Shown here one piece after another: positions 1 to 64,000 of a stretch of 64,000 nucleotides of DNA. Under the pieces are notes generated by a model. It did not search any database. It worked only from the letters and a program-made list of their open reading frames with translations, and had not been told where the DNA came from. Source of the DNA: Pirellulales bacterium (GTDB lineage: Bacteria; Planctomycetota; Planctomycetia; Pirellulales; JAEUIK01); assembly GCA_019745975.1 (NCBI GenBank), contig JAIESQ010000035.1:62001-126000 (forward strand), given 5' to 3'. Position numbers and translations under genes: made by a program. The first letter of the stretch is position 1, and each line of letters starts with the position of its first letter.

Positions 1-147
1 TCGGATTGTCTCCGCTGTCGAATTGCGCGGCCGTCGCGAGGCAAAGCGTACCACGCACGGGACGCGCCGTGTGTAGTGTAGCGAGCGCTGGTTGGCATTG
101 CTCTCAGGCGCTAGTTTGGCGACGCCGATACCGCCGCCGGCGCCTGA

Positions 148-651
148 TTAGAAAGGCGGATTCGGCGGCGGGACGATTGCAGGCGGTGGCGGAAGCGCTG
201 CATCGCTCGCCGACGCCTGCTCAAAAAGAACCACTAAATGCATGCTGCGGGCTTTGGCTTGCTCGGCCAACTCCTCGGCGCGGAGCTCCGTCATGTCGAG
301 AGCACTTGTGGCGATCGTGCCCGTGGCAGGACGCCGCACAACGGTCGCCAACGGCGAAAACTCACGCATTAGTTTGGGGAGTAGCGGCGAGCGAAACCCG
401 CTGATGTCCTGCGTAAGGTACACGTCGCTTGGTCCCTCGCCTGATGGTGTGGCGTCAGTTAGCGGGGCAGGTATTGGTGGAATCGATTCGGCAGGCTTAG
501 TGGGCAGATTCAAACGATCCGTCGCTCCGTTCTCAAACGCATGTTGCAAATCCGTTGTTCGCAGACCGCAACGTTCTCGCAGAGCCGGCGAGCCGTGCGA
601 CCCAAACTGGACACTTTGGCCTCCGCTGTTGCCACCTGGGCGCAGGGTCAC
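148..651 (-). CDS. hypothetical protein, possible secreted/lipoprotein
   Basis: I do not recognise the family. The product would be 167 residues starting at a GTG. It has a Pro-rich middle (around residues 55-70), a helical acidic stretch with TELRAEELAEQAKARS, and a Pro-rich tail ending PPPPAIVPPPNPPF. The codon frame extends about 22 codons upstream of the GTG without a standard start and reads a hydrophobic run ending in GAARGC. That run resembles a lipobox and suggests the annotated start may be too short or that a start is damaged. It is divergent from the downstream ECF sigma gene. An overlapping plus-strand frame is less protein-like. Confidence 0.42.
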   Translation of the reverse strand: MTLRPGGNSGGQSVQFGSHGSPALRERCGLRTTDLQHAFENGATDRLNLPTKPAESIPPIPAPLTDATPSGEGPSDVYLTQDISGFRSPLLPKLMREFSPLATVVRRPATGTIATSALDMTELRAEELAEQAKARSMHLVVLFEQASASDAALPPPPAIVPPPNPPF

Positions 652-874
652 AGCGCAGCCACGGGCTGCGCCGAGCCATGCGGCGCTAACTATTACGTTG
701 GCTATCCGCCAGTGGATTCATCGGCAGCGAGATTTTTTTGGAATCGTAGCCGACGTAACGTCGCCTGTGCCTTACTGTTGTTGCCCCCGTAAATCCAGCA
801 AGCTATTCTCAGCAGCGGACAGCAGCAGCCAGGTTTCGGAGCGACCGTGATCACCTGGCAAGAGGCCGCCTACG

Positions 875-1414
875 ATGACCGACACTCAAATGCTCGATCG
901 CATCGCCCATGGCGACCAGCAGGCGTTCGCCGCCTTTTACGATCGGCATGCTCCGCGCGTGTTTGGTCTGCTGATGCGCTGGCTGCGAGTGCGCGTGGAT
1001 GCCGAAGATGCCTTGCAAGAGATCTTCTGGCAGGTGTGGCGCAGCGCGAAACAATACGATCCGGCGCGGGCCGCCCCGGAGGCGTGGCTTGTGCTTTTGG
1101 CCCGCTCGCGCAGCGTCGATCTGCTGCGACGGCGCCGCCGCACGGCACTGCCGATGAATCCGATCGAAGCAGAATCTGTCGACCCACTGGCACGGTTGGC
1201 ATTCGAAGAGGCCACGGCGCAGGTGCAAACCGCGTTGGGCCAACTGCCGCGCGAACAGCGCGACGCGATTTGCCTGGCGTTTTTCGACGGACAAACCCAC
1301 GAACAGGTCGCGCGAAACCAGGCGGTGCCACTGGGCACGGCCAAGACGCGAATCCTGCTCGGCATGAAACGATTGCGTGCGCTGCTGCACGCCGAGAAAC
1401 AGGTCGTGCTGTAA
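875..1414 (+). CDS. ECF-type RNA polymerase sigma factor
   Basis: This 179-residue protein has the two-domain sigma-70 region 2/region 4 layout of ECF factors. Region 2 carries FYDRHAPRVFGLLMRWL and DAEDALQEIFWQVW (about residues 23-60). Region 4 carries LPREQRDAICLAFFDG followed by the helix-turn-helix THEQVARNQAVPLGTAKTRI (about residues 125-165). The stop overlaps the start of the cupin anti-sigma gene by one base (TAATG), so the two are translated together. Known ECF biology implies that the partner holds this factor inactive until a signal arrives. The ChrR-like partner suggests an oxidative or singlet-oxygen type stimulus, which is inference. Confidence 0.92.
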   Translation: MTDTQMLDRIAHGDQQAFAAFYDRHAPRVFGLLMRWLRVRVDAEDALQEIFWQVWRSAKQYDPARAAPEAWLVLLARSRSVDLLRRRRRTALPMNPIEAESVDPLARLAFEEATAQVQTALGQLPREQRDAICLAFFDGQTHEQVARNQAVPLGTAKTRILLGMKRLRALLHAEKQVVL

Positions 1415-2121
1415 TGCCAAGTCAACATCCGATCGGCGATCCGACTGAACTCGCAGAGCTGTATGTCGTGGGTGCCATGAATCACGATGAATTCACCGCC
1501 TTCGAAGCTCATCTGGCCGAGGGTTGCCCGCTCTGCAAGGCGGAATTGCGGGCGCTCGAAGCACTTACCACGGCCCTGGCGACGGTAGTGCCGAGCGAAG
1601 CGCCACCGCCGCGGGTTCGCGAGACGCTGCTTGCGCGAGTCTCCGCCGACAGCCGACAAGAGCTTGACGAAATCGCTATTGAAGCAGCGATGACCCGCCA
1701 ATTGGCACGACAGCAGGCGGTGGCCGCGGCAGAGGACGCGGCAGCGGCGAGTTTAGTCTCGGTGGCCACCAGTAGCGAAGCGGCGGCTCCACGAGCGCGG
1801 CGCGAGCCGGGCTGGTACGTCACCCACGGCGCCGAAGACGAATGGGTTTCGATCGGCGCGAGCGGGGTTTCGATGCGAGTTTTGTTCGTCGACCCGCGGC
1901 GTCGTTCGATGACGTGCTTGATGCGCGTGCCGCCGGGCGCGTCGATTCCCGGTCACATGCACCAAGGAGCCGAGGAGTGCCTGGTGCTCGAGGGGGCGTT
2001 GCGGGTTGGCGACGTGATCTTGGAGGCCGGCGACTTCCAGCGCACGGCGCCGGGCTTCTCACAGCCCGATCAGTCGAGCGCCAGTGGCTGCGTGCTGCTG
2101 CTGACGTCGCCGTTTGAGTAG
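1414..2121 (+). CDS. ChrR-like cupin anti-sigma factor
   Basis: The 235-residue protein begins at an ATG overlapping the sigma stop codon. The N-terminal part (residues 1-75) resembles a zinc-binding anti-sigma domain, with His and two Cys in HLAEGCPLC near residues 30-38. An Ala-rich linker follows. The C-terminal cupin (about 130-235) has the metal-ligand motif PGHMHQGAEECLVLEG. The final His expected after the AGD turn is not seen (AGDFQRTAPGFSQP). It would bind and inhibit the adjacent sigma factor and release it when the cupin metal site senses its signal. The ligand loss makes the metal chemistry uncertain. Confidence 0.85.
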   Translation: MPSQHPIGDPTELAELYVVGAMNHDEFTAFEAHLAEGCPLCKAELRALEALTTALATVVPSEAPPPRVRETLLARVSADSRQELDEIAIEAAMTRQLARQQAVAAAEDAAAASLVSVATSSEAAAPRARREPGWYVTHGAEDEWVSIGASGVSMRVLFVDPRRRSMTCLMRVPPGASIPGHMHQGAEECLVLEGALRVGDVILEAGDFQRTAPGFSQPDQSSASGCVLLLTSPFE

Positions 2122-2153
2122 GTGAGCCACGAACGGCGACCGAAGTTGCACGC

Positions 2154-2267
2154 CTACCAGCGCCCACTCACCCATAAGTACGACAGGACACAGAGCACCG
2201 GAAAGAGCACGAAGATCAGTGCGTAGGTGACGAGTGTTGTCCAGGTGTGTCGTGGCCAACGGGCCAT
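2154..2267 (-). CDS. 37-residue single-pass membrane peptide
   Basis: A short frame starting ATG at 2267 encodes about 37 residues: a basic N-terminus (MARWPRHTW), one hydrophobic segment (LVTYALIFVLFPVLCVLSYL) and a short polar tail. It lies 26 bp downstream of the larger membrane-protein gene on the same strand and is probably co-transcribed with it. Its topology is that of a small bacterial membrane regulator or assembly peptide. No family is recognised. The hydrophobic pattern and position support it; the short length keeps confidence moderate. Confidence 0.45.
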   Translation of the reverse strand: MARWPRHTWTTLVTYALIFVLFPVLCVLSYLWVSGRW

Positions 2268-2293
2268 CGTAGAGCTCGCAATTGCTCGGGCGA

Positions 2294-3181
2294 TCAGTTG
2301 AGCTCGTGGCGGCAGACAGTGCCGTCGGCGATTCCTTCTTCGACACGCGCGGGAAGCGGCTCGGAGATCGCCGAGAATTCGACGCGCGTCACCGTTACCG
2401 CGCGAGCCGGTGCCGCCAGCCGCACTTCGAACCGGGCCGCGTGCGCGTAGAGCTCGGCCACCTTGCAGATACCGTCGATCGTCGGCGACGCACTGAGGCG
2501 CACTTCGATTTTCGGCAGCGCAGGTAGCGGCGGGCAAAAAGCCACGTGAGCCATGGCCGAGCGCTGACCGGGCGCGAACTCGCAGCGCAAGGACCCATCG
2601 ATCCGCTCGGCGCCGTCTGTGGAGATCTGGCGGCGCACAAAGCGTTGCAGGATTCCACGCTCGTCAGCGCGCGCGCCGATCGACCCGCCGTCGAAGCTCT
2701 TTCGAGCGCCTCGTTTCTTAATTCGCGCGGACGGGATCCAGCGCCGCGCGCTTCGAACCCATTGGCTAATCCGCTCATTTCCTAGTACTATCGTCGAGGC
2801 GGCGAGCCACGCGACGGCGCCGGCGAGCAATGCCCAAGCGCTCGTTCCGGGAACCGCGATCGAGAGCAACCCCGCTAATGTCAGCACGGCGAGCGCCAAC
2901 TTCATGGCGCGAGCGGACCTTGCCCGAGGCGCGAAAAGATAGTCGAGCGTGACGGCGGCAGCTCCGGCCAACGGCACCAGCAGGAGCGCGACGCCCAGAA
3001 AGGCGCCGGCCGCCAAAGGGTCGACCAGCACGCCGGCGAGGCGACGCTGGACGAGCACCGCGATCGACCCCAACAAGATCGCGCTGGCGAGGGTGCCTGC
3101 TGCCAGCAATGCGCGGCTGCGCAGGAATTCACCAAGAGCCGGCACGGTTGCGCGAACGATCGACTCGGATTTCACATTCAC
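2294..3181 (-). CDS. hypothetical membrane protein with soluble C-terminal domain
   Basis: The 295-residue product starts at GTG. It has about four hydrophobic segments in the first 140 residues (for example LASAILLGSIAVLV, FLGVALLLVPLAGAAAV, LALAVLTLAGLLSIAV, WALLAGAVAWLAASTIVL). A basic stretch follows, then a soluble C-terminal half with Ser-rich, beta-like sequence. No catalytic motif or known family is visible. It is convergent with the sigma/anti-sigma pair and is followed by a 37-residue membrane peptide on the same strand. Function unknown; it could be a membrane-anchored envelope protein. Confidence 0.62.
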   Translation of the reverse strand: MNVKSESIVRATVPALGEFLRSRALLAAGTLASAILLGSIAVLVQRRLAGVLVDPLAAGAFLGVALLLVPLAGAAAVTLDYLFAPRARSARAMKLALAVLTLAGLLSIAVPGTSAWALLAGAVAWLAASTIVLGNERISQWVRSARRWIPSARIKKRGARKSFDGGSIGARADERGILQRFVRRQISTDGAERIDGSLRCEFAPGQRSAMAHVAFCPPLPALPKIEVRLSASPTIDGICKVAELYAHAARFEVRLAAPARAVTVTRVEFSAISEPLPARVEEGIADGTVCRHELN

Positions 3182-3240
3182 AGCGTGGGGCTCGAGGGCA
3201 CTGCGCGCGGGCTAACGTGTTCGTCGTTCGCGCGGTGTGC

Positions 3241-4425
3241 TCAGCCGGCTGCCACGGCGGCCTCGGCCGCCTCACTGAGTCGCGCCGCCGCGTCGGTGTT
3301 TTCCCAGGTGAAGTCGCGATCGTCGCGGCCGAAGTGGCCGCCAGCCGCCGTTTTGCGGTAAATCGGCCGCCGCAAATCGAGATACTTGATGATCCCGCTG
3401 GGTGTCAGCGGAAAGTGTTCGCGCACAAGCTCGCAGATGCGGCTGTCGTCGAGTCGGCCGGTGCCAAACGACTCGACGTGCACACTGACGGGATCGGAGA
3501 CGCCGATGGCGTAGGCCAACTGCAATTCACAGCGATCGGCCAGACCGCCGGCCACGATATTCTTGGCGATGTGCCGCGCCATGTAGGCCGCGCTGCGGTC
3601 AACCTTGGTGGGGTCCTTGCCGCTGAAGGCGCCGCCACCATGGCGCCCCCAGCCGCCGTACGTGTCGACGATGATCTTGCGCCCGGTCAGACCACAATCG
3701 CCGTGCGGGCCGCCGACGACAAATCGCCCGGTTGGGTTGACGTGATACGTCACCTTGCCGCGCATCAACTCGCGCGGGAGCGAAGGCTCGATGATCTGGC
3801 CGATGACGTAGTCGCGGATTTCCTTTTGCGACACCTCGGGGCAGTGCTGCGTCGAGACGACGACGGTGTCGATCCGCACAGGCTTGTCGCCGTCGTACTC
3901 GACGGTGACCTGGCTCTTGGCGTCGGGGCGCAGCCAGTTGACTTCGTTTTTTTGGCGGGCGACCGTCAGGCGATTGATCACGCGGTGTGCCAGCGCGATC
4001 GGCAGCGGCATCAGCTCGGGCGTGTCGTTGCAGGCGAAACCGAACATGAGGCCCTGATCACCGGCGCCGATATCCTTGCCAGCCGAACTGTTCTCGTTCA
4101 CCCCCATCGCGATGTCGGGGCTTTGCGTTCCCAGCGAGAGCAGCACGGCGCAGGTCTCGCCGCAGATGCCCATGCGGTCGTCGGTATAGCCTGCCGCGGT
4201 GATGGCGTGCCGGGCAACTTCGCGATAGTCGACTTTGGCCTGCGTGGTGATCTCGCCAGCGAGCACGGCCAGGCCGGTGGTGACCATGGTCTCACAAGCG
4301 ACGCGGCTATACGGATCGATGGCCAACAGCGAGTCGAGGATAGCGTCGGAAATTTGATCGGCCAGCTTGTCGGGGTGCCCCATCGAGACCGATTCGCTAG
4401 TGAACAAGTACTTGCCGTTGGACAC
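3241..4425 (-). CDS. metK: S-adenosylmethionine synthetase
   Basis: MetK makes S-adenosylmethionine from ATP and methionine in the cytoplasm. The 394-residue length is standard. Diagnostic motifs are the N-terminal [16 protein letters not shown], the hexapeptide region [12 protein letters not shown] (about residues 115-126) and the phosphate-loop [16 protein letters not shown] (about 270-285). Translation starts at GTG, with a strong GAGGAGGT ribosome site a few bases upstream. About 140 bp of upstream DNA were inspected for a SAM-type riboswitch and nothing convincing was seen. The gene stands alone between a membrane protein gene and the ATP-grasp/metallopeptidase pair. Confidence 0.98.
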
Positions 4426-4651
4426 GCGTGACCTCCTCGAAGCGAACTCGAAATGCCGGAAGTATTACCGTCGAACACCGCGGCCCTGTAGCGGTGGCCA
4501 ACAGTTGGCTAATCGATCAAATATAGGCACCGGGCACCCAACCACGCAACCGGGGCGCGCATGCACCGAGTAGCGGCAATGCCAGCTTTACGCCCAGTTC
4601 GCCGGGCCGCGTCCGTGTCGCTCACCTCGCCTTGTTCGACAATCCAGCGCG

Positions 4652-5707
4652 TCACTCGCGCCAGGCGGCGCGGTAGCCGCGCCCGAGCGTCAGGATGCGG
4701 TGCAATAGTAAGTCGTAGGGGAGGCCGGCCGCTTCGCCGCTTTCGGCGAAATCCTCGCCATAGGAGAGATTCGGGTTGGGATTGGCCTCCAGCACGTAGG
4801 CCCGGCCTTGAGCGTCGAGGCGCAAATCGATGCGGGCATAGCCGCTGAGGAAGAGCGCGCGGTACGCGCGAACGCACTGTTTCATGATCGCGCTTTCGAC
4901 GCCTTCGCCCAGTTCACTGGCGGCGTGGGTCACGACGCCGATTTTCTTCTGATAGGCGTGGTCCCATTTGACCTTGGCCGTGGCGATCAGCGGCACCTTG
5001 TCGCTCTTGGTGAACTCAAGTTCCCAGATAGGAAACACCTTGAGGCGTTCGTTCCCCAGGATGCTGACGTACAGCTCGCGGCCGTCGATGTATTCCTCGA
5101 CCAGCGCGTCGCTCTTGAGATTCTCTTGCACGAACTCGACGCGATCGATCAGCTTCTCGTCGTTGGTGACGACCGAAGCCTGCGAGATGCCCAGCGACGC
5201 TTCTTCGACGGCGCTTTTGACCAACAAGGGATAGTTCAAACGCTTGGTCGGGCGCGCCTTGCGGCGCATCGGGTAGACGACGAACCGCGGCGTGAGAATA
5301 CGGTGGTACGACAAGATTTGCTTGCACAGCGCCTTGTCGTGCGAGAGCATCAGCCCACGCGGATTACATCCTGTATACGGCTGCCGCAGCAGTTCGAGAT
5401 AGCTGACGACGTGCTGGTCGTAGACGGCGATGCCGTGAAACTCTTCCAGCAGGTTGAAGGCGATGTGCGGGCTCCACTCGTCGATCTCCTTGCGGACCTT
5501 GCCCAGGTCGTCCCAGACGCCCAGCACGCGGACGTCGTGGTCCATTTCCTTCAACGAGCTGATGACGTCGAACTCGGCTTTCCAGTTGAGGATTTCCTCG
5601 TCAGTGTGGCCCGTCAACGAATCGGGCGGGATCAGGTCCTCGTGCACCAAAACGAGCACGCGCAGTTTCTTGAAATCGCGGCGGCGTTTGCGTTTGGCTT
5701 TGGTCAC
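4652..5707 (-). CDS. ATP-grasp ligase (D-Ala-D-Ala ligase / RimK-like)
   Basis: The protein is 351 residues from a GTG that overlaps the stop of the upstream metallopeptidase gene (GTGA). A basic N-terminus (KAKRKRRRDFKK) leads into a Rossmann-like first domain (LRVLVLVHEDL). The ATP-grasp core follows: the PYTGCNPRGLMLSHDKAL segment, LLVKSAVEEASLGISQ, VEEYIDGRELYVSILG, and the metal-binding end ARIDLRLDAQGRAYVLEANPNPNL. Family members join a carboxylate to an amine using ATP via an acyl-phosphate. The substrate is unknown; the coupling to a metallopeptidase suggests peptide or protein modification rather than peptidoglycan synthesis, which is inference. Confidence 0.87.
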   Translation of the reverse strand: MTKAKRKRRRDFKKLRVLVLVHEDLIPPDSLTGHTDEEILNWKAEFDVISSLKEMDHDVRVLGVWDDLGKVRKEIDEWSPHIAFNLLEEFHGIAVYDQHVVSYLELLRQPYTGCNPRGLMLSHDKALCKQILSYHRILTPRFVVYPMRRKARPTKRLNYPLLVKSAVEEASLGISQASVVTNDEKLIDRVEFVQENLKSDALVEEYIDGRELYVSILGNERLKVFPIWELEFTKSDKVPLIATAKVKWDHAYQKKIGVVTHAASELGEGVESAIMKQCVRAYRALFLSGYARIDLRLDAQGRAYVLEANPNPNLSYGEDFAESGEAAGLPYDLLLHRILTLGRGYRAAWRE

Positions 5708-6774
5708 AACGCGACCCGGTGGTGTCCGCCGTGCAGATAGTTCATCGTTTGCACCGTGACCAGCACCATGGCGTCGAGCTTGGCCTGGTCGGCGGGGCGA
5801 TCCATGTAGAGATTGAGCTCTTCGCAACGGGCAATCATCTCTTCGAGCACCTGATCGATCGTGTATTGGTACTCGCCCGTCCAGTGAGCGATCGTGCGGC
5901 GCAGCTCGGCACGGTTACGCTTGAGGAATGTGGCCGCCGACTGATGCTGGGAATCTTGTGGCGCTTCGGAGAATAGCCGCCGCAAGTGCTGGTCGTACAA
6001 GTTTGGCAGGTTCACTCCGTAGAGTTCGCGCTTGCGGGCATAGTGCTCGCCCAACGTGATGCGCTGCGATCGCAGCGGTTCGACCTGCTCGCGCGAACGG
6101 ACGAGTGGCTTGTGGGTGCCGATCTCCAGCATCAGCTCCGAGACGAATTCGAGTTTCTTGAGCGCCGGCCAACCTTCGTAGGTCGTCCGCCAGTTGGAGC
6201 GCGGCCGCAGCCAGACGGCAAAGGTCTCGGCGAAATCCTCGGCCGGGTGAGCCTGGCCATACGACGGCTCGAGGTTCAATACGTAGTTGCGACTATATGG
6301 CTTCGGATAGTAGTGCTCGGGATACGGCGCGTTGTACTTGCCGAACAATTTGATGTACCGCTTGCGGCGATGCAGTCGAAAGGCGGTATCGATCGTGTGC
6401 CCCGCTTCGTGACGCAGAATTCGCAGGCACCACTCCTCGGTCCCCCCCTCGACTTCGAGCATCTGCTTGCGCTCGAGGCGCGCCAGCCGAGGATGCGCCA
6501 AATAAAAGGGAACTGCGATCCCCGGCACGCCGTCGGGCGAGAACCACTCGGTCGATAACCAACAGTGTGGGCGAAAGCGAATGCCGCGCTGCTCGAGCTC
6601 TTCGCCTAACCGGTCGATACGCTCGGCCAGCGCGGTCCCTTCGATCTGCAGATCGAGATCGCAAAGGCGCAGCTTGAGCAACTCCTCGTCGGGCAAGCGC
6701 ACCCACCAGGGAAGTTGTCCGTTCGTCGAAATTCGCCTGTTGGAGGCAGCCGAAGCACGAGGATGCGAACTCAT
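5704..6774 (-). CDS. putative zinc-binding metallopeptidase
   Basis: This 356-residue protein has the zincin motif HEAGH in LRILRHEAGHTIDTAFRL (about residues 120-137), with a later AEDFAETFAVWL segment that could supply the third ligand. It resembles the uncharacterised 'putative zinc-binding metallopeptidase' family rather than a classical secreted protease; no signal peptide is seen, so it is probably cytoplasmic. The stop overlaps the start of the ATP-grasp gene, so the two are translationally coupled. A joint role in peptide processing and ligation is plausible but unproven. The substrate is unknown. Confidence 0.83.
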   Translation of the reverse strand: MSSHPRASAASNRRISTNGQLPWWVRLPDEELLKLRLCDLDLQIEGTALAERIDRLGEELEQRGIRFRPHCWLSTEWFSPDGVPGIAVPFYLAHPRLARLERKQMLEVEGGTEEWCLRILRHEAGHTIDTAFRLHRRKRYIKLFGKYNAPYPEHYYPKPYSRNYVLNLEPSYGQAHPAEDFAETFAVWLRPRSNWRTTYEGWPALKKLEFVSELMLEIGTHKPLVRSREQVEPLRSQRITLGEHYARKRELYGVNLPNLYDQHLRRLFSEAPQDSQHQSAATFLKRNRAELRRTIAHWTGEYQYTIDQVLEEMIARCEELNLYMDRPADQAKLDAMVLVTVQTMNYLHGGHHRVAL

Positions 6775-7049
6775 GACAGCTCAAGCTTAGAGCGGCCGGA
6801 GATTGGTTCAAGGGCCCTGATGCCGGGCCCACGGTCGGGGTCGATCCGGCATCAAACTCTAGCCCGAATTTCGCCGAAACGCGGGCTCCCGGGCCGGTCT
6901 CTGGCGAGGTCGCTCGGCGGCCGTGGGCAACGAAATGAGCCTGCCCGCACCCACCCCAACCAGGGGCGCCGCGCGAGCAGGCTCGTACTCAAAGCGAGGG
7001 CTTCGTCCGTAGCGTCGAGGGCGTGCTCGGCCGCCGGGGCGAATGGGGG
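6775..7049. other. intergenic region with one inverted repeat
   Basis: No convincing gene lies here. An inverted repeat GAGCCTGC (6937-6944) / GCAGGCTC (6977-6984) could form a hairpin between the minus-strand PDZ gene and the next minus-strand gene. There is no clear T-run, so a factor-independent terminator is only possible. Confidence 0.35.
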
Positions 7050-8237
7050 CTACACCCCTTCGGTTTTCTCGGCTTGGTCGACCGCCTCGCCCTTTTCCTT
7101 CAGCCCTTCGAGCAGCTTATCGATCTGCTCAAGGCGCTCTTGCAGCCGTTTTTCGAGCTTTTCCAGGCGATCCTGAAGCTCTTGGGCGTGCGGAGCCACC
7201 TCGCGGTACAACCGGCGCTCGACGCGCCGGGCCTCATCCTCGGCGCGGCGGCGCAGGGAATCCAGATCTGGCGGAGCCGGGGCTCCGGGCGCACCTGGCG
7301 GCGGCAGCGGAAGCGTGAATGGCTTGATCGCCCCGAGCTTCTCCTCGAGCTCCTTGGGCAAGGGGGGCGTGGGTGCCTTGCCCAGATACATCTCGATATA
7401 GCCACGGACCTCGTCGGGGAGCTTGTTCAGCTCGTTTTCGGCGACCTCCCAGGTCTGGTCACCTTTCTTGACGACGACTTTGCCCGGCTCGTTGCCCGAT
7501 TTGTTGATCGTCACGCTCAGGTCGGCAGGAAACTCGACCGCCAACGGCGACCCTGCCCGCAGGAACAAGACATCGCGCCCGAGCCGCTGCGCCAGGTGAG
7601 GCACCGCGGCGCCGGCACGTTCGAGCCAATGCCGTACTTCGCCCGGCTCGAGCGGGAAGGGGAAGCCCGCTTCATCGTCGCGCACGGCGGGAGTGACCTC
7701 GATGGCTTTACTCTCGCCGCTGCGCAGCACGGCCAGCGACAAAGGTTTGTCGCCGGCATCGGCGATCGCCTTGACCAGGTCGGGGACGTCGGCCAGCGGT
7801 TTGTCGCCCGCTTTCAGGAGGACGTCGCCGGCTTCGATACCGGCCTTGGCGGCCGGGCCCTCGGGCACGACGGCCTCGACGACCAGCCCTTCGTTTTCGG
7901 CGAGCTTGAGTTGATTGCGGAGCGTGTCGTCGGCTGGATAGCATGACAAGCCGATCCAGCGGCGGTCGTTCGCCGGCTTATCCGTATCGTCGATTAGCAC
8001 ATCCTGGACGATCACGCGTCGGGGACGCTCGTCGCCGTCGTCAATGAGCGGCGCATCTTCGGGGTCGGCAGCCAGCACGACCTTGAGCACACCGGCGTTA
8101 AACGGCAAGCGCAACAGCTTGACCACGCGGCGGTGCGGCGCTTCGCCGCTTTGGGCCTGAGCCCAGGCCCCCGTGCCCAAGATGCCGGCGACAACCGCCA
8201 GCCAGGTCGTGACGTTTTTGCATCGGTTCCACAACAT
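7050..8237 (-). CDS. periplasmic PDZ-domain protein with C-terminal coiled coil
   Basis: The 395-residue product has an N-terminal signal segment (LAVVAGILGTGAWAQAQ, residues 12-29). A PDZ domain spans about residues 94-180 (EGPAAKAGIEAGDVLLKAGD). A middle region follows with LSVTINKSGNEPGKVVVKKG, then a Pro-rich hinge (PLPPPGAPGAPAPP) and a charged heptad-like C-terminus (about 320-395) that should form a coiled coil. No protease catalytic domain is present, so it is an exported scaffold or binding protein rather than a DegP-type protease. It is the last gene of a sigma / anti-sigma / PDZ module, which suggests an envelope-stress output or regulator. Confidence 0.85.
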   Translation of the reverse strand: MLWNRCKNVTTWLAVVAGILGTGAWAQAQSGEAPHRRVVKLLRLPFNAGVLKVVLAADPEDAPLIDDGDERPRRVIVQDVLIDDTDKPANDRRWIGLSCYPADDTLRNQLKLAENEGLVVEAVVPEGPAAKAGIEAGDVLLKAGDKPLADVPDLVKAIADAGDKPLSLAVLRSGESKAIEVTPAVRDDEAGFPFPLEPGEVRHWLERAGAAVPHLAQRLGRDVLFLRAGSPLAVEFPADLSVTINKSGNEPGKVVVKKGDQTWEVAENELNKLPDEVRGYIEMYLGKAPTPPLPKELEEKLGAIKPFTLPLPPPGAPGAPAPPDLDSLRRRAEDEARRVERRLYREVAPHAQELQDRLEKLEKRLQERLEQIDKLLEGLKEKGEAVDQAEKTEGV

Positions 8238-8300
8238 GTTTCAGTCTCCTTGACGAGCGTTTCTCGTCCCCCTGCGTGCTGGATTGTTCAGTTGGGTCGT

Positions 8301-9107
8301 CTATTTGAAATCGTTGCCGACGTATCGCACCTTGACGCGCTCGACCGGCACCAACGCGCGCGATCCGTTTTCTAGTTGCACGGGCCAGAGCTCGTGCTGT
8401 TGCTCGATCGCGTGCCCCGACCGCTCGAGAGCCCGCTTCACGTATGCAGGTAGCGCCGGACTGGGCTGACCGCCCGACAAGCTCTCGTCGCCAGGCAATC
8501 CGCTGGGGAGCCAGATCGGGCTTGCTTCGCCGGTGTCGTCGTCCGCCGCGCTGGCGAGCGCTGCATCGAGCGCGGAGGCCAATTCGGTCGGAGCCAATTG
8601 ACCTGGCGGACTAAAGTCGCTCGCTTTGTCGGCGACGGGAGCGGTTGCGACGATGGCTTGATCGGTAACCAGATCGGTGGTCGGTGCACTTCCGCCGTGC
8701 GCTGCGAGCCCCTCGGGGCCGTGAGTGGGTATCCTTCGCGACGCGACGCCGAGGCCGAAGGCAATCATGAATGTGGCGGCGACGGCCAGCAGCGTACCTG
8801 CGCGATCGAGCCAGCGCCGCGATGCAGACCGTCGTAGCACAGTGCCTTGCTGGGCAGTGCGAGTTGGGGTAGTAGTTGCCACGGTGACTGTCGACTCGAG
8901 CCCGCCACCAGCTCTGCCCGATCCCATAACGGGATCATTGAGCCACGCGGAAAAATCCTCGCCCCAGCTTTGCGACTCAAGGAACGCCAGCGCACAGCGC
9001 CGCCAGCCTCCCGACTCTTGCTCCAGTCGCTGTAAGAGCTCGCGCCGTGCCTCGGGCGAGAGTTCTCCGTCGACGAGGCGATCGAGTAGTTGTTGTTCGT
9101 CGGACAT
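8301..9107 (-). CDS. membrane anti-sigma factor-like protein
   Basis: This 268-residue protein has a short N-terminal anti-sigma-like helical region (MSDEQQLLDRLVDGELSPEARRELLQRL), typical of planctomycete anti-sigma factors. One transmembrane segment follows (AGTLLAVAATFMIAFGLGVA, about residues 105-130). The periplasmic part ends in a segment mentioning PAYVKRALERSGHAIEQQH and VPVERVKVRYVGND. It sits immediately downstream of an ECF-like sigma gene and upstream of the PDZ gene on the same strand. It probably tethers the sigma factor to the membrane; no zinc motif is visible. Confidence 0.75.
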   Translation of the reverse strand: MSDEQQLLDRLVDGELSPEARRELLQRLEQESGGWRRCALAFLESQSWGEDFSAWLNDPVMGSGRAGGGLESTVTVATTTPTRTAQQGTVLRRSASRRWLDRAGTLLAVAATFMIAFGLGVASRRIPTHGPEGLAAHGGSAPTTDLVTDQAIVATAPVADKASDFSPPGQLAPTELASALDAALASAADDDTGEASPIWLPSGLPGDESLSGGQPSPALPAYVKRALERSGHAIEQQHELWPVQLENGSRALVPVERVKVRYVGNDFK

Positions 9108-9177
9108 GATTTGAGGTTCGTTCCTAGAGTCGCCCCGGTATCGACGTTGGCATCCATCGTGCGATTACGAATCCCAG

Positions 9178-9771
9178 TCAGGCGCCGTGTGCCAGTTCAG
9201 CCGGCGCGACCGCGGCGAGTGCTTGCCGCAGCCGCTGTCGGGCCCGATGCAGCCGGGCCTCAACCGCGCTGTGGCTGATGCCCAGGTGCTCGGCCAGTTC
9301 GTGATAGTTCCAATTCTCGGTGTATTTGAGGAGCAGGATTTCGGCGTCGCGCGGCGCCAGCCGACTTAGTCCTTCGCGGACCAGCCTGGCCCGCTCGTCG
9401 GCAATCAACCAGTCGAGTGGATCGGCTTCCCGACAGTCACTTTCCAGCGGTCGACGATGTTCGCCGAACCGATCGGCCAGTCGCTGCCGTCGACCGGCCT
9501 TGCGCCGATACAACAAGGCCTGCAGCACCGCGGTGCGGTAGAGCCAGGGGGACACCTTCGTCGCGTCGCGCAGGGGAGCCTGCTGGCGGAGCGCGGCCAG
9601 CGACACCTCCTGCAGCACCTCGTCGACTGCGCCCCGCTGCCCTAGCCGCGCAGCCACGACCGTTCGCAGCCAGCGTTCGTGGCGCGCCAGTTCGGCAGGC
9701 CAATCGATCGCGGCCACGTCCGCAGCCGCCTGGCGCGAGCCAGGGTCTTCGGCGGGACTTGGGGTCGCCAT
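9178..9771 (-). CDS. ECF-type RNA polymerase sigma factor
   Basis: From the ATG at 9771 the product is about 197 residues. Region 2 includes DEVLQEVSLAALRQQ and DATKVSPWLYRTAVLQALLYRRK; region 4 includes LAPRDAEILLLKYTENWNYHELAEHLGISHSAVEARLHRARQRL. This is the planctomycete-type ECF arrangement. An earlier in-frame start at 9870 is possible, but the extra residues look non-coding. The anti-sigma-like gene follows 70 bp downstream, then the PDZ gene, making a three-gene signalling module. The signal is unknown. Confidence 0.87.
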   Translation of the reverse strand: MATPSPAEDPGSRQAAADVAAIDWPAELARHERWLRTVVAARLGQRGAVDEVLQEVSLAALRQQAPLRDATKVSPWLYRTAVLQALLYRRKAGRRQRLADRFGEHRRPLESDCREADPLDWLIADERARLVREGLSRLAPRDAEILLLKYTENWNYHELAEHLGISHSAVEARLHRARQRLRQALAAVAPAELAHGA

Positions 9772-9948
9772 GACTGTGAGAATAGTTGCCGAGCGGGTGG
9801 GAATTCTTGCCGGAGGATTGCGAGCGATCGAGCAGTTCCGGCGATTGAATTCTATCTGTCGCCGGCGCAAGGCGTTAGCGATTGTCAGTCGCCGATGCTG
9901 GCAAGGCGCCCTGACGATGCGGCTCGAATTAGCGTTCAGCGGCGGGTT

Positions 9949-10842
9949 TTACCGGGAGGACGTCGCCAACGGACGGTCGGCCGTGGAAGCGGGGGATGGC
10001 GTCGCGGCCGAATGCCCGCGGCCCTGCCAATGCCGCATCGACGTCGTGACGCCGAACCAGCGACCGACAGCGTCGAACAGCCGGGTCGGCAGAATCCCGC
10101 GCAGCACGGGTGTGATGTAAGCAAGCCGGGGCGCCAGCAGATAGATCTTGTCGCGTTCGATCGCCCGCACGATTTTTTCGGCCAGCGAATCCGTTTCCAG
10201 GAAAGTGGTTTGCCGTATCGCTGTCGCTCCGGCGAACAGGCCGGTATTGACGAAGCTGGGGCAAACGGCGGTCACGCGCACATGGCGCTGTCCTAACTCT
10301 GCAAGCTCCAAGCGAATGCCGTCGGAGAAGCCCAGCACCGCCCATTTGCTCGATGCGTACGTCGTGCCATAAGGCAACCCAATATAGGCGCTGGCGCTGG
10401 CGATGTTCACCAGATGTCCTGCTGGGCGCGAGATCAAGTCGGGCAAGAAGGCGTGGGTCATCGCCACCAGGCCAAGCGTGTTGACTTCGTAGGTGGTGCG
10501 ATGGCGCGCCAGGGGCACGTCGAGAAACGTTCCGCCGAAGACCAGGCCCGCATTGTTCACCAGGATGTCGATCGGGCCGTGCGTGTGATGGACTTCGTCG
10601 CGTAGGGCAAGGATCGCCGCTTCGTCGGTAACGTCGAGCGGGTAGGCGCTGATTGAGGGGCGCTTCGGCGCGTTGTAAGTGACCTGCGTTCGCAGCTCGG
10701 CGGCCGTTGCTGCGAGCAGGTCTTCGCGCACGTCGGTGAGCACGACGTCGCAACCGCGGCGGGCGAGCACCAGCGCCGTGGCCCGACCAATGCCTTGGGC
10801 AGCACCCGTGATGAGCACGCGCTTGCCGGCAAGCTGGGTCAT
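9949..10842 (-). CDS. short-chain dehydrogenase/reductase
   Basis: A classical SDR of about 297 residues. It has the nucleotide-binding GxxxGxG motif in LITGAAQGIGRATAL, NNAG in ILVNNAGLVFGG, catalytic Ser in VNIASASAYIGL and the active-site pair Tyr/Lys in YASSK. I chose the ATG at 10842 because it overlaps the ferredoxin stop as ATGA; a start four codons earlier (10854) is also open. The C-terminal RLAYITPVLRGILPTRLFD resembles membrane-associated SDRs that act on lipids or retinoid-like substrates. It is coupled to a 2Fe-2S ferredoxin gene; the substrate is unknown. Confidence 0.9.
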   Translation of the reverse strand: MTQLAGKRVLITGAAQGIGRATALVLARRGCDVVLTDVREDLLAATAAELRTQVTYNAPKRPSISAYPLDVTDEAAILALRDEVHHTHGPIDILVNNAGLVFGGTFLDVPLARHRTTYEVNTLGLVAMTHAFLPDLISRPAGHLVNIASASAYIGLPYGTTYASSKWAVLGFSDGIRLELAELGQRHVRVTAVCPSFVNTGLFAGATAIRQTTFLETDSLAEKIVRAIERDKIYLLAPRLAYITPVLRGILPTRLFDAVGRWFGVTTSMRHWQGRGHSAATPSPASTADRPLATSSR

Positions 10843-11198
10843 TTGTTCGTCCATTCAACCGGTTGCGGAGCCAATTCGTCGGTCGGCCGTTTACCAGCGT
10901 CGGCGCGACCGCTGCCGGCCAGGCGACTGATCGCCCGGACCGACATATCGTGATCGCATTCAATCTGGCAGCTCAAGCGGATGCCGCTGAGCCCGCGCGC
11001 CGCCAGCACGTTCTTCTCGGCGACCGTCATTTTTTCGGGTTCACCTGAGATGAACTCGACGCGGCAAGTGGTACAGCGGGCATTGCCGCCGCACGCGTGC
11101 AATTGGTCGATCCCAGCCTCGTCGATGAGGGCCAGCACCAAGCGCTTGTCGGACGGCACTTCAAACTCGCCCACTCCTTCGACGGTCAACTTCGGCAC
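10839..11198 (-). CDS. 2Fe-2S ferredoxin
   Basis: A 119-residue plant/adrenodoxin-type ferredoxin. The cluster ligands are clear: ACGGNARCTTCRVEF gives three Cys, and the fourth is in GIRLSCQIECD. It transfers single electrons to an oxidoreductase. Its stop codon overlaps the SDR start, so the two are made together, although classical SDRs use NAD(P)H and need no ferredoxin. The C-terminal 25 residues are low-complexity and probably disordered. Confidence 0.93.
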   Translation of the reverse strand: MPKLTVEGVGEFEVPSDKRLVLALIDEAGIDQLHACGGNARCTTCRVEFISGEPEKMTVAEKNVLAARGLSGIRLSCQIECDHDMSVRAISRLAGSGRADAGKRPTDELAPQPVEWTNK

Positions 11199-11266
11199 AA
11201 AGACTTCCTTTTGCTAGGGCACTTGACGCTGACTGGCGACAAACTTGTGTGGATTCTACTGGAGGG

Positions 11267-12223
11267 TCACTCAACGGGCACTACGGCGATGTCGATCTGC
11301 CCTTGGAAGGACTCACCGTGCCGCAGCACGCGCAACCCGGCCGCGATGCCGCGACCTTCGAGCACGAAGGCGTCGGGCACCGCCGTGTAGGGTTCGATGC
11401 AGATCGCCTCGCGATGCGGCGGGTTGTAAACGACACAGGCCGTGAACTCGGGGCCAAAGGTCATCTCGATCGCGCGGTGCGTCGCTGGGTCCTCGATCGC
11501 CGTGTGGCACTCGCCCGCCGCGAACATGAGGCCGCCAAACACGTCGTCGAGCTTCGTTTCGCTAAACGGCATGCCGGACGCGAGCTGCGCGGCCACGCCG
11601 CCCGTTTCGGTCTTGCCGGTCGGAAGCATATTCTCCAACGGCCAACGATCTCCGGCGGGCACGCGGACGATACAACCCGCCGCGTTATCGCCTCCCAGTG
11701 GCGGCACGCGAAAGTAGGGGTGCGTGCCGAACCAAAACGGCAGCAGTCCCTCGCCGGGGTTGTCGATCGCGATCCGTGACCGAAGCGTGTCGCGACGCAG
11801 TTCGTAGCTGACGCGAATGCGAAAGTCGGCGGGCCAGCGCTTGAGCACGGCCGGGTTGTCGCGGCCGGCATGATACTCACCGACGACTTTGTTTCCGGTT
11901 TGCTCGATTACGCGCCAGGGCACGCCGAGCACGAAGCCGTGGATGCCATTGCCGATGCCGTCGCCGGCCTCAAGTTCGTACTTCTTGCCTTCATAGACGT
12001 ACGCCGCCTTGCCGATGCGGCCCGCGAAGGGAAACAACAGCGGAATGCCGCTGGCCGAGGCGCGCTGCTTGCCCGACGCAAAACTCGGCTGGGCCCAGAG
12101 CAGCTCGGTGGAGCGCCCGGCGTGCTGCACCTGAAAGCTGTAACAGTTGAAGCCGTAGCCCGCCAAGACGTGAGCTTCACTGCCGGCTTGTTCGTCCTTA
12201 AGTACGACTTCTTCAACGGCCAT
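11267..12223 (-). CDS. aldose 1-epimerase family protein
   Basis: The 318-residue protein matches the galactose-mutarotase fold. Key landmarks are GIPLLFPFAGRIG near residue 60, the NGIHGFVLGVPWRV segment with the conserved His, FWFGTHPYFRVP with the catalytic His of the family, and a C-terminal ICIEPYTAVPDAF containing the catalytic Glu. The family interconverts alpha and beta anomers of hexoses or hexose phosphates. It is likely cytoplasmic, as no signal peptide is seen. It is encoded just downstream of a polytopic membrane protein on the same strand; the exact sugar cannot be named. Confidence 0.9.
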   Translation of the reverse strand: MAVEEVVLKDEQAGSEAHVLAGYGFNCYSFQVQHAGRSTELLWAQPSFASGKQRASASGIPLLFPFAGRIGKAAYVYEGKKYELEAGDGIGNGIHGFVLGVPWRVIEQTGNKVVGEYHAGRDNPAVLKRWPADFRIRVSYELRRDTLRSRIAIDNPGEGLLPFWFGTHPYFRVPPLGGDNAAGCIVRVPAGDRWPLENMLPTGKTETGGVAAQLASGMPFSETKLDDVFGGLMFAAGECHTAIEDPATHRAIEMTFGPEFTACVVYNPPHREAICIEPYTAVPDAFVLEGRGIAAGLRVLRHGESFQGQIDIAVVPVE

Positions 12224-12256
12224 GCTGGCGGCTCCAGGACAACGATGTTGCGCCGG

Positions 12257-13303
12257 CTAGTCGACCGATCGGTTGCTTGCCGACAACGGACGTGAACCGC
12301 GGGCCAGGTTTTCTGTGCGCAGCGTGACAGGTCGACACGCTTCGGGCAAGTGGGGGCGACGGGCCTGATGCTCGTGTCGATGCTGGTCGCGGATCGACAG
12401 TCGTGTGGCAACCATCAACGTGACGATGCCGATCACCAGAGCGGCACTGCGGCGAACGAGCCGCGATTCGACCTGCCCCAACGTCATGCTCGCCAGCAAG
12501 TGCAAAAGCGCCAGGCTGGCGACGACCGCCGCGATCAACAAGCCCGTGGCGATCGCGCTGCGCCCCATAAGCAGGTGCTGCGATGCGGTGGGTAGCGTGG
12601 TGAGCAACCACAATCCCAGCGGCATTTGCAGCCCCATGGCCACCAGGGCGACCCAAGCGCCGAACGACGTGCTGTGCTGGTCGACCGGCGCCGTCGCCAG
12701 GTCGTCGACGGCCACGTGCGCGCGACGCCAGGGTCGCATGGCCAGCACTCCCGTCACCGCGAACGACGCCAGCCAAAAATGCAGCACGCGAGCGATCGTT
12801 TCGCGATCGGTCAACAACTCGCGGAAGTTGATTGTCGTTCCCCACAGCTCGGACCGTTGCCCCACGACGCTGACGATCGTGAACAGCGCTGGAAAGTGAT
12901 AGCCCAGATTCGTGCCGGCCACAATTGCCAGCAGTCGATGCCAACCGCGCCGCTGCCAGCGATCGTAGCCGTACCAATAGGCCAGCATGCAGGCGAGATA
13001 GATCAAGAGTTCTGCACCGCCGAACCACCAGCGTGAGACGGGCATCGTCCGCAGCGCTTCGATGTCGGCCGGCGCGCCGCGCCACAAGAGCCAGGCCAAT
13101 TGAATGAAGCCCAGCGCCACTCCGACCAAAAAGAGCCACAGACAATCGCCCGCCAAGCGGCGACCAACGCGGGCCAATGCCGCATCGCCGCCCCGCCTTG
13201 CGCGCCAGTCGCAGAGCACACACACGAACGGCGCCGCCGTGGCGACGCCCACCGCCAGAAGATGGGCCGAAAGTACGATGACCTCAAATAGGCGGATCGA
13301 CAT
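12257..13303 (-). CDS. polytopic inner-membrane protein, unknown function
   Basis: The 348-residue product has about seven hydrophobic segments (for example VIVLSAHLLAVGVATAAPFV, LWLFLVGVALGFIQLAWLLW, LLIYLACMLAYWYGY, VLHFWLASFAVTGVLAM, WVALVAMGLQMPLGLWLLTT, GLLIAAVVASLALLHLLASM, AALVIGIVTLMVATRL). Several membrane-embedded His residues (SAHLL, GYHFPALF, LHFWLAS) are reminiscent of haem-binding cytochrome subunits such as the bd-oxidase subunit I family, but this is only a resemblance. A His/Arg-rich tail follows the last segment. Function unknown. Confidence 0.7.
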   Translation of the reverse strand: MSIRLFEVIVLSAHLLAVGVATAAPFVCVLCDWRARRGGDAALARVGRRLAGDCLWLFLVGVALGFIQLAWLLWRGAPADIEALRTMPVSRWWFGGAELLIYLACMLAYWYGYDRWQRRGWHRLLAIVAGTNLGYHFPALFTIVSVVGQRSELWGTTINFRELLTDRETIARVLHFWLASFAVTGVLAMRPWRRAHVAVDDLATAPVDQHSTSFGAWVALVAMGLQMPLGLWLLTTLPTASQHLLMGRSAIATGLLIAAVVASLALLHLLASMTLGQVESRLVRRSAALVIGIVTLMVATRLSIRDQHRHEHQARRPHLPEACRPVTLRTENLARGSRPLSASNRSVD

Positions 13304-13579
13304 ATCTAAGGGTTACCGCGATGGTTGCAATAATCTGATCAATGCAGAGTTTACAAATGAGGCTGCCGGCGATGCCCCATTCGCCGAAAGGCCCGTAGCG
13401 TTGCTCGCGTAGCGATGAATATAGGAGGGCTCGGCGATTCGGCCAATCGACGGCCTCGGGAGGTAGGTTCGTCGCCGTCGTGCCAAGTCGTGGGTCAGTG
13501 GTTAGAATGTTGGCCACGACGCCGGCCGCAGGCCTAGGTAATCGCCGAAGGATAGATGACGGACGCCGGCGTGGTTTGC
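13304..13579. other. intergenic region upstream of tRNA-Val
   Basis: About 275 bp between a minus-strand membrane-protein gene and the plus-strand tRNA. It should hold both divergent promoters. A weak minus-strand frame crosses it but has no support. No repeat or hairpin stands out. Confidence 0.3.
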
Positions 13580-13655
<76 letters not shown>

Positions 13656-13742
13656 GTAGGGTAGGTTTGGTCCGAGCGCTGACGGCACTTCGCCGACGCA
13701 ATTCAGCTAGCTGCGTCATCACCGCCGAGTATCGCATCGAGT

Positions 13743-14483
13743 ATGACCGACGACGTTCGCCCAATCTTTGTCGTGGGCTCTCCGCGCTCCGGCACCACGC
13801 TGATGCGTTCGATCCTCGACGCGCATCCCTCGATTGTCTGTCCGCCGTGGGAAACCGGCATTTTTGTCGAACTGGCCAGCCTGCTCGATCGCTTTGAGAA
13901 GACGCAAGCCAAGCACCACTTCCTAACGGACGACGCCACGATCTGGCAATGGGTGCGCCAAACCGTTGACGAATTGATGGCACGGGTTACGGGTTCATGC
14001 GTCAAGCCCCGCTGGGCCGAAAAGACGCCGGTCCACGTGTTGCATATGGAGCTCATCCATCGAGTCTATCCGCGGGCGCAGTTCGTGCACATCATCCGCA
14101 ACGGCTACGAAGTGGTGCGGTCACTGCAGAACATGAGCTGGGCTCCAGACTACGTGCGCGGCAACGCCCGTATTTGGGTCAACTATGTGCGCGCCGGTCG
14201 CGCGGCGGCCGGCAAGTTGCCCGCGGGCTTGTATCACGAGCTGCGCTACGACGAGTTGGTCAACGAACCGGAGCGGCACTTGCGTCAGTTGTGTGAGTTC
14301 CTTGGCGAGCCGTTCGCGTCGCAGATGCTGGATTTCGACAAGCCGCAGAACAGCTCGTTTGGCCTCGCGCGCGAGCCGATCTCGGCCGACGTCAAGCGCG
14401 ACTATCGCGAGCTCTCGCGCCTGCAGCGGTGGGCGTTCAATCAGGTGGCTGGTGGCCTGATGCGCGAGCTGGGTTACCGTTGA
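13743..14483 (+). CDS. sulfotransferase family protein
   Basis: The 246-residue protein has the 5'-phosphosulfate-binding loop near the N-terminus (FVVGSPRSGTTLMRSIL, residues 9-25) and the 3'-phosphate-binding segment FVHIIRNGYEVVRSL (about residues 118-132). WAEKTPVH lies between them. The family moves sulfate from PAPS to hydroxyl or amino groups of sugars, lipids or proteins. Planctomycetes encode many such enzymes. The acceptor is not predictable. It is followed by the secretion/pilus operon, on the same strand but separated by about 110 bp. Confidence 0.93.
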   Translation: MTDDVRPIFVVGSPRSGTTLMRSILDAHPSIVCPPWETGIFVELASLLDRFEKTQAKHHFLTDDATIWQWVRQTVDELMARVTGSCVKPRWAEKTPVHVLHMELIHRVYPRAQFVHIIRNGYEVVRSLQNMSWAPDYVRGNARIWVNYVRAGRAAAGKLPAGLYHELRYDELVNEPERHLRQLCEFLGEPFASQMLDFDKPQNSSFGLAREPISADVKRDYRELSRLQRWAFNQVAGGLMRELGYR

Positions 14484-14592
14484 CGACGAATCCCACTCGC
14501 CAGTCGGCCAAGCATGCGCGACATGTTGCGCGGCCGCGACGGCCCCGAAACGCGAGTTGGTATGGCGATTTCGTCGATTCCCGCCGCCAACT

Positions 14593-15828
14593 ATGCTGAA
14601 AGCCGAGATGTTCACCGAGCTTGCCACGCGCATTGCCAGCTTCGATCCCGGTGCCAGCGACTATGCGCCGCGCGTGGTCGACTACATTCTGGAGGCCGCC
14701 CGCGACTATCACGCCAGCGACGTGCACTTGCGCCCGACGAACGAAGGCCTGTACTGGCAATGGCGGATCGACGGAGTGTTGCAGGAAGTGGCAATGCTGC
14801 CGGCCACCGGGGCAGCGAATGTTGTCGCTCGCTTGAAGGTATTGGCTGAGTTGTTGACTTATCGCAACGATCTTCCTCAGGAAGGACGCATCCGTGCCGG
14901 CACGCCTGCCATCGAGATGCGGTTGAGCACCTTTCCCACTTTGCATGGCGAAAAGGCCGTAGTGCGATTGTTCGCGGCGACGCGCCACCTCGAACAATTG
15001 GACGATTTGCAGTTGCCCGCCGAGATCACGCACACCTTGCGCGAGCTCCTGGGCGAAACCTCGGGCGCGGTGCTCATCACCGGGCCGGCAGGCAGCGGCA
15101 AGACCACGACTGCCTACGCCTGCTTGCGCCATCTGGCCGCGAGCGGAGCACTGCGCAGCCTGGCATCACTCGAAGACCCGATTGAGAGCGAACTACCGGC
15201 GGTGTCGCAATCGCAGGTCAATCTCGCGGCCGGCTTCGACATGGCGACCGGTCTGCGGAGCTTATTGCGGCAAGATCCCGAGGTGCTGTTGGTCGGCGAA
15301 GTGCGCGATCGCGCGACCGCCGAGACGCTGTTGCAAGCGTCGCTCACGGGACATCTGGTCCTCAGCACGTTTCACGCGGGGAGTGCCGCGACGGCGATTC
15401 ATCGATTGCTCGATATGGCAATCGAGCCGTATCTGTTACGCAGCGGGATCCGGGCGATTGTGTCCCAGCGGCTCGTCAGGCGGCTGTGTCAGTGCGCCGT
15501 TCCGAGTGTCAAGCCCGAGGATCACCTTGGCCTTGCCGTCCCGCGCGCGATGCTCGCGCGGGGTTGTCTCGAGTGCCACGGCAGCGGGTACCGTGGGCGG
15601 GTGCCGGTGGCGGAAATGTTGGTGATCGATTCGCCCCGAGTGTGCCGCGCGATACTCGAGCGGGCCGATGCTCCACGGCTCGAGGCGCTGGCCGTCGCGA
15701 CCGGGATGATCACCAGTTTCGAGCGAGCGCGTGCCGCGGTCGCCGCGGGAGTTACCAGCCCGGCCGAGTTGCGGCGCGTGTTCGGGTTTTCCATTGCGGT
15801 GGCGGAAATGCCGCCGGCAAGCGGTTAG
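14593..15828 (+). CDS. GspE/PilB-type secretion ATPase
   Basis: This 411-residue ATPase powers pseudopilus or pilus assembly at the inner membrane. It has the DVHLRP motif of the N2 domain near residue 40, Walker A GPAGSGKTTT (about 164-173), the Asp/Glu boxes around LEDPIE, Walker B VLLVGEVRD and the His box LTGHLVLSTFHAG. Four Cys in LCQCAV and RGCLECHGSG suggest the zinc-binding C-terminal module. It is shorter than a standard GspE and lacks the N1 domain. It heads an operon with three GspF-like and four pilin-like genes. The start is the ATG giving MLKAEMF; an ATG 15 bases later is also possible. Confidence 0.93.
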   Translation: MLKAEMFTELATRIASFDPGASDYAPRVVDYILEAARDYHASDVHLRPTNEGLYWQWRIDGVLQEVAMLPATGAANVVARLKVLAELLTYRNDLPQEGRIRAGTPAIEMRLSTFPTLHGEKAVVRLFAATRHLEQLDDLQLPAEITHTLRELLGETSGAVLITGPAGSGKTTTAYACLRHLAASGALRSLASLEDPIESELPAVSQSQVNLAAGFDMATGLRSLLRQDPEVLLVGEVRDRATAETLLQASLTGHLVLSTFHAGSAATAIHRLLDMAIEPYLLRSGIRAIVSQRLVRRLCQCAVPSVKPEDHLGLAVPRAMLARGCLECHGSGYRGRVPVAEMLVIDSPRVCRAILERADAPRLEALAVATGMITSFERARAAVAAGVTSPAELRRVFGFSIAVAEMPPASG

Positions 15829-15898
15829 AATGCCCGTCGGGCAACGCGACGACCTACCTGGTGGGCGTCGCCATGGGGAACAGAGCTGGGGGCGCCAG

Positions 15899-16978
15899 AT
15901 GTCGACCGAACCGAGCAGTCCGCAACCCGTCAGCACCGCCGAGCTGTTGGCGATGGCGACTGAAGCCGCCGCGCTAGCGCGGGCGGGCTTGCCACTGGAA
16001 CGCGGCCTGCGGACGATCTCGGGTGATGTTCCGCGCGGCTTGCGCGACGCACTTCTGCGGCTTGCCCAACGCTTGGAGCAAGGAGCGTCGCTAGCCGACG
16101 CGTTCGCCGCGGCGGGCAATCGCCTGACACCGACTTTGCGGGTAGTAGTTGCGGCGGGACTCCGCGCGCGTCGGCTGCCGGTGGTCCTCGAGCAGTTCGT
16201 AGCGGCGACTCGAGAGAGGATCGAGTTGCGGCGGCTTGTTTCCGGTGCGTTGATCTACCCGGTTCTCGTCGTCCTGTTGGCGTGCCTGGTGCTGTCGATG
16301 CTCTTGGCGGTGGTCTCCGAGATTGGGGACGGGTTCGAGTCGCTCCGCGCGCCGCTCAAGGGTGCTGCCCGAACGCTCGTGCACTTGCGCGACAGCACCT
16401 GGCTGGCTCCGCCTTGGTTGTTGCTCGGCGTCGCGTTGGCCACTGTGACGAGTTGGCCGCTGTTGGCAATGTTGCAGCGCTGGGCCTGGACGCGTAGTGG
16501 GCCGAGCGCGCATCGCCTGCCGCTCTGTGGGCCACTCGTGGCTGATGCGCGAACGGCGAACTTCGTCGGCCTTTGGCACGTGTTGGCGGAACAAAGCGTG
16601 CCGCTTGCGGAGACGTTGCGGCTGTCGGCCGACGCCTGCGAGAACCGTCCATTGGCGATGCAAGCAGCCCGCGCCGCTTCCCGAGCCGAGCGCGGCGAGA
16701 CCATGGCAGCGGTGGTCAGTGAGCTCGTTAGTTTGCCAGCAAGTGTGCGTTGGTCGATCGCGGTTTCCGGCCAACATGGACAGTTGGCAGCGTCTTTAGC
16801 CGAGATTGCCGCGCTCTATCGCCAGCGGGCGGCGTCGCGCGCTCAAGTCTTGCGCACCGTCCTGCCGGCGCTGCTGGTCATTTTGATGGCGGGCACAGCG
16901 ACGCTGCTCTGCGTGTTGCTGTTGTTTTATCCCTGGACGACGTTATTGCACGAGTTGGCCGAAACGGTCGGCGGCTAA
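15899..16978 (+). CDS. type II secretion F-like inner-membrane protein 1
   Basis: The 359-residue product belongs to the GspF/PilC superfamily. It has two helical cytoplasmic repeats (ALARAGLPLERGLRTIS and LAEQSVPLAETLRLSADAC), each followed by hydrophobic segments (PVLVVLLACLVLSMLLAVVS, WLLLGVALATVTSWPLLAML, LPALLVILMAGTATLLCVLLLF). It would be the platform protein contacting the GspE ATPase. The start is an ATG at 15899 (MSTEPSSPQP) with a GGGGGC-type site upstream. It is the first of three tandem, divergent F-like genes. Confidence 0.85.
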   Translation: MSTEPSSPQPVSTAELLAMATEAAALARAGLPLERGLRTISGDVPRGLRDALLRLAQRLEQGASLADAFAAAGNRLTPTLRVVVAAGLRARRLPVVLEQFVAATRERIELRRLVSGALIYPVLVVLLACLVLSMLLAVVSEIGDGFESLRAPLKGAARTLVHLRDSTWLAPPWLLLGVALATVTSWPLLAMLQRWAWTRSGPSAHRLPLCGPLVADARTANFVGLWHVLAEQSVPLAETLRLSADACENRPLAMQAARAASRAERGETMAAVVSELVSLPASVRWSIAVSGQHGQLAASLAEIAALYRQRAASRAQVLRTVLPALLVILMAGTATLLCVLLLFYPWTTLLHELAETVGG

Positions 16979-17013
16979 GCTGGCAGGTCGCAGTGGAGCG
17001 GGCGTTGAGCATC

Positions 17014-18081
17014 ATGGGCTGGTTTCGTCGCAGTTCCGACGCGGTCGCTTCGGTTCCGGCGCTTTCAAGCGCCCAGGCGGCACAGTTGGGCGAGGAAATC
17101 GCGAGGCTGGCGCAAGCCGGCTTGCCGCTGCCCGCCGGTTTGCGAGCCTTGGCCGACGAAGCGCCTAGCGCGCGCCTGCGCCGGACGCTGCAAGTACTGG
17201 CCCATCGGCTCGAACTGGGCGAACCGCTGCAACAGGCACTTTCGAAAGCGGGCCATCAATTGCCGGCATACTTTCGCACGTTGTTGGTGTCGCCGGCCGC
17301 GTGCCAGCGTTTGCCTAGACTGCTGAGCGCCCAACTGGAAGAAGAGCGCCGAGCGCACCAACTGTTGAGCGAAGCCCGCGCCGCGGCCGTCTATCCATCG
17401 TTGATCGCCGGGCTGTTCTTCCTCGTCTTCTGCGGCTTGATCGGTCTACTGGCGCGGCCCATCACGGCGATCACGCACGAATTCGAACTCGATTTGCCCA
17501 GTTCGACCGAGCTCTTAGATGCCCTGGCGGAGCATGGCGCCACGATGTTGCTGGCGATCGTCGTCGGCGCCGCTGCATCGTGGCTGGCGATGCGCTTGGT
17601 GCTGCCACGGCGGCGTCGACATGCGGTCCTAAAGTTGTTTCCGCTGTATGGTCCGTTGTGGCGCTACTTGAACCTGGCGCGCTGGACGCGCACCGTGGCG
17701 CAGCTTGTCGATGCCGAAGTGGCCCTGCCCGAGGCGGTCCGTCTGGCCGGCGATGCGACAGGCGACGCGGACCTGGCCGGCGCTTCGCGCGACGCAGCGC
17801 GACAGCTCGAGCACGGCGCGCCGCTGGCAATCGCCTTGGGGAGCCTGACGGCGTTTCCGTCCTGGCTTGGTCCCACGCTCGCTTGGGGAGCCAATCATCG
17901 GCAGTTGCCCGCCGCGCTGTTGGCGGCAGGCGACGCCTTGGCGGCCCGGACCCGGCGGCAAATCAGCTTGATCACGGTCGCGCTGCCGGCGCTGGCCTTC
18001 GTCGTCGTAATCTGGGGAGGCGCGTTCCTCGTAACCGCGGCGTTTCTCCCCTTGATCAAACTGATTGAGACGCTGACCTAA
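17014..18081 (+). CDS. type II secretion F-like inner-membrane protein 2
   Basis: The 355-residue product has the same layout as its upstream neighbour. One F repeat (EIARLAQAGLPLPAGLRALADE, about residues 24-45) is followed by a membrane segment (SLIAGLFFLVFCGLIGLLA). The second repeat (TVAQLVDAEVALPEAVRLAGDA) is followed by LPALAFVVVIWGGAFLVTAAFLPL. The ATG at 17014 follows a GGAGCGGG site; an in-frame GTG at 16993 is an alternative. The sequence is clearly diverged from the first F-like protein, so it may form a heteromeric platform. Confidence 0.82.
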   Translation: MGWFRRSSDAVASVPALSSAQAAQLGEEIARLAQAGLPLPAGLRALADEAPSARLRRTLQVLAHRLELGEPLQQALSKAGHQLPAYFRTLLVSPAACQRLPRLLSAQLEEERRAHQLLSEARAAAVYPSLIAGLFFLVFCGLIGLLARPITAITHEFELDLPSSTELLDALAEHGATMLLAIVVGAAASWLAMRLVLPRRRRHAVLKLFPLYGPLWRYLNLARWTRTVAQLVDAEVALPEAVRLAGDATGDADLAGASRDAARQLEHGAPLAIALGSLTAFPSWLGPTLAWGANHRQLPAALLAAGDALAARTRRQISLITVALPALAFVVVIWGGAFLVTAAFLPLIKLIETLT

Positions 18082-18140
18082 GCCAACGGCAAGCGACAGA
18101 CCCACGATAATTGACGGACGGTAAGATTCGAGCGAAGACG

Positions 18141-19394
18141 ATGATCAATCCGTTCACGATCTCCGTACTCGCCACCTTGGCGGTCGGCCTGCTGCTGTTC
18201 CTGGTGGCGCTCTTCTGGCAGCCGCGTCGCAGCGCCACCGTCGGGCCGCTCGATGCGCTTAGCGCCAGCGGCGCCGCGGGCTGCCTGGTGGCGATCGTTG
18301 TCGCCAGCATGTTGGTGCTGTCGCTAGGGGCCGGGCTCTTCGTGTGGGGGGCAACGATCGTCGTGGCGCTGATCATCTTCTTTCGACGACTGTGGATTCG
18401 CCGCGAGGCCTATCTCGGTTTGCTGGCTTCCGCGATCGAGCGCGGCGTGCCACTGGAGCCAATGCTGGCCTCGGTGAGTCAAGGTCGCGCCGCGCGCTTC
18501 GGCACCAAATCGCAACGACTGGCGGCGCTGTTGCAATCGGGCGTCTCGCTTCCCGATGCCCTGTTGCGCGTGCCGGGACTCGTGCCCTCGGGCGCCGTGC
18601 TAGCCGCGCGATGCGGACAGGCCGCAGGGGATTTGCCGGCGGCGTTGCGCGATGCGGCCGACGAGCGCAGCCGCCGCGCCGAACTGTGGGGGCCTTTCGC
18701 AGGGCGACTCACCGTGCTCGGCTGGACGGTGTTTGTCGGCATGGTCATCACTTCGTTGTGGTCGCGGTTCATCTTTCCCAAACTACAGGTGATCCTGGAG
18801 GACTTCGAGATTGGCCTTGATTGGCAATCGGGGCCCTTTGGTGTGGTTCAGAGGGTTGCCGATGTGTCGTCGCTGTTCTTGCCGATCATGCCGTGGATCG
18901 TGTTGGCTATGCTGTATGGCCTGGCTGTGTACATCGGCATCTTTCCGAACGTGATTCCGCTGGGTCCACTGCGACGCGGCTGGGAGACCGGTCCGCTGCT
19001 GCGCAACCTAGCGCTATTTGCCGACGCCGGGAAGCCGTTTGGCTCGGCGCTCGATTTGCTTGCCAACGAACATCCGAGCCTGTGGATGCGGCGGCGGCTG
19101 GCCAAGGCGGCGCGACTGGCCGACGCGGGCGAGCCGCTCAGTGTCGCATTACGGAGCGCCCGATTGCTCAATCGCACGAACGCGGCGCTTGTGCGGGCGG
19201 CCGAGCAGGCGGGTAACCTCGGCTGGGGCCTGCGGACGGTTGCCGTGGGGAGCGAGCGGCGTTTGGCCTATCGTTGGAACGCCATTGCCCAGGTCGGCCT
19301 GCCAATCGCCACGATACTCGTCGGAGCATACGTCTTCATGATCGCCCTGGCACAGTTCATTCCCTTGGTGGCGATCATCGAGCACAACCTATGA
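18141..19394 (+). CDS. type II secretion F-like inner-membrane protein 3
   Basis: The 417-residue product begins MINPF. Two N-terminal membrane segments (ISVLATLAVGLLLFLVALFW, CLVAIVVASMLVLSLGAGLFVW plus the following TIVVALIIFF) precede two F-like repeats (LLASAIERGVPLEPMLAS and NLALFADAGKPFGSALDLLANE). The extra N-terminal membrane hairpin distinguishes it from the two upstream F-like proteins. An earlier TTG at 18111 is possible but has no better ribosome site. Its stop overlaps the next pilin-like gene as ATGA. Confidence 0.8.
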   Translation: MINPFTISVLATLAVGLLLFLVALFWQPRRSATVGPLDALSASGAAGCLVAIVVASMLVLSLGAGLFVWGATIVVALIIFFRRLWIRREAYLGLLASAIERGVPLEPMLASVSQGRAARFGTKSQRLAALLQSGVSLPDALLRVPGLVPSGAVLAARCGQAAGDLPAALRDAADERSRRAELWGPFAGRLTVLGWTVFVGMVITSLWSRFIFPKLQVILEDFEIGLDWQSGPFGVVQRVADVSSLFLPIMPWIVLAMLYGLAVYIGIFPNVIPLGPLRRGWETGPLLRNLALFADAGKPFGSALDLLANEHPSLWMRRRLAKAARLADAGEPLSVALRSARLLNRTNAALVRAAEQAGNLGWGLRTVAVGSERRLAYRWNAIAQVGLPIATILVGAYVFMIALAQFIPLVAIIEHNL

Positions 19395-19879
19395 TCAGCG
19401 GAATGTTGCCAGAACGAGATTCGAACTTGGATGGCGGCACGCTGCGCTCACGCCGCGGCTATTTGATTCTTGAGGTGGCCACCGCCACGCTCTTGCTGGC
19501 GACGATGATGTTCGTCGTGGCTGGGGCTGTGCGTTTGCGGCTTGTCACCCAGCGTCACGCCCAGCAGCGGCAGTTGGCGCTTGAAGCCGCGAACAACGTG
19601 CTTGAGCGCATGACGGCGAAGGGCTCATCGCCCGCGAGCACCGACGCGGTCGGGGCGATCGACGCAGCGGAACCCGGCACTGTAGTGCAACTGTCGGACT
19701 CGGTCCGCGCCGCGCTCCCCGACGCGCAGCTTCGAGTGGCAGTTGAGGACGCGGAGTTCGGCTTGAATCGTGTATCAGTGGAGATTGAATGGCAGTTGCC
19801 CTCGGGCCAGCGGAGCCGAGCGGTTCGGCTCGTCGGCTGGCGTCCCGCACAGACGATCGCCGTGGAAAGTGCGCCATGA
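19391..19879 (+). CDS. pseudopilin-like protein (GspI-like)
   Basis: A 162-residue protein. Its N-terminus has the prepilin pattern: a short basic leader (SRRGYLILEVATATLLLATMMFVVAGA) with the Glu at the +5-like position after a Gly, then a long hydrophobic helix. The rest is soluble and mostly beta-like. It overlaps both neighbours by four bases, so it is translated in the operon. By position and length it is the minor pseudopilin of the I type, which is inference. Confidence 0.75.
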   Translation: MISGMLPERDSNLDGGTLRSRRGYLILEVATATLLLATMMFVVAGAVRLRLVTQRHAQQRQLALEAANNVLERMTAKGSSPASTDAVGAIDAAEPGTVVQLSDSVRAALPDAQLRVAVEDAEFGLNRVSVEIEWQLPSGQRSRAVRLVGWRPAQTIAVESAP

Positions 19880-20550
19880 CGAACGCACATCGCAACGACG
19901 ATGGCCAGTTACGCCGACGCTTCGTCCGGCGCGGCATTACCCTGATCGAAGTGGTTGCCGTGGCTGCCATGAGCTCGCTCCTTACCGGGCTGGCCGTAAC
20001 GGCGTTGATCCTGGCGATCAAGAATAGCGACGCGGCGCACGGCGACTTGGCCACACGGATCGAAATTGCCCGGCTCACCCGGCAATTTCGCCGCGATGTG
20101 CACGCCGCGCGTCGGGCGACACTGGCAGGTGCTCCTGACCTGGTGACGTTTAACAACGGCGAAGCGGTGGTTCGCTATCGCCAAGCCGGCGATCGGCTCG
20201 AGCGCGAGGAGTTCGCCAGCGATAGGGATTGCGCGGGTGACGCGCCACCGACGAAGCGTGATTCGTATCGCTTGCCGTCAGGCTTTGCTGCCACGATCGA
20301 TTCGGCAGTTTCTGGCAACGACTCGTTCGTGCGGCTGCAGATATCTCCGACGAGGAACACGGAGCCGAACCTGGCCACATCGCGGGTAAGTCACGTGGGC
20401 CGATCGCACAATGTCGAAGCCTGGTTGGGGCGAGACCATCGTGGAATCGGCACCTCGATCGAGCCAGTACCCGGCGCAAGCGCGCAGGCGGGTTCACGGG
20501 CCAGCGAAACGACAGCCTTAAGCGCCACGCGAAGGCAGGAGGCGCCATGA
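19876..20550 (+). CDS. pseudopilin-like protein (GspJ-like)
   Basis: A 224-residue protein with a prepilin-type N-terminus ([20 protein letters not shown], cleavage expected after Gly). The helix is followed by soluble sequence with [20 protein letters not shown], characteristic of J-type minor pseudopilins. The C-terminal 50 residues are Ser/Ala-rich and possibly disordered. Coupled by ATGA overlaps to genes on either side. Confidence 0.75.
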
Positions 20551-20966
20551 GCAAGCGGAGATCGCACCCGTCGCGTGGCGGCGTGGCCACGCTATTCTTG
20601 ATCATCTGCCTGGCGGTGCTCGGAGTGGTCTGCGCGGCGATGTGTCGGGCAATCGCGCTCGAAGAACGCCTCGCCCGACACGAGCGTCAGCGGACACAAG
20701 CCTGGTGGCTTGCCGAAGCCGGCGTGGAGCGGGCGCTCGCGCGGCTGGCCGCAGACCCCGGCTATGCGGGCGAGCAGTGGTCGCTCGATGCCGCGCAGGT
20801 GGCCGGACAAGAGCGTGCCATAGTAACAATCGACGTGCGTCGCGCCGCAGCCGAACGCAACGAGCGTCAGATCGTTGTTGTCGCCGAGTTTCCACTTGGT
20901 GCTGCTGCCATTCGTCAAACCCGGTCCATAACCTGGAACATCGATTCACAGGGAACGAACCCATGA
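20547..20966 (+). CDS. short GspK/PilX-like membrane-anchored protein
   Basis: The 139-residue product has a basic start and one N-terminal hydrophobic helix ([21 protein letters not shown]). Next comes the segment [27 protein letters not shown], the AEAG-type signature of PilX/GspK-like proteins. It is much shorter than a full GspK and lacks that protein's large SAM-like domain. It follows in overlap with the J-like gene and precedes the DUF1559 gene in overlap, so it belongs to the same pseudopilus complex. Confidence 0.75.
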
Positions 20967-22126
20967 CTCAATATCCAAACTCACACAAAGTTTCGGCACG
21001 CTTAGGTGCTCGCGCGCACGTAGGTTTTACGCTCGTCGAGCTGTTGGTAGTGATCGCGATCATCGGCGTGCTGATCGCCTTGTTGTTGCCGGCCGTCAAC
21101 GCCGCGCGCGAGGCGGGCCGCCGCACCACCTGCCGGAACAATCTGATGCAAATCTCGATCGCCCTGCAGCACTACGATTCGAGCTTCGAAACACTACCGC
21201 CGGGAACGATCAACCCGACGGGGCCGATCGTCAACGAACCGAAAGGCGATCATATAAGCTGGATCGCCCAAATCCTACCGCAGTTGGGGCAACAAGCCGT
21301 CGCCAGGCATCTCGACCTGCGCGCCGGAGCATACGACCCGCGTAATCTACCAGCGGCCAAAGTCGTGATCGCGACATTGTATTGCCCCTCGGAGTTGTTG
21401 TCCTGGTCAGACGATGGACGGGCACTCTCGTCGTACGCCGCTTGCCACCACGATGTCGAGGCGCCGATCGATGCGACGAACAACGGCGTGATGTTTCTCA
21501 ACAGCAGCGTGCGCGAGCGCGACTTGACCGACGGCGCGTCGTATACGCTCTTCGTCGGCGAAAAGCGCAATGAGCCCAACGACCTGGGTTGGCTCTCCGG
21601 TACGCGGGCCACGCTGCGCAACACCGGTACGATGATCAACGCGACCCCCGCCGAAGGGCCCGCCGCCAACGGCGTGCAGCTAATTCTGCCTCCTCCGCCG
21701 CCGCTGCCTGAAGGGGCGCTTGACAACGCCGACGCCGGCGCTCGCGACGACGCGGCCGAACAACCGACTAGTGATGAATCCGAGAACGCTACAGACAATG
21801 AATTAACGACCGACGACGCGGCAACCACCGCACAGACCGTAGGCGCTGCCAAGGACGAAGAAAGTGACACAAGCAGCAGCGACGATGATTCGGCGCCGCT
21901 GCGAACGCCCGAGCAAATGGCCGCCGCCGCGGCGATTCAAGCGCAGCTCAAGAACCCGCTCTACGTTGGCGGTTTCGGCAGTCCGCACAGCAGCGGCGCC
22001 AACTTCATCTTTGGCGACGGCTCCGTTCGCTTTCTTGGCGATTCGATCGATCGGCGGGCCTTTGAGCAGCTCGGCAATCGGGCCGATGGCAAGCTGCCGC
22101 TGCCGGGCATGCAAAGCGAGCATTAG
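20963..22126 (+). CDS. DUF1559 prepilin-like protein with acidic insert
   Basis: A 387-residue protein of the planctomycete DUF1559 family. The N-terminal prepilin signal [20 protein letters not shown] is followed by [20 protein letters not shown], and the family's C-terminal [19 protein letters not shown] signature is present. Between about residues 235 and 330 lies a low-complexity segment: Pro-rich (PPPPPLPEG), then Asp/Glu/Ser/Thr-rich. Compact family members do not usually have it. It is the last gene of the secretion operon and probably its major pseudopilin or a substrate. Its stop codon lies in the terminal inverted repeat of a palindromic element. Confidence 0.92.
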
Positions 22127-22257
22127 AAGCTGTTTCAAAACCCAAGCTGGGTGCCACTGCTGGCTTGCCCAGCAGTGAAGGACACGACACGGCACTGCTA
22201 GACGAGCTAGCAGTGGCACCCGACGTCGGATCAATGTCGGTTTTGAAACTGCTTCTA
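22124..22257. repeat. 134-bp palindromic element with terminal inverted repeats
   Basis: A MITE-like element. Its ends are 19-bp inverted repeats (22124-22142 and 22239-22257, one mismatch) beginning TAGAAGC. Inside are two 9-bp hairpins, CACTGCTGG/CCAGCAGTG (22155-22177) and CACTGCTAG/CTAGCAGTG (22193-22215), each with a 5-base loop and bracketed by GGGTGCC/GGCACCC. The ends provide TAG stop codons for both flanking convergent genes. A full-length relative lies inside miaA (55869-55999), and single-hairpin copies lie in the E1 (32481) and E2 (33904) genes. Confidence 0.9.
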
Positions 22258-24189
22258 GTGATCGCCGGCTGGCGCAGTCGCGGGCTCGGCAAGCTGATCG
22301 ACGAATGCCGCCGGGCCCGAGCCGCCGCGCATGCGGTTCGGCCGCGACCACTCGATGTGCGCGATGAAGACAGTCCCTTTGGCGCCGCGCTTCCGGGCGT
22401 CGTCGCTCCACACTCCTTCGCCGACGGTCACCCAGCTTTCGGCCGGCGTCGCGGCATTGGCGCCGAAATTGCCGAACTCGCCGCCGCGCTCGGGGATGAT
22501 GATCTTCTCGCTCGCGCGGATCACGCGGAGCGTCGCCGTATCGACGCGCCCCATGAACAACGGCGCCCGGTGCCGGATGATGTGGTCGTTGTTGGCGCCG
22601 CGCCGCGTGTAGACGAGGAATAACCCGTCGCTGTGTGCCAGCCAGTGCTGCTGTGTGTTGTAGCTCCCGAGTTCGCTGCTGTCGTCGAAGAGCCACGGTG
22701 CGAACGGCTCATAGTTCAGGCCATCGTCGCTGGTGGTCACGTAGCCGCGCAGGTCGTTGCGCAAGGTGAGGTAATAGCGGCCGCGCCAGCGCGCCAGTGA
22801 AGGTTCGCAAAGCCCGCGCACTTCGGATAGTTCGAGCGTGCGGCCTTGCTCGATCATGCTCAAGCGCCGGCCGTCGAAAGAGCAGCGCAGCACCGTGACC
22901 GAATAGGCCTCGCCCGACGGGCCCTTGTGGTAGATCGGCAACAGGATGTGGCCGGCGGCATCCTCCACCAACCACTGCGCGCAGCCGGGCGTGGCCAGAT
23001 GGAACTTCTCCGGCACGTCGGGCAGTTCGAGTATTTGCCAGTCGGACCAAACGCCTTCCTTCCCGGGCGAGTAGACCGCGTACGCGATCTGGTGCGAGTA
23101 GCGCGCCCCGGTGAGTTGCTTACCCGCGTCGTCGTAGAGAATCTTGGCGCCAAACGCGATCACTTTGTTGAAGCGTTCGAAATACCCCGGCGTGACATCG
23201 CACACGGCGATCGTTTCGCCCGCTTCGTTCTTGCGCCAAGCGAGCGAGGGAACAGGTGTTGGTGGCGACCAGCTCGCGTTCGTTCGCATCATCGTCGCCA
23301 GGCCGTCGTAGTGATCCGACGCCATCAGGTGCTTTTGCAGCGTCAGCAGTTGCACGCCCGCTCGCGGGCTTTCGGGATCAGGAAACACCGCTGCCCGCGG
23401 GTGGTACCAGAGGAACTTACCGTCGTCGTGCGAGAGGACTTCTTCCAAACGAACCTGGAAGTCAACAGGTTCACCGCGGGCGCTATCGGCGGCGGCGGCT
23501 ACTGGCGGAAACATCAGGGCGGCGATCTGGGCGTGACCGGCCGGATTCGGATGGTAGCCGTCGGTCGTCCAGTCCTCGATATCGCCGCGGAACTTGTCGA
23601 CGCGCTGCATCGACTCGCCCACCCACGCGCGAAAATTGTCGACGAGCACGACATCATGCCGCGCGGCGACACGACGCGTTGCTTCCATGTACCTCCCCAA
23701 CCGCACGTTGCCATGTTCGCCCAGACCGTTGGCGGGCGACTTCTTGGCATAGCACGGCTCGGTCATCACGATCGGCTCGGCGCCGGCCGCGCGAAGGCGC
23801 TTCACAAGTTCGGTCAGATTGCGCTCGAAGTCTTCCGGCGGCAGTCGGCTGGCTTTTTGACCGGCGTCGACCCAGCAGTCGTTCGTGCCGTACATGACGA
23901 CCACGATCCGCGGCTGCAAAGCCAGCACGTCGCGATCGAGCCGCGCCAACGCGCCGGCGGTCGTTTCACCACCGACCCCCCCGTTGACCACGCGCACTTG
24001 GCGGCCAGAGGCGAGCAGTTGCTGCTCTAGCAGGTGTGAGAAGGTCTCGTTGGCGGTGACTCCTTCGCGGGTGCCGCGGGTGATCGAATCGCCGAGCGTG
24101 ACGATGGTGACCGGCTCGGCGGCGAGCGCCGGCTGAAACATCGGCAGCGCGATGGCCACCGACAGCAGCAAGACAACAGCGCGGAACAT
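22255..24189 (-). CDS. secreted SGNH hydrolase with sialidase-like C-terminal domain
   Basis: From the ATG at 24189 the product is 644 residues with a signal peptide (FRAVVLLLSVAIALPMF ending ALAAEP). The N-terminal domain (about 25-230) is an SGNH esterase: GDSITRG with nucleophile Ser, NGGVGGETT, YGTNDC and the catalytic pair in DGYHPN. The C-terminal part (about 260-644) has sialidase/glycosidase-like blades (LCEPSLARWRGRYYLTLRND, TTSDDGLNYEPF). It probably removes acyl groups and binds or cleaves glycans outside the cytoplasm. An upstream in-frame extension to 24309 lacks a signal peptide. The stop lies in the palindromic element. Confidence 0.88.
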   Translation of the reverse strand: MFRAVVLLLSVAIALPMFQPALAAEPVTIVTLGDSITRGTREGVTANETFSHLLEQQLLASGRQVRVVNGGVGGETTAGALARLDRDVLALQPRIVVVMYGTNDCWVDAGQKASRLPPEDFERNLTELVKRLRAAGAEPIVMTEPCYAKKSPANGLGEHGNVRLGRYMEATRRVAARHDVVLVDNFRAWVGESMQRVDKFRGDIEDWTTDGYHPNPAGHAQIAALMFPPVAAAADSARGEPVDFQVRLEEVLSHDDGKFLWYHPRAAVFPDPESPRAGVQLLTLQKHLMASDHYDGLATMMRTNASWSPPTPVPSLAWRKNEAGETIAVCDVTPGYFERFNKVIAFGAKILYDDAGKQLTGARYSHQIAYAVYSPGKEGVWSDWQILELPDVPEKFHLATPGCAQWLVEDAAGHILLPIYHKGPSGEAYSVTVLRCSFDGRRLSMIEQGRTLELSEVRGLCEPSLARWRGRYYLTLRNDLRGYVTTSDDGLNYEPFAPWLFDDSSELGSYNTQQHWLAHSDGLFLVYTRRGANNDHIIRHRAPLFMGRVDTATLRVIRASEKIIIPERGGEFGNFGANAATPAESWVTVGEGVWSDDARKRGAKGTVFIAHIEWSRPNRMRGGSGPAAFVDQLAEPATAPAGDH

Positions 24190-24290
24190 GCTGGGTAGTC
24201 TAAAGCCTGGGCATCGCGCGACGAGAACCCCAGGACGCGATCGCGCAACTTCGGTCACAGGGGTCCCCCAGAATAAAGTTGTCCGGGAAT

Positions 24291-24417
24291 TTGCGTCCAA
24301 TGCGTCCAAAGGGACTGTTACAAGCAGTTAAGTCGTTTCTCCACATCGAGTTATCTTTGGACGCAAATCTTCGAGCGATTGCGTCCAAGTTGCGTCCAAA
24401 GGGAGTTTTGCGTCCAA
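24291..24417. repeat. cluster of six TGCGTCCAA motifs
   Basis: The 9-base word TGCGTCCAA occurs at 24292-24300, 24301-24309, 24380-24388, 24391-24399 and 24409-24417, with one inverted copy TTGGACGCA at 24357-24365. Most have a preceding T. AAGGGA follows two of the copies. Spacing is irregular. It lies upstream of the secreted SGNH/sialidase gene, so it could be an operator cluster, or a remnant of a repeat-bearing element. Confidence 0.8.
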
Positions 24418-24684
24418 GTACGGAGCTCGCGCCAGGGCTCGGAGGCGCAAAGAATCGAATCCTCAGGTTTCGTAGAGGACGCCGATTGGCGAGCGGCAAA
24501 AAACAACGAATCTCATCCGTGGAATCGGTGATATCCGTGGTTCACGATTCCAGGGGCTTCCACCGGCTTCCGCCCCTGGCTATTAACGAGCGCCCCGGCG
24601 GGGCAAAAGACAAGTTCGCGGTCGACCAGAAACTTCAACAAATGGCTCGCGTCGAAATGCCATGCCGATGCGGCCCCGCGCGCC
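24418..24684. other. intergenic region with two hairpins
   Basis: No gene is supported. It contains an ATCCGTGGAATCGGTGATATCCGTGG direct repeat of ATCCGTGG (near 24515-24540), an 8-bp inverted repeat CCAGGGGC/GCCCCTGG (24550-24557 and 24572-24579), and GCCCC/GGGGC around 24592-24604. The hairpins lie just downstream of the minus-strand DUF1552 gene and may mark its transcript end. Confidence 0.4.
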
Positions 24685-25992
24685 CTACACTTCCGCCAGG
24701 CGCTCGGTCGAGTCGCCGAAGCTCTCCAGGCGCACGCCGCACTTGTCGAGCATCGACAAGTACAGGCTGCACATCTTGCGGTTCGGTTTGTCGAGATAGT
24801 CGAGCACCCGGCCGCCGCGGATTTGACCGCCGGCGCCGCCCAAGAGCACCACGGGCAGTTTCGTGGCGTCGTGGCTCCCGGTGAGCATGCTCGAACAGTA
24901 GAGGATCATCGAATTGTCGAGCGCTGTCCGCTCCCCTTCCTGGATCGCGTCGAGCTTGCGGGCGATATAGCCGAGCTGCTCGAGGAAGAACTGGTTGACC
25001 TTGAGCCAGTCGGCGGTGTCGGAGTGCGACAGCAAATGGTGGATCATGTAGTCGACCCCCAAATGCGGGAACCGCATCGCGCTGTGGTCGTTGTTGAGTT
25101 TGAGCGTGCAGACGCGCGTCGTGTCGGTCTGGAACCCCAGCACCAGGATGTCGCACATCAGCCGCATGTGATCGGCGACGTTCTGCGGAATGCCGTCCGA
25201 TGGGCGGGGGACGTCGGGCTTTTCGAGCGTCGGGCGCCAGCCCTGTAGCTCGCCCTGATTGCCGGCGTGCTCGATGCGGCGTTCGATTTCGCGCACCGAG
25301 TCGAGGTATTCGTCGAGCTTGCGGCGGTCCGACGAACTGATCTGCTGGCGGAAACTCGTGGCGTCTTCGAGCACGGCGTCGAGCACGCTCTTGTCGCCGC
25401 GCTGCACTTCGTCTTTGAACAGCCGGTCGAAGGCCAGCGCCGGATAAAGCTCGAGCGGCGTGGGAGTCGTCGGCGACGACCACGAGATGTGCGAGCTGTA
25501 GAGCATCGAGTAGTTTTTGTGCACCGACGGGTTCGACTTCTCGCAACCGAGCACCAGGCTCGGCACCTTGGTCGAGTGCCCGTAGCGCTGGGCAATCAGT
25601 TGGTCGATGCTGGTGCCCGAGCGGATTTCGCCGCCGGAGGCCAGCGGCGCGCCGCTCAAAAGGTTGCCCGTCTGCGAACTGTGAATATTCCCCTTGAGGG
25701 CTTCTTCGTTGTACAGGCCGCGGATGAACAGCAGTTTCTCGCGGAAGTCGGTCAGCGGGGCGAGCACCTGGCCGAGCTCCATGCTCGAACCTTCCCCCTT
25801 GGCCCACCACTCGCGGCTGTGAAAACCGTTGCCCGAGAAGAGCACGGCCAGTCGCACTGGCGGCTGGCTGCCAGGGTTGGCGGCCGGCACGATTTCATCG
25901 CCCCAGACGCTGAGCGATTCCATCCAAGGAAGCGCCATCGTGACGCCGACGCCGCGCAGAAAAGTCCGCCGGGAAAAGTGCTGCGTTGTCAT
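24685..25992 (-). CDS. DUF1552 secreted protein
   Basis: This 435-residue protein belongs to the DUF1552 family, abundant in planctomycetes and usually encoded beside a DUF1592 protein, as here. A twin-arginine signal is visible (SRRTFLRGVGVTMALPWMESL), indicating folded export. Family signatures include LFSGNGFHSREWW, PLTDFREKLLFIRGLYNE, SGTSIDQLIAQRYG and the conserved LKLNNDHSAMRFPHLGV. The biochemical role is unknown; it is proposed to act with the cytochrome-like partner outside the cytoplasm. Confidence 0.95.
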   Translation of the reverse strand: MTTQHFSRRTFLRGVGVTMALPWMESLSVWGDEIVPAANPGSQPPVRLAVLFSGNGFHSREWWAKGEGSSMELGQVLAPLTDFREKLLFIRGLYNEEALKGNIHSSQTGNLLSGAPLASGGEIRSGTSIDQLIAQRYGHSTKVPSLVLGCEKSNPSVHKNYSMLYSSHISWSSPTTPTPLELYPALAFDRLFKDEVQRGDKSVLDAVLEDATSFRQQISSSDRRKLDEYLDSVREIERRIEHAGNQGELQGWRPTLEKPDVPRPSDGIPQNVADHMRLMCDILVLGFQTDTTRVCTLKLNNDHSAMRFPHLGVDYMIHHLLSHSDTADWLKVNQFFLEQLGYIARKLDAIQEGERTALDNSMILYCSSMLTGSHDATKLPVVLLGGAGGQIRGGRVLDYLDKPNRKMCSLYLSMLDKCGVRLESFGDSTERLAEV

Positions 25993-26068
25993 CGTGGCCT
26001 CGCAGGGGCTCGTGTCAGGTTGCGGGGTCTATCTTACCGTATCGGAACGGGAATTTACCTGGTCTTCT

Positions 26069-26131
26069 GTAGCCGGGGTCACTGACCCCGGAATTCCTTC
26101 ATTCCACTCCGGCCTCGGTGAGGCCGGCTAC
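26069..26131. repeat. REP-like double hairpin
   Basis: Two perfect 8-bp hairpins in tandem: CCGGGGTC-act-GACCCCGG (26073-26091) and CCGGCCTC-ggt-GAGGCCGG (26110-26128). They are enclosed by the outer pair GTAGCCGG/CCGGCTAC. A single hairpin of the same family, with the stem changed to CCGGGCTC/GAGCCCGG, lies in frame in the E2 gene at 33868-33890. Situated between the DUF1552 and DUF1592 genes. Confidence 0.85.
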
Positions 26132-26148
26132 AATAAACCAGCAGGGTG

Positions 26149-29100
26149 CTACGGTTCGTCGGCGACCGCCACGTCGCGGCCGCGGATTTCGCGGAACTGG
26201 GGACTCTGCAAAATCGTCTCCACGGCCACCGAAAAACGGTAGTCGTGCGCGGCCAGCCGCGCTTGCATTTCGTCCAACAGCGGCTCGTCCGAAAGCTGGG
26301 TCTCGCGCCCCAGCGCGTAGCCCAGCAGCTTCTTGCAGGACTGTCGCAGCACCTCCGAGCGGCGCGTCTCGACCAGGTAGCCGCGCAACCCGGCGAGCCC
26401 GTCGATTTCCTGGCCGTCGGGCAGTGTCGTCTTGGTATCGACGGGCCGGTTGGCCAGGTCGACCGCGCGGTGCCGGCCGATGGCATCGTAACCTTCGAGC
26501 GCGAAGCCGAAGGGATCGATCTTCCGGTGACACGACGAGCACTTCGCGTCACTGGTGTGCCGCGCCACGAGCTGCCGCACCGTGAGGCCGTCGGTGGCGG
26601 TTTCATCCTCCGGCAAGATCGGCACGTTCTTCGGCGGCTTGGGCAGCTTCTCGCCCAGCACAACCTCGCAGATCCAATTGCCCCGCAAAATCGGGCTGGT
26701 CCGCGAAGCGCCCGATTGCTTGGCCAACGTCGTCGCGAGGGCCAAAATGCCGCCGCGGCCATGTTGCCGCACGCCATCCACGCGGCGCCACTCGGGGCCG
26801 GTGATATCTGCTATGCCGTAGAACTTCGCCAGCCGCTCGTTGACGAACGTATGGTCGGCGTCGAACAAGCCCAGCACCGAGGAATCGTGCTGAAATGCGT
26901 CGGTGAAGAACCGAATCGACTCCTCGTACATGTCGCCCCGCAGTTCGGCGAATTCGGGAAAGTGCCGCGCGCTCTTCTCATCCAGCGCATCGAATTCGTA
27001 GATGTGCAACCACTGGCAGGCAAACTCGGTCGCCAGCCGACGAATGCGCGCATCGCCAAGCATCCGCCTCGCTTGAGCCGCCAGCACGTCGGGCTGGTGG
27101 AGCGTTCCCGTGGCAGCCGCGGTGCGCAGCTCGTCGTCGGGCTGCGACGACCAGAGAAAGTAGCTCAACCGGCTCGCCAACTCCCAATCGCTGACGGGCC
27201 CCTGTTTGTCGCCGGCCGGCGCGTTTTCCAGCCGATACAAAAATGCCGGCGCGATTAACACCCGCGCCAGTGTGAAGCGAAACGCCTCGTCGTGCGGCAA
27301 CTCCTGCTCGCGCAGCCGGCGATACAGCCCGCGCAGCTCCTGCGCTTCGAAATCAGTCAGCGGGCGGCGATACGCCTGCGACGCGAAGGCGACCAAGGTG
27401 TCGACCTGCGACGGCTCGGCATCGATCATCCGCTGCCGGAAGGCGGCCGCGGCGGCGTTGATCGGCTCGCGCATCGGCTTGAACACGACGACCAAGTCGG
27501 GGCGATCCTGGGTCGCGAATTCGACGATTTGCTCGTAGGCGTTGACTTGCGCCAGGGCGGTCTGGCCGACGAAGTGCAACTCGTCCCACAAGCGTTCGAG
27601 CCGCCGCGTTTCGTCGTCGCTGAGCATCAGCTGCCGCAGCGGTTCGTCCTCGCGGTGAAACAGGGTCAGCGTCACGACCTCGTCGACCGGCACGATCTTC
27701 GTGTAGCAGAGCGCGATCGGGAACAGCTTGCGGAAATCTTCGAACGACTTCTCGAATCGCGCACGCGCCGGCGTGCCGTCGCCGACGACGATCGCAGTGG
27801 CCGGGCTCAGCGGCGTCGCCGTAGGCTTGCTCGTGAGCACCTGGAACTGAGCGCTGCCAGCAGCGCTATTCGCGCTGGCCAGCGTGCCCGTCGTGACGAA
27901 ATCGGTGCCGGCGGCCAATTCCGCCGGTAGCCGCACCTCGATCACCGACGGCGTCAACACCGCCAGGCTATCCGCGTCGAATTGCGATCCGTCGGGGAGC
28001 GTGCCGAACATGGCTGGATCGAGTCCGAAGGTGTTCTCGGTTGCAGCGGCATTCTGGGAATCGGCCTTGATGGCCGCGGCCACCAACGGCCATGAGCGGA
28101 CCAACAGTGGGCCACCGAGCGAAGTCAACTGTCGATAGAGCACCACATCGGGATGCGTCTGGGCGGCGTCGGCCGCCGGACCGTCGGCGAGCAATTGCTG
28201 CAGGGCCGCCGCAAGTTCTTGTTGATCTTTGGAATTGCTGGCTGCCTGCCAGCGGGCCAAGAGCGACCCGGCCGGCACCACGCCTCGCGCGTCGGCCACG
28301 TTCACCGGTTCGCTGCCGAAGTGCCAGACCCCTGCGTTGCCGAAGCGGTCCGCGTGCGGATTAGCGGCCAACACGTCGGGCGTGATGTCGCCAGTCAGGC
28401 TCCACTCTTTGGCGCCATCGCCGGCGCTTTTGAGCGTGAGCTTCACATCGGTCAAGTCGCAACCGTGGTTGCCATCGCGTGGGCCGACCAACAGCGCCAC
28501 CAGATCGCCGGCGCCGACAGCCAGCGATTCGATCGGCCCGATCGCCACGGGCGTGCCGCCATGCGAGATGCCGGCGGCCAACTGTTGCCGCGTGGCGCCG
28601 CGTCGCAGCTCGAGCAGCCAGGTCACTCCGTTGCCGCACTCGGGGTGCGCGTGCGTGACGGCCCCTTCGATGCGGAATGTGCCGGCCGTCGGGCATTTCC
28701 AACCGACCACCACGTTCAACGTCGGCGAGGGATGCACGCACACGCCGTGCGGCTGCATGTTGCCGGGCACGCGCACCGCATTGTCCGACGAGTTTGCGAC
28801 CAGGCTCGGTGTCTCGGCCGGCCCCCAACCGCGCACAAAGTCGTATCCGCCGACGCTCGTTTGTTTGTTGGTGAAGTGATCGAATCGGGCGACAGCGTCG
28901 CCGCCGATCCCCAAATAATCGAGCCAGGGGGCCAGCGAAGCTTCGTCCAGCCCATGCTTCGTGGCCAGCGCCGCGATATCGACTTTGTCGGTCGCTTGCA
29001 TCGCTTCGGCCGCCGCGCCGAGCGCTTTGGCCGTCGAAGCCAGCATCTGCGTGCGCCGCGCAGTCATCTCGCGGACAAAGTCGCGCACGTTGCGAAGCGG

Positions 29101-30402
29101 CAAATCGGGGCGACCGGCGGATACCAGCCGCGGCTGTTGCCAAACGACAGCTTCATCGGAGCTCGCGTCTCCCGCGTCACCGGCGACCAGGTAGAGCGAG
29201 ACTTCCTTCGCGCCGGGCGCCACTTCCAGCGGTACGCGAATCTCCTGACGACTGGTTAGCGGAACGACCGCCTGTTGCCACGACCTGGTCGTGCCATCCT
29301 GCTCGATGTGCTGGCCGATCGTGGTGAACCGCCACAGCGCCTGTTGCCAGCGATGGATCTCGGCGGCCAACTCCGCCGCCTGGTCAGACCCCGCCGCGCG
29401 CCAGCGCGTGCGCAATGCATCGAGCAGTACGGAGTTTTGACCTTCAGGCGCGTTGAGCGCCTCCCACAAGATGCCGAGGTACTTTGCGTTCAGTCCCTGC
29501 TCCTTGGCCACTGCGGCGATCGACTTCCCGCCCGAACGCAGCGCCTCGCGCTCGTCGAGCGTGACGGCCAGGTACTTTTCGACGGGCAAGCGTCCGCCGT
29601 CGTTGGTGTCGAAGACGATCCCCTGCAAGTTGACCTGCGACGCGCCGGCCGCGTCGGAATGCTGCCGATAGATCGCCCGAATCCGCGCCAGGATGTCGTC
29701 GGTCCAGTCGCGCCGCGTTGTCCACAGTGAGAAGCGGAACCCATCGGGCAGCAGCTCGGCGTGCTCAGCGATCGCTTTGCCGGCGTCGAGATACTTGGCC
29801 AGCAGCGCCGGCGACATCACCAGCGAGTTGCCGGTGTTGGTGAAGCCCTCGCCCGACGCGCTATCGGCCGGAAACTCCTTAGCCGGATCGAGCGGCACGC
29901 CGGTCAGATCGCGAATCGTGTAGGTGTACTCGGCGTTGCTCAGCCGCCTGAGCACCACCGGCCCGGGATCGCCCGCCTGCGAGCGCGCTTCGAGCTTCAG
30001 GTAGTCGCGCACCCACTGCTCGAGCGCCGCGCGCTGGTCGGTCGTCGGCATTTCGGCGCCCTCGGGGGGCATTTGCCCCGAGGCGAGCATCTCGAGCACC
30101 TTCTGCCACCGCTTCGGCTGCCGACGCACGTCGGCCAGCGACGCGAACGCATCGAGATTCAACTCGGCCTCGGCCAGATCGGGCCCATGACACTCGCGGC
30201 AGAATTTTTGCGCCAGCGGGCGGACCGTCTCCGCGTAGCGCTCGTCGATCTTGGCGAAGGACGCTGCCTGGTTGTCTGGTGCTGGAGCCTTATCCTGTGG
30301 TTCCGCGGCGTTCGTCGGCTGTCCGCCTAACGACAACACGACGGCCACAATGGCCACGAAGGCCACGCACAGACTTCGATGGATTCGCGCGCGCTGGAAC
30401 AT
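26149..30402 (-). CDS. DUF1592-type cytochrome-like secreted protein (DUF1587/1592/1588/1585)
   Basis: The 1417-residue product starts at ATG 30402 with a signal peptide (SLCVAFVAIVAVVLSLGG). The N-terminal planctomycete cytochrome C module has the haem motif CRECH, in KFCRECHGPDLAEAE. DUF1587 (RRLSNAEYTYTIRDLTG) follows, then a long carbohydrate-binding-like middle region (about 380-900). The DUF1592/DUF1588/DUF1585 C-terminal block includes CSSCHRKIDPFGFALEGYD, a second CxxCH. The family is secreted and co-occurs with DUF1552; redox processing of a polymer is the usual guess. It is unusually long for the family because of the middle insert. Confidence 0.93.
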   Translation of the reverse strand: MFQRARIHRSLCVAFVAIVAVVLSLGGQPTNAAEPQDKAPAPDNQAASFAKIDERYAETVRPLAQKFCRECHGPDLAEAELNLDAFASLADVRRQPKRWQKVLEMLASGQMPPEGAEMPTTDQRAALEQWVRDYLKLEARSQAGDPGPVVLRRLSNAEYTYTIRDLTGVPLDPAKEFPADSASGEGFTNTGNSLVMSPALLAKYLDAGKAIAEHAELLPDGFRFSLWTTRRDWTDDILARIRAIYRQHSDAAGASQVNLQGIVFDTNDGGRLPVEKYLAVTLDEREALRSGGKSIAAVAKEQGLNAKYLGILWEALNAPEGQNSVLLDALRTRWRAAGSDQAAELAAEIHRWQQALWRFTTIGQHIEQDGTTRSWQQAVVPLTSRQEIRVPLEVAPGAKEVSLYLVAGDAGDASSDEAVVWQQPRLVSAGRPDLPLRNVRDFVREMTARRTQMLASTAKALGAAAEAMQATDKVDIAALATKHGLDEASLAPWLDYLGIGGDAVARFDHFTNKQTSVGGYDFVRGWGPAETPSLVANSSDNAVRVPGNMQPHGVCVHPSPTLNVVVGWKCPTAGTFRIEGAVTHAHPECGNGVTWLLELRRGATRQQLAAGISHGGTPVAIGPIESLAVGAGDLVALLVGPRDGNHGCDLTDVKLTLKSAGDGAKEWSLTGDITPDVLAANPHADRFGNAGVWHFGSEPVNVADARGVVPAGSLLARWQAASNSKDQQELAAALQQLLADGPAADAAQTHPDVVLYRQLTSLGGPLLVRSWPLVAAAIKADSQNAAATENTFGLDPAMFGTLPDGSQFDADSLAVLTPSVIEVRLPAELAAGTDFVTTGTLASANSAAGSAQFQVLTSKPTATPLSPATAIVVGDGTPARARFEKSFEDFRKLFPIALCYTKIVPVDEVVTLTLFHREDEPLRQLMLSDDETRRLERLWDELHFVGQTALAQVNAYEQIVEFATQDRPDLVVVFKPMREPINAAAAAFRQRMIDAEPSQVDTLVAFASQAYRRPLTDFEAQELRGLYRRLREQELPHDEAFRFTLARVLIAPAFLYRLENAPAGDKQGPVSDWELASRLSYFLWSSQPDDELRTAAATGTLHQPDVLAAQARRMLGDARIRRLATEFACQWLHIYEFDALDEKSARHFPEFAELRGDMYEESIRFFTDAFQHDSSVLGLFDADHTFVNERLAKFYGIADITGPEWRRVDGVRQHGRGGILALATTLAKQSGASRTSPILRGNWICEVVLGEKLPKPPKNVPILPEDETATDGLTVRQLVARHTSDAKCSSCHRKIDPFGFALEGYDAIGRHRAVDLANRPVDTKTTLPDGQEIDGLAGLRGYLVETRRSEVLRQSCKKLLGYALGRETQLSDEPLLDEMQARLAAHDYRFSVAVETILQSPQFREIRGRDVAVADEP

Positions 30403-30646
30403 CGCCGTGCTGCTTTCTCTTTGCCGTGACCGTTGGGCCCGGGCAAAACAAGAATCGAAGGCGGGGGGCAAAGCCCGAGGTTGGCAGGATTTCAATCGCG
30501 CGCGATCACGTCGCCGTTGGGCCGAGTGGAATCGCGCCGCTATCGATCTTACAATCGAGCCAAGCCGGCCAGCAACCATCGAGCGGCCCGCTAGTGGGGG
30601 ATTTCGCGGTATTTGACAGACGTTCCTGTAGATTCGCGGGTTGTTG

Positions 30647-31450
30647 ATGCCGACTTCGCTATTTGATCTGACGAACAGGGTCGCGGTGATTTCCGGCGCC
30701 GCGCGCGGCATGGGGCGCGCCGCGTCCTTGGCTTTGGCCGAGCATGGCGCCGACCTGCTGTTGGTCGATCGAAATATCGAAGGGCTCGCGCAGACTGCCG
30801 GCGAGATCAAGGCACTGGGCCGCCGCGCGGTGACGCACGCTTGCGATGTCTCGCAACCGGCACAAATCCGCGAGCTGTTCGCGCTCGTCGACAGCGAGTT
30901 CGGCCGCGTTGATTTTTTGGGCAACATTGCCGGCGAAGGCATCCTCGCCCCGCCCGAAGAGATGCCGATCGAAACCTTGCAAACCGTGCTGCAGAATCTC
31001 GTCGTCGGGCGGTTCTGCATGTGCCAAGAGGCGGGCCGCCGCATGTTGGCCGCCGGCCGCGGCAGCATCGTCAACATCGGCTCGCTGGCCAGCATCACGG
31101 CGCTGGGGCGCGGTCACATCGCCTACAGCATGGCGATGGGCGCCGTCGCCCAGATGACGCGCGAGCTGAGCACCGAATGGGCCGGCGCCGGCGTGCGCGT
31201 GAACGCCATCCTGCCGGCGCAGGTCGTGAATCCCAATCTCGAAGAACGCATGGCCGCCGACCCCAGCCTGAAAGCGATGTGGCTCCGCGGCATCCCGCGC
31301 GGCCGCTTGGGGCACCCCGACGACATCCGCGGGCTGGCCGTGCTGCTGGCGTCCGACGCTTCGAACTGGATCACCGGCGCCTTGATCCCGATGGACGGCG
31401 GTAACCTCGCGCTCAACGGCGGCGCCACGCTCCGCCCACCAAAAAGCTGA
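30647..31450 (+). CDS. SDR family protein lacking the catalytic Lys
   Basis: The 267-residue protein has the SDR nucleotide-binding motif (VISGAARGMGRAASL), the VNIGSLAS Ser region and the C-terminal SNWITGALIPMDGG typical of 3-oxoacyl-reductase-like SDRs. The active-site YxxxK reads YSMAM, so the lysine that lowers the Tyr pKa is replaced by Met. The NNAG motif is GNIAG. It is probably not a normal dehydrogenase. It is the first gene of a run with the fused E1, E2 and AKR-like genes. The start is the ATG at 30647 after two TTG codons. Confidence 0.85.
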   Translation: MPTSLFDLTNRVAVISGAARGMGRAASLALAEHGADLLLVDRNIEGLAQTAGEIKALGRRAVTHACDVSQPAQIRELFALVDSEFGRVDFLGNIAGEGILAPPEEMPIETLQTVLQNLVVGRFCMCQEAGRRMLAAGRGSIVNIGSLASITALGRGHIAYSMAMGAVAQMTRELSTEWAGAGVRVNAILPAQVVNPNLEERMAADPSLKAMWLRGIPRGRLGHPDDIRGLAVLLASDASNWITGALIPMDGGNLALNGGATLRPPKS

Positions 31451-31499
31451 GCGCTCCATTAACCACCAATCCCGCTAGGGCTCTCCCCAACAATCGCGC

Positions 31500-33542
31500 A
31501 TGGCCACACAAATTCTCGATACCGATTGCCTGCTGTCGCTGTACCGCACCATGCAGGTGATCCGTCAGACCGAAGAGCAGCTCGTCCGATTGCACCAGCG
31601 CGGGCTGATCCACGGCGCGTGCCATACGTACGTTGGCGAGGAAGCGATCGCGGCGGGAGTGTGCGCCCACTTGCGCAGCGACGACGTGGTGTTCAGCACG
31701 CATCGCGGCCATGGGCACGCTTTGGCCAAGGGACTTGCCCCCGAGGCGCTGATCGCCGAACTGCTGGGGCGCGCGACGGGCTGCTCGCGCGGCCGCGGCG
31801 GCAGCATGCACCTTTTCTCGCCCGAGATTGGCCTGATGGGCACGAGCGGCATCGTCGGGCCGTGCATCTTGCAGGCGGCTGGCGCGGGCTACAGTTTTCG
31901 CCTGCTGCGGCGCGAAAACGTGGCGGTGGCCTTCTTCGGCGATGGCGCGGTCAATAACGGCGCCTTTCACGAAGGACTCAACCTGGCCAGCATCTGGAAG
32001 CTGCCGGTGCTGTTCGTCTGCGAGAACAACGAGTTCGCCACCGAAGTGCCGTTCAAGGAGGCCAGCGGCATCCCCGACGTGGGGCGCCGCGCCGCCAACT
32101 ATGGGCTGCACGGCGTGGAAGTCGACGGCAACGACGCCCTGGCCGTGTACGAAGCGGCCCGCGATGCGGTGGCCCGGGCCCGCGCCGGCGAAGGGGCCAC
32201 GCTCATCGAGTGCAAAACGTATCGCACCCGCCCTCACGCCGAAGGCATGGGGGACTACACCTATCGCACCCGCGAAGAAGTGGCCGCCTGGAAGGCCCGC
32301 TGCCCGATCGCCCGCTTGCGCGAAGAATCGGATCATGGCGAACTGACCGCCAGCTTCGCCGCGGTCGATGCGGAAGTCAGCGAGTTGGTAGCCGCCGCCA
32401 GCCGTGCCGCGGAAGCTGCCCCCTGGCCCGATCCGGCGACCGCGACCGCCCACGTTTATTGCGAACGCCCGCAGTCGTCGGGTGCCACTGCTGGCTTGTC
32501 CAGCAGTGCTAAGACAGGCGACCGACAAGGCGCATCAGCTACAGACAGCGCCCCTCCCCTCGGCACGCGCGAAATTACCTACGTCGAAGCCACGCACGAA
32601 GCGCTGGCCGAGGCCATGGAGCACGACCGGCGGATCTTCGTCTTGGGCGAAGGGATCGGCGTTCGCGGGGGCAACTTCCGCACCACGGCCGGGCTGTTCG
32701 AGCGCTTTGGCGCCGAGCGGCTGCGCGACACGCCGATCAGCGAGCGCGGCTTCACCGGGCTGGCCGGCGGCGCCGCGATGACCGGCACGCGCCCGATCGT
32801 CGATTTCATGTTCGTCGATTTCTTGAACGACGCCTTCGGCGAAGTGATCAACCAGATCGCCAAGATGCAGTACATGAGCAGCGGCCGCATCAAGATGCCG
32901 ATCCTGCTGCGCGGCTGCATCGGCGTCGGTCACTCGGCCGCCACACACCATTCAAGTTTGCTGCATTCGGTCTACAGCCATATTCCCGGTCTGCGCGTGG
33001 TGCTGGCGGCCACGCCTTACGACGCCAAAGGGCTGTTCGCGCGCGCGCTGCGCAGCGAAGACCCCGTGCTGTTTCTGGAACATCGCGAGCTGATGGCCGT
33101 CAAAGGCCCCGTGCCCGAGGGGTGGTACGAAATCGAATTTGGCCGGGCTGCCGTCGCTCGCGAAGGGACCGACGCCACGGTGGTGGCGCTCGCCCAAATG
33201 CGGCATCGCGCGCTGGCCGCCGCTGAGTCGCTGGCCGCCGAAGGCGTTTCGATCGAAGTCGTTGACCCGCGAACGGTGTCCCCCTTGGACATCGACACGA
33301 TTCTCGAGTCAGTCGCCAAAACGGGCCGGCTGCTGGTCGTCGACGAAGCGTATGGTCCGTGCAGCGTGGCGGCCGAAATCGCCGCGCGCGTGGCGGACGC
33401 AGGCTTCGACGAGCTCGACGCGCCGATTCGCCGCTTGCAAGGATCGTTTTGCCCCACGCCTTACAGCCCGCCGCTCGAGAAAGTAATGATCCCACAAATC
33501 GACGACATTCGCCGGGCGATCATCGAGCTTTTGGCCGAATAG
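31500..33542 (+). CDS. 2-oxoacid dehydrogenase E1, fused alpha and beta subunits
   Basis: A 680-residue fusion. The alpha part (1-300) has THRGHGHALAKG, GRGGSMHLF and the thiamine-diphosphate/Mg motif GDGAVNNGAFHEGLNLAS (from residue 147) ending in ENNEF. The beta part (from about 357) has EATHEALAEAMEHD, ERGFTGLAGGAAM and VDPRTVSPLD. It decarboxylates a 2-oxoacid and passes the acyl group to the lipoyl-E2 encoded 13 bp downstream. The linker (about 310-350) holds an in-frame palindromic element giving SGATAGLSSSA. Acetoin- or branched-chain-type substrates are possible. No E3 gene is nearby. Confidence 0.94.
   Translation: MATQILDTDCLLSLYRTMQVIRQTEEQLVRLHQRGLIHGACHTYVGEEAIAAGVCAHLRSDDVVFSTHRGHGHALAKGLAPEALIAELLGRATGCSRGRGGSMHLFSPEIGLMGTSGIVGPCILQAAGAGYSFRLLRRENVAVAFFGDGAVNNGAFHEGLNLASIWKLPVLFVCENNEFATEVPFKEASGIPDVGRRAANYGLHGVEVDGNDALAVYEAARDAVARARAGEGATLIECKTYRTRPHAEGMGDYTYRTREEVAAWKARCPIARLREESDHGELTASFAAVDAEVSELVAAASRAAEAAPWPDPATATAHVYCERPQSSGATAGLSSSAKTGDRQGASATDSAPPLGTREITYVEATHEALAEAMEHDRRIFVLGEGIGVRGGNFRTTAGLFERFGAERLRDTPISERGFTGLAGGAAMTGTRPIVDFMFVDFLNDAFGEVINQIAKMQYMSSGRIKMPILLRGCIGVGHSAATHHSSLLHSVYSHIPGLRVVLAATPYDAKGLFARALRSEDPVLFLEHRELMAVKGPVPEGWYEIEFGRAAVAREGTDATVVALAQMRHRALAAAESLAAEGVSIEVVDPRTVSPLDIDTILESVAKTGRLLVVDEAYGPCSVAAEIAARVADAGFDELDAPIRRLQGSFCPTPYSPPLEKVMIPQIDDIRRAIIELLAE
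32481..32508. repeat. in-frame single-hairpin palindromic element in E1 linker
   Basis: GGTG followed by CACTGCTGG and CCAGCAGTG with a 5-base loop, the left hairpin of the 134-bp element at 22124-22257. It lies at about residues 328-337 of the E1 fusion, exactly in the alpha/beta linker, and is translated as GATAGLSSSA. Confidence 0.88.
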
Positions 33543-33555
33543 AGAGTGCGCACCC

Positions 33556-34955
<1,400 letters not shown>

Positions 34956-34959
<4 letters not shown>

Positions 34960-35066
34960 GCCGGCCGCCGCTGGCGCCGTTTCTCGCACGCGGCGCGGAG
35001 TTGTTCGGCAAACCGGTCTGTCGCTTGGGGTCCAAGGACGTACAATTGAGGCGAGAAGCTAATTAG
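34956..35066 (+). pseudogene. 5' fragment of an aldo/keto-reductase-like gene
   Basis: Thirty-six codons from the ATG that overlaps the E2 stop. The first 25 residues (MSRPPLAPFLARGAEL followed by FGKPVCRLG) are the natural start of the AKR gene continued at 36765. After 35031 the frame runs into cassette sequence and stops. The 27-bp end (35005-35031) is repeated at 36765-36791 with four synonymous changes. Joining both parts with the 3' fragment at 39302-39349 would give a protein of about 286 residues. Confidence 0.8.
35005..35031 (+). repeat. left flank duplication of cassette 1
   Basis: Encodes FGKPVCRLG. It matches 36765-36791 at 23 of 27 bases, and all four differences are synonymous. 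It marks the 5' boundary of the inserted ATPase/TOPRIM cassette. Confidence 0.82.
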
Positions 35067-35080
35067 CGGAGGTGCTCGCG

Positions 35081-36190
35081 GTGATCAAGCGAATCTTCAT
35101 AGACAACTACAAGAGCCTGGTCAACTTCGAGTTGCCGCTACAGGAATTGACGCTCCTGCTTGGTCCCAACGGCGCCGGCAAGACATCCGTATTGGATGTG
35201 ATGTATGCTCTGCGGAAGCTCTTGAGCGGTGAAGGGAAGATCACTGACAAGGATGCGTTTTCGACGCAAACGCTAACACGCTGGCAAACACGACGTACTC
35301 AACTGATCGAAATCGATGTTAGCCTGCGCGACGACGAAATGCGATATCGGCTGGAAGTCGAACACGATCCCACAAATCGTCGAGCAAGGATCTCACTGGA
35401 GTCACTCGAAACAAACGCGCACCCCTTATTCCGTTTTGAATCCGGCGAAGTGCACTTGTTCCGCGATGATTACTCGACGGGTCCAAGCTTTGGGTCGGAT
35501 TGGAACGAATCAGCATTAGCACGCGTGCCGGCTCGCCCAGACAATACCAAGCTAACGCGATTTCTTGATTTCATGCGGAAGATTATTGTCTGCGGTCTGT
35601 ACCCAGCGAGTTTTGAAACAGAATCCTCAACTGAAGATTCTGTCTTGACCCGCGATGCCCACAATTTCTCGGCATGGTATCGCCATATCCTGTTGGAACG
35701 ACAGGAGCTTGTCCCAGACTTCACAAACGCACTGCGCGAAGTCATCGAAGGCTTCCGCGGAATTAATCTCGTGAAAGTCGGGCTAGACACACGCGCGCTG
35801 ATGGTGCTCTTCGATCAATTTGGTGAACGTTACGAACTTCGCTTCGATGAACTCTCCGACGGTCAGCGTGCCATCGTCGCATTGTATTCCCTTGTAAAAC
35901 TTGCCGCCGGGCAAGGCTACACACTATTTCTCGACGAACCGGATAACTACGTGGCCTTGTCGGAAATTCAGCCGTGGTTGAATGAGTTGTGGGAGACATG
36001 TGGTGACACCGTGCCACAAGCGCTGCTTTGTTCCCATCATCCCGAATTGATCGACTACCTCGGTGCGGAAAGCGGACTCGTGCTAAAACGCGAAAAGTCA
36101 GGTGTAACAACAGTTCATCCCTCGCGCGGCGTGGCTCAGGACGGAGGGCTGAAACTGTCAGAGATTCTCGCAAGAGGATGGGAGCAGTGA
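35081..36190 (+). CDS. AAA/ABC-type ATPase of OLD/RecF-like class
   Basis: The 369-residue protein starts at GTG 35081, eight bases after a GGAGG site. It has Walker A GPNGAGKT (28-35), the signature-like ELSDGQRAIVALYSL, Walker B TLFLDEPDNY and a His switch in LLCSHHPELIDYLG. This is the compact SMC/OLD-like ATPase seen in many defence systems. Its stop overlaps the start of a TOPRIM-like gene (GTGA). The gene is more AT-rich than its neighbours and lies in a cassette inserted in an AKR gene. Sensor/effector antiphage function is inferred from architecture only. Confidence 0.9.
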   Translation: MIKRIFIDNYKSLVNFELPLQELTLLLGPNGAGKTSVLDVMYALRKLLSGEGKITDKDAFSTQTLTRWQTRRTQLIEIDVSLRDDEMRYRLEVEHDPTNRRARISLESLETNAHPLFRFESGEVHLFRDDYSTGPSFGSDWNESALARVPARPDNTKLTRFLDFMRKIIVCGLYPASFETESSTEDSVLTRDAHNFSAWYRHILLERQELVPDFTNALREVIEGFRGINLVKVGLDTRALMVLFDQFGERYELRFDELSDGQRAIVALYSLVKLAAGQGYTLFLDEPDNYVALSEIQPWLNELWETCGDTVPQALLCSHHPELIDYLGAESGLVLKREKSGVTTVHPSRGVAQDGGLKLSEILARGWEQ

Positions 36191-36714
36191 GCCGCAATGT
36201 TCAGGTCGTCATTCTGTGCGAGGATCGACAACATGAGGCGTTCGCGCGGCGATTTCTCGATCGAATGGGTATCGGTGCTCGATTGCTGCGCGTCAGCAAA
36301 AGTCCGCAGGGCCGGGGGTCGGCCGAGCAGTTCGTGGGCGAACAGTTCGCCAAGGAGCTCGAATACTATCGAGCGCGCAGCCACCGAGTTGAGCAGGCAC
36401 TGGTTGTCAAAGTAGATGCGGATCGTTTCGATGTTGCGGAACGAGTTTCTCGAGTGGAAGGTCATTCCACGCGACGGGACGGAGAACGAGTTGCCATCTT
36501 CGTTCCGGCGCGCAACATTGAAACGTGGCTATCGTACCTCGACGGACAGTCTGTTGACGAGACCAACAGTTATCCACGCCTCCGCCGCGAGAGCGATTGC
36601 AGAAAGCACGTCGACGTGCTCATCGGTATGTGCCAACGCCAGCAACTTCGACAGCCGGCACCACCCTCTCTCGAAGCGGCATGTAAGGAATATCTAGCTC
36701 GGCTGATGCCGTGA
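36187..36714 (+). CDS. TOPRIM-like protein paired with the ATPase
   Basis: The 175-residue product starts at GTG 36187 in overlap with the ATPase stop. It shows TOPRIM-like acidic positions: Glu12 in VVILCEDRQHEAF and Asp77/Asp79 in ALVVKVDADRFDV. FVPARNIETWLSYLDG later resembles small TOPRIM/DUF4276-like proteins. ATPase plus TOPRIM pairs make nucleases in OLD, Gabija and PARIS-type defence. The fold assignment here is by motif only. Its last codons overlap the GTG start of the AKR gene, so expression of host gene and cassette is linked. Confidence 0.72.
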   Translation: MSRNVQVVILCEDRQHEAFARRFLDRMGIGARLLRVSKSPQGRGSAEQFVGEQFAKELEYYRARSHRVEQALVVKVDADRFDVAERVSRVEGHSTRRDGERVAIFVPARNIETWLSYLDGQSVDETNSYPRLRRESDCRKHVDVLIGMCQRQQLRQPAPPSLEAACKEYLARLMP

Positions 36715-38570
36715 ACTATTCCAAAATCGTCCGGCCAGTTTATCTGAGCTGTTCCGCGGCCGCCTTCGGCAAGCCCGTCTGCCGCCTGGGGCTCGCTTCG
36801 CGCGGATCGGGCGCCGTACAACCCGACGACGTCCTTTACGCAATCGAACGCGGCATGAACTTCTTGAACTGGCCTGGCCAGGCCGATGGCCCCTTGTGCC
36901 GCGATGGGCTGTCGGCGGCGGTCGCTGGTCTCGACGACTCCGCGCGCGAGCACTTGGTGCTCTGCGTGCAGTTCGGCGCCCGCACCGTCGACGAAGCCCG
37001 CGAGGAACTGCGCAAGATTCTTGCCGAGCTGCGCACCGACTACATCGACCTGTTGACGCTCTACTACGTGGAACACATCGACGAGTGGAGCGCCCTGGCC
37101 GCGCCTTGCGGAGTGCTCGAGTATCTCGAAGCGGCCCGCCGCGACGGCGTCGTGCGCCGCATCGGCCTGACGAGCCATCAGCGCAAGCTGGCGGCCGAGA
37201 TCGCTCGCACTGGCCGCCTCGACGCGCTGATGTTGCGCTACAACGCGGCGCATCGCGGGGCCGAGGCAGAGATCGTTCCGATCTGTACCGAGCGCGGGTT
37301 GCCGTTGGTCGCGTACACGATTCTCCGCTGGGGCGCGCTGTTGCAGCCGACGCCCGACGATCCGCCCGATTGGATCGCTCCATCGGCCGCCGCTTGGTAC
37401 CGCTTCGCGCTACAGGAGCCGGCCGTTTCAGTGGCTTTGGCGGCCCCGGCCAGCCGCGCCGAGCTCGACGAAGACCTGCGCATGCTCGACGCGACGGGTC
37501 CCTTAGACGACGAACGATACCGCGCCCTGGCCGCTCATGGCGACCGCGTTCGTAAGAGGGAACAGATTACTGCGAGTAGCCGCGTTCCACGGCGGGAGTA
37601 TAATTCTAGATTAGTTAGGTGGTCACCATCGAGGGAACTCATGCCAACGCAACTCAGCCCAGCGCTCGAGACTCAGCCGGAACTGGCGAATGTCGTACGT
37701 CAAACCGACCGAATCCTGCTGCCGATGCTCCAAGAGCGCTCGCAAACTGCCAAGGCCTTATGGGACGTACGAAAGGATCAGCAAGGGCACGATGTCCTGA
37801 CACTGGCCATGATGGACCCGTGGGGCTACGCGGCCGGCGAGTTCGCGCCCAACGAACTTGCAAATCAAGAAGTTTTGCATCGACGATTTCGTAGCCTGAT
37901 TGGCGAAATGGTTATGCCGCGGCAGGCGGACGAGCCGCGAGAGCGAATCGAGATTCGCGATGCGTTCATTACCGCGGATCAGCTTGAACACTTCAGGCTG
38001 CAATTGGGACGTATTCGCGACATCGATCAGGCGCGGTTGCGGTTGCATAATCAAATTCGGTTTCTGGCGCAACGACCGGAACGCTTTCTGCTGACGGATT
38101 TTGCAATCGAAGTAAACCTGCCATTCGCAGACGCCGTTCGAGAGGTGATTCGACAAAGCGGTTTTCAACTGCGCGACGATCCCTGGCTGATTCAACGCGA
38201 AGGAGTTCGGGAGGCGCTACATCGGCTTGTCGAAGAGCATCGGCGCGATGGTCAACCGACACCACAATTCGCGGTTTGCTTTCAATTGCAAGACCGGGAC
38301 GTCGTTCACTTACTTGAAGTCTCAAATGAAGCTCCCGAACTAGGGGACGACAGCCTGGAGGGTGTTGGTTTTCGTGCTCGTGGCGTCATTCCTTATGCAC
38401 AAGTGTTGAGAGTCTATCTGACGCATCCAAACGATCTCCGCAGTGCTTTCGAAAAGAACCGCGATCATCCGTTCTTTCGCGATCTTTTGGACGACAACTG
38501 CGACTTCATCCTTCCCGATGATCGCGGCCAAGCTTTTCGAACGGCGTTTCCGGAGTTGCTAGGGGCGTAA
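36711..38570 (+). CDS. aldo/keto-reductase-like protein reading through into the next gene
   Basis: The open frame of 619 codons begins with GTG overlapping the TOPRIM stop. Residues about 19-281 are AKR-like: GMNFLNWPGQADG, DYIDLLTLYYVEH, VVRRIGLTSHQRK, LPLVAYTILRWGALL. The canonical Asp, Tyr and Lys of the AKR tetrad are not recognisable (FLNWP, LCVQFGA), so catalysis is doubtful. The first 18 residues come from cassette 1. The natural C-terminus was displaced by cassette 2, so translation reads through about 29 junk codons into the 309-residue protein that also has its own start at 37641. Confidence 0.78.
   Translation: MNYSKIVRPVYLSCSAAAFGKPVCRLGLASRGSGAVQPDDVLYAIERGMNFLNWPGQADGPLCRDGLSAAVAGLDDSAREHLVLCVQFGARTVDEAREELRKILAELRTDYIDLLTLYYVEHIDEWSALAAPCGVLEYLEAARRDGVVRRIGLTSHQRKLAAEIARTGRLDALMLRYNAAHRGAEAEIVPICTERGLPLVAYTILRWGALLQPTPDDPPDWIAPSAAAWYRFALQEPAVSVALAAPASRAELDEDLRMLDATGPLDDERYRALAAHGDRVRKREQITASSRVPRREYNSRLVRWSPSRELMPTQLSPALETQPELANVVRQTDRILLPMLQERSQTAKALWDVRKDQQGHDVLTLAMMDPWGYAAGEFAPNELANQEVLHRRFRSLIGEMVMPRQADEPRERIEIRDAFITADQLEHFRLQLGRIRDIDQARLRLHNQIRFLAQRPERFLLTDFAIEVNLPFADAVREVIRQSGFQLRDDPWLIQREGVREALHRLVEEHRRDGQPTPQFAVCFQLQDRDVVHLLEVSNEAPELGDDSLEGVGFRARGVIPYAQVLRVYLTHPNDLRSAFEKNRDHPFFRDLLDDNCDFILPDDRGQAFRTAFPELLGA
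36765..36791 (+). repeat. right flank duplication of cassette 1
   Basis: Encodes FGKPVCRLG with synonymous codons differing at four positions from the left copy (35005-35031). It restores the AKR reading frame after the cassette. Confidence 0.82.
37529..37549 (+). repeat. left direct repeat of cassette 2
   Basis: A 21-bp exact repeat of AKR coding sequence (encoding AAHGDRV), identical to 39301-39321. It bounds the second inserted cassette. Confidence 0.9.
37641..38570 (+). CDS. unknown protein of HEPN cassette
   Basis: A 309-residue protein starting at ATG 37641 after GAGGGA. No known family is recognised. It looks largely helical in the N-terminal half (residues about 1-190) and includes FAIEVNLPFADAVREVIRQS. 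A mixed C-terminal half has FAVCFQLQDRDVVHLLEVS and HPFFRDLLDDNCDFILPDD. No nucleotidyltransferase GSxxxxxxDxD motif is visible, so it is not the usual MNT partner of HEPN proteins. The AKR frame upstream runs into it without a stop. It is two bases upstream of the HEPN-like gene's start. Confidence 0.8.
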   Translation: MPTQLSPALETQPELANVVRQTDRILLPMLQERSQTAKALWDVRKDQQGHDVLTLAMMDPWGYAAGEFAPNELANQEVLHRRFRSLIGEMVMPRQADEPRERIEIRDAFITADQLEHFRLQLGRIRDIDQARLRLHNQIRFLAQRPERFLLTDFAIEVNLPFADAVREVIRQSGFQLRDDPWLIQREGVREALHRLVEEHRRDGQPTPQFAVCFQLQDRDVVHLLEVSNEAPELGDDSLEGVGFRARGVIPYAQVLRVYLTHPNDLRSAFEKNRDHPFFRDLLDDNCDFILPDDRGQAFRTAFPELLGA

Positions 38571-38572
38571 CG

Positions 38573-39196
38573 TTGCTGTGGCAAGATCATCAAGCATTGG
38601 CGGTTGCACTGCGCGATCAAGGAGTGGCTGACCTTCTGGCGGCACGCTTTGCACTTCGTCCCACGCAGTTGAGTCTATTCGAACGGCCGATTACTTTTGC
38701 TCATTTGGTCGTGGCGAAATCGCAACAGGCGGTCGAAAAAGTAACAAAGGGTTATTTGCTTTGGCATTCGCAGTCGTTCGATCCGACCAAGGGTCACACG
38801 CCATTTACTTATCTGCTCGAGGACGGGACACGCCCCGCGATGCAGAGACTGATTCAAGCTCTCAATCATGTGAACAAGACAATTGTCCGTCAGATCAAGT
38901 GGCTGGAGTCGCTTGCGCCAAAGCTCCCAGCCGTCGCCGAAGCCAACCGCGGCAATTTGCAACCGTTGAGTATCATTCTGGAAAACACCGAGTATCCCTT
39001 CTGGTCGCATGCCAAGAATCGTTTGGTTGGTCCCGCTGAAGGAATGACGCCTCTGGCACATGGCGTACCCGCGTTCAAGGCTGCAAGGACCTATCTCGTC
39101 GCGCTGGGGCAATCAGACCCGCAAGATTTTTGCCTCCCGATCCGGCGCTTCGTCGAGGATTACTCCTTGAGCACCGAAGTCACCGAATGGCCCTAA
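38573..39196 (+). CDS. HEPN-domain-like protein
   Basis: The 207-residue product starts at TTG 38573 with GGGGC upstream. A HEPN-type helical pattern appears in FAHLVVAKSQQAVEKVTKGYLLW and HSQSFDPTKGHTPFTYLLEDG, similar to HEPN proteins of toxin systems. HEPN proteins are frequently RNases or RNA-binding partners in defence and toxin-antitoxin modules. A clear RxxxxH catalytic motif was not found. It follows the unknown protein directly and ends about 105 bp before the right direct repeat of the cassette. Confidence 0.72.
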   Translation: MLWQDHQALAVALRDQGVADLLAARFALRPTQLSLFERPITFAHLVVAKSQQAVEKVTKGYLLWHSQSFDPTKGHTPFTYLLEDGTRPAMQRLIQALNHVNKTIVRQIKWLESLAPKLPAVAEANRGNLQPLSIILENTEYPFWSHAKNRLVGPAEGMTPLAHGVPAFKAARTYLVALGQSDPQDFCLPIRRFVEDYSLSTEVTEWP

Positions 39197-39300
39197 GCGG
39201 CGCGTCGGATTTTCTGGCATGGCGGCAAGTGCGTAGCCGGAATGAGACATTAGTTGTCGAATCAATTCCGCTTCATCTCGGCATGGGACCACGGTGCCGG

Positions 39301-39321
39301 GGCCGCTCATGGCGACCGCGT
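39301..39321 (+). repeat. right direct repeat of cassette 2
   Basis: Exact 21-bp copy of 37529-37549. From here the AKR coding sequence resumes to its natural stop at 39347-39349. Confidence 0.9.
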
Positions 39322-39349
39322 GCGCCGCCACGCCGGGCGGTTTCCCTAG
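39302..39349 (+). pseudogene. 3' fragment of the aldo/keto-reductase-like gene
   Basis: Fifteen codons and a stop: AAHGDRVRRHAGRFP. The first seven residues duplicate the left repeat and the last eight are the displaced natural C-terminus of the AKR gene. Confidence 0.78.
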
Positions 39350-39474
39350 CGCCGCCGCGTATCTGACAGCATCGGCTCGTGGCGGAGCCCCAAATCGCTA
39401 TTGGCCGATATCGCTAGCGGGGAGACAATCTTGCTCCTGCTAGCTGTGAATCCGCGCCGGCTGGAGGCCGCATC

Positions 39475-40401
39475 GTGTTTCGTTGGCAAAACCTGATCGA
39501 CCTGGCGGCGTATTTTTTCGTTCGCATCGGCATTTGTATCTTGCAGGCGTTGTCGATCGAAACTTGCCAGCAGGTGTCGCGCGGGCTGGCCTGGCTAATG
39601 GCCGACGTGCTGCGCGTACGGCGTCGGGTTGTCGACGAGAATCTCGCCCAGGCATTTCCCGAGTGGTCGCCCGAGCGCCGCCGCCGCGTCGCTCGACAGA
39701 TGTGGGAGCACCTGTTTCTGCTGGTGGCCGAGGTCGCCCATCTGCCGCGCAAGGTTCACGACACGAACTGGCGCGAGTTCATCCACATGGTCGACGGCGA
39801 CACGGTCGCCCGGTTGCTATTGACCGACCGCCCCCGCATGCTCGTGACGGCCCACTTCGGCAACTTCGAGTTTCTGGGCTACGTGTTTGGCCTGTTGGGC
39901 TTTCCGTCGTATGCGATCGCGCGGCCACTCGACAACCCGTATCTCGATCGCTTCGTCACGCAGTTCCGCGGCGCAACCGGCCAGTTCATGATCCCCAAGA
40001 AAGGAAACTACGAGCAGATCCTGCGCGTACTGACCAGCGGCAATACACTGGGGTTTCTCGGCGATCAGCATGCCGGCAGCAAGGGCTGCTGGGTCGAGTT
40101 CTTTGGCCGGCTGGCCTCGACCCATAAGGCGATCGCCCTGTTGGCGCTCGAGCACCGTGCGACGGTGCTAGTCGGCGCTGCCCGGCGGATGGGGCGCCCG
40201 ATGCGTTACGAATTCCGCCTGGAAGGACATCTCGACACGCGCGAGGACGTGGCGGCCACCGCCGGCATGCGCCCGCTCACGCAGTGGTACACCGCCCAGT
40301 TGGAGCGAATGATCCGCCGCTCGCCGGAGCAATACTGGTGGTTGCATCGCCGCTGGCGCGAACCGCCCGTGCGCGCCCAAAAGAAACGCCAAGCGGCCTG
40401 A
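39475..40401 (+). CDS. LpxL/HtrB-type lipid acyltransferase
   Basis: The 308-residue protein starts at GTG with GGAGG seven bases before it. It belongs to the lysophospholipid/lipid A acyltransferase family. One N-terminal membrane segment (AAYFFVRIGICILQAL) anchors it. The catalytic motif is HFGNFE (THAHFGNFE-like, in LVTAHFGNFEFLGYV), followed by the acceptor motif GFLGDQHAG and the final YWWLHRRWR. It would add a secondary acyl chain to a lipid A-like lipid. It follows the AKR remnant and precedes a Rieske protein gene. Confidence 0.92.
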   Translation: MFRWQNLIDLAAYFFVRIGICILQALSIETCQQVSRGLAWLMADVLRVRRRVVDENLAQAFPEWSPERRRRVARQMWEHLFLLVAEVAHLPRKVHDTNWREFIHMVDGDTVARLLLTDRPRMLVTAHFGNFEFLGYVFGLLGFPSYAIARPLDNPYLDRFVTQFRGATGQFMIPKKGNYEQILRVLTSGNTLGFLGDQHAGSKGCWVEFFGRLASTHKAIALLALEHRATVLVGAARRMGRPMRYEFRLEGHLDTREDVAATAGMRPLTQWYTAQLERMIRRSPEQYWWLHRRWREPPVRAQKKRQAA

Positions 40402-40535
40402 TGGCACGTAACCGGCTGCCGCGAATGGTGGCATCCAGCCGGCGCATTATAATTCTGACAGCGCCAAAACTGGCGGCTAACCGCGGCAAACGTGTTCGGG
40501 CAACGTGGTCGAGCGTCGAAGCGTGCGAGCGACTG

Positions 40536-40847
40536 ATGAGCAACTGGGTGCGTGTGGGGTGCCTGGCAGACTTTCCGCCGGGCGCCAGTCGCGAGGTGTT
40601 GGCCGGCGAGCGCGTGGTGGCCTTGTTCAATTGCGACGGCACACTCCACGCACTCGACGGCATTTGTCCGCACCAGGGTGGGCCGCTGGGCGAGGGAGAA
40701 TTGTGCGGTACGACGGTCACCTGCCCTTGGCACGGCTGGCAGTTCGACGTGCGCACGGGTCAGCACGCCACGAGTCACTCCGTGCGCCAGCCAACTTTGG
40801 GCGTGAAAATCGCAGGGGATGAAATCTGGGTCGACGTCGGCACGTAG
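40536..40847 (+). CDS. Rieske 2Fe-2S protein
   Basis: A 103-residue single-domain Rieske protein. The cluster motifs are CPHQGGPLGEG and CPWHGWQFD, that is C-x-H and C-x2-H. It resembles the ferredoxin components of dioxygenases and nitrite reductase NirD. No partner oxygenase lies next to it. The ATG at 40536 gives the expected compact length. It is probably cytoplasmic, as no signal or Tat leader is seen. Confidence 0.94.
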   Translation: MSNWVRVGCLADFPPGASREVLAGERVVALFNCDGTLHALDGICPHQGGPLGEGELCGTTVTCPWHGWQFDVRTGQHATSHSVRQPTLGVKIAGDEIWVDVGT

Positions 40848-40870
40848 CCGGCGCGAGGGATGCTCAGCCA

Positions 40871-41881
40871 ATGTCCGGGCCGCAATCCGAAACGTCGCCT
40901 TCCGCCCCGGAGCGTTCGTCGCGGACCATTCGCTTTCGATCGTTCCGCAATCAGGATCCGCCACAACTGGCCGAGATCTGGCGTGCCCGAGCGCGCGAAC
41001 GCGGACTGATGCACCCGATGTCGTCCGAATTGTTCGAGCAGCTCGTGCTGTCGAAGCCCTACTTCGACAAGGAAGGGCTGATTGTCGCGCTCGATGGCGA
41101 AGTGGCCGTGGGCTTCGTGCATGCCGCCTTTGGCCCGACCGAGGACGAGCGCGGGCTTTCAACGCGGTTTGGCGTGACGGCCATGCTCATGGTGCGGCCC
41201 GACTATCGCCGCCTGGGAATCGGCCGCCAGTTGCTCGCGCAGAGCGAGGCTTACCTGCATGGCCGCGGCGCGGAAGTGCTCTACGGCGGAGGCATCTATC
41301 CGCTCAATGCCTTTTATCTAGGGCTATACGGCGGTAGCGAACTGCCGGGCGTGCTCGATTCGGATGTCGAGGCGCAGCGACTTTACCACGCGGCCGGCTA
41401 CGAAGAGATCGACCGTTGCCTGGTGCTCCATCGCGAGCTCAAGGCCTTTCGCCCGCTGATCAGCCGCGAGCAACTGGCAGTGCGCCGCGAGACAACCTTG
41501 CGGGAGACCGCGGATCCAGTCTCGCACACCTGGTGGGAGGCCTGCACGCTGGGGGCGTTCGACCGCACGCGCCACGAGCTGGTTTCAAACGCCACGCAAG
41601 AAGTGCTGGCCGGTGCCACGACTTGGAATATGGAACCCCTCTCGGCGAGTTGGGGGGTGCGCAGCGTGGGACTCATCAACGTGGCCGTGCAACCAGAGCA
41701 TCAGCGCCGGGGGCTGGCCACGTTTCTGCTGGGCGAGATCTTCCGTCGGCTTCAGCAGTCGGGCGTGGCCCTGGTGGAGACGCAAACGATGCAGCGCGAG
41801 CATAGCGCGGCCGTGGCCTTGTACGCCCGTTTGGGCTTCAAGCAGGTCGACTGCGGATCAGTCTTCCGAAAGCAGGGATGA
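40871..41881 (+). CDS. protein with two GNAT acetyltransferase domains
   Basis: The 336-residue product carries two GNAT domains. The N-terminal acetyl-CoA binding motif is MVRPDYRRLGIGRQLLAQ (about residues 110-127). The C-terminal one is VAVQPEHQRRGLATFLLGE (about 272-290), with REHSAAVALYARLGFKQVD near the end. Double GNAT proteins often have one catalytic and one degenerate domain; both motifs here are intact. The substrate is unknown. It follows the Rieske gene by about 20 bp on the same strand. Confidence 0.9.
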   Translation: MSGPQSETSPSAPERSSRTIRFRSFRNQDPPQLAEIWRARARERGLMHPMSSELFEQLVLSKPYFDKEGLIVALDGEVAVGFVHAAFGPTEDERGLSTRFGVTAMLMVRPDYRRLGIGRQLLAQSEAYLHGRGAEVLYGGGIYPLNAFYLGLYGGSELPGVLDSDVEAQRLYHAAGYEEIDRCLVLHRELKAFRPLISREQLAVRRETTLRETADPVSHTWWEACTLGAFDRTRHELVSNATQEVLAGATTWNMEPLSASWGVRSVGLINVAVQPEHQRRGLATFLLGEIFRRLQQSGVALVETQTMQREHSAAVALYARLGFKQVDCGSVFRKQG

Positions 41882-41954
41882 TCCTGAGGTGGCCCGCTCG
41901 CCAGAGCTGCGAATTCGTCGCTGGCGATTCGCAGGTGACGAGAATCACCAAGCG

Positions 41955-42089
41955 GACACGGAAAGGACGCGCTGTCGAATCACGAACTCGAGTGCGGGGG
42001 GTGACTCCGGGCCCGAAGTCGCTCGATAAGACCGCACCTGCGTGGCAAAGGCGTCGTTGCCCTTCGGCGAGCTTGGCCCTTTCCGTGTC
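41955..42089. other. possible structured region with 12-bp inverted repeat
   Basis: A perfect 12-bp inverted repeat GACACGGAAAGG (41955-41966) / CCTTTCCGTGTC (42078-42089) encloses 111 bases rich in smaller GC stems. It lies in the gap between convergent genes, the GNAT gene (plus) and the Cys-rich gene (minus). It could be a small RNA or a long 3' structure. Confidence 0.35.
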
Positions 42090-42253
42090 ACGAGCCAGAA
42101 GACACGGCCGCCGGCCGTGAGGTCTCCTGCTCCCGACGCTTGGCGAAACTTCACTAATTGAACAGTACCGCGCTGCAGCGAAAAAAGTCAAATGAAAATT
42201 GCCGGCGGCGACCGCGCTGGTGCCAGCGCATGAACGACGCACGCCCGAGCGCA

Positions 42254-42288
42254 CAAAAAAAGGCCCAGCCACTGGCGTGACTGAGCCT
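42254..42288 (-). terminator. intrinsic terminator of the Cys-rich gene
   Basis: On the minus strand an 11-bp stem (GGCTCAGTCAC paired with GTGGCTGGGCC, loop GCCA) is followed by seven T residues. It lies about 110 bases past the stop of the Cys-rich protein gene. Confidence 0.88.
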
Positions 42289-42399
42289 GACGAATCAACC
42301 GTACCGAGCCGGCACCGCGCGGATGCACTTCACGCGCCGCCATGTGCCAGCCAGCGCAAGAGAGCGGCGGCCTGTGATCGCCGGCGCTCCATTCGCGCC

Positions 42400-42810
42400 T
42401 TACGTACTGCGGAAACTCGTCGAACGATACTCGAACTGCTGTGCCCGCGGATGCACGCCGCGCTGGGTCGTGATGACGGCGCTACGCGATTCGGGGCCGA
42501 CGCGGCTGGCCTGCGGTTCGGCTTCCTTGGCGTCGTCCTTGTCGTCGTCCGCTTCGCCACCGCAGCAGCTACTGCTGCAGCAATCGCTGCTGCACGAGCA
42601 GGAGCACCAGCAGCAGCAACGACGAGCGCGTCGGGCTGCGCGGCGCGCGGCACGGCGGCAGCGGAAGCAGCAGCATGAGCAGCAACTGCTGCAGCTATAG
42701 CAGCCGCAGCAATCGGCGGTCTGCGTCGCCGTAGCTGGCTCCGAATTGAGCAGCGAGATGCCGATCACCGCCGCGAACAGCATCAGACCATAAACAAGTG
42801 CACGATTCAT
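42400..42810 (-). CDS. secreted extremely Cys-rich small protein
   Basis: A 136-residue product starting at ATG 42810 after a GGGGGTG site. A signal peptide (ALVYGLMLFAAVIGISLL, ending near SEPATAT) is followed by a core of about 50 residues with roughly 20 Cys. The Cys lie in CC, CSC and CCC clusters split by an Arg/Ala-repeat (RRAARRAARRARR). After it comes an acidic stretch (EADDDKDDAKEAE) and a polar tail. No known family is recognised. Disulfide or metal-loaded material is plausible. It has its own terminator and is transcribed alone. Confidence 0.8.
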   Translation of the reverse strand: MNRALVYGLMLFAAVIGISLLNSEPATATQTADCCGCYSCSSCCSCCCFRCRRAARRAARRARRCCCWCSCSCSSDCCSSSCCGGEADDDKDDAKEAEPQASRVGPESRSAVITTQRGVHPRAQQFEYRSTSFRST

Positions 42811-43728
42811 CTCTCGCACCCCCTTTCCAAAGGGAAGACTCCGTGTTGACACTCCGTCCGTCAAATCATCCGCTGGCCTGCGAATTCGTGCACAAGGCGG
42901 CCAGCGGCGCAATCCTTCGTGGCAGGGCGAGTCTGTCCGAATTCAAGCGGCTGCGGTGAGTGCTTCACGAGCACGGCACCGCTTTCCCGCGGTCGCGTGC
43001 GGCCAACAGCTCCGCCACCAGGCGACGGCTTAGAATTGCGATCCGTCGCAGGAGCGAACTCTCGATCCGCTACCCAACAAGTAGACAAATCTCGGCGCTG
43101 CACACCTCCATGAGTTCTGAGACTAGCGCCAAACTTATCGAACTTGATCGCGACTTGTCAACCAAATTCCACGCTCGCGAGGTAGATCATTTTCTGTTTC
43201 TTCACGTGAGTCAGCACGAGTCGAGATAATGTGGCAATTTGCTGTCCAAAAGAGCACTCATTGCGTTGCGGGTGCGTAGCTGGTGCGTCCGGGCAGTGGT
43301 CTCCGCACATTGGCCTGATGGTATTCCTCGCTGCGCGGAGAATGACCCCCGGGCGGACCAGCGGAAGACCGGGAGCCCCGAGCGAATGCGCTCCAGTTGG
43401 CTCACTCGCAGCGCAGCTACCAATCACCGTGCGAAAACGCCTGACACGCATGTAACAAGGCGCTGCGCCGTGCGCCATTGCAGAGAGGCACTCATCGCCG
43501 CGTGCGAAACTCTGCCTCGTCCGCGTGTGATCCAATCGCGCCCACGCAACATTGGCGAAGTTCATGCGTCCCGCAGCCGCCGCAGCCTCGTTTCGCGCCG
43601 TCCGCTCGGCGGACGACCGGCTCTGGCCGCGCACTTGTGTTAACGCGGTATATCGCAATACTTTATTGGTTCCGCCTGACCCTCAAAGCCATCACCGCGA
43701 AGCGCCCCTAGCGGGCAGCGGCAACACC
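42811..43728. other. long intergenic region with a degraded peptide
   Basis: About 900 bp upstream of both the Cys-rich gene (minus) and the ABC permease (plus). A 39-codon plus-strand stretch at 43110-43229 (MSSETSAKLIELDRDLSTKF...) looks protein-like and may be a gene remnant. Otherwise only overlapping random frames are seen. No repeat of the dispersed families was found. Confidence 0.35.
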
Positions 43729-44886
43729 ATGCGGCTCTGGAACGTCGTTGTTAAAAACGTTTTACGTCGCAAAACACGCTCGCTGCTGACGGCCAGCGGC
43801 GTCGCGGTCGCCATCGGTTCGGTCGTGGCCCTGCTGGGGGTTTCGCGTGGCTACCAGCAGACCTCCGAGGACCTTTACGCCAATCGGGGGGTCGATCTGG
43901 TGGTAGTTCGGGCTGGCGTCGCCCTGGCCAGCGCCATGGACGAGAGTTACGCCGAGCTCCTCAAGGCCCTCCCGCATGTCGATCGCGTCGGTTACAGCCT
44001 GGGCGACAACGTCTCGTTTGGCGACGACGTGCTGAGCATCCGCATCCACGGCTGGCCGGTCGGCAGCTATGCCTTTGAAACTCTTAACCTGACCGAAGGC
44101 CGCGGGATCACCGACGCCGACGCGGCCATGGATGGTTCCGGCGGGGTGTTGCTGGGCAAGTCACTGGCCGAGCGACTTAACAAAAAACTAGGTGATGCCA
44201 CCGAGATCGAGGGGACCCCCTTCAAAGTGGTGGGCATCTTTCAAAGCGCCAACATTATCGAGAACGGCGCCGCAGTGCTGCCGCTAGCTGCCCTGCAGAA
44301 GATCATGCAGCGCGAAGGTCAAGTGAACGAATTCCAAATCACGATCAAGAAACACTCGCCGGAAGCGGATCGCCAGGCGATGCAAGAATTGCGCAAACAG
44401 ATCGAAGCCCTCAAGGTCGACGGCGAGCGCTTGGGCCTGGTCGCGCAGCCGTCGATGGAGTTCGTTAACAGCCGCGCCGAAGTGCGCATGTCGCGCGCCA
44501 TGTCGTTCATCATTTCCGGGATCGCGCTGTTGATCGGCTCGGTGGGCATGCTCAACACGATGGTCATGTCGGTGCTGGAGCGCACGCAGGAGATCGGGTT
44601 GTTGCGGGCCATCGGCTGGCGCAAGACGCGGATCACGCGCATGATCTTGCTCGAAGCGCTCGTGCTCAGCGTCGTTGGTTGCCTGGCGGGCACGCTGGCG
44701 GCCCTGGGGCTGACACTGGCCCTCAGCAGCGCGCCCGTCGTGCAAGGGGTAATTCAACGTGGCATCACCCCGGGTGTGGTGGGTGCCGGATTCGTGATGT
44801 CCTTAGTGGTTGGTTTGGCGGGCGGATTGTACCCGGCGTATCGGGGAGCAAGTTTGCCGCCGACGGAGGCCTTGCGTTATGAGTAG
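43729..44886 (+). CDS. MacB/LolC-type ABC transporter permease 1
   Basis: The 385-residue permease has the FtsX/MacB layout. An N-terminal membrane helix (LLTASGVAVAIGSVVALLGV) precedes a large periplasmic domain (about 45-270), then three C-terminal helices (IISGIALLIGSVGMLNTMVM, LVLSVVGCLAGTLAALGLTL, GVVGAGFVMSLVVGLAGG). The conserved coupling segment ERTQEIGLLRAIGWRK is present. It works with the following ATPase and second permease as a LolCDE-like or MacB-like exporter. The ATG at 43729 is chosen for the hydrophobic start. Its stop overlaps the ATPase start by eight bases. Confidence 0.92.
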   Translation: MRLWNVVVKNVLRRKTRSLLTASGVAVAIGSVVALLGVSRGYQQTSEDLYANRGVDLVVVRAGVALASAMDESYAELLKALPHVDRVGYSLGDNVSFGDDVLSIRIHGWPVGSYAFETLNLTEGRGITDADAAMDGSGGVLLGKSLAERLNKKLGDATEIEGTPFKVVGIFQSANIIENGAAVLPLAALQKIMQREGQVNEFQITIKKHSPEADRQAMQELRKQIEALKVDGERLGLVAQPSMEFVNSRAEVRMSRAMSFIISGIALLIGSVGMLNTMVMSVLERTQEIGLLRAIGWRKTRITRMILLEALVLSVVGCLAGTLAALGLTLALSSAPVVQGVIQRGITPGVVGAGFVMSLVVGLAGGLYPAYRGASLPPTEALRYE

Positions 44887-45631
44887 CCCTGGAACGGCGA
44901 CCGCGGTCGAACGGCGCACACAACCTGCCGCGCCGGCGATCTTGCGAGCGGTCAACTTGCGGCGCACCTACGCCGATGGCCAGGTAACCGCCCTTAACGA
45001 CGTGTCGCTTGAGGTTCATCCCGGCGAATACGTGGCGATCATGGGGCGCAGCGGCAGCGGCAAGTCGACGCTCTTAAACCTGCTGGGGGCCCTCGATCGG
45101 CCCGATCAGGGCGAAATCTATTTTGAGGGTGAGGCGCTCTCCAAACAGCGCAATCTCGACAGTTTCCGAGCCCAGCGGATCGGTTTTGTGTTTCAGTCGT
45201 TCTACTTGCTCCCCACGCTGACGGCGATCGAAAACGTGCAGATTCCGATGTTCGAGGGGCCACTGAACCCCACGCAGCGGGCCGATCGCGCTCGTGAACT
45301 GCTTAAAATCGTCAACCTCGAGCATCGCCTGAACCATCTGCCGATGGAGTTGTCCGTCGGTGAACGCCAACGCGTGGCGATCGCCCGCGCTTTGGCCAAC
45401 GAGCCCGCCATGCTGTTGGCCGATGAGCCGACGGGCAATCTCGATTCGACCAACGAGGCCGAGGTGCTCGACCTGTTCGATCGCTTGCATCGCGAGCGCA
45501 ACATGACTCTGGTCGTCATCACCCACAGTCAGGACGTTGCCGATCGTGCCGAGCGAACAGTGCACCTTCGCGACGGACGGATTGTTGCCGACGTTGTCGC
45601 CCATCACACTCCCAACTCGAGTCGGTCATGA
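44879..45631 (+). CDS. LolD/MacB-type ABC transporter ATPase
   Basis: A 250-residue ABC ATPase. Walker A is GRSGSGKST, the Q loop is in FVFQSFYLLPTLTA, the signature LSVGERQRVAIARAL (a Val in place of the usual Gly), Walker B MLLADEPTGNLDS, and the His switch VVITHSQDVA. It energises the two flanking permeases for export of lipoproteins, peptides or macrolide-like compounds. It starts within the end of the first permease gene and overlaps the second by ATGA, so all three are one operon. Confidence 0.95.
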   Translation: MSSPGTATAVERRTQPAAPAILRAVNLRRTYADGQVTALNDVSLEVHPGEYVAIMGRSGSGKSTLLNLLGALDRPDQGEIYFEGEALSKQRNLDSFRAQRIGFVFQSFYLLPTLTAIENVQIPMFEGPLNPTQRADRARELLKIVNLEHRLNHLPMELSVGERQRVAIARALANEPAMLLADEPTGNLDSTNEAEVLDLFDRLHRERNMTLVVITHSQDVADRAERTVHLRDGRIVADVVAHHTPNSSRS

Positions 45632-46755
45632 GCTTCTTCAGCATTCCGCTCAAGAGCCTATTGCGCCGCCGCACGCGCAGCGCGCTGACGATTCTTGGCC
45701 TGGGGATCGCCTTGGCAGCAGTGATCTCGCTGGTGGGCATTTCGCAAGGCTTCGAGCGCTCGTTCGTGCGGATGTATCAGCGCCGCGGCGTCGACTTGCT
45801 CGTGCAGCGCTCGGGTGGCGGCAATCGCAAGGACAAGACGCTCAGCGTCAAGCTCGACCCCAAACTGCGGGCGATCAAAGGGGTGCGCGACGTCGACGGC
45901 GGATTGATGGACATGATCGCCATGCCCGAGTTCGACCAGTTCGCCATTATCCTCAACGGCCTGCCGGGCAATTCGCCCGAACTGACGCGCGCCAATGTTA
46001 TCGACGGGCGACGGCTCGAACCGACCGACGAGCGCTCGCTCATGCTCGGCAAAGTGCTGGCGCTGAACATCGGCGCCAAAGTCGGCGACGACGTGAAGAT
46101 CTACGAACAGCCCTACAAGGTAGTGGGCATCTACGAAAGCCCCACGGTGTTCGAGAATGGCGGCGCGATCATCCTGCTTGAGGATTTGCAGCGGCTCACC
46201 GACCTCAATGGCAAGGTGACCGGCTTTGCCGTTTCGATCGACCATCCGGGAAATGAGGCCGAGGTCGCGCGAATCGCCCGCGAAATCCAAGCGCTCGAGC
46301 CGCATCTCGAGGCGATGCGGCCCGACAAGCTCGTCGCCGAAGTTCAAGAAGTGAAAGCGGCCAAGGCCACGGCCTGGATCACCTCGGCGATCGCGCTGGT
46401 GATCGGCGCCATTGGCATGCTCAACACGATGGTCATGTCGGTTTTCGAGCGGACGCGCGAGATCGGCACGCTGCGCGCGATCGGCTGGCGGAAGAGCCGC
46501 GTGATGCGGCTGATCCTGCTCGAGGCGACCTTCTTGAGCATTAGCGGCGCGGTCGCCGGCGCGATTGCCGCCGTCGGCATCACCAAGATCATGAGCAGCC
46601 TGCCGCTCACCAACGGCTACATCGGCAGCGAGATCGCCCCGGCCGTATTCGTGCAGGGATTCGTGATCGCCCTGCTGGTTGGGTTTTTCGGCTCGCTTTA
46701 TCCCGCCTGGTGGGGGGCAAGCCTGTCGCCGATCGAGGCGCTAAGGCGCAAGTAG
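45628..46755 (+). CDS. MacB/LolE-type ABC transporter permease 2
   Basis: The 375-residue product is a paralogue of the upstream permease. It has an N-terminal helix (ALTILGLGIALAAVISLVGI), a periplasmic domain, the ERTREIGTLRAIGWRKSRV coupling motif and three C-terminal helices (ITSAIALVIGAIGMLNTMVM and two further). Two different permeases plus one ATPase match LolCDE/MacB heteromeric exporters. It overlaps the ATPase gene. It is convergent with the LPS-kinase-like gene. Confidence 0.92.
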   Translation: MSFFSIPLKSLLRRRTRSALTILGLGIALAAVISLVGISQGFERSFVRMYQRRGVDLLVQRSGGGNRKDKTLSVKLDPKLRAIKGVRDVDGGLMDMIAMPEFDQFAIILNGLPGNSPELTRANVIDGRRLEPTDERSLMLGKVLALNIGAKVGDDVKIYEQPYKVVGIYESPTVFENGGAIILLEDLQRLTDLNGKVTGFAVSIDHPGNEAEVARIAREIQALEPHLEAMRPDKLVAEVQEVKAAKATAWITSAIALVIGAIGMLNTMVMSVFERTREIGTLRAIGWRKSRVMRLILLEATFLSISGAVAGAIAAVGITKIMSSLPLTNGYIGSEIAPAVFVQGFVIALLVGFFGSLYPAWWGASLSPIEALRRK

Positions 46756-46778
46756 GGGCGCGATTCGGCGCCAGTCAC

Positions 46779-47606
46779 TCACAGCCGGTTCTTCGCCGAA
46801 TGGCGCGCGATCAGTCGCCGCTTGAGCCCGATGCGCCAGATGAGCGCCCGATCCAGCCGCCGAAATGGCCGGTTCAAATAACGCCGCAAGAAGCGCAATC
46901 TCCCTAGCGCGCCGACCGCGTCGGCCGAATAATCCAATTGCGCCAGGTCTTTCACGCGCCAGCGCGCCCCCAGCCGCCGTCGCACGCGGGCCCGACCCAA
47001 ATCGATGATGTGCAGGCCCGGCGGGCCAACTTCTTCTGGCACGAGCACGTGGCACAAGTAATAGTCCTGGTGATGCACCCCAGCCTCGTGCATCACGCGG
47101 GTGAGCGGAGCGAGTTTTTCGATCGCGGTGCGATAGGCTTCGCCGGCTGCCGCTTCGCTCGGGCAGTGAGCGTCGATCCACTCGGTCAGCTTGACGTAGC
47201 CTTCAAGCGCCTCGGTGAGCACGAACGAGCGCCGGCCCGATTGGCCGAACATCACCGGCGTCATCGTGGGCAGCCCGAGCCGATGGAAGGTCAGCATCGC
47301 GTCCCATTCAACCCGCGCGCCGACGATCGGCCGCGTGAACTTGAGGAGCGGTTTGAAGTATTCGCGCCACGGCGGCGGGCCGTAGCGCTTGATATAGAAC
47401 GCCCGCGGTGCCGCGGGGCAGTCGTTTTGCCCGTTTTCAATCTCCAGTCGCACCGTCTCGCGCGCGCCTTGCCGGCGGGCGATCTGGCCTTCGAGCGTCA
47501 TCATCCGCTCGAACGACGTCCAACCCTGTCGCGACAACAGCGGCGCGAACTGACGGTTGACCAGCAACCGCCCGTTGTCCCAGGTTTCGAAAGCAAACTC
47601 GTTCAC
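46779..47606 (-). CDS. lipopolysaccharide kinase (WaaP/InaA-like)
   Basis: A 275-residue protein-kinase-fold enzyme starting at GTG 47606, which overlaps the glycosyltransferase stop (GTGA). It has FYIKRYGPPPWREYFKPLLKF (the Lys of the kinase fold), the catalytic-loop-like HHQDYYLCHVLV (about 183-194) and the DFG-like IIDLGRARV. The Kdo/WaaP family phosphorylates inner-core sugars. With the upstream GT4 glycosyltransferase it forms a surface-sugar pair. It lacks a transmembrane segment. Confidence 0.88.
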   Translation of the reverse strand: MNEFAFETWDNGRLLVNRQFAPLLSRQGWTSFERMMTLEGQIARRQGARETVRLEIENGQNDCPAAPRAFYIKRYGPPPWREYFKPLLKFTRPIVGARVEWDAMLTFHRLGLPTMTPVMFGQSGRRSFVLTEALEGYVKLTEWIDAHCPSEAAAGEAYRTAIEKLAPLTRVMHEAGVHHQDYYLCHVLVPEEVGPPGLHIIDLGRARVRRRLGARWRVKDLAQLDYSADAVGALGRLRFLRRYLNRPFRRLDRALIWRIGLKRRLIARHSAKNRL

Positions 47607-48751
47607 GCGCGCCCTTTTTCGCGGCAGACTTCGGCCAGCACTTCGGCGGTTTCGCGAGCATTGCGCTGCGGCGTAAACGGCAGCGCGCTGCCGGCGGCGC
47701 TGGCCGACATGGCCGCGCGCTGCTGCTCCGACAAATCGAAGAACTCGTCCAGCCTCGCAGCCAGTTCCTGCACCGCCCAAGCATCGCGGATCACGTAGCC
47801 GTTGCGACCCGGTTCGATCACCTCGGCGCCGCCGGCCGTGGCGGTCGTGATCACCGGCAGTCCGCAGGCGAGCGCTTCGAGATGCACCAGACCGAACGGC
47901 TCGTACGCGGTGGGCGAAACGAAAACGTCGCCCGCGCCATAATACCTCTCGATATCCTCGCGACGCCCGGCGAATGTCACGCGCTGGGCCAGCCCCAGAC
48001 TGTGTGCTAACCGCGTGTAGTGTTGAATCGGTCCCGCGCCGACGACCAGCAGACGCAATTTGGGATTGCTGGCCTGCACCATCGCCATCAGCACGGTCGC
48101 CAGCGGCTTGCCGCGGAAATCCATCGACGCATAGACGATCAGCGGACAATCGCGCGACACTCCCAAGCTGCCGCGCACCGCATTGCGCTCTTGGCGCACG
48201 TCGACGTGAAACACACTGCGGTCGACGCCGTTGTAGATCGTGCGAATGCGCTCGCGGGGCACGCGGTAGTACTGTTGCAAGAGCCGCGCGTCGAGCTGCG
48301 ACTCGGTGATGATCCGCCGCGGTCCGCCGGGTCCGCAGAGCGCGCGCTCCAATTCGAGGATCGCGCGGTGCCGCGGATTGAGGCGCCCCTCCCAGAAGCG
48401 GCGCAACCGGCCAGGGTACCGCACCTGCAGCCAGTGGGCCTGCAAGCGATCGGTGACGCGATAGACATCGAGCCCCGCGGCTCGCGACAGCCCCAGGCTC
48501 ACGTCAAAATCACCTGTGGCCAGCGCGTGGCTGGCGTTTTCGGCGAAGGAGCGGTTCTTCATCCAACTCGTGGCGTTGTTGACTTCGATGGGCAAGAAAT
48601 CAAGCTCGTCCTGGAGGTCGGCATCGATCGATTCGCCGATCACCGTGACCGCGTGCCCCAGCGCGATCAACTCGCGCGCCAATTGCGCGCAGTAGCGCTC
48701 GGCGCCTCCGCGCCGCAACGAGCATTCCTTGCGAACGAGCGCAATCTTCAT
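47603..48751 (-). CDS. family 4 glycosyltransferase
   Basis: From ATG 48751 the protein is 382 residues. The GT-B fold shows in KIALVRKECSLRRGGAERYCAQLARELIALGH, the donor-site segment TAYEPFGLVHLEALACGLPVI with the EX7E pattern typical of retaining GT4, and GGAEVIEPGRNGYVI. It adds a sugar to a lipid or oligosaccharide in the envelope; the sugar is unknown. Its last bases overlap the LPS-kinase-like gene, which supports a role in LPS-core-like modification. Confidence 0.92.
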   Translation of the reverse strand: MKIALVRKECSLRRGGAERYCAQLARELIALGHAVTVIGESIDADLQDELDFLPIEVNNATSWMKNRSFAENASHALATGDFDVSLGLSRAAGLDVYRVTDRLQAHWLQVRYPGRLRRFWEGRLNPRHRAILELERALCGPGGPRRIITESQLDARLLQQYYRVPRERIRTIYNGVDRSVFHVDVRQERNAVRGSLGVSRDCPLIVYASMDFRGKPLATVLMAMVQASNPKLRLLVVGAGPIQHYTRLAHSLGLAQRVTFAGRREDIERYYGAGDVFVSPTAYEPFGLVHLEALACGLPVITTATAGGAEVIEPGRNGYVIRDAWAVQELAARLDEFFDLSEQQRAAMSASAAGSALPFTPQRNARETAEVLAEVCREKGRA

Positions 48752-48924
48752 GCCGCGAACGGTCCTTGAACTTCGCTGTACCGCCCGCGGAAAGGTATAG
48801 CCCGAGCGGCCCAGTTTCACCAAGGCCAGCCGTCGCCGAGGGTTTCCCGATCGGCGGGAAAACGACAGAATGCAGGCCAACGCGTGCGGTTGAAAGAGCT
48901 TCCACCACAGCCAGCGGCGGCAAC

Positions 48925-50250
48925 ATGCAGCGAATTGTCATCATTGGTGGCGGATTCGGCGGCCTCAACGCGGCGCGCGGGCTGCGGCGCTCGCCCTGCC
49001 AGGTCACGCTCGTCGATCGGAGGAATTTCCACCTCTTTCAACCGCTCCTCTACCAGGTGGCGACGGGCGGCTTGTCGCCGGCCAATATCGCGGCTCCGCT
49101 ACGTTCGATCTTTCGTCGGCAGCGCAATCTCGAAATCGTGATGGACGAAGCGGTCGATATCGACGTCGCGGCCCGGCGCGTCGTTTTGGCCGAGGGATCG
49201 CTCCCCTACGACCAGCTCGTCGTGGCCGCTGGCATGCGCCCCTTCTATTTTGGCCACGATGCCTGGTCGCGCGCGGCGCCTTCGCTCAAGACCGTGGAGG
49301 ATGCCACCGATATCCGCAGTCGCATCCTCAGCGCTTTCGAAGCGGCCGAACGCAGCCCCGCCGGCGACGCGCGACAGAGCTGGCTGACATTTGTGCTGGT
49401 GGGAGCCGGCCCAACCGGCGTGGAATTGGCCGGCGCGATTGGCGAACTGGCGCATCATACGCTGCGCCACAATTTTCGCCTCATCAACCCGGCCGACGCC
49501 CGCGTGCTGGTGGTCGAAGGTGAGAACCGCGTCCTGCCCACCTATCCGCCCGACCTGTCGGCCAAAGCGCAGCAATCGCTGGCACGCCTGGGCGCGACGG
49601 TCTGGACGAACGCGCGCGTGATGGACATCCAGACCGACCACGTCGTGATTCGCTCGGGCGATCGCGACGAGCGGATCGCGACGCGAACCGTGATCTGGAC
49701 CGCCGGCGTGCAGGCCGAATCGCTGGCCGGCCGCCTGGCCGCGGCCACGGGCAACAAAACCGATCGCGGCGGGCGCTTAATCGTCGAACCCGATTTCACG
49801 CTCAGCGGGCATCCCGAGATTTTCGTCATCGGCGATATGGCGAACTACCCGCGCGACGGCGGTAAACCGCTACCCGGCGTTGCTCCCGTGGCGATCCAGG
49901 CCGGGCGCTACGTGGCGCGTGTGATCGATTGTCGGCTGCGCGGTGCGTCTCCCCCGAAGTTCGCCTACAAGGACCGCGGCGACATGGCCACCATCGGCCG
50001 CGGCGCGGCGGTCGCCGATTTGCGCTTCGTGCGATTCTCGGGCTATCCCGCCTGGTGGGCCTGGCTGCTGATTCACCTCTTGAATATCGTCGACCACGAG
50101 AGTCGCCTGCTGGTGCTCGTGCAATGGGCCTGGAACTACTTCACGCGCAATCGGGCGGCGCGATTGATCACGGGGGATGAGCAGCGGACGAGCGTTACGA
50201 CGGCGCCGATGGTTGCGGACCAGCCGTCCGGCGCAAGAGACTCTCGCTGA
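48925..50250 (+). CDS. ndh: type II NADH:quinone oxidoreductase-like
   Basis: The 441-residue flavoprotein has an FAD-binding GGGFGGLNAARGL near the N-terminus, a second dinucleotide motif in FVLVGAGPTGVELAGAIGEL for NADH, and the FAD-contacting FVIGDMANYPRDGG. The C-terminal region has an amphipathic membrane-binding stretch (WWAWLLIHLLNIVDHESRLLVLVQWAWNYF). NDH-2 enzymes pass electrons from NADH to quinone without proton pumping. The ATG at 48925 is chosen because an extension to 48766 has no flavin-related sequence. It stands divergent from the glycosyltransferase gene. Confidence 0.93.
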   Translation: MQRIVIIGGGFGGLNAARGLRRSPCQVTLVDRRNFHLFQPLLYQVATGGLSPANIAAPLRSIFRRQRNLEIVMDEAVDIDVAARRVVLAEGSLPYDQLVVAAGMRPFYFGHDAWSRAAPSLKTVEDATDIRSRILSAFEAAERSPAGDARQSWLTFVLVGAGPTGVELAGAIGELAHHTLRHNFRLINPADARVLVVEGENRVLPTYPPDLSAKAQQSLARLGATVWTNARVMDIQTDHVVIRSGDRDERIATRTVIWTAGVQAESLAGRLAAATGNKTDRGGRLIVEPDFTLSGHPEIFVIGDMANYPRDGGKPLPGVAPVAIQAGRYVARVIDCRLRGASPPKFAYKDRGDMATIGRGAAVADLRFVRFSGYPAWWAWLLIHLLNIVDHESRLLVLVQWAWNYFTRNRAARLITGDEQRTSVTTAPMVADQPSGARDSR

Positions 50251-50254
50251 CAGT

Positions 50255-50692
50255 TCATGTTCCGAAGGCGGCCTTGATTCGAGCAATCCCGTCACGCAAC
50301 CGTCCGCGGAGTTCGACGTCTTGCTCACATGCCGCGCGAAATAATATTAGCCGCCGTTGAATTTCATGCGCGGTCTCTACACCGTGCGTAGCAAACGGTT
50401 GACTCTCTGCCCTGGCAAGGTCAAGGCTGTAGTCCGCCTTGATGCGATTGGCGTGCAAATCAGAGAGGAGATTCGCAGCGACGCTTGCATCGGGATGGTT
50501 TGCACTCCCGAGATAAAGGGGAACCAAGTTGTGGGCCTTTCCGCTGCCGCACGACTCGGAGGCCAGATCGATCAACACGGCCCGAGCGACGTGGAACGCG
50601 CCATAATAAGCGCGGCTGACTGCGCTCCGAGCCCCCGACTTGCCCATCGAGACCAGTTTGCCCGAGAGCGTGATGAAATCAGCAGCATCCAT
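50255..50692 (-). CDS. HEPN-domain protein
   Basis: A 145-residue HEPN protein. The family pattern SRAYYGAFHVARAVL (about 24-38) and the KAHNLV segment resemble COG1895/2250 members. HEPN proteins are often toxins or RNA-binding partners. The ATG is immediately after the TAA of the upstream minus-strand gene (TAAATG), so the two are coupled. It is likely a two-gene module; the partner is not a recognisable nucleotidyltransferase. Activity unverified. Confidence 0.82.
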   Translation of the reverse strand: MDAADFITLSGKLVSMGKSGARSAVSRAYYGAFHVARAVLIDLASESCGSGKAHNLVPLYLGSANHPDASVAANLLSDLHANRIKADYSLDLARAESQPFATHGVETAHEIQRRLILFRAACEQDVELRGRLRDGIARIKAAFGT

Positions 50693-51091
50693 TTATGATG
50701 GCATCACTGACAGGCGTAGCTTTCCTGAGCTACCGGCCATCAATCCACGAATTCGCTCGTGCCATTGAATCTGTCGCTCGATGATCTCTCGCGCATCACC
50801 CGACCAATCAACTGTCACGACCACGAAGGGACAATCTGGCTCCTCCGGATCAAATGTGGCCTCAAACTTCGGGACGCAACCGAATAACTCCTGAGTCACC
50901 GAACAGAGGTCCAAAATCCGTGGATCTTGTTGGATGGAGCTTGCTTCATCTGGGTTGACTGCGCCCCGATCAAGTCTCGCTCGCAATTCAGCTACTTCAA
51001 GTTCGAGCGAGGCAATTCGGAGCGACTGTCGCACGAGCTCGCTGGCTTGCTCAGGAGTCGCATTCGCCGACACGGTGCTGTCGAGTTCCAT
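50693..51091 (-). CDS. unknown protein coupled to HEPN gene
   Basis: A 132-residue protein with an N-terminal helical/coiled-coil stretch (QSLRIASLELEVAELRARLDRG). A compact C-terminal domain includes CPFVVVTVDWSGDAREIIERQIQWHERI. No family is recognised. It ends at the base before the HEPN ATG. It could be the antitoxin or regulator of the HEPN protein, by position only. Confidence 0.7.
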   Translation of the reverse strand: MELDSTVSANATPEQASELVRQSLRIASLELEVAELRARLDRGAVNPDEASSIQQDPRILDLCSVTQELFGCVPKFEATFDPEEPDCPFVVVTVDWSGDAREIIERQIQWHERIRGLMAGSSGKLRLSVMPS

Positions 51092-51238
51092 GGCAAACCT
51101 CGCGGAACGTGACCTTCGATACGCGGCGCTTGAAGCAAACTATTCAGATTCGATCGAGCGACACCAACGGCAATTGTAGCCTGTATAATTGCTCTGATAA
51201 AGTTCATCAGATTAGAGACACATCCCGGTAATACTTCG

Positions 51239-52021
51239 ATGAAGCTCCTCGACATGTTCAAGCTCACCGGCCGGCGAGCGGTCGTCACCGGCGGCACACG
51301 CGGCCTGGGGCTGGAGATGGCCCGCGGCCTGGCCGAGGCAGGCGCCGAGCTGATCGTCGCCAGCCGCAGCGAAGAGCACCTGGCAGCCGCGCGTGACGAA
51401 CTGCTGGCGGCCGGCGCGCCATGCGTCGAGGCCCTTACCGCCGACCTGATGACACCCGCTGGTGCCACGGAGTTTTGCGAGGACGTGCTGCGACGCTTCG
51501 CCCCGATCGACATTCTGATCAATAACGTGGGCGGGCGGCGCGTCAACTTTCCAACCGAAGACCTGCCGCTCGAAGACTGGCAGCGCATTCTCGACCTGAA
51601 CCTGACGCAAGCCTTCCTCTGCACCAAGTTGATCGGCGGCGCCATGCTGCCGCGGCGCCGCGGCCGCGTGATCAATGTCAGCTCGATCTCCGGCTTCGTC
51701 GCCGGCAAGCAGATGCGCGGCCGTTCCTACGAAACCTCGAAGGCAGCGCTGGCCATGTTCACCAAAGCCGTGGCCGCCGATTGGGCACCACACGGCGTGA
51801 CGGTCAACGCGATCGCCCCGGGCACGTTCCTGACCGACGCCAATCGCCGCTGGTTCGCCGATCGTCCTGAACTGAAGACTGAAATTGAAGCCACGATCCC
51901 GATGGGCCGGCTCGGCGAACCGCGCGAGATTGCCGGCCTGGCGCTCTACCTGGCCAGCGACGCGTCGAGCTACATGACTGGCTCGGTGATCGTCATCGAC
52001 GGCGGTCGGCTCCTGTGGTAG
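51239..52021 (+). CDS. short-chain dehydrogenase (gluconate 5-dehydrogenase/KduD-like)
   Basis: A 260-residue classical SDR. It has GGTRGLGLEMA (nucleotide site), INNVGGRR, the Ser in INVSSISGFVAG and the YETSK catalytic pair (residues about 163-167). The C-terminal SYMTGSVIVIDGGRLLW is typical of sugar/gluconate dehydrogenases. It is likely cytosolic and NAD(P)-dependent. All expected catalytic residues are present, unlike the SDR at 30647. It follows the HEPN module in opposite orientation. Confidence 0.92.
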   Translation: MKLLDMFKLTGRRAVVTGGTRGLGLEMARGLAEAGAELIVASRSEEHLAAARDELLAAGAPCVEALTADLMTPAGATEFCEDVLRRFAPIDILINNVGGRRVNFPTEDLPLEDWQRILDLNLTQAFLCTKLIGGAMLPRRRGRVINVSSISGFVAGKQMRGRSYETSKAALAMFTKAVAADWAPHGVTVNAIAPGTFLTDANRRWFADRPELKTEIEATIPMGRLGEPREIAGLALYLASDASSYMTGSVIVIDGGRLLW

Positions 52022-52120
52022 CGGTTGCTCTCCAAGATTGACACGATCCTCGCGCAAAGCCCAGCGAAGGCTGCCATCGGGTGCCGCGCGCCGAAGGCCG
52101 ACGCCAGCCTTCCCTGGGCT

Positions 52121-53749
52121 TCATTGATTTGTCGCCGATTCCACCGGCAAATCGTACGCCGCCATCTCGATGTGGTTGCGGACGTAGATGCGAGGGCCAA
52201 CCATGGCCGGGTTGTTCCAGGTCTTTCCTTCGATCGCCTGAATTCGCCCCAGCTCGCGGTGCGCCTCGGGCGTCGCCTCGACAAGGACCAGCTCACCCGA
52301 TTCAGCCAGGATCACCAGCAGGTCTCCGCAGAGGAGCATCTGACCGTGCCCGTAGCGACCCCCTTGCCAAACGCGCTTGCCGGTTGCCACTTCGAGGCAC
52401 GTCAGAATGCCCTTGTTCAAGCCGTACACGTAGCCTTCGTAAAGCAGGGGGTTGGCGTAGGAGCACTTGAGGAAGTTGTTGCGCCAAACTTCGCGGGCGG
52501 TCCATTGGCCATCGGCTTCGGCGACTTCGATAACGGCCGCGCCGCTGTCCGAGGAAATCAGGAGCCGGTTGGGCGCTACTAGCAGCGGTTGTGCCGCGTT
52601 GATATCAAAATTGCTCGGCCACAAGACGCGCCACAGTTCGCGGCCGTCAGCCGGATCGTGCCCTGCCAGGCCTGGCGTATCGAAGACAACGAGTTGCCGC
52701 TTACCCGCCACGTCGAGCAGCATCGGCGATGCGTAGCTGGCGCGTCCGTGACCACCGGCCCAGGCGAGGTTGCCAGTCGTTCGATCGAACGCCAACAGCG
52801 CGTGGCTGTCGGCCGCCGCGGCGGCGCCGGGCGGTTGCTGGTCGCCGGGATTCACGACAACCCAGTTCTCGTACACCAGCGGCGAGCCGCACATCCCCCA
52901 CTGCAGATTGACGGCGTGATTCGTCTGCAAGATATCGTGCCTCCAGATTTCTGATCCATCCTCAGGCTTGAGACAGAGCAATACCCCGGTTGCACCCAGG
53001 GCATACAGCCGGTCGTCGGCCAGCGTCGGCGTCGCGCGCGGCCCGTCGCCGCCCAGCGTCTCGTGAAACAGGGCCGGGTATTCAACAAGCCAGCGCTGAC
53101 GTCCCGACTCGGCGTCGTAGGCGACCACAGCTTCCTGATCGCGGCGCTGCTCGATCGTGACAAGCATCGGGCCGACAACGACAAAGCCCGCATATCCCCC
53201 GCCGACTGGCTGCTTCCACGCAAGCTTCGGAGGAGTCTTAGCCCAGTCGCGCGCCAACTGTGGCGGATCGGGCACGACCCCGTCGCGGTGGATGCCTCGA
53301 TATTCGGGGCAGTCATTGGGTCGTACCGCGAGCTCGTCGGCGCTAAACGCGGTCGCATCGGCCGCGTGCTGCTGGCGATGCGATTCGAGCGCGTCGCTGC
53401 GCGATTTGCCCAGCCGCCAAACGATCGTTGGATGCATGTCGCCCGAGTATTCGATGCGATCGATCGCCAAGTACAGCGCCAAGCCAACCGCCACCAGCGA
53501 AATCGCCAGCAACAACCGCAGGTGCCCGCTTAGGCCCGAGGCCAACAGCAGCCACAGTATTAACGCCAGCCCGCTTGCTCCCACGACGACGAACAGGATT
53601 GAATTGCGGATGCCGCGGTCGAGATTCTCCGTGGGAATCAAGACGAGCGCGGCCATCACCACAGCCGAGATCGCCAGCACGACCCAGGGAAACCAGCGAC
53701 GACGGACGCGCGGCGCGGCTGGCACTGCCGCGGATTCAGCGTGCGACAT
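52121..53749 (-). CDS. membrane-anchored PQQ-like beta-propeller protein
   Basis: A 542-residue protein with N-terminal hydrophobic helices (WVVLAISAVVMAALVLI, ILFVVVGASGLALILWLLLAS, LLLAISLVAVGLALYLAI). The large C-terminal PQQ/BamB-like propeller (about 190-540) has repeats such as VAYDAESGRQRWLV, LCLKPEDGSEIWRHDI and ALLAFDRTTGNLAWAGG. Planctomycetes encode many such proteins, some linked to polysaccharide breakdown; the ligand is unknown. No signal cleavage site is clear, so it is probably an inner-membrane-anchored periplasmic propeller. Confidence 0.88.
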   Translation of the reverse strand: MSHAESAAVPAAPRVRRRWFPWVVLAISAVVMAALVLIPTENLDRGIRNSILFVVVGASGLALILWLLLASGLSGHLRLLLAISLVAVGLALYLAIDRIEYSGDMHPTIVWRLGKSRSDALESHRQQHAADATAFSADELAVRPNDCPEYRGIHRDGVVPDPPQLARDWAKTPPKLAWKQPVGGGYAGFVVVGPMLVTIEQRRDQEAVVAYDAESGRQRWLVEYPALFHETLGGDGPRATPTLADDRLYALGATGVLLCLKPEDGSEIWRHDILQTNHAVNLQWGMCGSPLVYENWVVVNPGDQQPPGAAAAADSHALLAFDRTTGNLAWAGGHGRASYASPMLLDVAGKRQLVVFDTPGLAGHDPADGRELWRVLWPSNFDINAAQPLLVAPNRLLISSDSGAAVIEVAEADGQWTAREVWRNNFLKCSYANPLLYEGYVYGLNKGILTCLEVATGKRVWQGGRYGHGQMLLCGDLLVILAESGELVLVEATPEAHRELGRIQAIEGKTWNNPAMVGPRIYVRNHIEMAAYDLPVESATNQ

Positions 53750-53886
53750 GTTGTTGAGTCCTTTCTCAATCGAGGCGCCGCCGGCAGAATAGCCGAGCGA
53801 ACGTTATGAGTGCGGCGCCCGACGCGCCCAATTCTAGCAAAGGGGCCTCGGCAAGGCGTCGAGAAATTCGTCGCCAGCGGCGCGCG

Positions 53887-54738
53887 CTATAACCGGCAGT
53901 TGCTGATCGCCGTTTCCAGAATCGCCGAGGCGCCCAGCGCCTCGAGCCGTTCCATCACCGAAATCACTTCGCTGCGCCGCACCATCACCCGCACCGCGCA
54001 CCAGTCGCGATCTTCCAGCGCGCTGACCGTCGGGCTGTTGAAGCCGGGCGTGATCTTTTCCGCCTCGGGGAGCTTGGCCCGCGGCACGTTGTATTCCAAT
54101 AGCGAGTAGCTGCGGGCGATGACCACCCCTTCGAGACGCCGCACCACACGGTCGGCCAACTCGCTATCTCGAGGCTGATGATTCTGCACGAGCACGGTCT
54201 CGAAGTTGTCGATATCGGCCAGCACCCGGAGTCGATTGGCGGCCAAGGTGCTGCCCGTCTCGATCAAGTCGACGATGACGTCGGCGACGCCCAGCGCGAT
54301 CATGATCTCGACCGAACCGGTGAGGTTCACGAGATGCACGTCGGCCCCTTCGCGTTCGAGGAAGCGCCGGGTGAGATTTGGAAAACTCGTGGCCACCCGG
54401 GCTCCCGCAAGCTGCGAGATCTTCGTCGCCGGGTGATCTTCGGGCACGCAAAGCGAGAGCCGGCAACGCCCCACGCCGAGACTCAGCCGCGCTGCCAGAT
54501 CGACGCCGCTTTCGGCCACCAGATCGCTGCCGGTGATACCCAGGTCGATCGCCCCTTCGGCGCACAGCACGGGAATATCGTCGGTACGCAAGAACGTGAT
54601 ATCGATCGGCATCTCGCGGCAGCGGGCAAAGAGACTGCGCTCTTGGCGGCGAAAGCTCAAGCCCGCCTCGTGCAAGAGCTCGCTGGCGACTTCGGCCAGG
54701 CGTCCTTTGCTGGGAACTCCGATCCGCAAGCTCGTCAT
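53887..54738 (-). CDS. hisG: ATP phosphoribosyltransferase (long form)
   Basis: HisG carries out the first step of histidine synthesis, joining ATP and PRPP. The 283-residue length corresponds to the long form, with a C-terminal regulatory ACT-like domain, so HisZ is not needed. Motifs are IGVPSKGRLAEVA at the start, IDLGITGSDLVAESG, the PRPP loop in the MIALGVADVIVDLIETGSTL segment, and ITPGFNSPTVS at the domain junction. The start ATG overlaps the hisE stop as ATGA, so hisE-hisG is a two-gene operon. Confidence 0.96.
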   Translation of the reverse strand: MTSLRIGVPSKGRLAEVASELLHEAGLSFRRQERSLFARCREMPIDITFLRTDDIPVLCAEGAIDLGITGSDLVAESGVDLAARLSLGVGRCRLSLCVPEDHPATKISQLAGARVATSFPNLTRRFLEREGADVHLVNLTGSVEIMIALGVADVIVDLIETGSTLAANRLRVLADIDNFETVLVQNHQPRDSELADRVVRRLEGVVIARSYSLLEYNVPRAKLPEAEKITPGFNSPTVSALEDRDWCAVRVMVRRSEVISVMERLEALGASAILETAISNCRL

Positions 54739-55136
54739 GATGGCTCCGAGTGCTGGCCGCCGGCCGCGCGGCTGGCTTTTTCGTCGAGGCCCGACCGCCC
54801 CGAGCGGCGTGCCAATTCGGCAGCCACGTCGGCCAGCGTCACGTCGCAGAACGTCAGCAACACGAACAAATGGTAGAGCACGTCGGCGGCCTCATGTACG
54901 ACATGACCGCGGCCGGCGGCGCCGGGTTCGCCAGCCGCTTCGATCACTTCGGCGGTTTCCTCGCGCAACTTCGCGGCGATCTTCTCCAATCCGCCCGACA
55001 ACAGCGTGTCCGTGTACGAGCGGGGCACCGGCTGGCGTTTGCGGTCCGCCAGCGTAGCCATCAGTTCGGCGAAAGTGCGATCGGGTTCGGACACGATGGC
55101 AGGCTTCTCAGGCGAAGAGCGGCGGGCGAGAATCAA
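54735..55136 (-). CDS. hisE: phosphoribosyl-ATP diphosphatase
   Basis: HisE removes pyrophosphate from phosphoribosyl-ATP, the second step of histidine synthesis. The 133-residue protein has a typical MazG-like metal-binding core: KIAAKLREETAEVIEAAGE and VVHEAADVLYHLFVLL. The C-terminal 25 residues are a disordered tail. It is divergent from miaA with about 80 bp between starts, and it is overlapped by hisG at its 3' end. Confidence 0.93.
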   Translation of the reverse strand: MILARRSSPEKPAIVSEPDRTFAELMATLADRKRQPVPRSYTDTLLSGGLEKIAAKLREETAEVIEAAGEPGAAGRGHVVHEAADVLYHLFVLLTFCDVTLADVAAELARRSGRSGLDEKASRAAGGQHSEPS

Positions 55137-55218
55137 GGCGAGGTCGGCGTGCGGTGCAACCGCGGTTTCGCACGCGATTCACGGAAATTTTACGTCATTT
55201 TTCGAGGTTTCACAACGC

Positions 55219-56370
55219 TTGGCCGACGACGTTCAAACGATCAGTTTTGCCCTTCCCTTTGCCGACGCCTGGTACCTCACCGGACCCACGGCCGCCGGAA
55301 AGACTGCCGTCGGGCTGGCTTTGGCCGAACGTCTGGGCGCCGAGATCGTCTCACTCGACTCGATGGCCGTCTATCGCGGGCTCGACATCGGCACGGCCAA
55401 GCCGACTGCCGACCAGCGCCACCGAATTCCCCATCATTTGATCGACATTTGCGATCCCGCCGAGACGTTCAGCGTGGCGCAGTATCTCGCAGCGGCGCGC
55501 CGCGCGGTCGACGATATTCGCGGCCGCCGGCGGCAAGTGCTCTTTGTCGGTGGCACGCCCATGTATCTCAAAGCACTCTTGCGCGGGCTGTTCGACGGTC
55601 CGCCGGCCAACTGGGAGCTGCGCAAGCAGTTGCTTTCTGAAGCCCAACAGCTCGGGCCGCGCGCTTTACATGAGCGCCTCGCACGGGTTGATCCGCAGGC
55701 GGCCGCGCGACTGCACGAGAACGACACCCGTCGGATCGTGCGGGCACTGGAAGTACTTCAATCGACGGGCCGCTCCATCGTCGCATGGCAGACACAATGG
55801 GCTGCACGAACGCCTGATGTCGAAGAAGTCGTATCAGGGCAGGCGGCCGTCATGCCCTCCGAGGAGACGAGAAGCAATTTCGATGCCGGCATCGAACCGA
55901 CGCCGGGTGCCACTGCTAGCTCGTCTAGCAGTGCCGTATCGAGCAATCTGCTGGGCAAGCCAGCAGTGGCACCCAAATCAGGTTTAGAAACAGGTTCTAG
56001 CGACCAAGGTTCCTCGGCCGCGCGCGTCTTTGTTCTCGACTGGCCGCGCGAGCAGCTTTACGCGCGGATCGACGCCCGCGTGCAGGCGATGTTCGCCGCG
56101 GGGCTCGTCGACGAAGTGCGCGAGTTATTGGCTGCCGGGCATACGCTCGGTCGCACCGCCCGACAAGCGCTCGGCTACCGCGAAGTGCTCGAGCATCTGG
56201 CAGGCCAGCGCGATCTGCGAGCGACGATCGAGCTTGTCGCGCGGCGGACTCGCAACTTCGCCAAGCGGCAGCTCACCTGGTTCCGAGGATTGTCGGAATG
56301 CCGCTGGATTGGCGTTGACGAATCACTCGATGTGCCGGCCGTCTTAACTGAGATCGTTCGTGCGACGTGA
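55219..56370 (+). CDS. miaA: tRNA dimethylallyltransferase with in-frame element
   Basis: MiaA transfers dimethylallyl to A37 of tRNAs. The 383 residues, from a TTG start after GAGG, exceed the usual length near 310. Motifs are Walker A GPTAAGKT (22-29), the substrate segment VSLDSMAVYRGLDIGTAKP, HHLIDICDP, and GTPMYLKALLRGLFDGPP, with the C-terminal RQALGYREVLEHL and NFAKRQLTWFRG. Residues about 218-261 are encoded by a full-length palindromic element (55869-55999) inserted in the region that joins the catalytic domain to FVLDWPREQL. Loop location suggests the enzyme still folds. Confidence 0.94.
   Translation: MADDVQTISFALPFADAWYLTGPTAAGKTAVGLALAERLGAEIVSLDSMAVYRGLDIGTAKPTADQRHRIPHHLIDICDPAETFSVAQYLAAARRAVDDIRGRRRQVLFVGGTPMYLKALLRGLFDGPPANWELRKQLLSEAQQLGPRALHERLARVDPQAAARLHENDTRRIVRALEVLQSTGRSIVAWQTQWAARTPDVEEVVSGQAAVMPSEETRSNFDAGIEPTPGATASSSSSAVSSNLLGKPAVAPKSGLETGSSDQGSSAARVFVLDWPREQLYARIDARVQAMFAAGLVDEVRELLAAGHTLGRTARQALGYREVLEHLAGQRDLRATIELVARRTRNFAKRQLTWFRGLSECRWIGVDESLDVPAVLTEIVRAT
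55869..55999. repeat. full-length palindromic element inside miaA
   Basis: A 131-bp relative of the 22124-22257 element, in the opposite orientation. It contains the CACTGCTAG/CTAGCAGTG and CTGCTGG/CCAGCAG hairpins, the outer GGGTGCC/GGCACCC brackets and degraded ends (GAGAAGC at left, GGTTCTA at right). It is translated without a stop as a Ser/Ala/Gly-rich insert (PGATASSSSSAVSS and following). Confidence 0.88.
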
Positions 56371-56371
56371 A

Positions 56372-57685
56372 CTACGTCGCGACGACCTGCACCGTCACCC
56401 GGTGAACGCCGTTGTAGGCGTAACCGTCGGGGTTCCAGCCCGCCGCGGCTTCCAGGGGTTGCGAGCGCCCGAGCGCGTCGATCGCGCGGGCCAGAATCCG
56501 CTGTTCGCCAGCAGCCAGCGCGAGCCGGCAACTCCAGTGCTGCCAGGCGTATGGACCGGCACGCTTCGCGAGCTCGGCGCGGCGCCAGTTCTGTCCGCCG
56601 TCGATCGAAATCTCGACCGCTTCGATGCGCGCTCGACCGTCGTTGAAGGCGACGCCGCGCACCTCCACCTCCCCGGCCGGTAGTTGCTCTCCTTCAAGCG
56701 GCGCGAAGATCACGCTCTTGGTGCGCATGTTCCAGTTGGGCTCGCTATTCTCCAGCGTGTTGACATAAGCCGAGCCAGGCGCGATTGGCTCGCGCGGCGT
56801 GCGGTACCGCGGCACTTGATTGTGATTGGGAGTCTCTTGCCCTTCGAGCCGCAGGCGACTGAGCCACTTGACGTTCATCGTGGCATAGTAGCCCGGGGTC
56901 ACGAGCCGCACTGGGCCGCCGTGCACCGCGGGGATCGGCGCGCCATTAAGCTCGATCGCCAAGAGCGAACGATCGAGCGCGTCATCGAGCGGAATGCTGT
57001 GTTCGAAATCCGCCTTCTCGGAAGAGATCGGTACGTCGCGCCCTTCGGCGGTCAGGAACTTCGCGCCCGGGTGGGGGCGACAGTCAAGCGCCTCGAGAAC
57101 CGCCCGGAGCGGCACGCCACGGAAGCGCACGTTTCCCATGGCTCCGGTTGTCCAAGGAGAGCCCTTGACTTCGGCCGTGGCGGAGTAGAACTTGCGCCCG
57201 TTGCCCGAGCATTGCAGCACGATCTCGTGTTCGACGGTTGGCATGGCGGCCAAACGCGCCGCCTCGAGCGTGCGCGGAAACTCGACCAGGCCGGCGACGT
57301 CGATCGTCCAACCCGCCAGCGGCAGCGGCTCGAGCGTGTCGCCCTCGGGCATGTGCAGATTGTTACGAACAAACAGCAAATCGGCTGGAGTGACCGCATG
57401 CGCTCGCAGTTGCTCAAGCGGCGTTTCGATCTCCAGTGGCCGGGCGTTGTGCACGATCAGGCCGGCAGCCTTGCCGCGGATCAGTTCGGCGGAATCCGGC
57501 GTCGCGTCGCACCGTGCGACAACCGTTGGCTCGGCACCCCACAACGTGCCCCCGTCAATCCAGCGCGGGGCCGCAGCGGCGGAGGCCAACGCGCACACGC
57601 GGTGCAGAAACCGACGCCGGCCCAGCGGCGCGCCTTGCCAGTTCCGGAACCGCTGCCGTGGGTCCGAGCTGTCGTGGTTGTGCAT
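56372..57685 (-). CDS. sulfite-oxidase-like molybdopterin enzyme
   Basis: From ATG 57685 the protein is 437 residues. A twin-arginine leader (GRRRFLHRVCALASAAAA) indicates export with cofactor. The molybdopterin domain has LLFVRNNLHMPEG and the presumed Mo-ligand Cys in EIVLQCSGNGRKFY. It continues with GAMGNVRFRGVPLRAVLEA and HGGPVRLVTPGYYATMNVKWL. The C-terminal dimerisation domain includes IEAVEISIDGGQNWRRAEL. It is related to SorA/sulfite oxidases; a haem domain is absent. It is convergent with miaA, whose stop is one base away. Confidence 0.92.
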   Translation of the reverse strand: MHNHDSSDPRQRFRNWQGAPLGRRRFLHRVCALASAAAAPRWIDGGTLWGAEPTVVARCDATPDSAELIRGKAAGLIVHNARPLEIETPLEQLRAHAVTPADLLFVRNNLHMPEGDTLEPLPLAGWTIDVAGLVEFPRTLEAARLAAMPTVEHEIVLQCSGNGRKFYSATAEVKGSPWTTGAMGNVRFRGVPLRAVLEALDCRPHPGAKFLTAEGRDVPISSEKADFEHSIPLDDALDRSLLAIELNGAPIPAVHGGPVRLVTPGYYATMNVKWLSRLRLEGQETPNHNQVPRYRTPREPIAPGSAYVNTLENSEPNWNMRTKSVIFAPLEGEQLPAGEVEVRGVAFNDGRARIEAVEISIDGGQNWRRAELAKRAGPYAWQHWSCRLALAAGEQRILARAIDALGRSQPLEAAAGWNPDGYAYNGVHRVTVQVVAT

Positions 57686-57943
57686 GGCCGCTAGCTCCGC
57701 CTGAAATCTCCAGAATCGTTGACTAGCCGACTTGCATCGTGATACGCGACGCCGGGCGATGCAAGATGGTAGCGATTTCCTACCCGCCACGGCATAAAGC
57801 TGGAGAACGGCAAGAAGCTGGAGAATCGTGAACGGCGAGCCACCTCGCTTGCAATTCGTGCCGTGGCAGATCACAACCGTGCGCGAGGTAGTGCGCCAGC
57901 GCTACAGCTCAAATTGACGCAAATTCGTAGAGGAGAGCCAGCC

Positions 57944-58582
57944 TTGAAACCGATCGGTCAGTTCTTCAAAGCAACGCTGCTCGGCGGCGTGGTGTTCATC
58001 GCTCCGTTGGTAATTATTGCCACGCTTATCCGCGAAGCCGTGCGACACGCCTCGAGTGCCTTGCAGCCAGTCGCCGCATTGGTGCCCGAAACACGTACGG
58101 CGAGCATGGTCTGGATCGATCTGGCGGCGGTGGTAGCGATCGTCACGCTTTGCTTCCTGACCGGGCTTTTGATCGCCACGCGTCCCGGGCGGGGCGTTAG
58201 CGATCGCCTTGAACGCATCGTGTTGCGGCAAGTGCCGGGGTTCACCTTCTTAAAGACGATCGCCCATGGAATCGCCGGGCTCGACACCGAGTCGAAGCTG
58301 GTTAGCGCCCTGATCCGCTTCGACGACAATTGGGTGCTGGGCTTTGTGATCGAGCGACACGGCGACGCCCTGGTCACAGTATTCGTCCCCAGCGCTCCGA
58401 CGCCGGCCGTCGGCTCGATCTACTTCATGACACCCGACCGCGTGGTGCCGCTCGACATACCGGTGATGCCCGCTGCCTCTTGCGTGATGCGCTTGGGTGT
58501 GGGCTCCGGCGAACTGCTCAAGAACATCGAGCAGGCCAGGCTGGGGCCATTCGCGGCGCTACCGCGAGCCCTGCCGGAATGA
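57944..58582 (+). CDS. DUF502 family membrane protein
   Basis: A 212-residue DUF502 protein from a TTG at 57944, supported by AGGAGAG upstream. Two N-terminal membrane segments (LLGGVVFIAPLVIIATLI and WIDLAAVVAIVTLCFLTGLLI) are followed by a soluble domain with the family motif RQVPGFTFLKTIAHGIAG. The conserved TPAVGSIYFMTPDRVVPLD lies near the end. Function unknown; related proteins are linked to membrane processes. It precedes the convergent primary sigma gene. Confidence 0.9.
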   Translation: MKPIGQFFKATLLGGVVFIAPLVIIATLIREAVRHASSALQPVAALVPETRTASMVWIDLAAVVAIVTLCFLTGLLIATRPGRGVSDRLERIVLRQVPGFTFLKTIAHGIAGLDTESKLVSALIRFDDNWVLGFVIERHGDALVTVFVPSAPTPAVGSIYFMTPDRVVPLDIPVMPAASCVMRLGVGSGELLKNIEQARLGPFAALPRALPE

Positions 58583-58628
58583 TCGATCAAAACCATTGCG
58601 CGGTCATTATCGCGCGAACACGGCGCGA

Positions 58629-60239
<1,611 letters not shown>

Positions 60240-60539
60240 CGTTCGGCGGAGCGGTACAGGTTTCCGTGTCGCTTTTCGCAAAGTCCGACCCTTTCGGTCC
60301 AGTTGGAAGGGAGGCGTTACCGCTTCGAGCAAAGCTGCTCTGATTGCAGGTGGTCGGACGTTGGAGAGCACGCCCGATGCCGCGCCACTGGCCGTCGCGA
60401 ACTCGGGCGAACGCAACCTGTTTCTAGATTGGGATTTAGCAGCGGAAGATCCTCTACGGTTCCCACTCATGCCGGTCGCTCGGAGGATGCGAAAAATCGA
60501 CTGCCGCGAGCCCCCCGCGTTGCTCCGCGACCACACGTC

Positions 60540-61391
60540 CCCGGCCCCCTGACTCCTGCCTAACGCGCCGCTACAACCGACGCTATGGTTAGTTCTGCTT
60601 ACCGGTAAAAATAATCCTCGCGATTGCTCGAAAGGACACCCCCGCCGCAGGGTGGTGCGGCCGCCAAGATCTTTTGCCTACGGAACGACCGCGAATTCTG
60701 TTCACCCGGCCGGTACAGATAAGGCTGGCGCCGATACGCGGTGCGCCGACCTGAAACACAGCGGGGACCGGCAACCGGAACGAATTCCAGTCCACCGGTC
60801 CCCGACGCGCCTCTCTCTGCTTTCGCACAACAAGCCGAGCGATGCCTCGTCGCCCAAGCCTGTCCGTTACGGCCCCGCACTACCCTTTGTTCGGTTCCCC
60901 TGGACCCGCGGGCCGATAGCCGGTTGGGCCTGTGGGGCCGGCTAGCGACCGGCCGCGCCGGTGGTCGAACCACCCGCGGGCGATCAGGGAACCTTGTTTC
61001 GTTTTCCGTCAACCGGTGAGCGCGCCTCAAGCGGCTCGCCCGCTAACGACAACGCAATCTCTCCTCGATGTGCCCGCCGCACTCGCAGTCGCCCTGCGAG
61101 AACACCGGGTTCGGGCGGCTGCCAGCTCAAGGTGTCGAGCTAGCGGTTCCGGCAGCCGCGCCGAACCGGTGGGTCTGGTAGTTTCAACACACAAGACGCG
61201 CGGCGGGCAACATCGGGGAGGCGACCACTGGCAGGTCTATGCGATGCCGACACGCTCCCTTTAAGAGCTTGTCGATTTGTGTCTCTCAATGCGATTTCGC
61301 GCACACTACAGACTGCTAAGTGGTTCCTGCTTCTTGCTGGCAAACTCTACCTGTCGTTCTCCGTTACAAATTCGTTTACGCCGCGGCGAAG
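60540..61391. other. 850-bp intergenic region upstream of the sigma factor gene
   Basis: No supported gene. The DNA is GC-rich with dense inverted repeats, for example GGTGG/CCACC around 60960-60975 and GCCGGTTGGGCC / GGGGCCGGC near 60915-60940. No match to RNase P, tmRNA or SRP RNA core sequences was recognised by eye. It may hold the sigma gene promoter, an untranslated leader or a structured RNA. Confidence 0.4.
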
Positions 61392-62147
61392 CTACCGCGC
61401 GGCGACCGCCGCAACAGGTGTGCGTGCGAAGCGTGCTTCGTGAGCCAAACTGTCGAGAAACTTGCGAGCGGCTAAGTACTCGCCCGTCGACAGATTCGAC
61501 ATGTCGTCACGCAACAGCGCCTTGAGCGACTGCGTGGCCACCTGCACTTGTCGATAGATCGTCGCCGACTCTCCCGGCTCGCCCGAGCTGCGCTTGGCGA
61601 ACGAATCGCTGATCTTGGTACGCAGCGACTCGTACTGTGGTTGTTCGAGCACGGCAGGCCAGGCGATTGCGCCTTCGTCGCTCAACTGCCGCGCGGTGAG
61701 GCGCTGCGGCGTGCGCGCTAGGTTGACCCGTTCGACCTGAGCGGCTGTCAGTCGCGGCCCTGCCTCGGCCCGGCGGGCTTCGGTGTTCACACGGCGATTG
61801 TGGAAATAGGTTTGGACAGCGGCGGCATCATTCTGCAGGGCGAGCTGCCGCGCCTGTTCAGCGAAGTTCGCTCCTTGGCTGGTCATCAGGTTGTATTGCC
61901 CCCAGCTTTGCACCAGGTCGCCGAGTCCGCGGAGATACCCTTCGGCGATCGTCGACGAGTGGTAGCCACCGCCCCAGCCCCAGCCGCCATACCAACCGGG
62001 TTGATAGTAAGTCGCTGGATAGCTGCTGACGTACTGACCGTGCTGGAACCCTTGGAAGCCAGGAGCAAATGCATAGCTGTCGTCAGCGATCGCGGAGGTT
62101 GACGCCGCGACGGCGATGGTTGCGGTGAGGGCGAGTGTACGTGTCAT
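61392..62147 (-). CDS. secreted hypothetical protein
   Basis: A 251-residue protein with a signal peptide (TRTLALTATIAVAASTSAIA, residues 2-21). A Tyr/Gly/Trp-rich segment follows (PATYYQPGWYGGWGWGGGY, about 44-62), then a helical C-terminal half (EGYLRGLGDLVQSWGQYNLM; NFAEQARQLALQNDAAAVQTYF). The type is common in planctomycetes but has no named family. Probably exported; function unknown. Confidence 0.82.
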   Translation of the reverse strand: MTRTLALTATIAVAASTSAIADDSYAFAPGFQGFQHGQYVSSYPATYYQPGWYGGWGWGGGYHSSTIAEGYLRGLGDLVQSWGQYNLMTSQGANFAEQARQLALQNDAAAVQTYFHNRRVNTEARRAEAGPRLTAAQVERVNLARTPQRLTARQLSDEGAIAWPAVLEQPQYESLRTKISDSFAKRSSGEPGESATIYRQVQVATQSLKALLRDDMSNLSTGEYLAARKFLDSLAHEARFARTPVAAVAAR

Positions 62148-62633
62148 GGTTCAGCGTCCTTGATCGAGCAATTTCGCTCAGAGTTTTGGTGTTGTTCAAT
62201 CACAAATCGTTAAATCCGAATTGCTGTGCCAGATCGATCGCAACGACGATGCCAAAGCTTTGGAGCGCACCTGCTGGCGTGCGTCGAAACTTTCTCAAAT
62301 CTATGTGTGGCAACAGCTTGCGACACGACTCCGTAATTCCCGGCTCGGATGGCGACCGCATGCCTCATCCGCCAAACGGTCTCATTTCGATAACGGGAAT
62401 CTCGTTTCGAGATTTCACGCCGGCCGGTCGAGTTCACAGCGCCAAGCCTCGCGGTTTGTGACGGGCCGATGCGCCGTGGCGCAATCGTCCCGCTCTGCCC
62501 TCCCGTGGGTTCATTTACTGGGCAGCTATGAATAAGATGACGCGTTCGCCCAGCCACTCGCACCGCTCGTCTTTCTGGAGCGGTGACCTGCCTTCTTGAC
62601 CTCGGCTGGCACCGTTTGGGGAATTGGCCGCCG
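62148..62633. other. intergenic region before the carboxylase gene
   Basis: About 490 bp without a supported gene. An 8-bp inverted repeat CACCGCTC (62561-62568) / GAGCGGTG (62578-62585) lies about 50 bp before the carboxylase start and could affect its leader. A minus-strand frame across the carboxylase start is not credible. Confidence 0.35.
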
Positions 62634-64000
62634 ATGTCGAGTCCGACAGCGTCAACCACCGAGGACCTTTCCGCACTCTCAGCCCGCTTTCGCGCCGAAG
62701 CCGACAAGCTCGCGCTGGGGGGCGGTCTCAAGGCGATTGAGAACCAGCACCGCAAAGGGCGGCTCACCGCGCGCGAGCGGATCGCCGCGCTCATCGATCC
62801 CGCAACTCAGTTCTTCGAAGTTGGGCTGTGGGTCGGCTGGCAGATGTACGAGGAATGGGGCGGCGCGCCCGGCGGGGGCGTCGTGTGTGGCGTCGGGCAG
62901 ATCGCCGGGCGCCGGCACATGATCGTCGCCAACGATGCCACCGTGAAGGCCGGGGCGTTCTTCCCTGTCACCGCCAAGAAAGTCCTCCGCGCTCAGCGCA
63001 TCGCCTGGCAAAACCGGCTACCACTGATCTATCTCGTCGACTCGGCCGGGGTCTTCTTGCCGCTGCAGGAGGACGTCTTCCCCGACGAGGACGACTTCGG
63101 CCGCATCTTTCGCAACAACGCGGTCATCTCAGCATCTGGCTTGACGCAAATCGCCGCCATCATGGGCAACTGTGTCGCCGGTGGCGGCTATCTCCCCGTG
63201 CTCTGCGACAAGCTGCTCATGACCGAAGGCTCCGGGCTGTACCTGGCCGGACCGGCGCTGGTGCGCAGCGCCATCGGCCAACGCGCGTCGCACGAAGAGC
63301 TCGGTGGCGCCGCGATGCACGCGCAGATCAGCGGCACCATCGACTATCGCGACCCCAACGACGAGGCCTGTCTCGAGCGACTGCGACGACTCGTCGGGCT
63401 GGAGCGCCCCGATCCCGCTGAGCCCGCCGCGCCGTTCGCCCGGGGGACTGTCGCCCAACCTTCGCGGCCAGCCACTGATCAGTACGACCTGGTGCAACCC
63501 GACCCGCGCAAGGATTACGAAGTTCGCGACGTGCTCCAGTGCCTGGTCGACGCCGGCTCGTTCGACGAATACAAGGCCGAATACGGCCAGTCGCTGGTCT
63601 GCGCCACGGCGCGGATCGGCGGCTACTCGGTCGGCATCGTCGCCAACCAGCATCATCAGGTGCGGCCGGCCAGCGGACCAATCCAGTTCAGCGGCGTCAT
63701 CTACGTCGATAGCGCCGACAAGGCCGCCCGCTTCGTGATGACTTGCAACCAGGACTGGCTGCCAATCCTCTTCGTGCAGGATGTCAACGGCTTCATGGTC
63801 GGCCGCGACAGCGAGCAGGAAGGGATCATTCGGGCGGGGGCCAAGCTGGTCAACGCGATCAGTAACAGCCGCGTGCCCAAGCTCACGCTGCTGTTGGGCG
63901 GTTCGTTCGGCGCCGGCAACTACGCGCTCTGCGGCAAGGCCTTTGACCCCCGGTTCATCTTCGCCTGGCCCAACGCGCGCTGCGCGGTGATGGGAGGCGA
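62634..64000 (+). CDS. acyl-CoA carboxylase beta (carboxyltransferase) subunit, 3' end cut
   Basis: This open gene runs off the window; 455 codons are visible from ATG 62634. It has the carboxyltransferase features LGGGLKAIENQHRKGRLTARERI, a first oxyanion region (LIYLVDSAGVFLPLQEDVFPD), IAAIMGNCVAGGGYLPVLCD, and in the second half GVIYVDSADKAARF and ILFVQDVNGFMVG. Propionyl- or methylcrotonyl-CoA carboxylase beta subunits match this layout (LTARERI, then VFPDEDDFG). It would act with a biotin-carrying alpha subunit, which is not in the window. The 3' end is missing. Confidence 0.93.
   Translation, partial: MSSPTASTTEDLSALSARFRAEADKLALGGGLKAIENQHRKGRLTARERIAALIDPATQFFEVGLWVGWQMYEEWGGAPGGGVVCGVGQIAGRRHMIVANDATVKAGAFFPVTAKKVLRAQRIAWQNRLPLIYLVDSAGVFLPLQEDVFPDEDDFGRIFRNNAVISASGLTQIAAIMGNCVAGGGYLPVLCDKLLMTEGSGLYLAGPALVRSAIGQRASHEELGGAAMHAQISGTIDYRDPNDEACLERLRRLVGLERPDPAEPAAPFARGTVAQPSRPATDQYDLVQPDPRKDYEVRDVLQCLVDAGSFDEYKAEYGQSLVCATARIGGYSVGIVANQHHQVRPASGPIQFSGVIYVDSADKAARFVMTCNQDWLPILFVQDVNGFMVGRDSEQEGIIRAGAKLVNAISNSRVPKLTLLLGGSFGAGNYALCGKAFDPRFIFAWPNARCAVMGG

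Follow-up and report, generated by a model that had tools for sequence, protein, structure and literature searches.

We analyzed a 64,000-nucleotide stretch of DNA from a Pirellulales bacterium (hereafter the window) and found that one frame on its minus strand is, as its features and its relatives indicate, a real gene for a small Cys-packed protein exported by a predicted Sec-type signal peptide. The protein is not an orphan and, by profile comparison, is a member of an apparently unnamed Cys-rich family of Pirellulales, the CHGC family. Within this family the window copy is, judged by its composition, a divergent extra paralog in which His and Gly are replaced by Ser, Ala and Arg. Among the possible roles of the protein we placed first that of an exported, disordered, disulfide cross-linkable envelope material, a tentative choice that we hold at somewhat less than even likelihood.

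The Cys-rich gene and its predicted product

The gene occupies positions 42400-42810 of the window (minus strand) and encodes 136 aa and a stop; the coding sequence without the stop spans 42403-42810 and its translation (P0001) is MNRALVYGLMLFAAVIGISLLNSEPATATQTADCCGCYSCSSCCSCCCFRCRRAARRAARRARRCCCWCSCSCSSDCCSSSCCGGEADDDKDDAKEAEPQASRVGPESRSAVITTQRGVHPRAQQFEYRSTSFRST. The protein contains 20 Cys, every one encoded by TGC, that fall into two clusters of ten with CC, CxC and CCC patterns. The first cluster (residues 34-52, 42655-42711) stops just short of the Arg-Ala block, a basic segment RRAARRAARRARR (residues 52-64, 42619-42657) that separates it from the second cluster (residues 65-83, 42562-42618). 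The first-pass annotation had described about 20 Cys in 50 residues split by Arg-Ala repeats, and the count proved exact: the densest 50-residue stretch held exactly 20 Cys, and the runner-up among 739 open segments in the six frames of the window held 9.

An acidic tail had also been proposed. The second cluster is indeed followed by an acidic stretch, GGEADDDKDDAKEAE (mapped as GGEADDDKDDAKEAEP, residues 84-99, 42514-42561), but the last 38 or so residues are not acidic. The C-terminal tail (residues 100-136, 42403-42513) carries the single His of the protein and ends in YRSTSFRST, which by comparison with the family appears to be an eroded form of the VSFRR ending. At the N-terminus, the hydrophobic head MNRALVYGLMLFAAVIGISLL is followed by ATA, read by eye as a plausible signal-peptidase site, and residues 1-29 (42724-42810) were assigned to a putative signal peptide with a provisional cleavage position. 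An AlphaFold2 model of the protein (49 sequences) had a mean pLDDT of 60.4 and a pTM of 0.29 and was confident in the signal helix only (residues 3-21); this low confidence may stem from a poor alignment instead of disorder. No PDB relative was found. Comparison with Pfam gave just two sub-threshold matches, both to unrelated families and neither to a metallothionein family, and comparison with NCBIfam gave no match, TIGR03000 included.

A longer frame with a TTG start (42400-42912) was considered unlikely and the ATG was preferred, because relatives begin at ATG (MNR in 51 of 52). The ribosome-binding region (42811-42832) contains GGGGG, so the site that had been called good is present, but most relatives have a stronger one, GGAGGA. 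The G+C content by codon position was 0.53/0.66/0.74. At 111 nt past the stop, a 12-pair stem (42288-42261) is followed by TTTTTT, forming a candidate intrinsic terminator. The terminator scan returned 2 sites where 1.8 were expected in shuffled sequence, and the hairpin is therefore weak evidence by itself. The gene is flanked by a GNAT protein gene (40871-41881, plus strand) on one side and by a MacB/FtsX-type ABC set (43552-46755, plus strand) on the other, the latter with one ATPase gene between two related permeases. A non-coding RNA at the locus was rejected, as there was no Rfam match in 41880-43750. No DNA similar to the locus was found in plasmids, which gives no support for a mobile origin.

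Family relationships and origin of the window copy

Used alone as a query, P0001 identified a paralog in the same genome (contig C202; 44% identity over residues 1-103, E 6.0e-9) and, in other genomes, several proteins that share its head, among the matches one in G023 (E 1.7e-7). At E<=1 this search reported 46 of 57 genomes, many by chance (6 loci read back were clearly non-members), and the count was not used. The relatives read back start with MNR[AT]L-FGIAIFFAVVGIALLGGE--A-AG and continue with CHGCHGC-like repeats. We then used a profile of 14 sequences (A1), the window protein among them; it matched the window protein over its whole length at E 9.9e-27, a value obtained with a profile that contains the protein itself. 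This profile placed three members in the genome of the window, including the window copy, and matched 100 of 196 Pirellulales genomes at E<=1e-5, while in a phylum sample of 199 genomes it matched 2, the genome of the window and one of the same order. A wider profile of 49 sequences (A5) matched 57 of 297 class genomes at E<=1e-4; 49 of these belong to the same order, and the 8 from other orders were weak matches (E 1.5e-12 to 4.7e-5), mostly without the export head. Among the relatives that carry names are Blastopirellula marina DSM 3645 (a Pirellulales member), Pirellula sp. and metagenome-assembled genomes labelled Pirellulales. The canonical copy of the genome lies on C202 at 107078-107476. 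Short members of the family (P0001 and four others) gave no convincing Pfam or NCBIfam match, and no description of the family was found in the open-licence literature searched.

The first-pass annotation had called for a search for homologs with the same alternation and had taken a lack of homologs as grounds against its reading. Relatives in which Cys clusters alternate with a basic block were found, and that ground therefore falls away. The Arg-Ala repeat is peculiar to the window copy; the middle block of its relatives is rich in His, Arg and Lys and often reads GLFxRLxxR.

The layout of the family was measured on 52 full-length members of 111-247 aa (median 139). An MNR start was present in 51, a count partly built into the search pattern, a strict A-x-A after the hydrophobic core in 48, and the ribosome-site pattern in 50. 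A hairpin with a T run within 220 nt of the stop was found for 47 of the 52 members as compared to 4 of 260 shuffled stretches; on this comparison the terminator claimed for the window gene holds, as does the earlier view of a real, single gene with its own terminator and a product exported by its sequence features. The terminators (47/52) and ribosome sites (50/52) suit a stand-alone transcription unit, as predicted from the sequences. The number of Cys ranged from 8 to 27 (median 19.5), was odd in 29 members, and the spacing was not fixed. In 31 members the block between the Cys stretches exceeded 95% of shuffled versions of that protein in basicity. Most relatives have many His residues (CHGC, CHGRCHGR repeats), and one relative (L097) contains CCQPSCCQPSCC, which we take to be the pattern of ultra-high-sulfur keratin-associated proteins.

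A C-terminal VxFRR motif was detected by a loose pattern in 29 members, and the window copy was counted among them only since the pattern admits T-x-F-R plus two residues. A role of the motif as a genome-wide sorting signal found no support, because the genome of the window had 2 sites (one of them the canonical copy) as compared to 1 in the reversed control.

The window copy begins with MNR, has the A-x-A after an export head, exceeds the family minimum of 8 Cys and is followed by the intrinsic terminator, with 4.6% Gly against a median of 16.5%, 0.9% His against 5.6%, and high Ser and Arg. No ortholog was found in 396 Pirellulales genomes; the sole other genome above threshold, G023, bears a canonical-type copy. 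The GNAT neighborhoods of six relatives in the same taxonomic family, two of them on short contigs, contained no such Cys-rich gene. The taxonomic family was sampled by seven genomes, one per genus, and the set contained no second genome of the genus of the window; at this sampling, the missing ortholog and the GNAT neighborhoods without the gene therefore point to a lineage-restricted, divergent paralog. The same findings, together with the lost His/Gly pattern, the eroded C-terminal motif and the weaker ribosome site, would fit a decaying or neutral duplicate that has no present function. We consider this improbable, since the frame is intact, all 20 Cys are kept and are all TGC, and the export head and terminator are retained.

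Gene neighborhoods and a parallel TIGR03000 cassette

Typical copies stand 5' of a gene for a single-TM protein (the partner), which is followed by a gene for an HTTM-like multi-pass membrane protein. Over 40 loci (39 relatives and the window), several of them interrupted by contig ends, the recurring same-strand genes were an upstream putative lipoprotein (30), the downstream partner (24) and the multi-pass protein (23). Within the genome of the window, the C202 copy has the lipoprotein, partner and multi-pass genes, and the window copy (contig C199) and a copy on C140 have none. A P-loop ATPase gene upstream of the canonical cassette (L059:3994-5490, plus strand) scored 95.8 bits against the anti-phage family NF053860 (cut-off 370), and a similar ATPase is upstream in 15 of the 40 loci.

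Among the best matches to the multi-pass gene (HTTM-A, n=62), 44 were preceded by a same-strand Cys-rich gene at a distance of 842-1432 bp. Profile A5 added G031 (935 bp), G064 (1022 bp) and G104 (1136 bp), bringing the number to 47. Of the others, 3 had a Cys-rich gene 14-43 kb away on the same contig and 9 on another contig; the last three (G001, G016 and G053) had no Cys-rich match, on contigs that leave at most about 0.6 kb ahead of the partner gene. Conversely, some genomes with a Cys-rich profile match gave no HTTM match (e.g. G038, G065, G072 and G078). A terminator normally stands between the Cys-rich and partner genes. On these neighborhoods, the HTTM protein may be linked to the Cys-rich family.

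The HTTM-A model (pLDDT 90) resembled human gamma-carboxylase GGCX with a Z of 21.7 and 3.9 A over 281 residues; the first unrelated row had a Z of 6.2. By sequence, neither HTTM alignment (A2 or A6) matched GGCX among PDB sequences, none of 23 HTTM-A members matched the Pfam HTTM family, and neither the HTTM-A nor the partner proteins had any Pfam match. A paralog in the same genomes, HTTM-B, did match PF05090: in the mixed alignment A6, a match was obtained for 7 of the 12 members, the best at 4.2e-13. The SdpB-family model TIGR04033 matched 6 of 23 HTTM-A proteins weakly (best 1.2e-9), two members scoring 19.4 and 20.8 bits against a cut-off of 178.4. The GGCX-like motif retains its Lys in 15 of 23 HTTM-A proteins (the copy of this genome has M) and in 8 of 8 HTTM-B. 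From the resemblance of the motif, this Lys may correspond to the catalytic base K218 of GGCX; titles among the GGCX-type structure matches mention a K217A/K218A mutant.

In 7 of 8 loci, HTTM-B and a partner gene come immediately after a TIGR03000 gene; the eighth (G010) has no TIGR03000 gene. The TIGR03000 proteins beside HTTM-B look exported, with Ser/Gly-rich repeats and a basic block, and one reads GGLFSRMRANRANRVANRAARRAARSS. The genome of the window has both arrangements, with one partner-HTTM pair after the canonical Cys-rich gene (C202) and the other after a Ser/Gly-rich TIGR03000 gene (C158). It also encodes a 247-aa hybrid (L060:5706-6449, minus strand) with a Cys-rich family head and a TIGR03000 tail (64.6 bits, cut-off 43.1), and by its domain content this hybrid ties the two families together. 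The open-licence literature yielded no paper on TIGR03000 and none on a vitamin K-dependent carboxylase in Planctomycetes. It is conceivable, if doubtful, that the partner and HTTM proteins form an undescribed Pirellulales maturation cassette that modifies or assembles exported low-complexity envelope proteins in two versions, with Cys/Gly-rich and Ser/Gly-rich TIGR03000 substrates, and that the window gene is a stray, fast-diverging substrate copy that has lost the repeats and the neighbors. If so, the window copy would be a natural experiment on the residues that the system needs. Should the HTTM pair act on Cys-rich proteins, the vitamin K gamma-carboxylase fold would be linked to bacterial envelope building and a testable HTTM substrate would be at hand. 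In any case, a nameless annotation class can now be placed in a family with a conserved layout and neighborhood.

Proposed role, alternatives and likeness to known systems

The first-pass annotation had suggested metal binding, cross-linked surface material or a post-translationally modified peptide. Cross-linkable material was placed first because of the predicted export, the apparent lack of a fold, the variable Cys number without parity and the stand-alone unit; the keratin-like pattern of L097 and the Cys-rich proteins reported in planctomycete cell walls also speak for it. Since the number of Cys varies from 8 to 27, is odd in 29 of 52 members and is variably spaced, complete intra-chain pairing is not selected. 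We propose that Sec export and removal of the signal peptide would leave a mature chain of ~107 residues, probably disordered, with a strongly basic block set between two thiol-rich clusters and the acidic stretch after them. The thiols could form inter-chain disulfides, perhaps also with other envelope proteins, to give a cross-linked proteinaceous envelope material, and the basic block would bind acidic polymers. A typical member might be matured or handled by the neighboring partner-HTTM pair; the window copy would use that pair in trans or not at all.

The main rival is an extracytoplasmic metal chelator, a secreted metallothionein-like buffer that would bind Cu, Zn or Cd through the Cys clusters, joined in relatives by His. 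The CC, CxC and CCC clusters and the 20 Cys in 136 residues argue for it, and the CHGC and CHGRCHGR repeats of the relatives fit metal binding better than pure cross-linking. They favor it more than the window copy does, which has one His, in the tail. The very variable number and spacing of Cys argue against it, no metal transporter or sensor adjoins the window gene between its GNAT and MacB-like flanks, and an oxidizing envelope would compete with metals for the thiols. We regard a chelator as unlikely.

Less plausible still is that the protein is made as the precursor of an exported peptide and is modified or processed by the partner-HTTM pair, much as SdpC of Bacillus depends on SdpA and SdpB for its processing. 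The position of HTTM-A genes directly 3' of a Cys-rich gene (44 of 62, or 47 with A5), the GGCX-like model and the weak TIGR04033 matches are consistent with it. SdpA and SdpB are needed for SdpC processing (PMC6818787), and an HTTM protein is assumed to join linaridin maturation, its role in peptide maturation being called unclear there (PMC9927463). On the other hand, no partner or HTTM gene is near the window copy, the GGCX-like Lys is not kept in all HTTM-A and is M in this genome, and terminators intervene between the Cys-rich and partner genes. Some relatives, such as L016, are nearly Glu-free outside the leader, and Glu carboxylation therefore cannot be the general role. A bufferin or other MNIO-modified RiPP was rejected, as no MNIO (PF05114) gene adjoins a Cys-rich copy. 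The genome of the window has two MNIO genes, one on C124 and one on C202 at a distance of ~40 kb from the canonical copy, and the window contig has none; each of the two is followed by an overlapping frame, possibly the usual MNIO partner protein.

The closest likeness of the window copy is to the canonical CHGC copies, such as those on C202 and in Blastopirellula marina DSM 3645, with which it has in common the signal peptide, a basic block bordered by two Cys-rich stretches and a monocistronic terminator, and whose acidic or Pro/Ala tail and C-terminal motif are comparable. It differs in having Ser, Ala and Arg for Gly and His, no partner or HTTM neighbors and an eroded C-terminal motif. The TIGR03000 proteins of Planctomycetes are, like the CHGC family, exported, of low complexity, with a basic block and usually followed by a partner-HTTM pair (7/8 loci), but they have Ser/Gly in place of Cys and a TIGR03000 domain that the window protein lacks. 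SdpABC of Bacillus subtilis resembles the typical CHGC locus in that an exported precursor is accompanied by a small partner and by a multi-pass protein of HTTM/SdpB-like type; it differs in that a hydrophobic C-terminal toxin domain is missing from the Cys-rich protein, the SdpB match is weak and the terminators are separate. Cys-rich YTV proteins are reported in planctomycete cell walls (PMC8567305) and are exported and envelope-located as we propose for the window protein. Comparison of the window protein with Pfam and NCBIfam gave no YTV match. YTV proteins are also much larger. Finally, OmcA and OmcB of chlamydiae, members of the same PVC group, are Cys-rich, exported, disulfide-linked envelope proteins, and in these traits they would resemble the window protein as proposed here.
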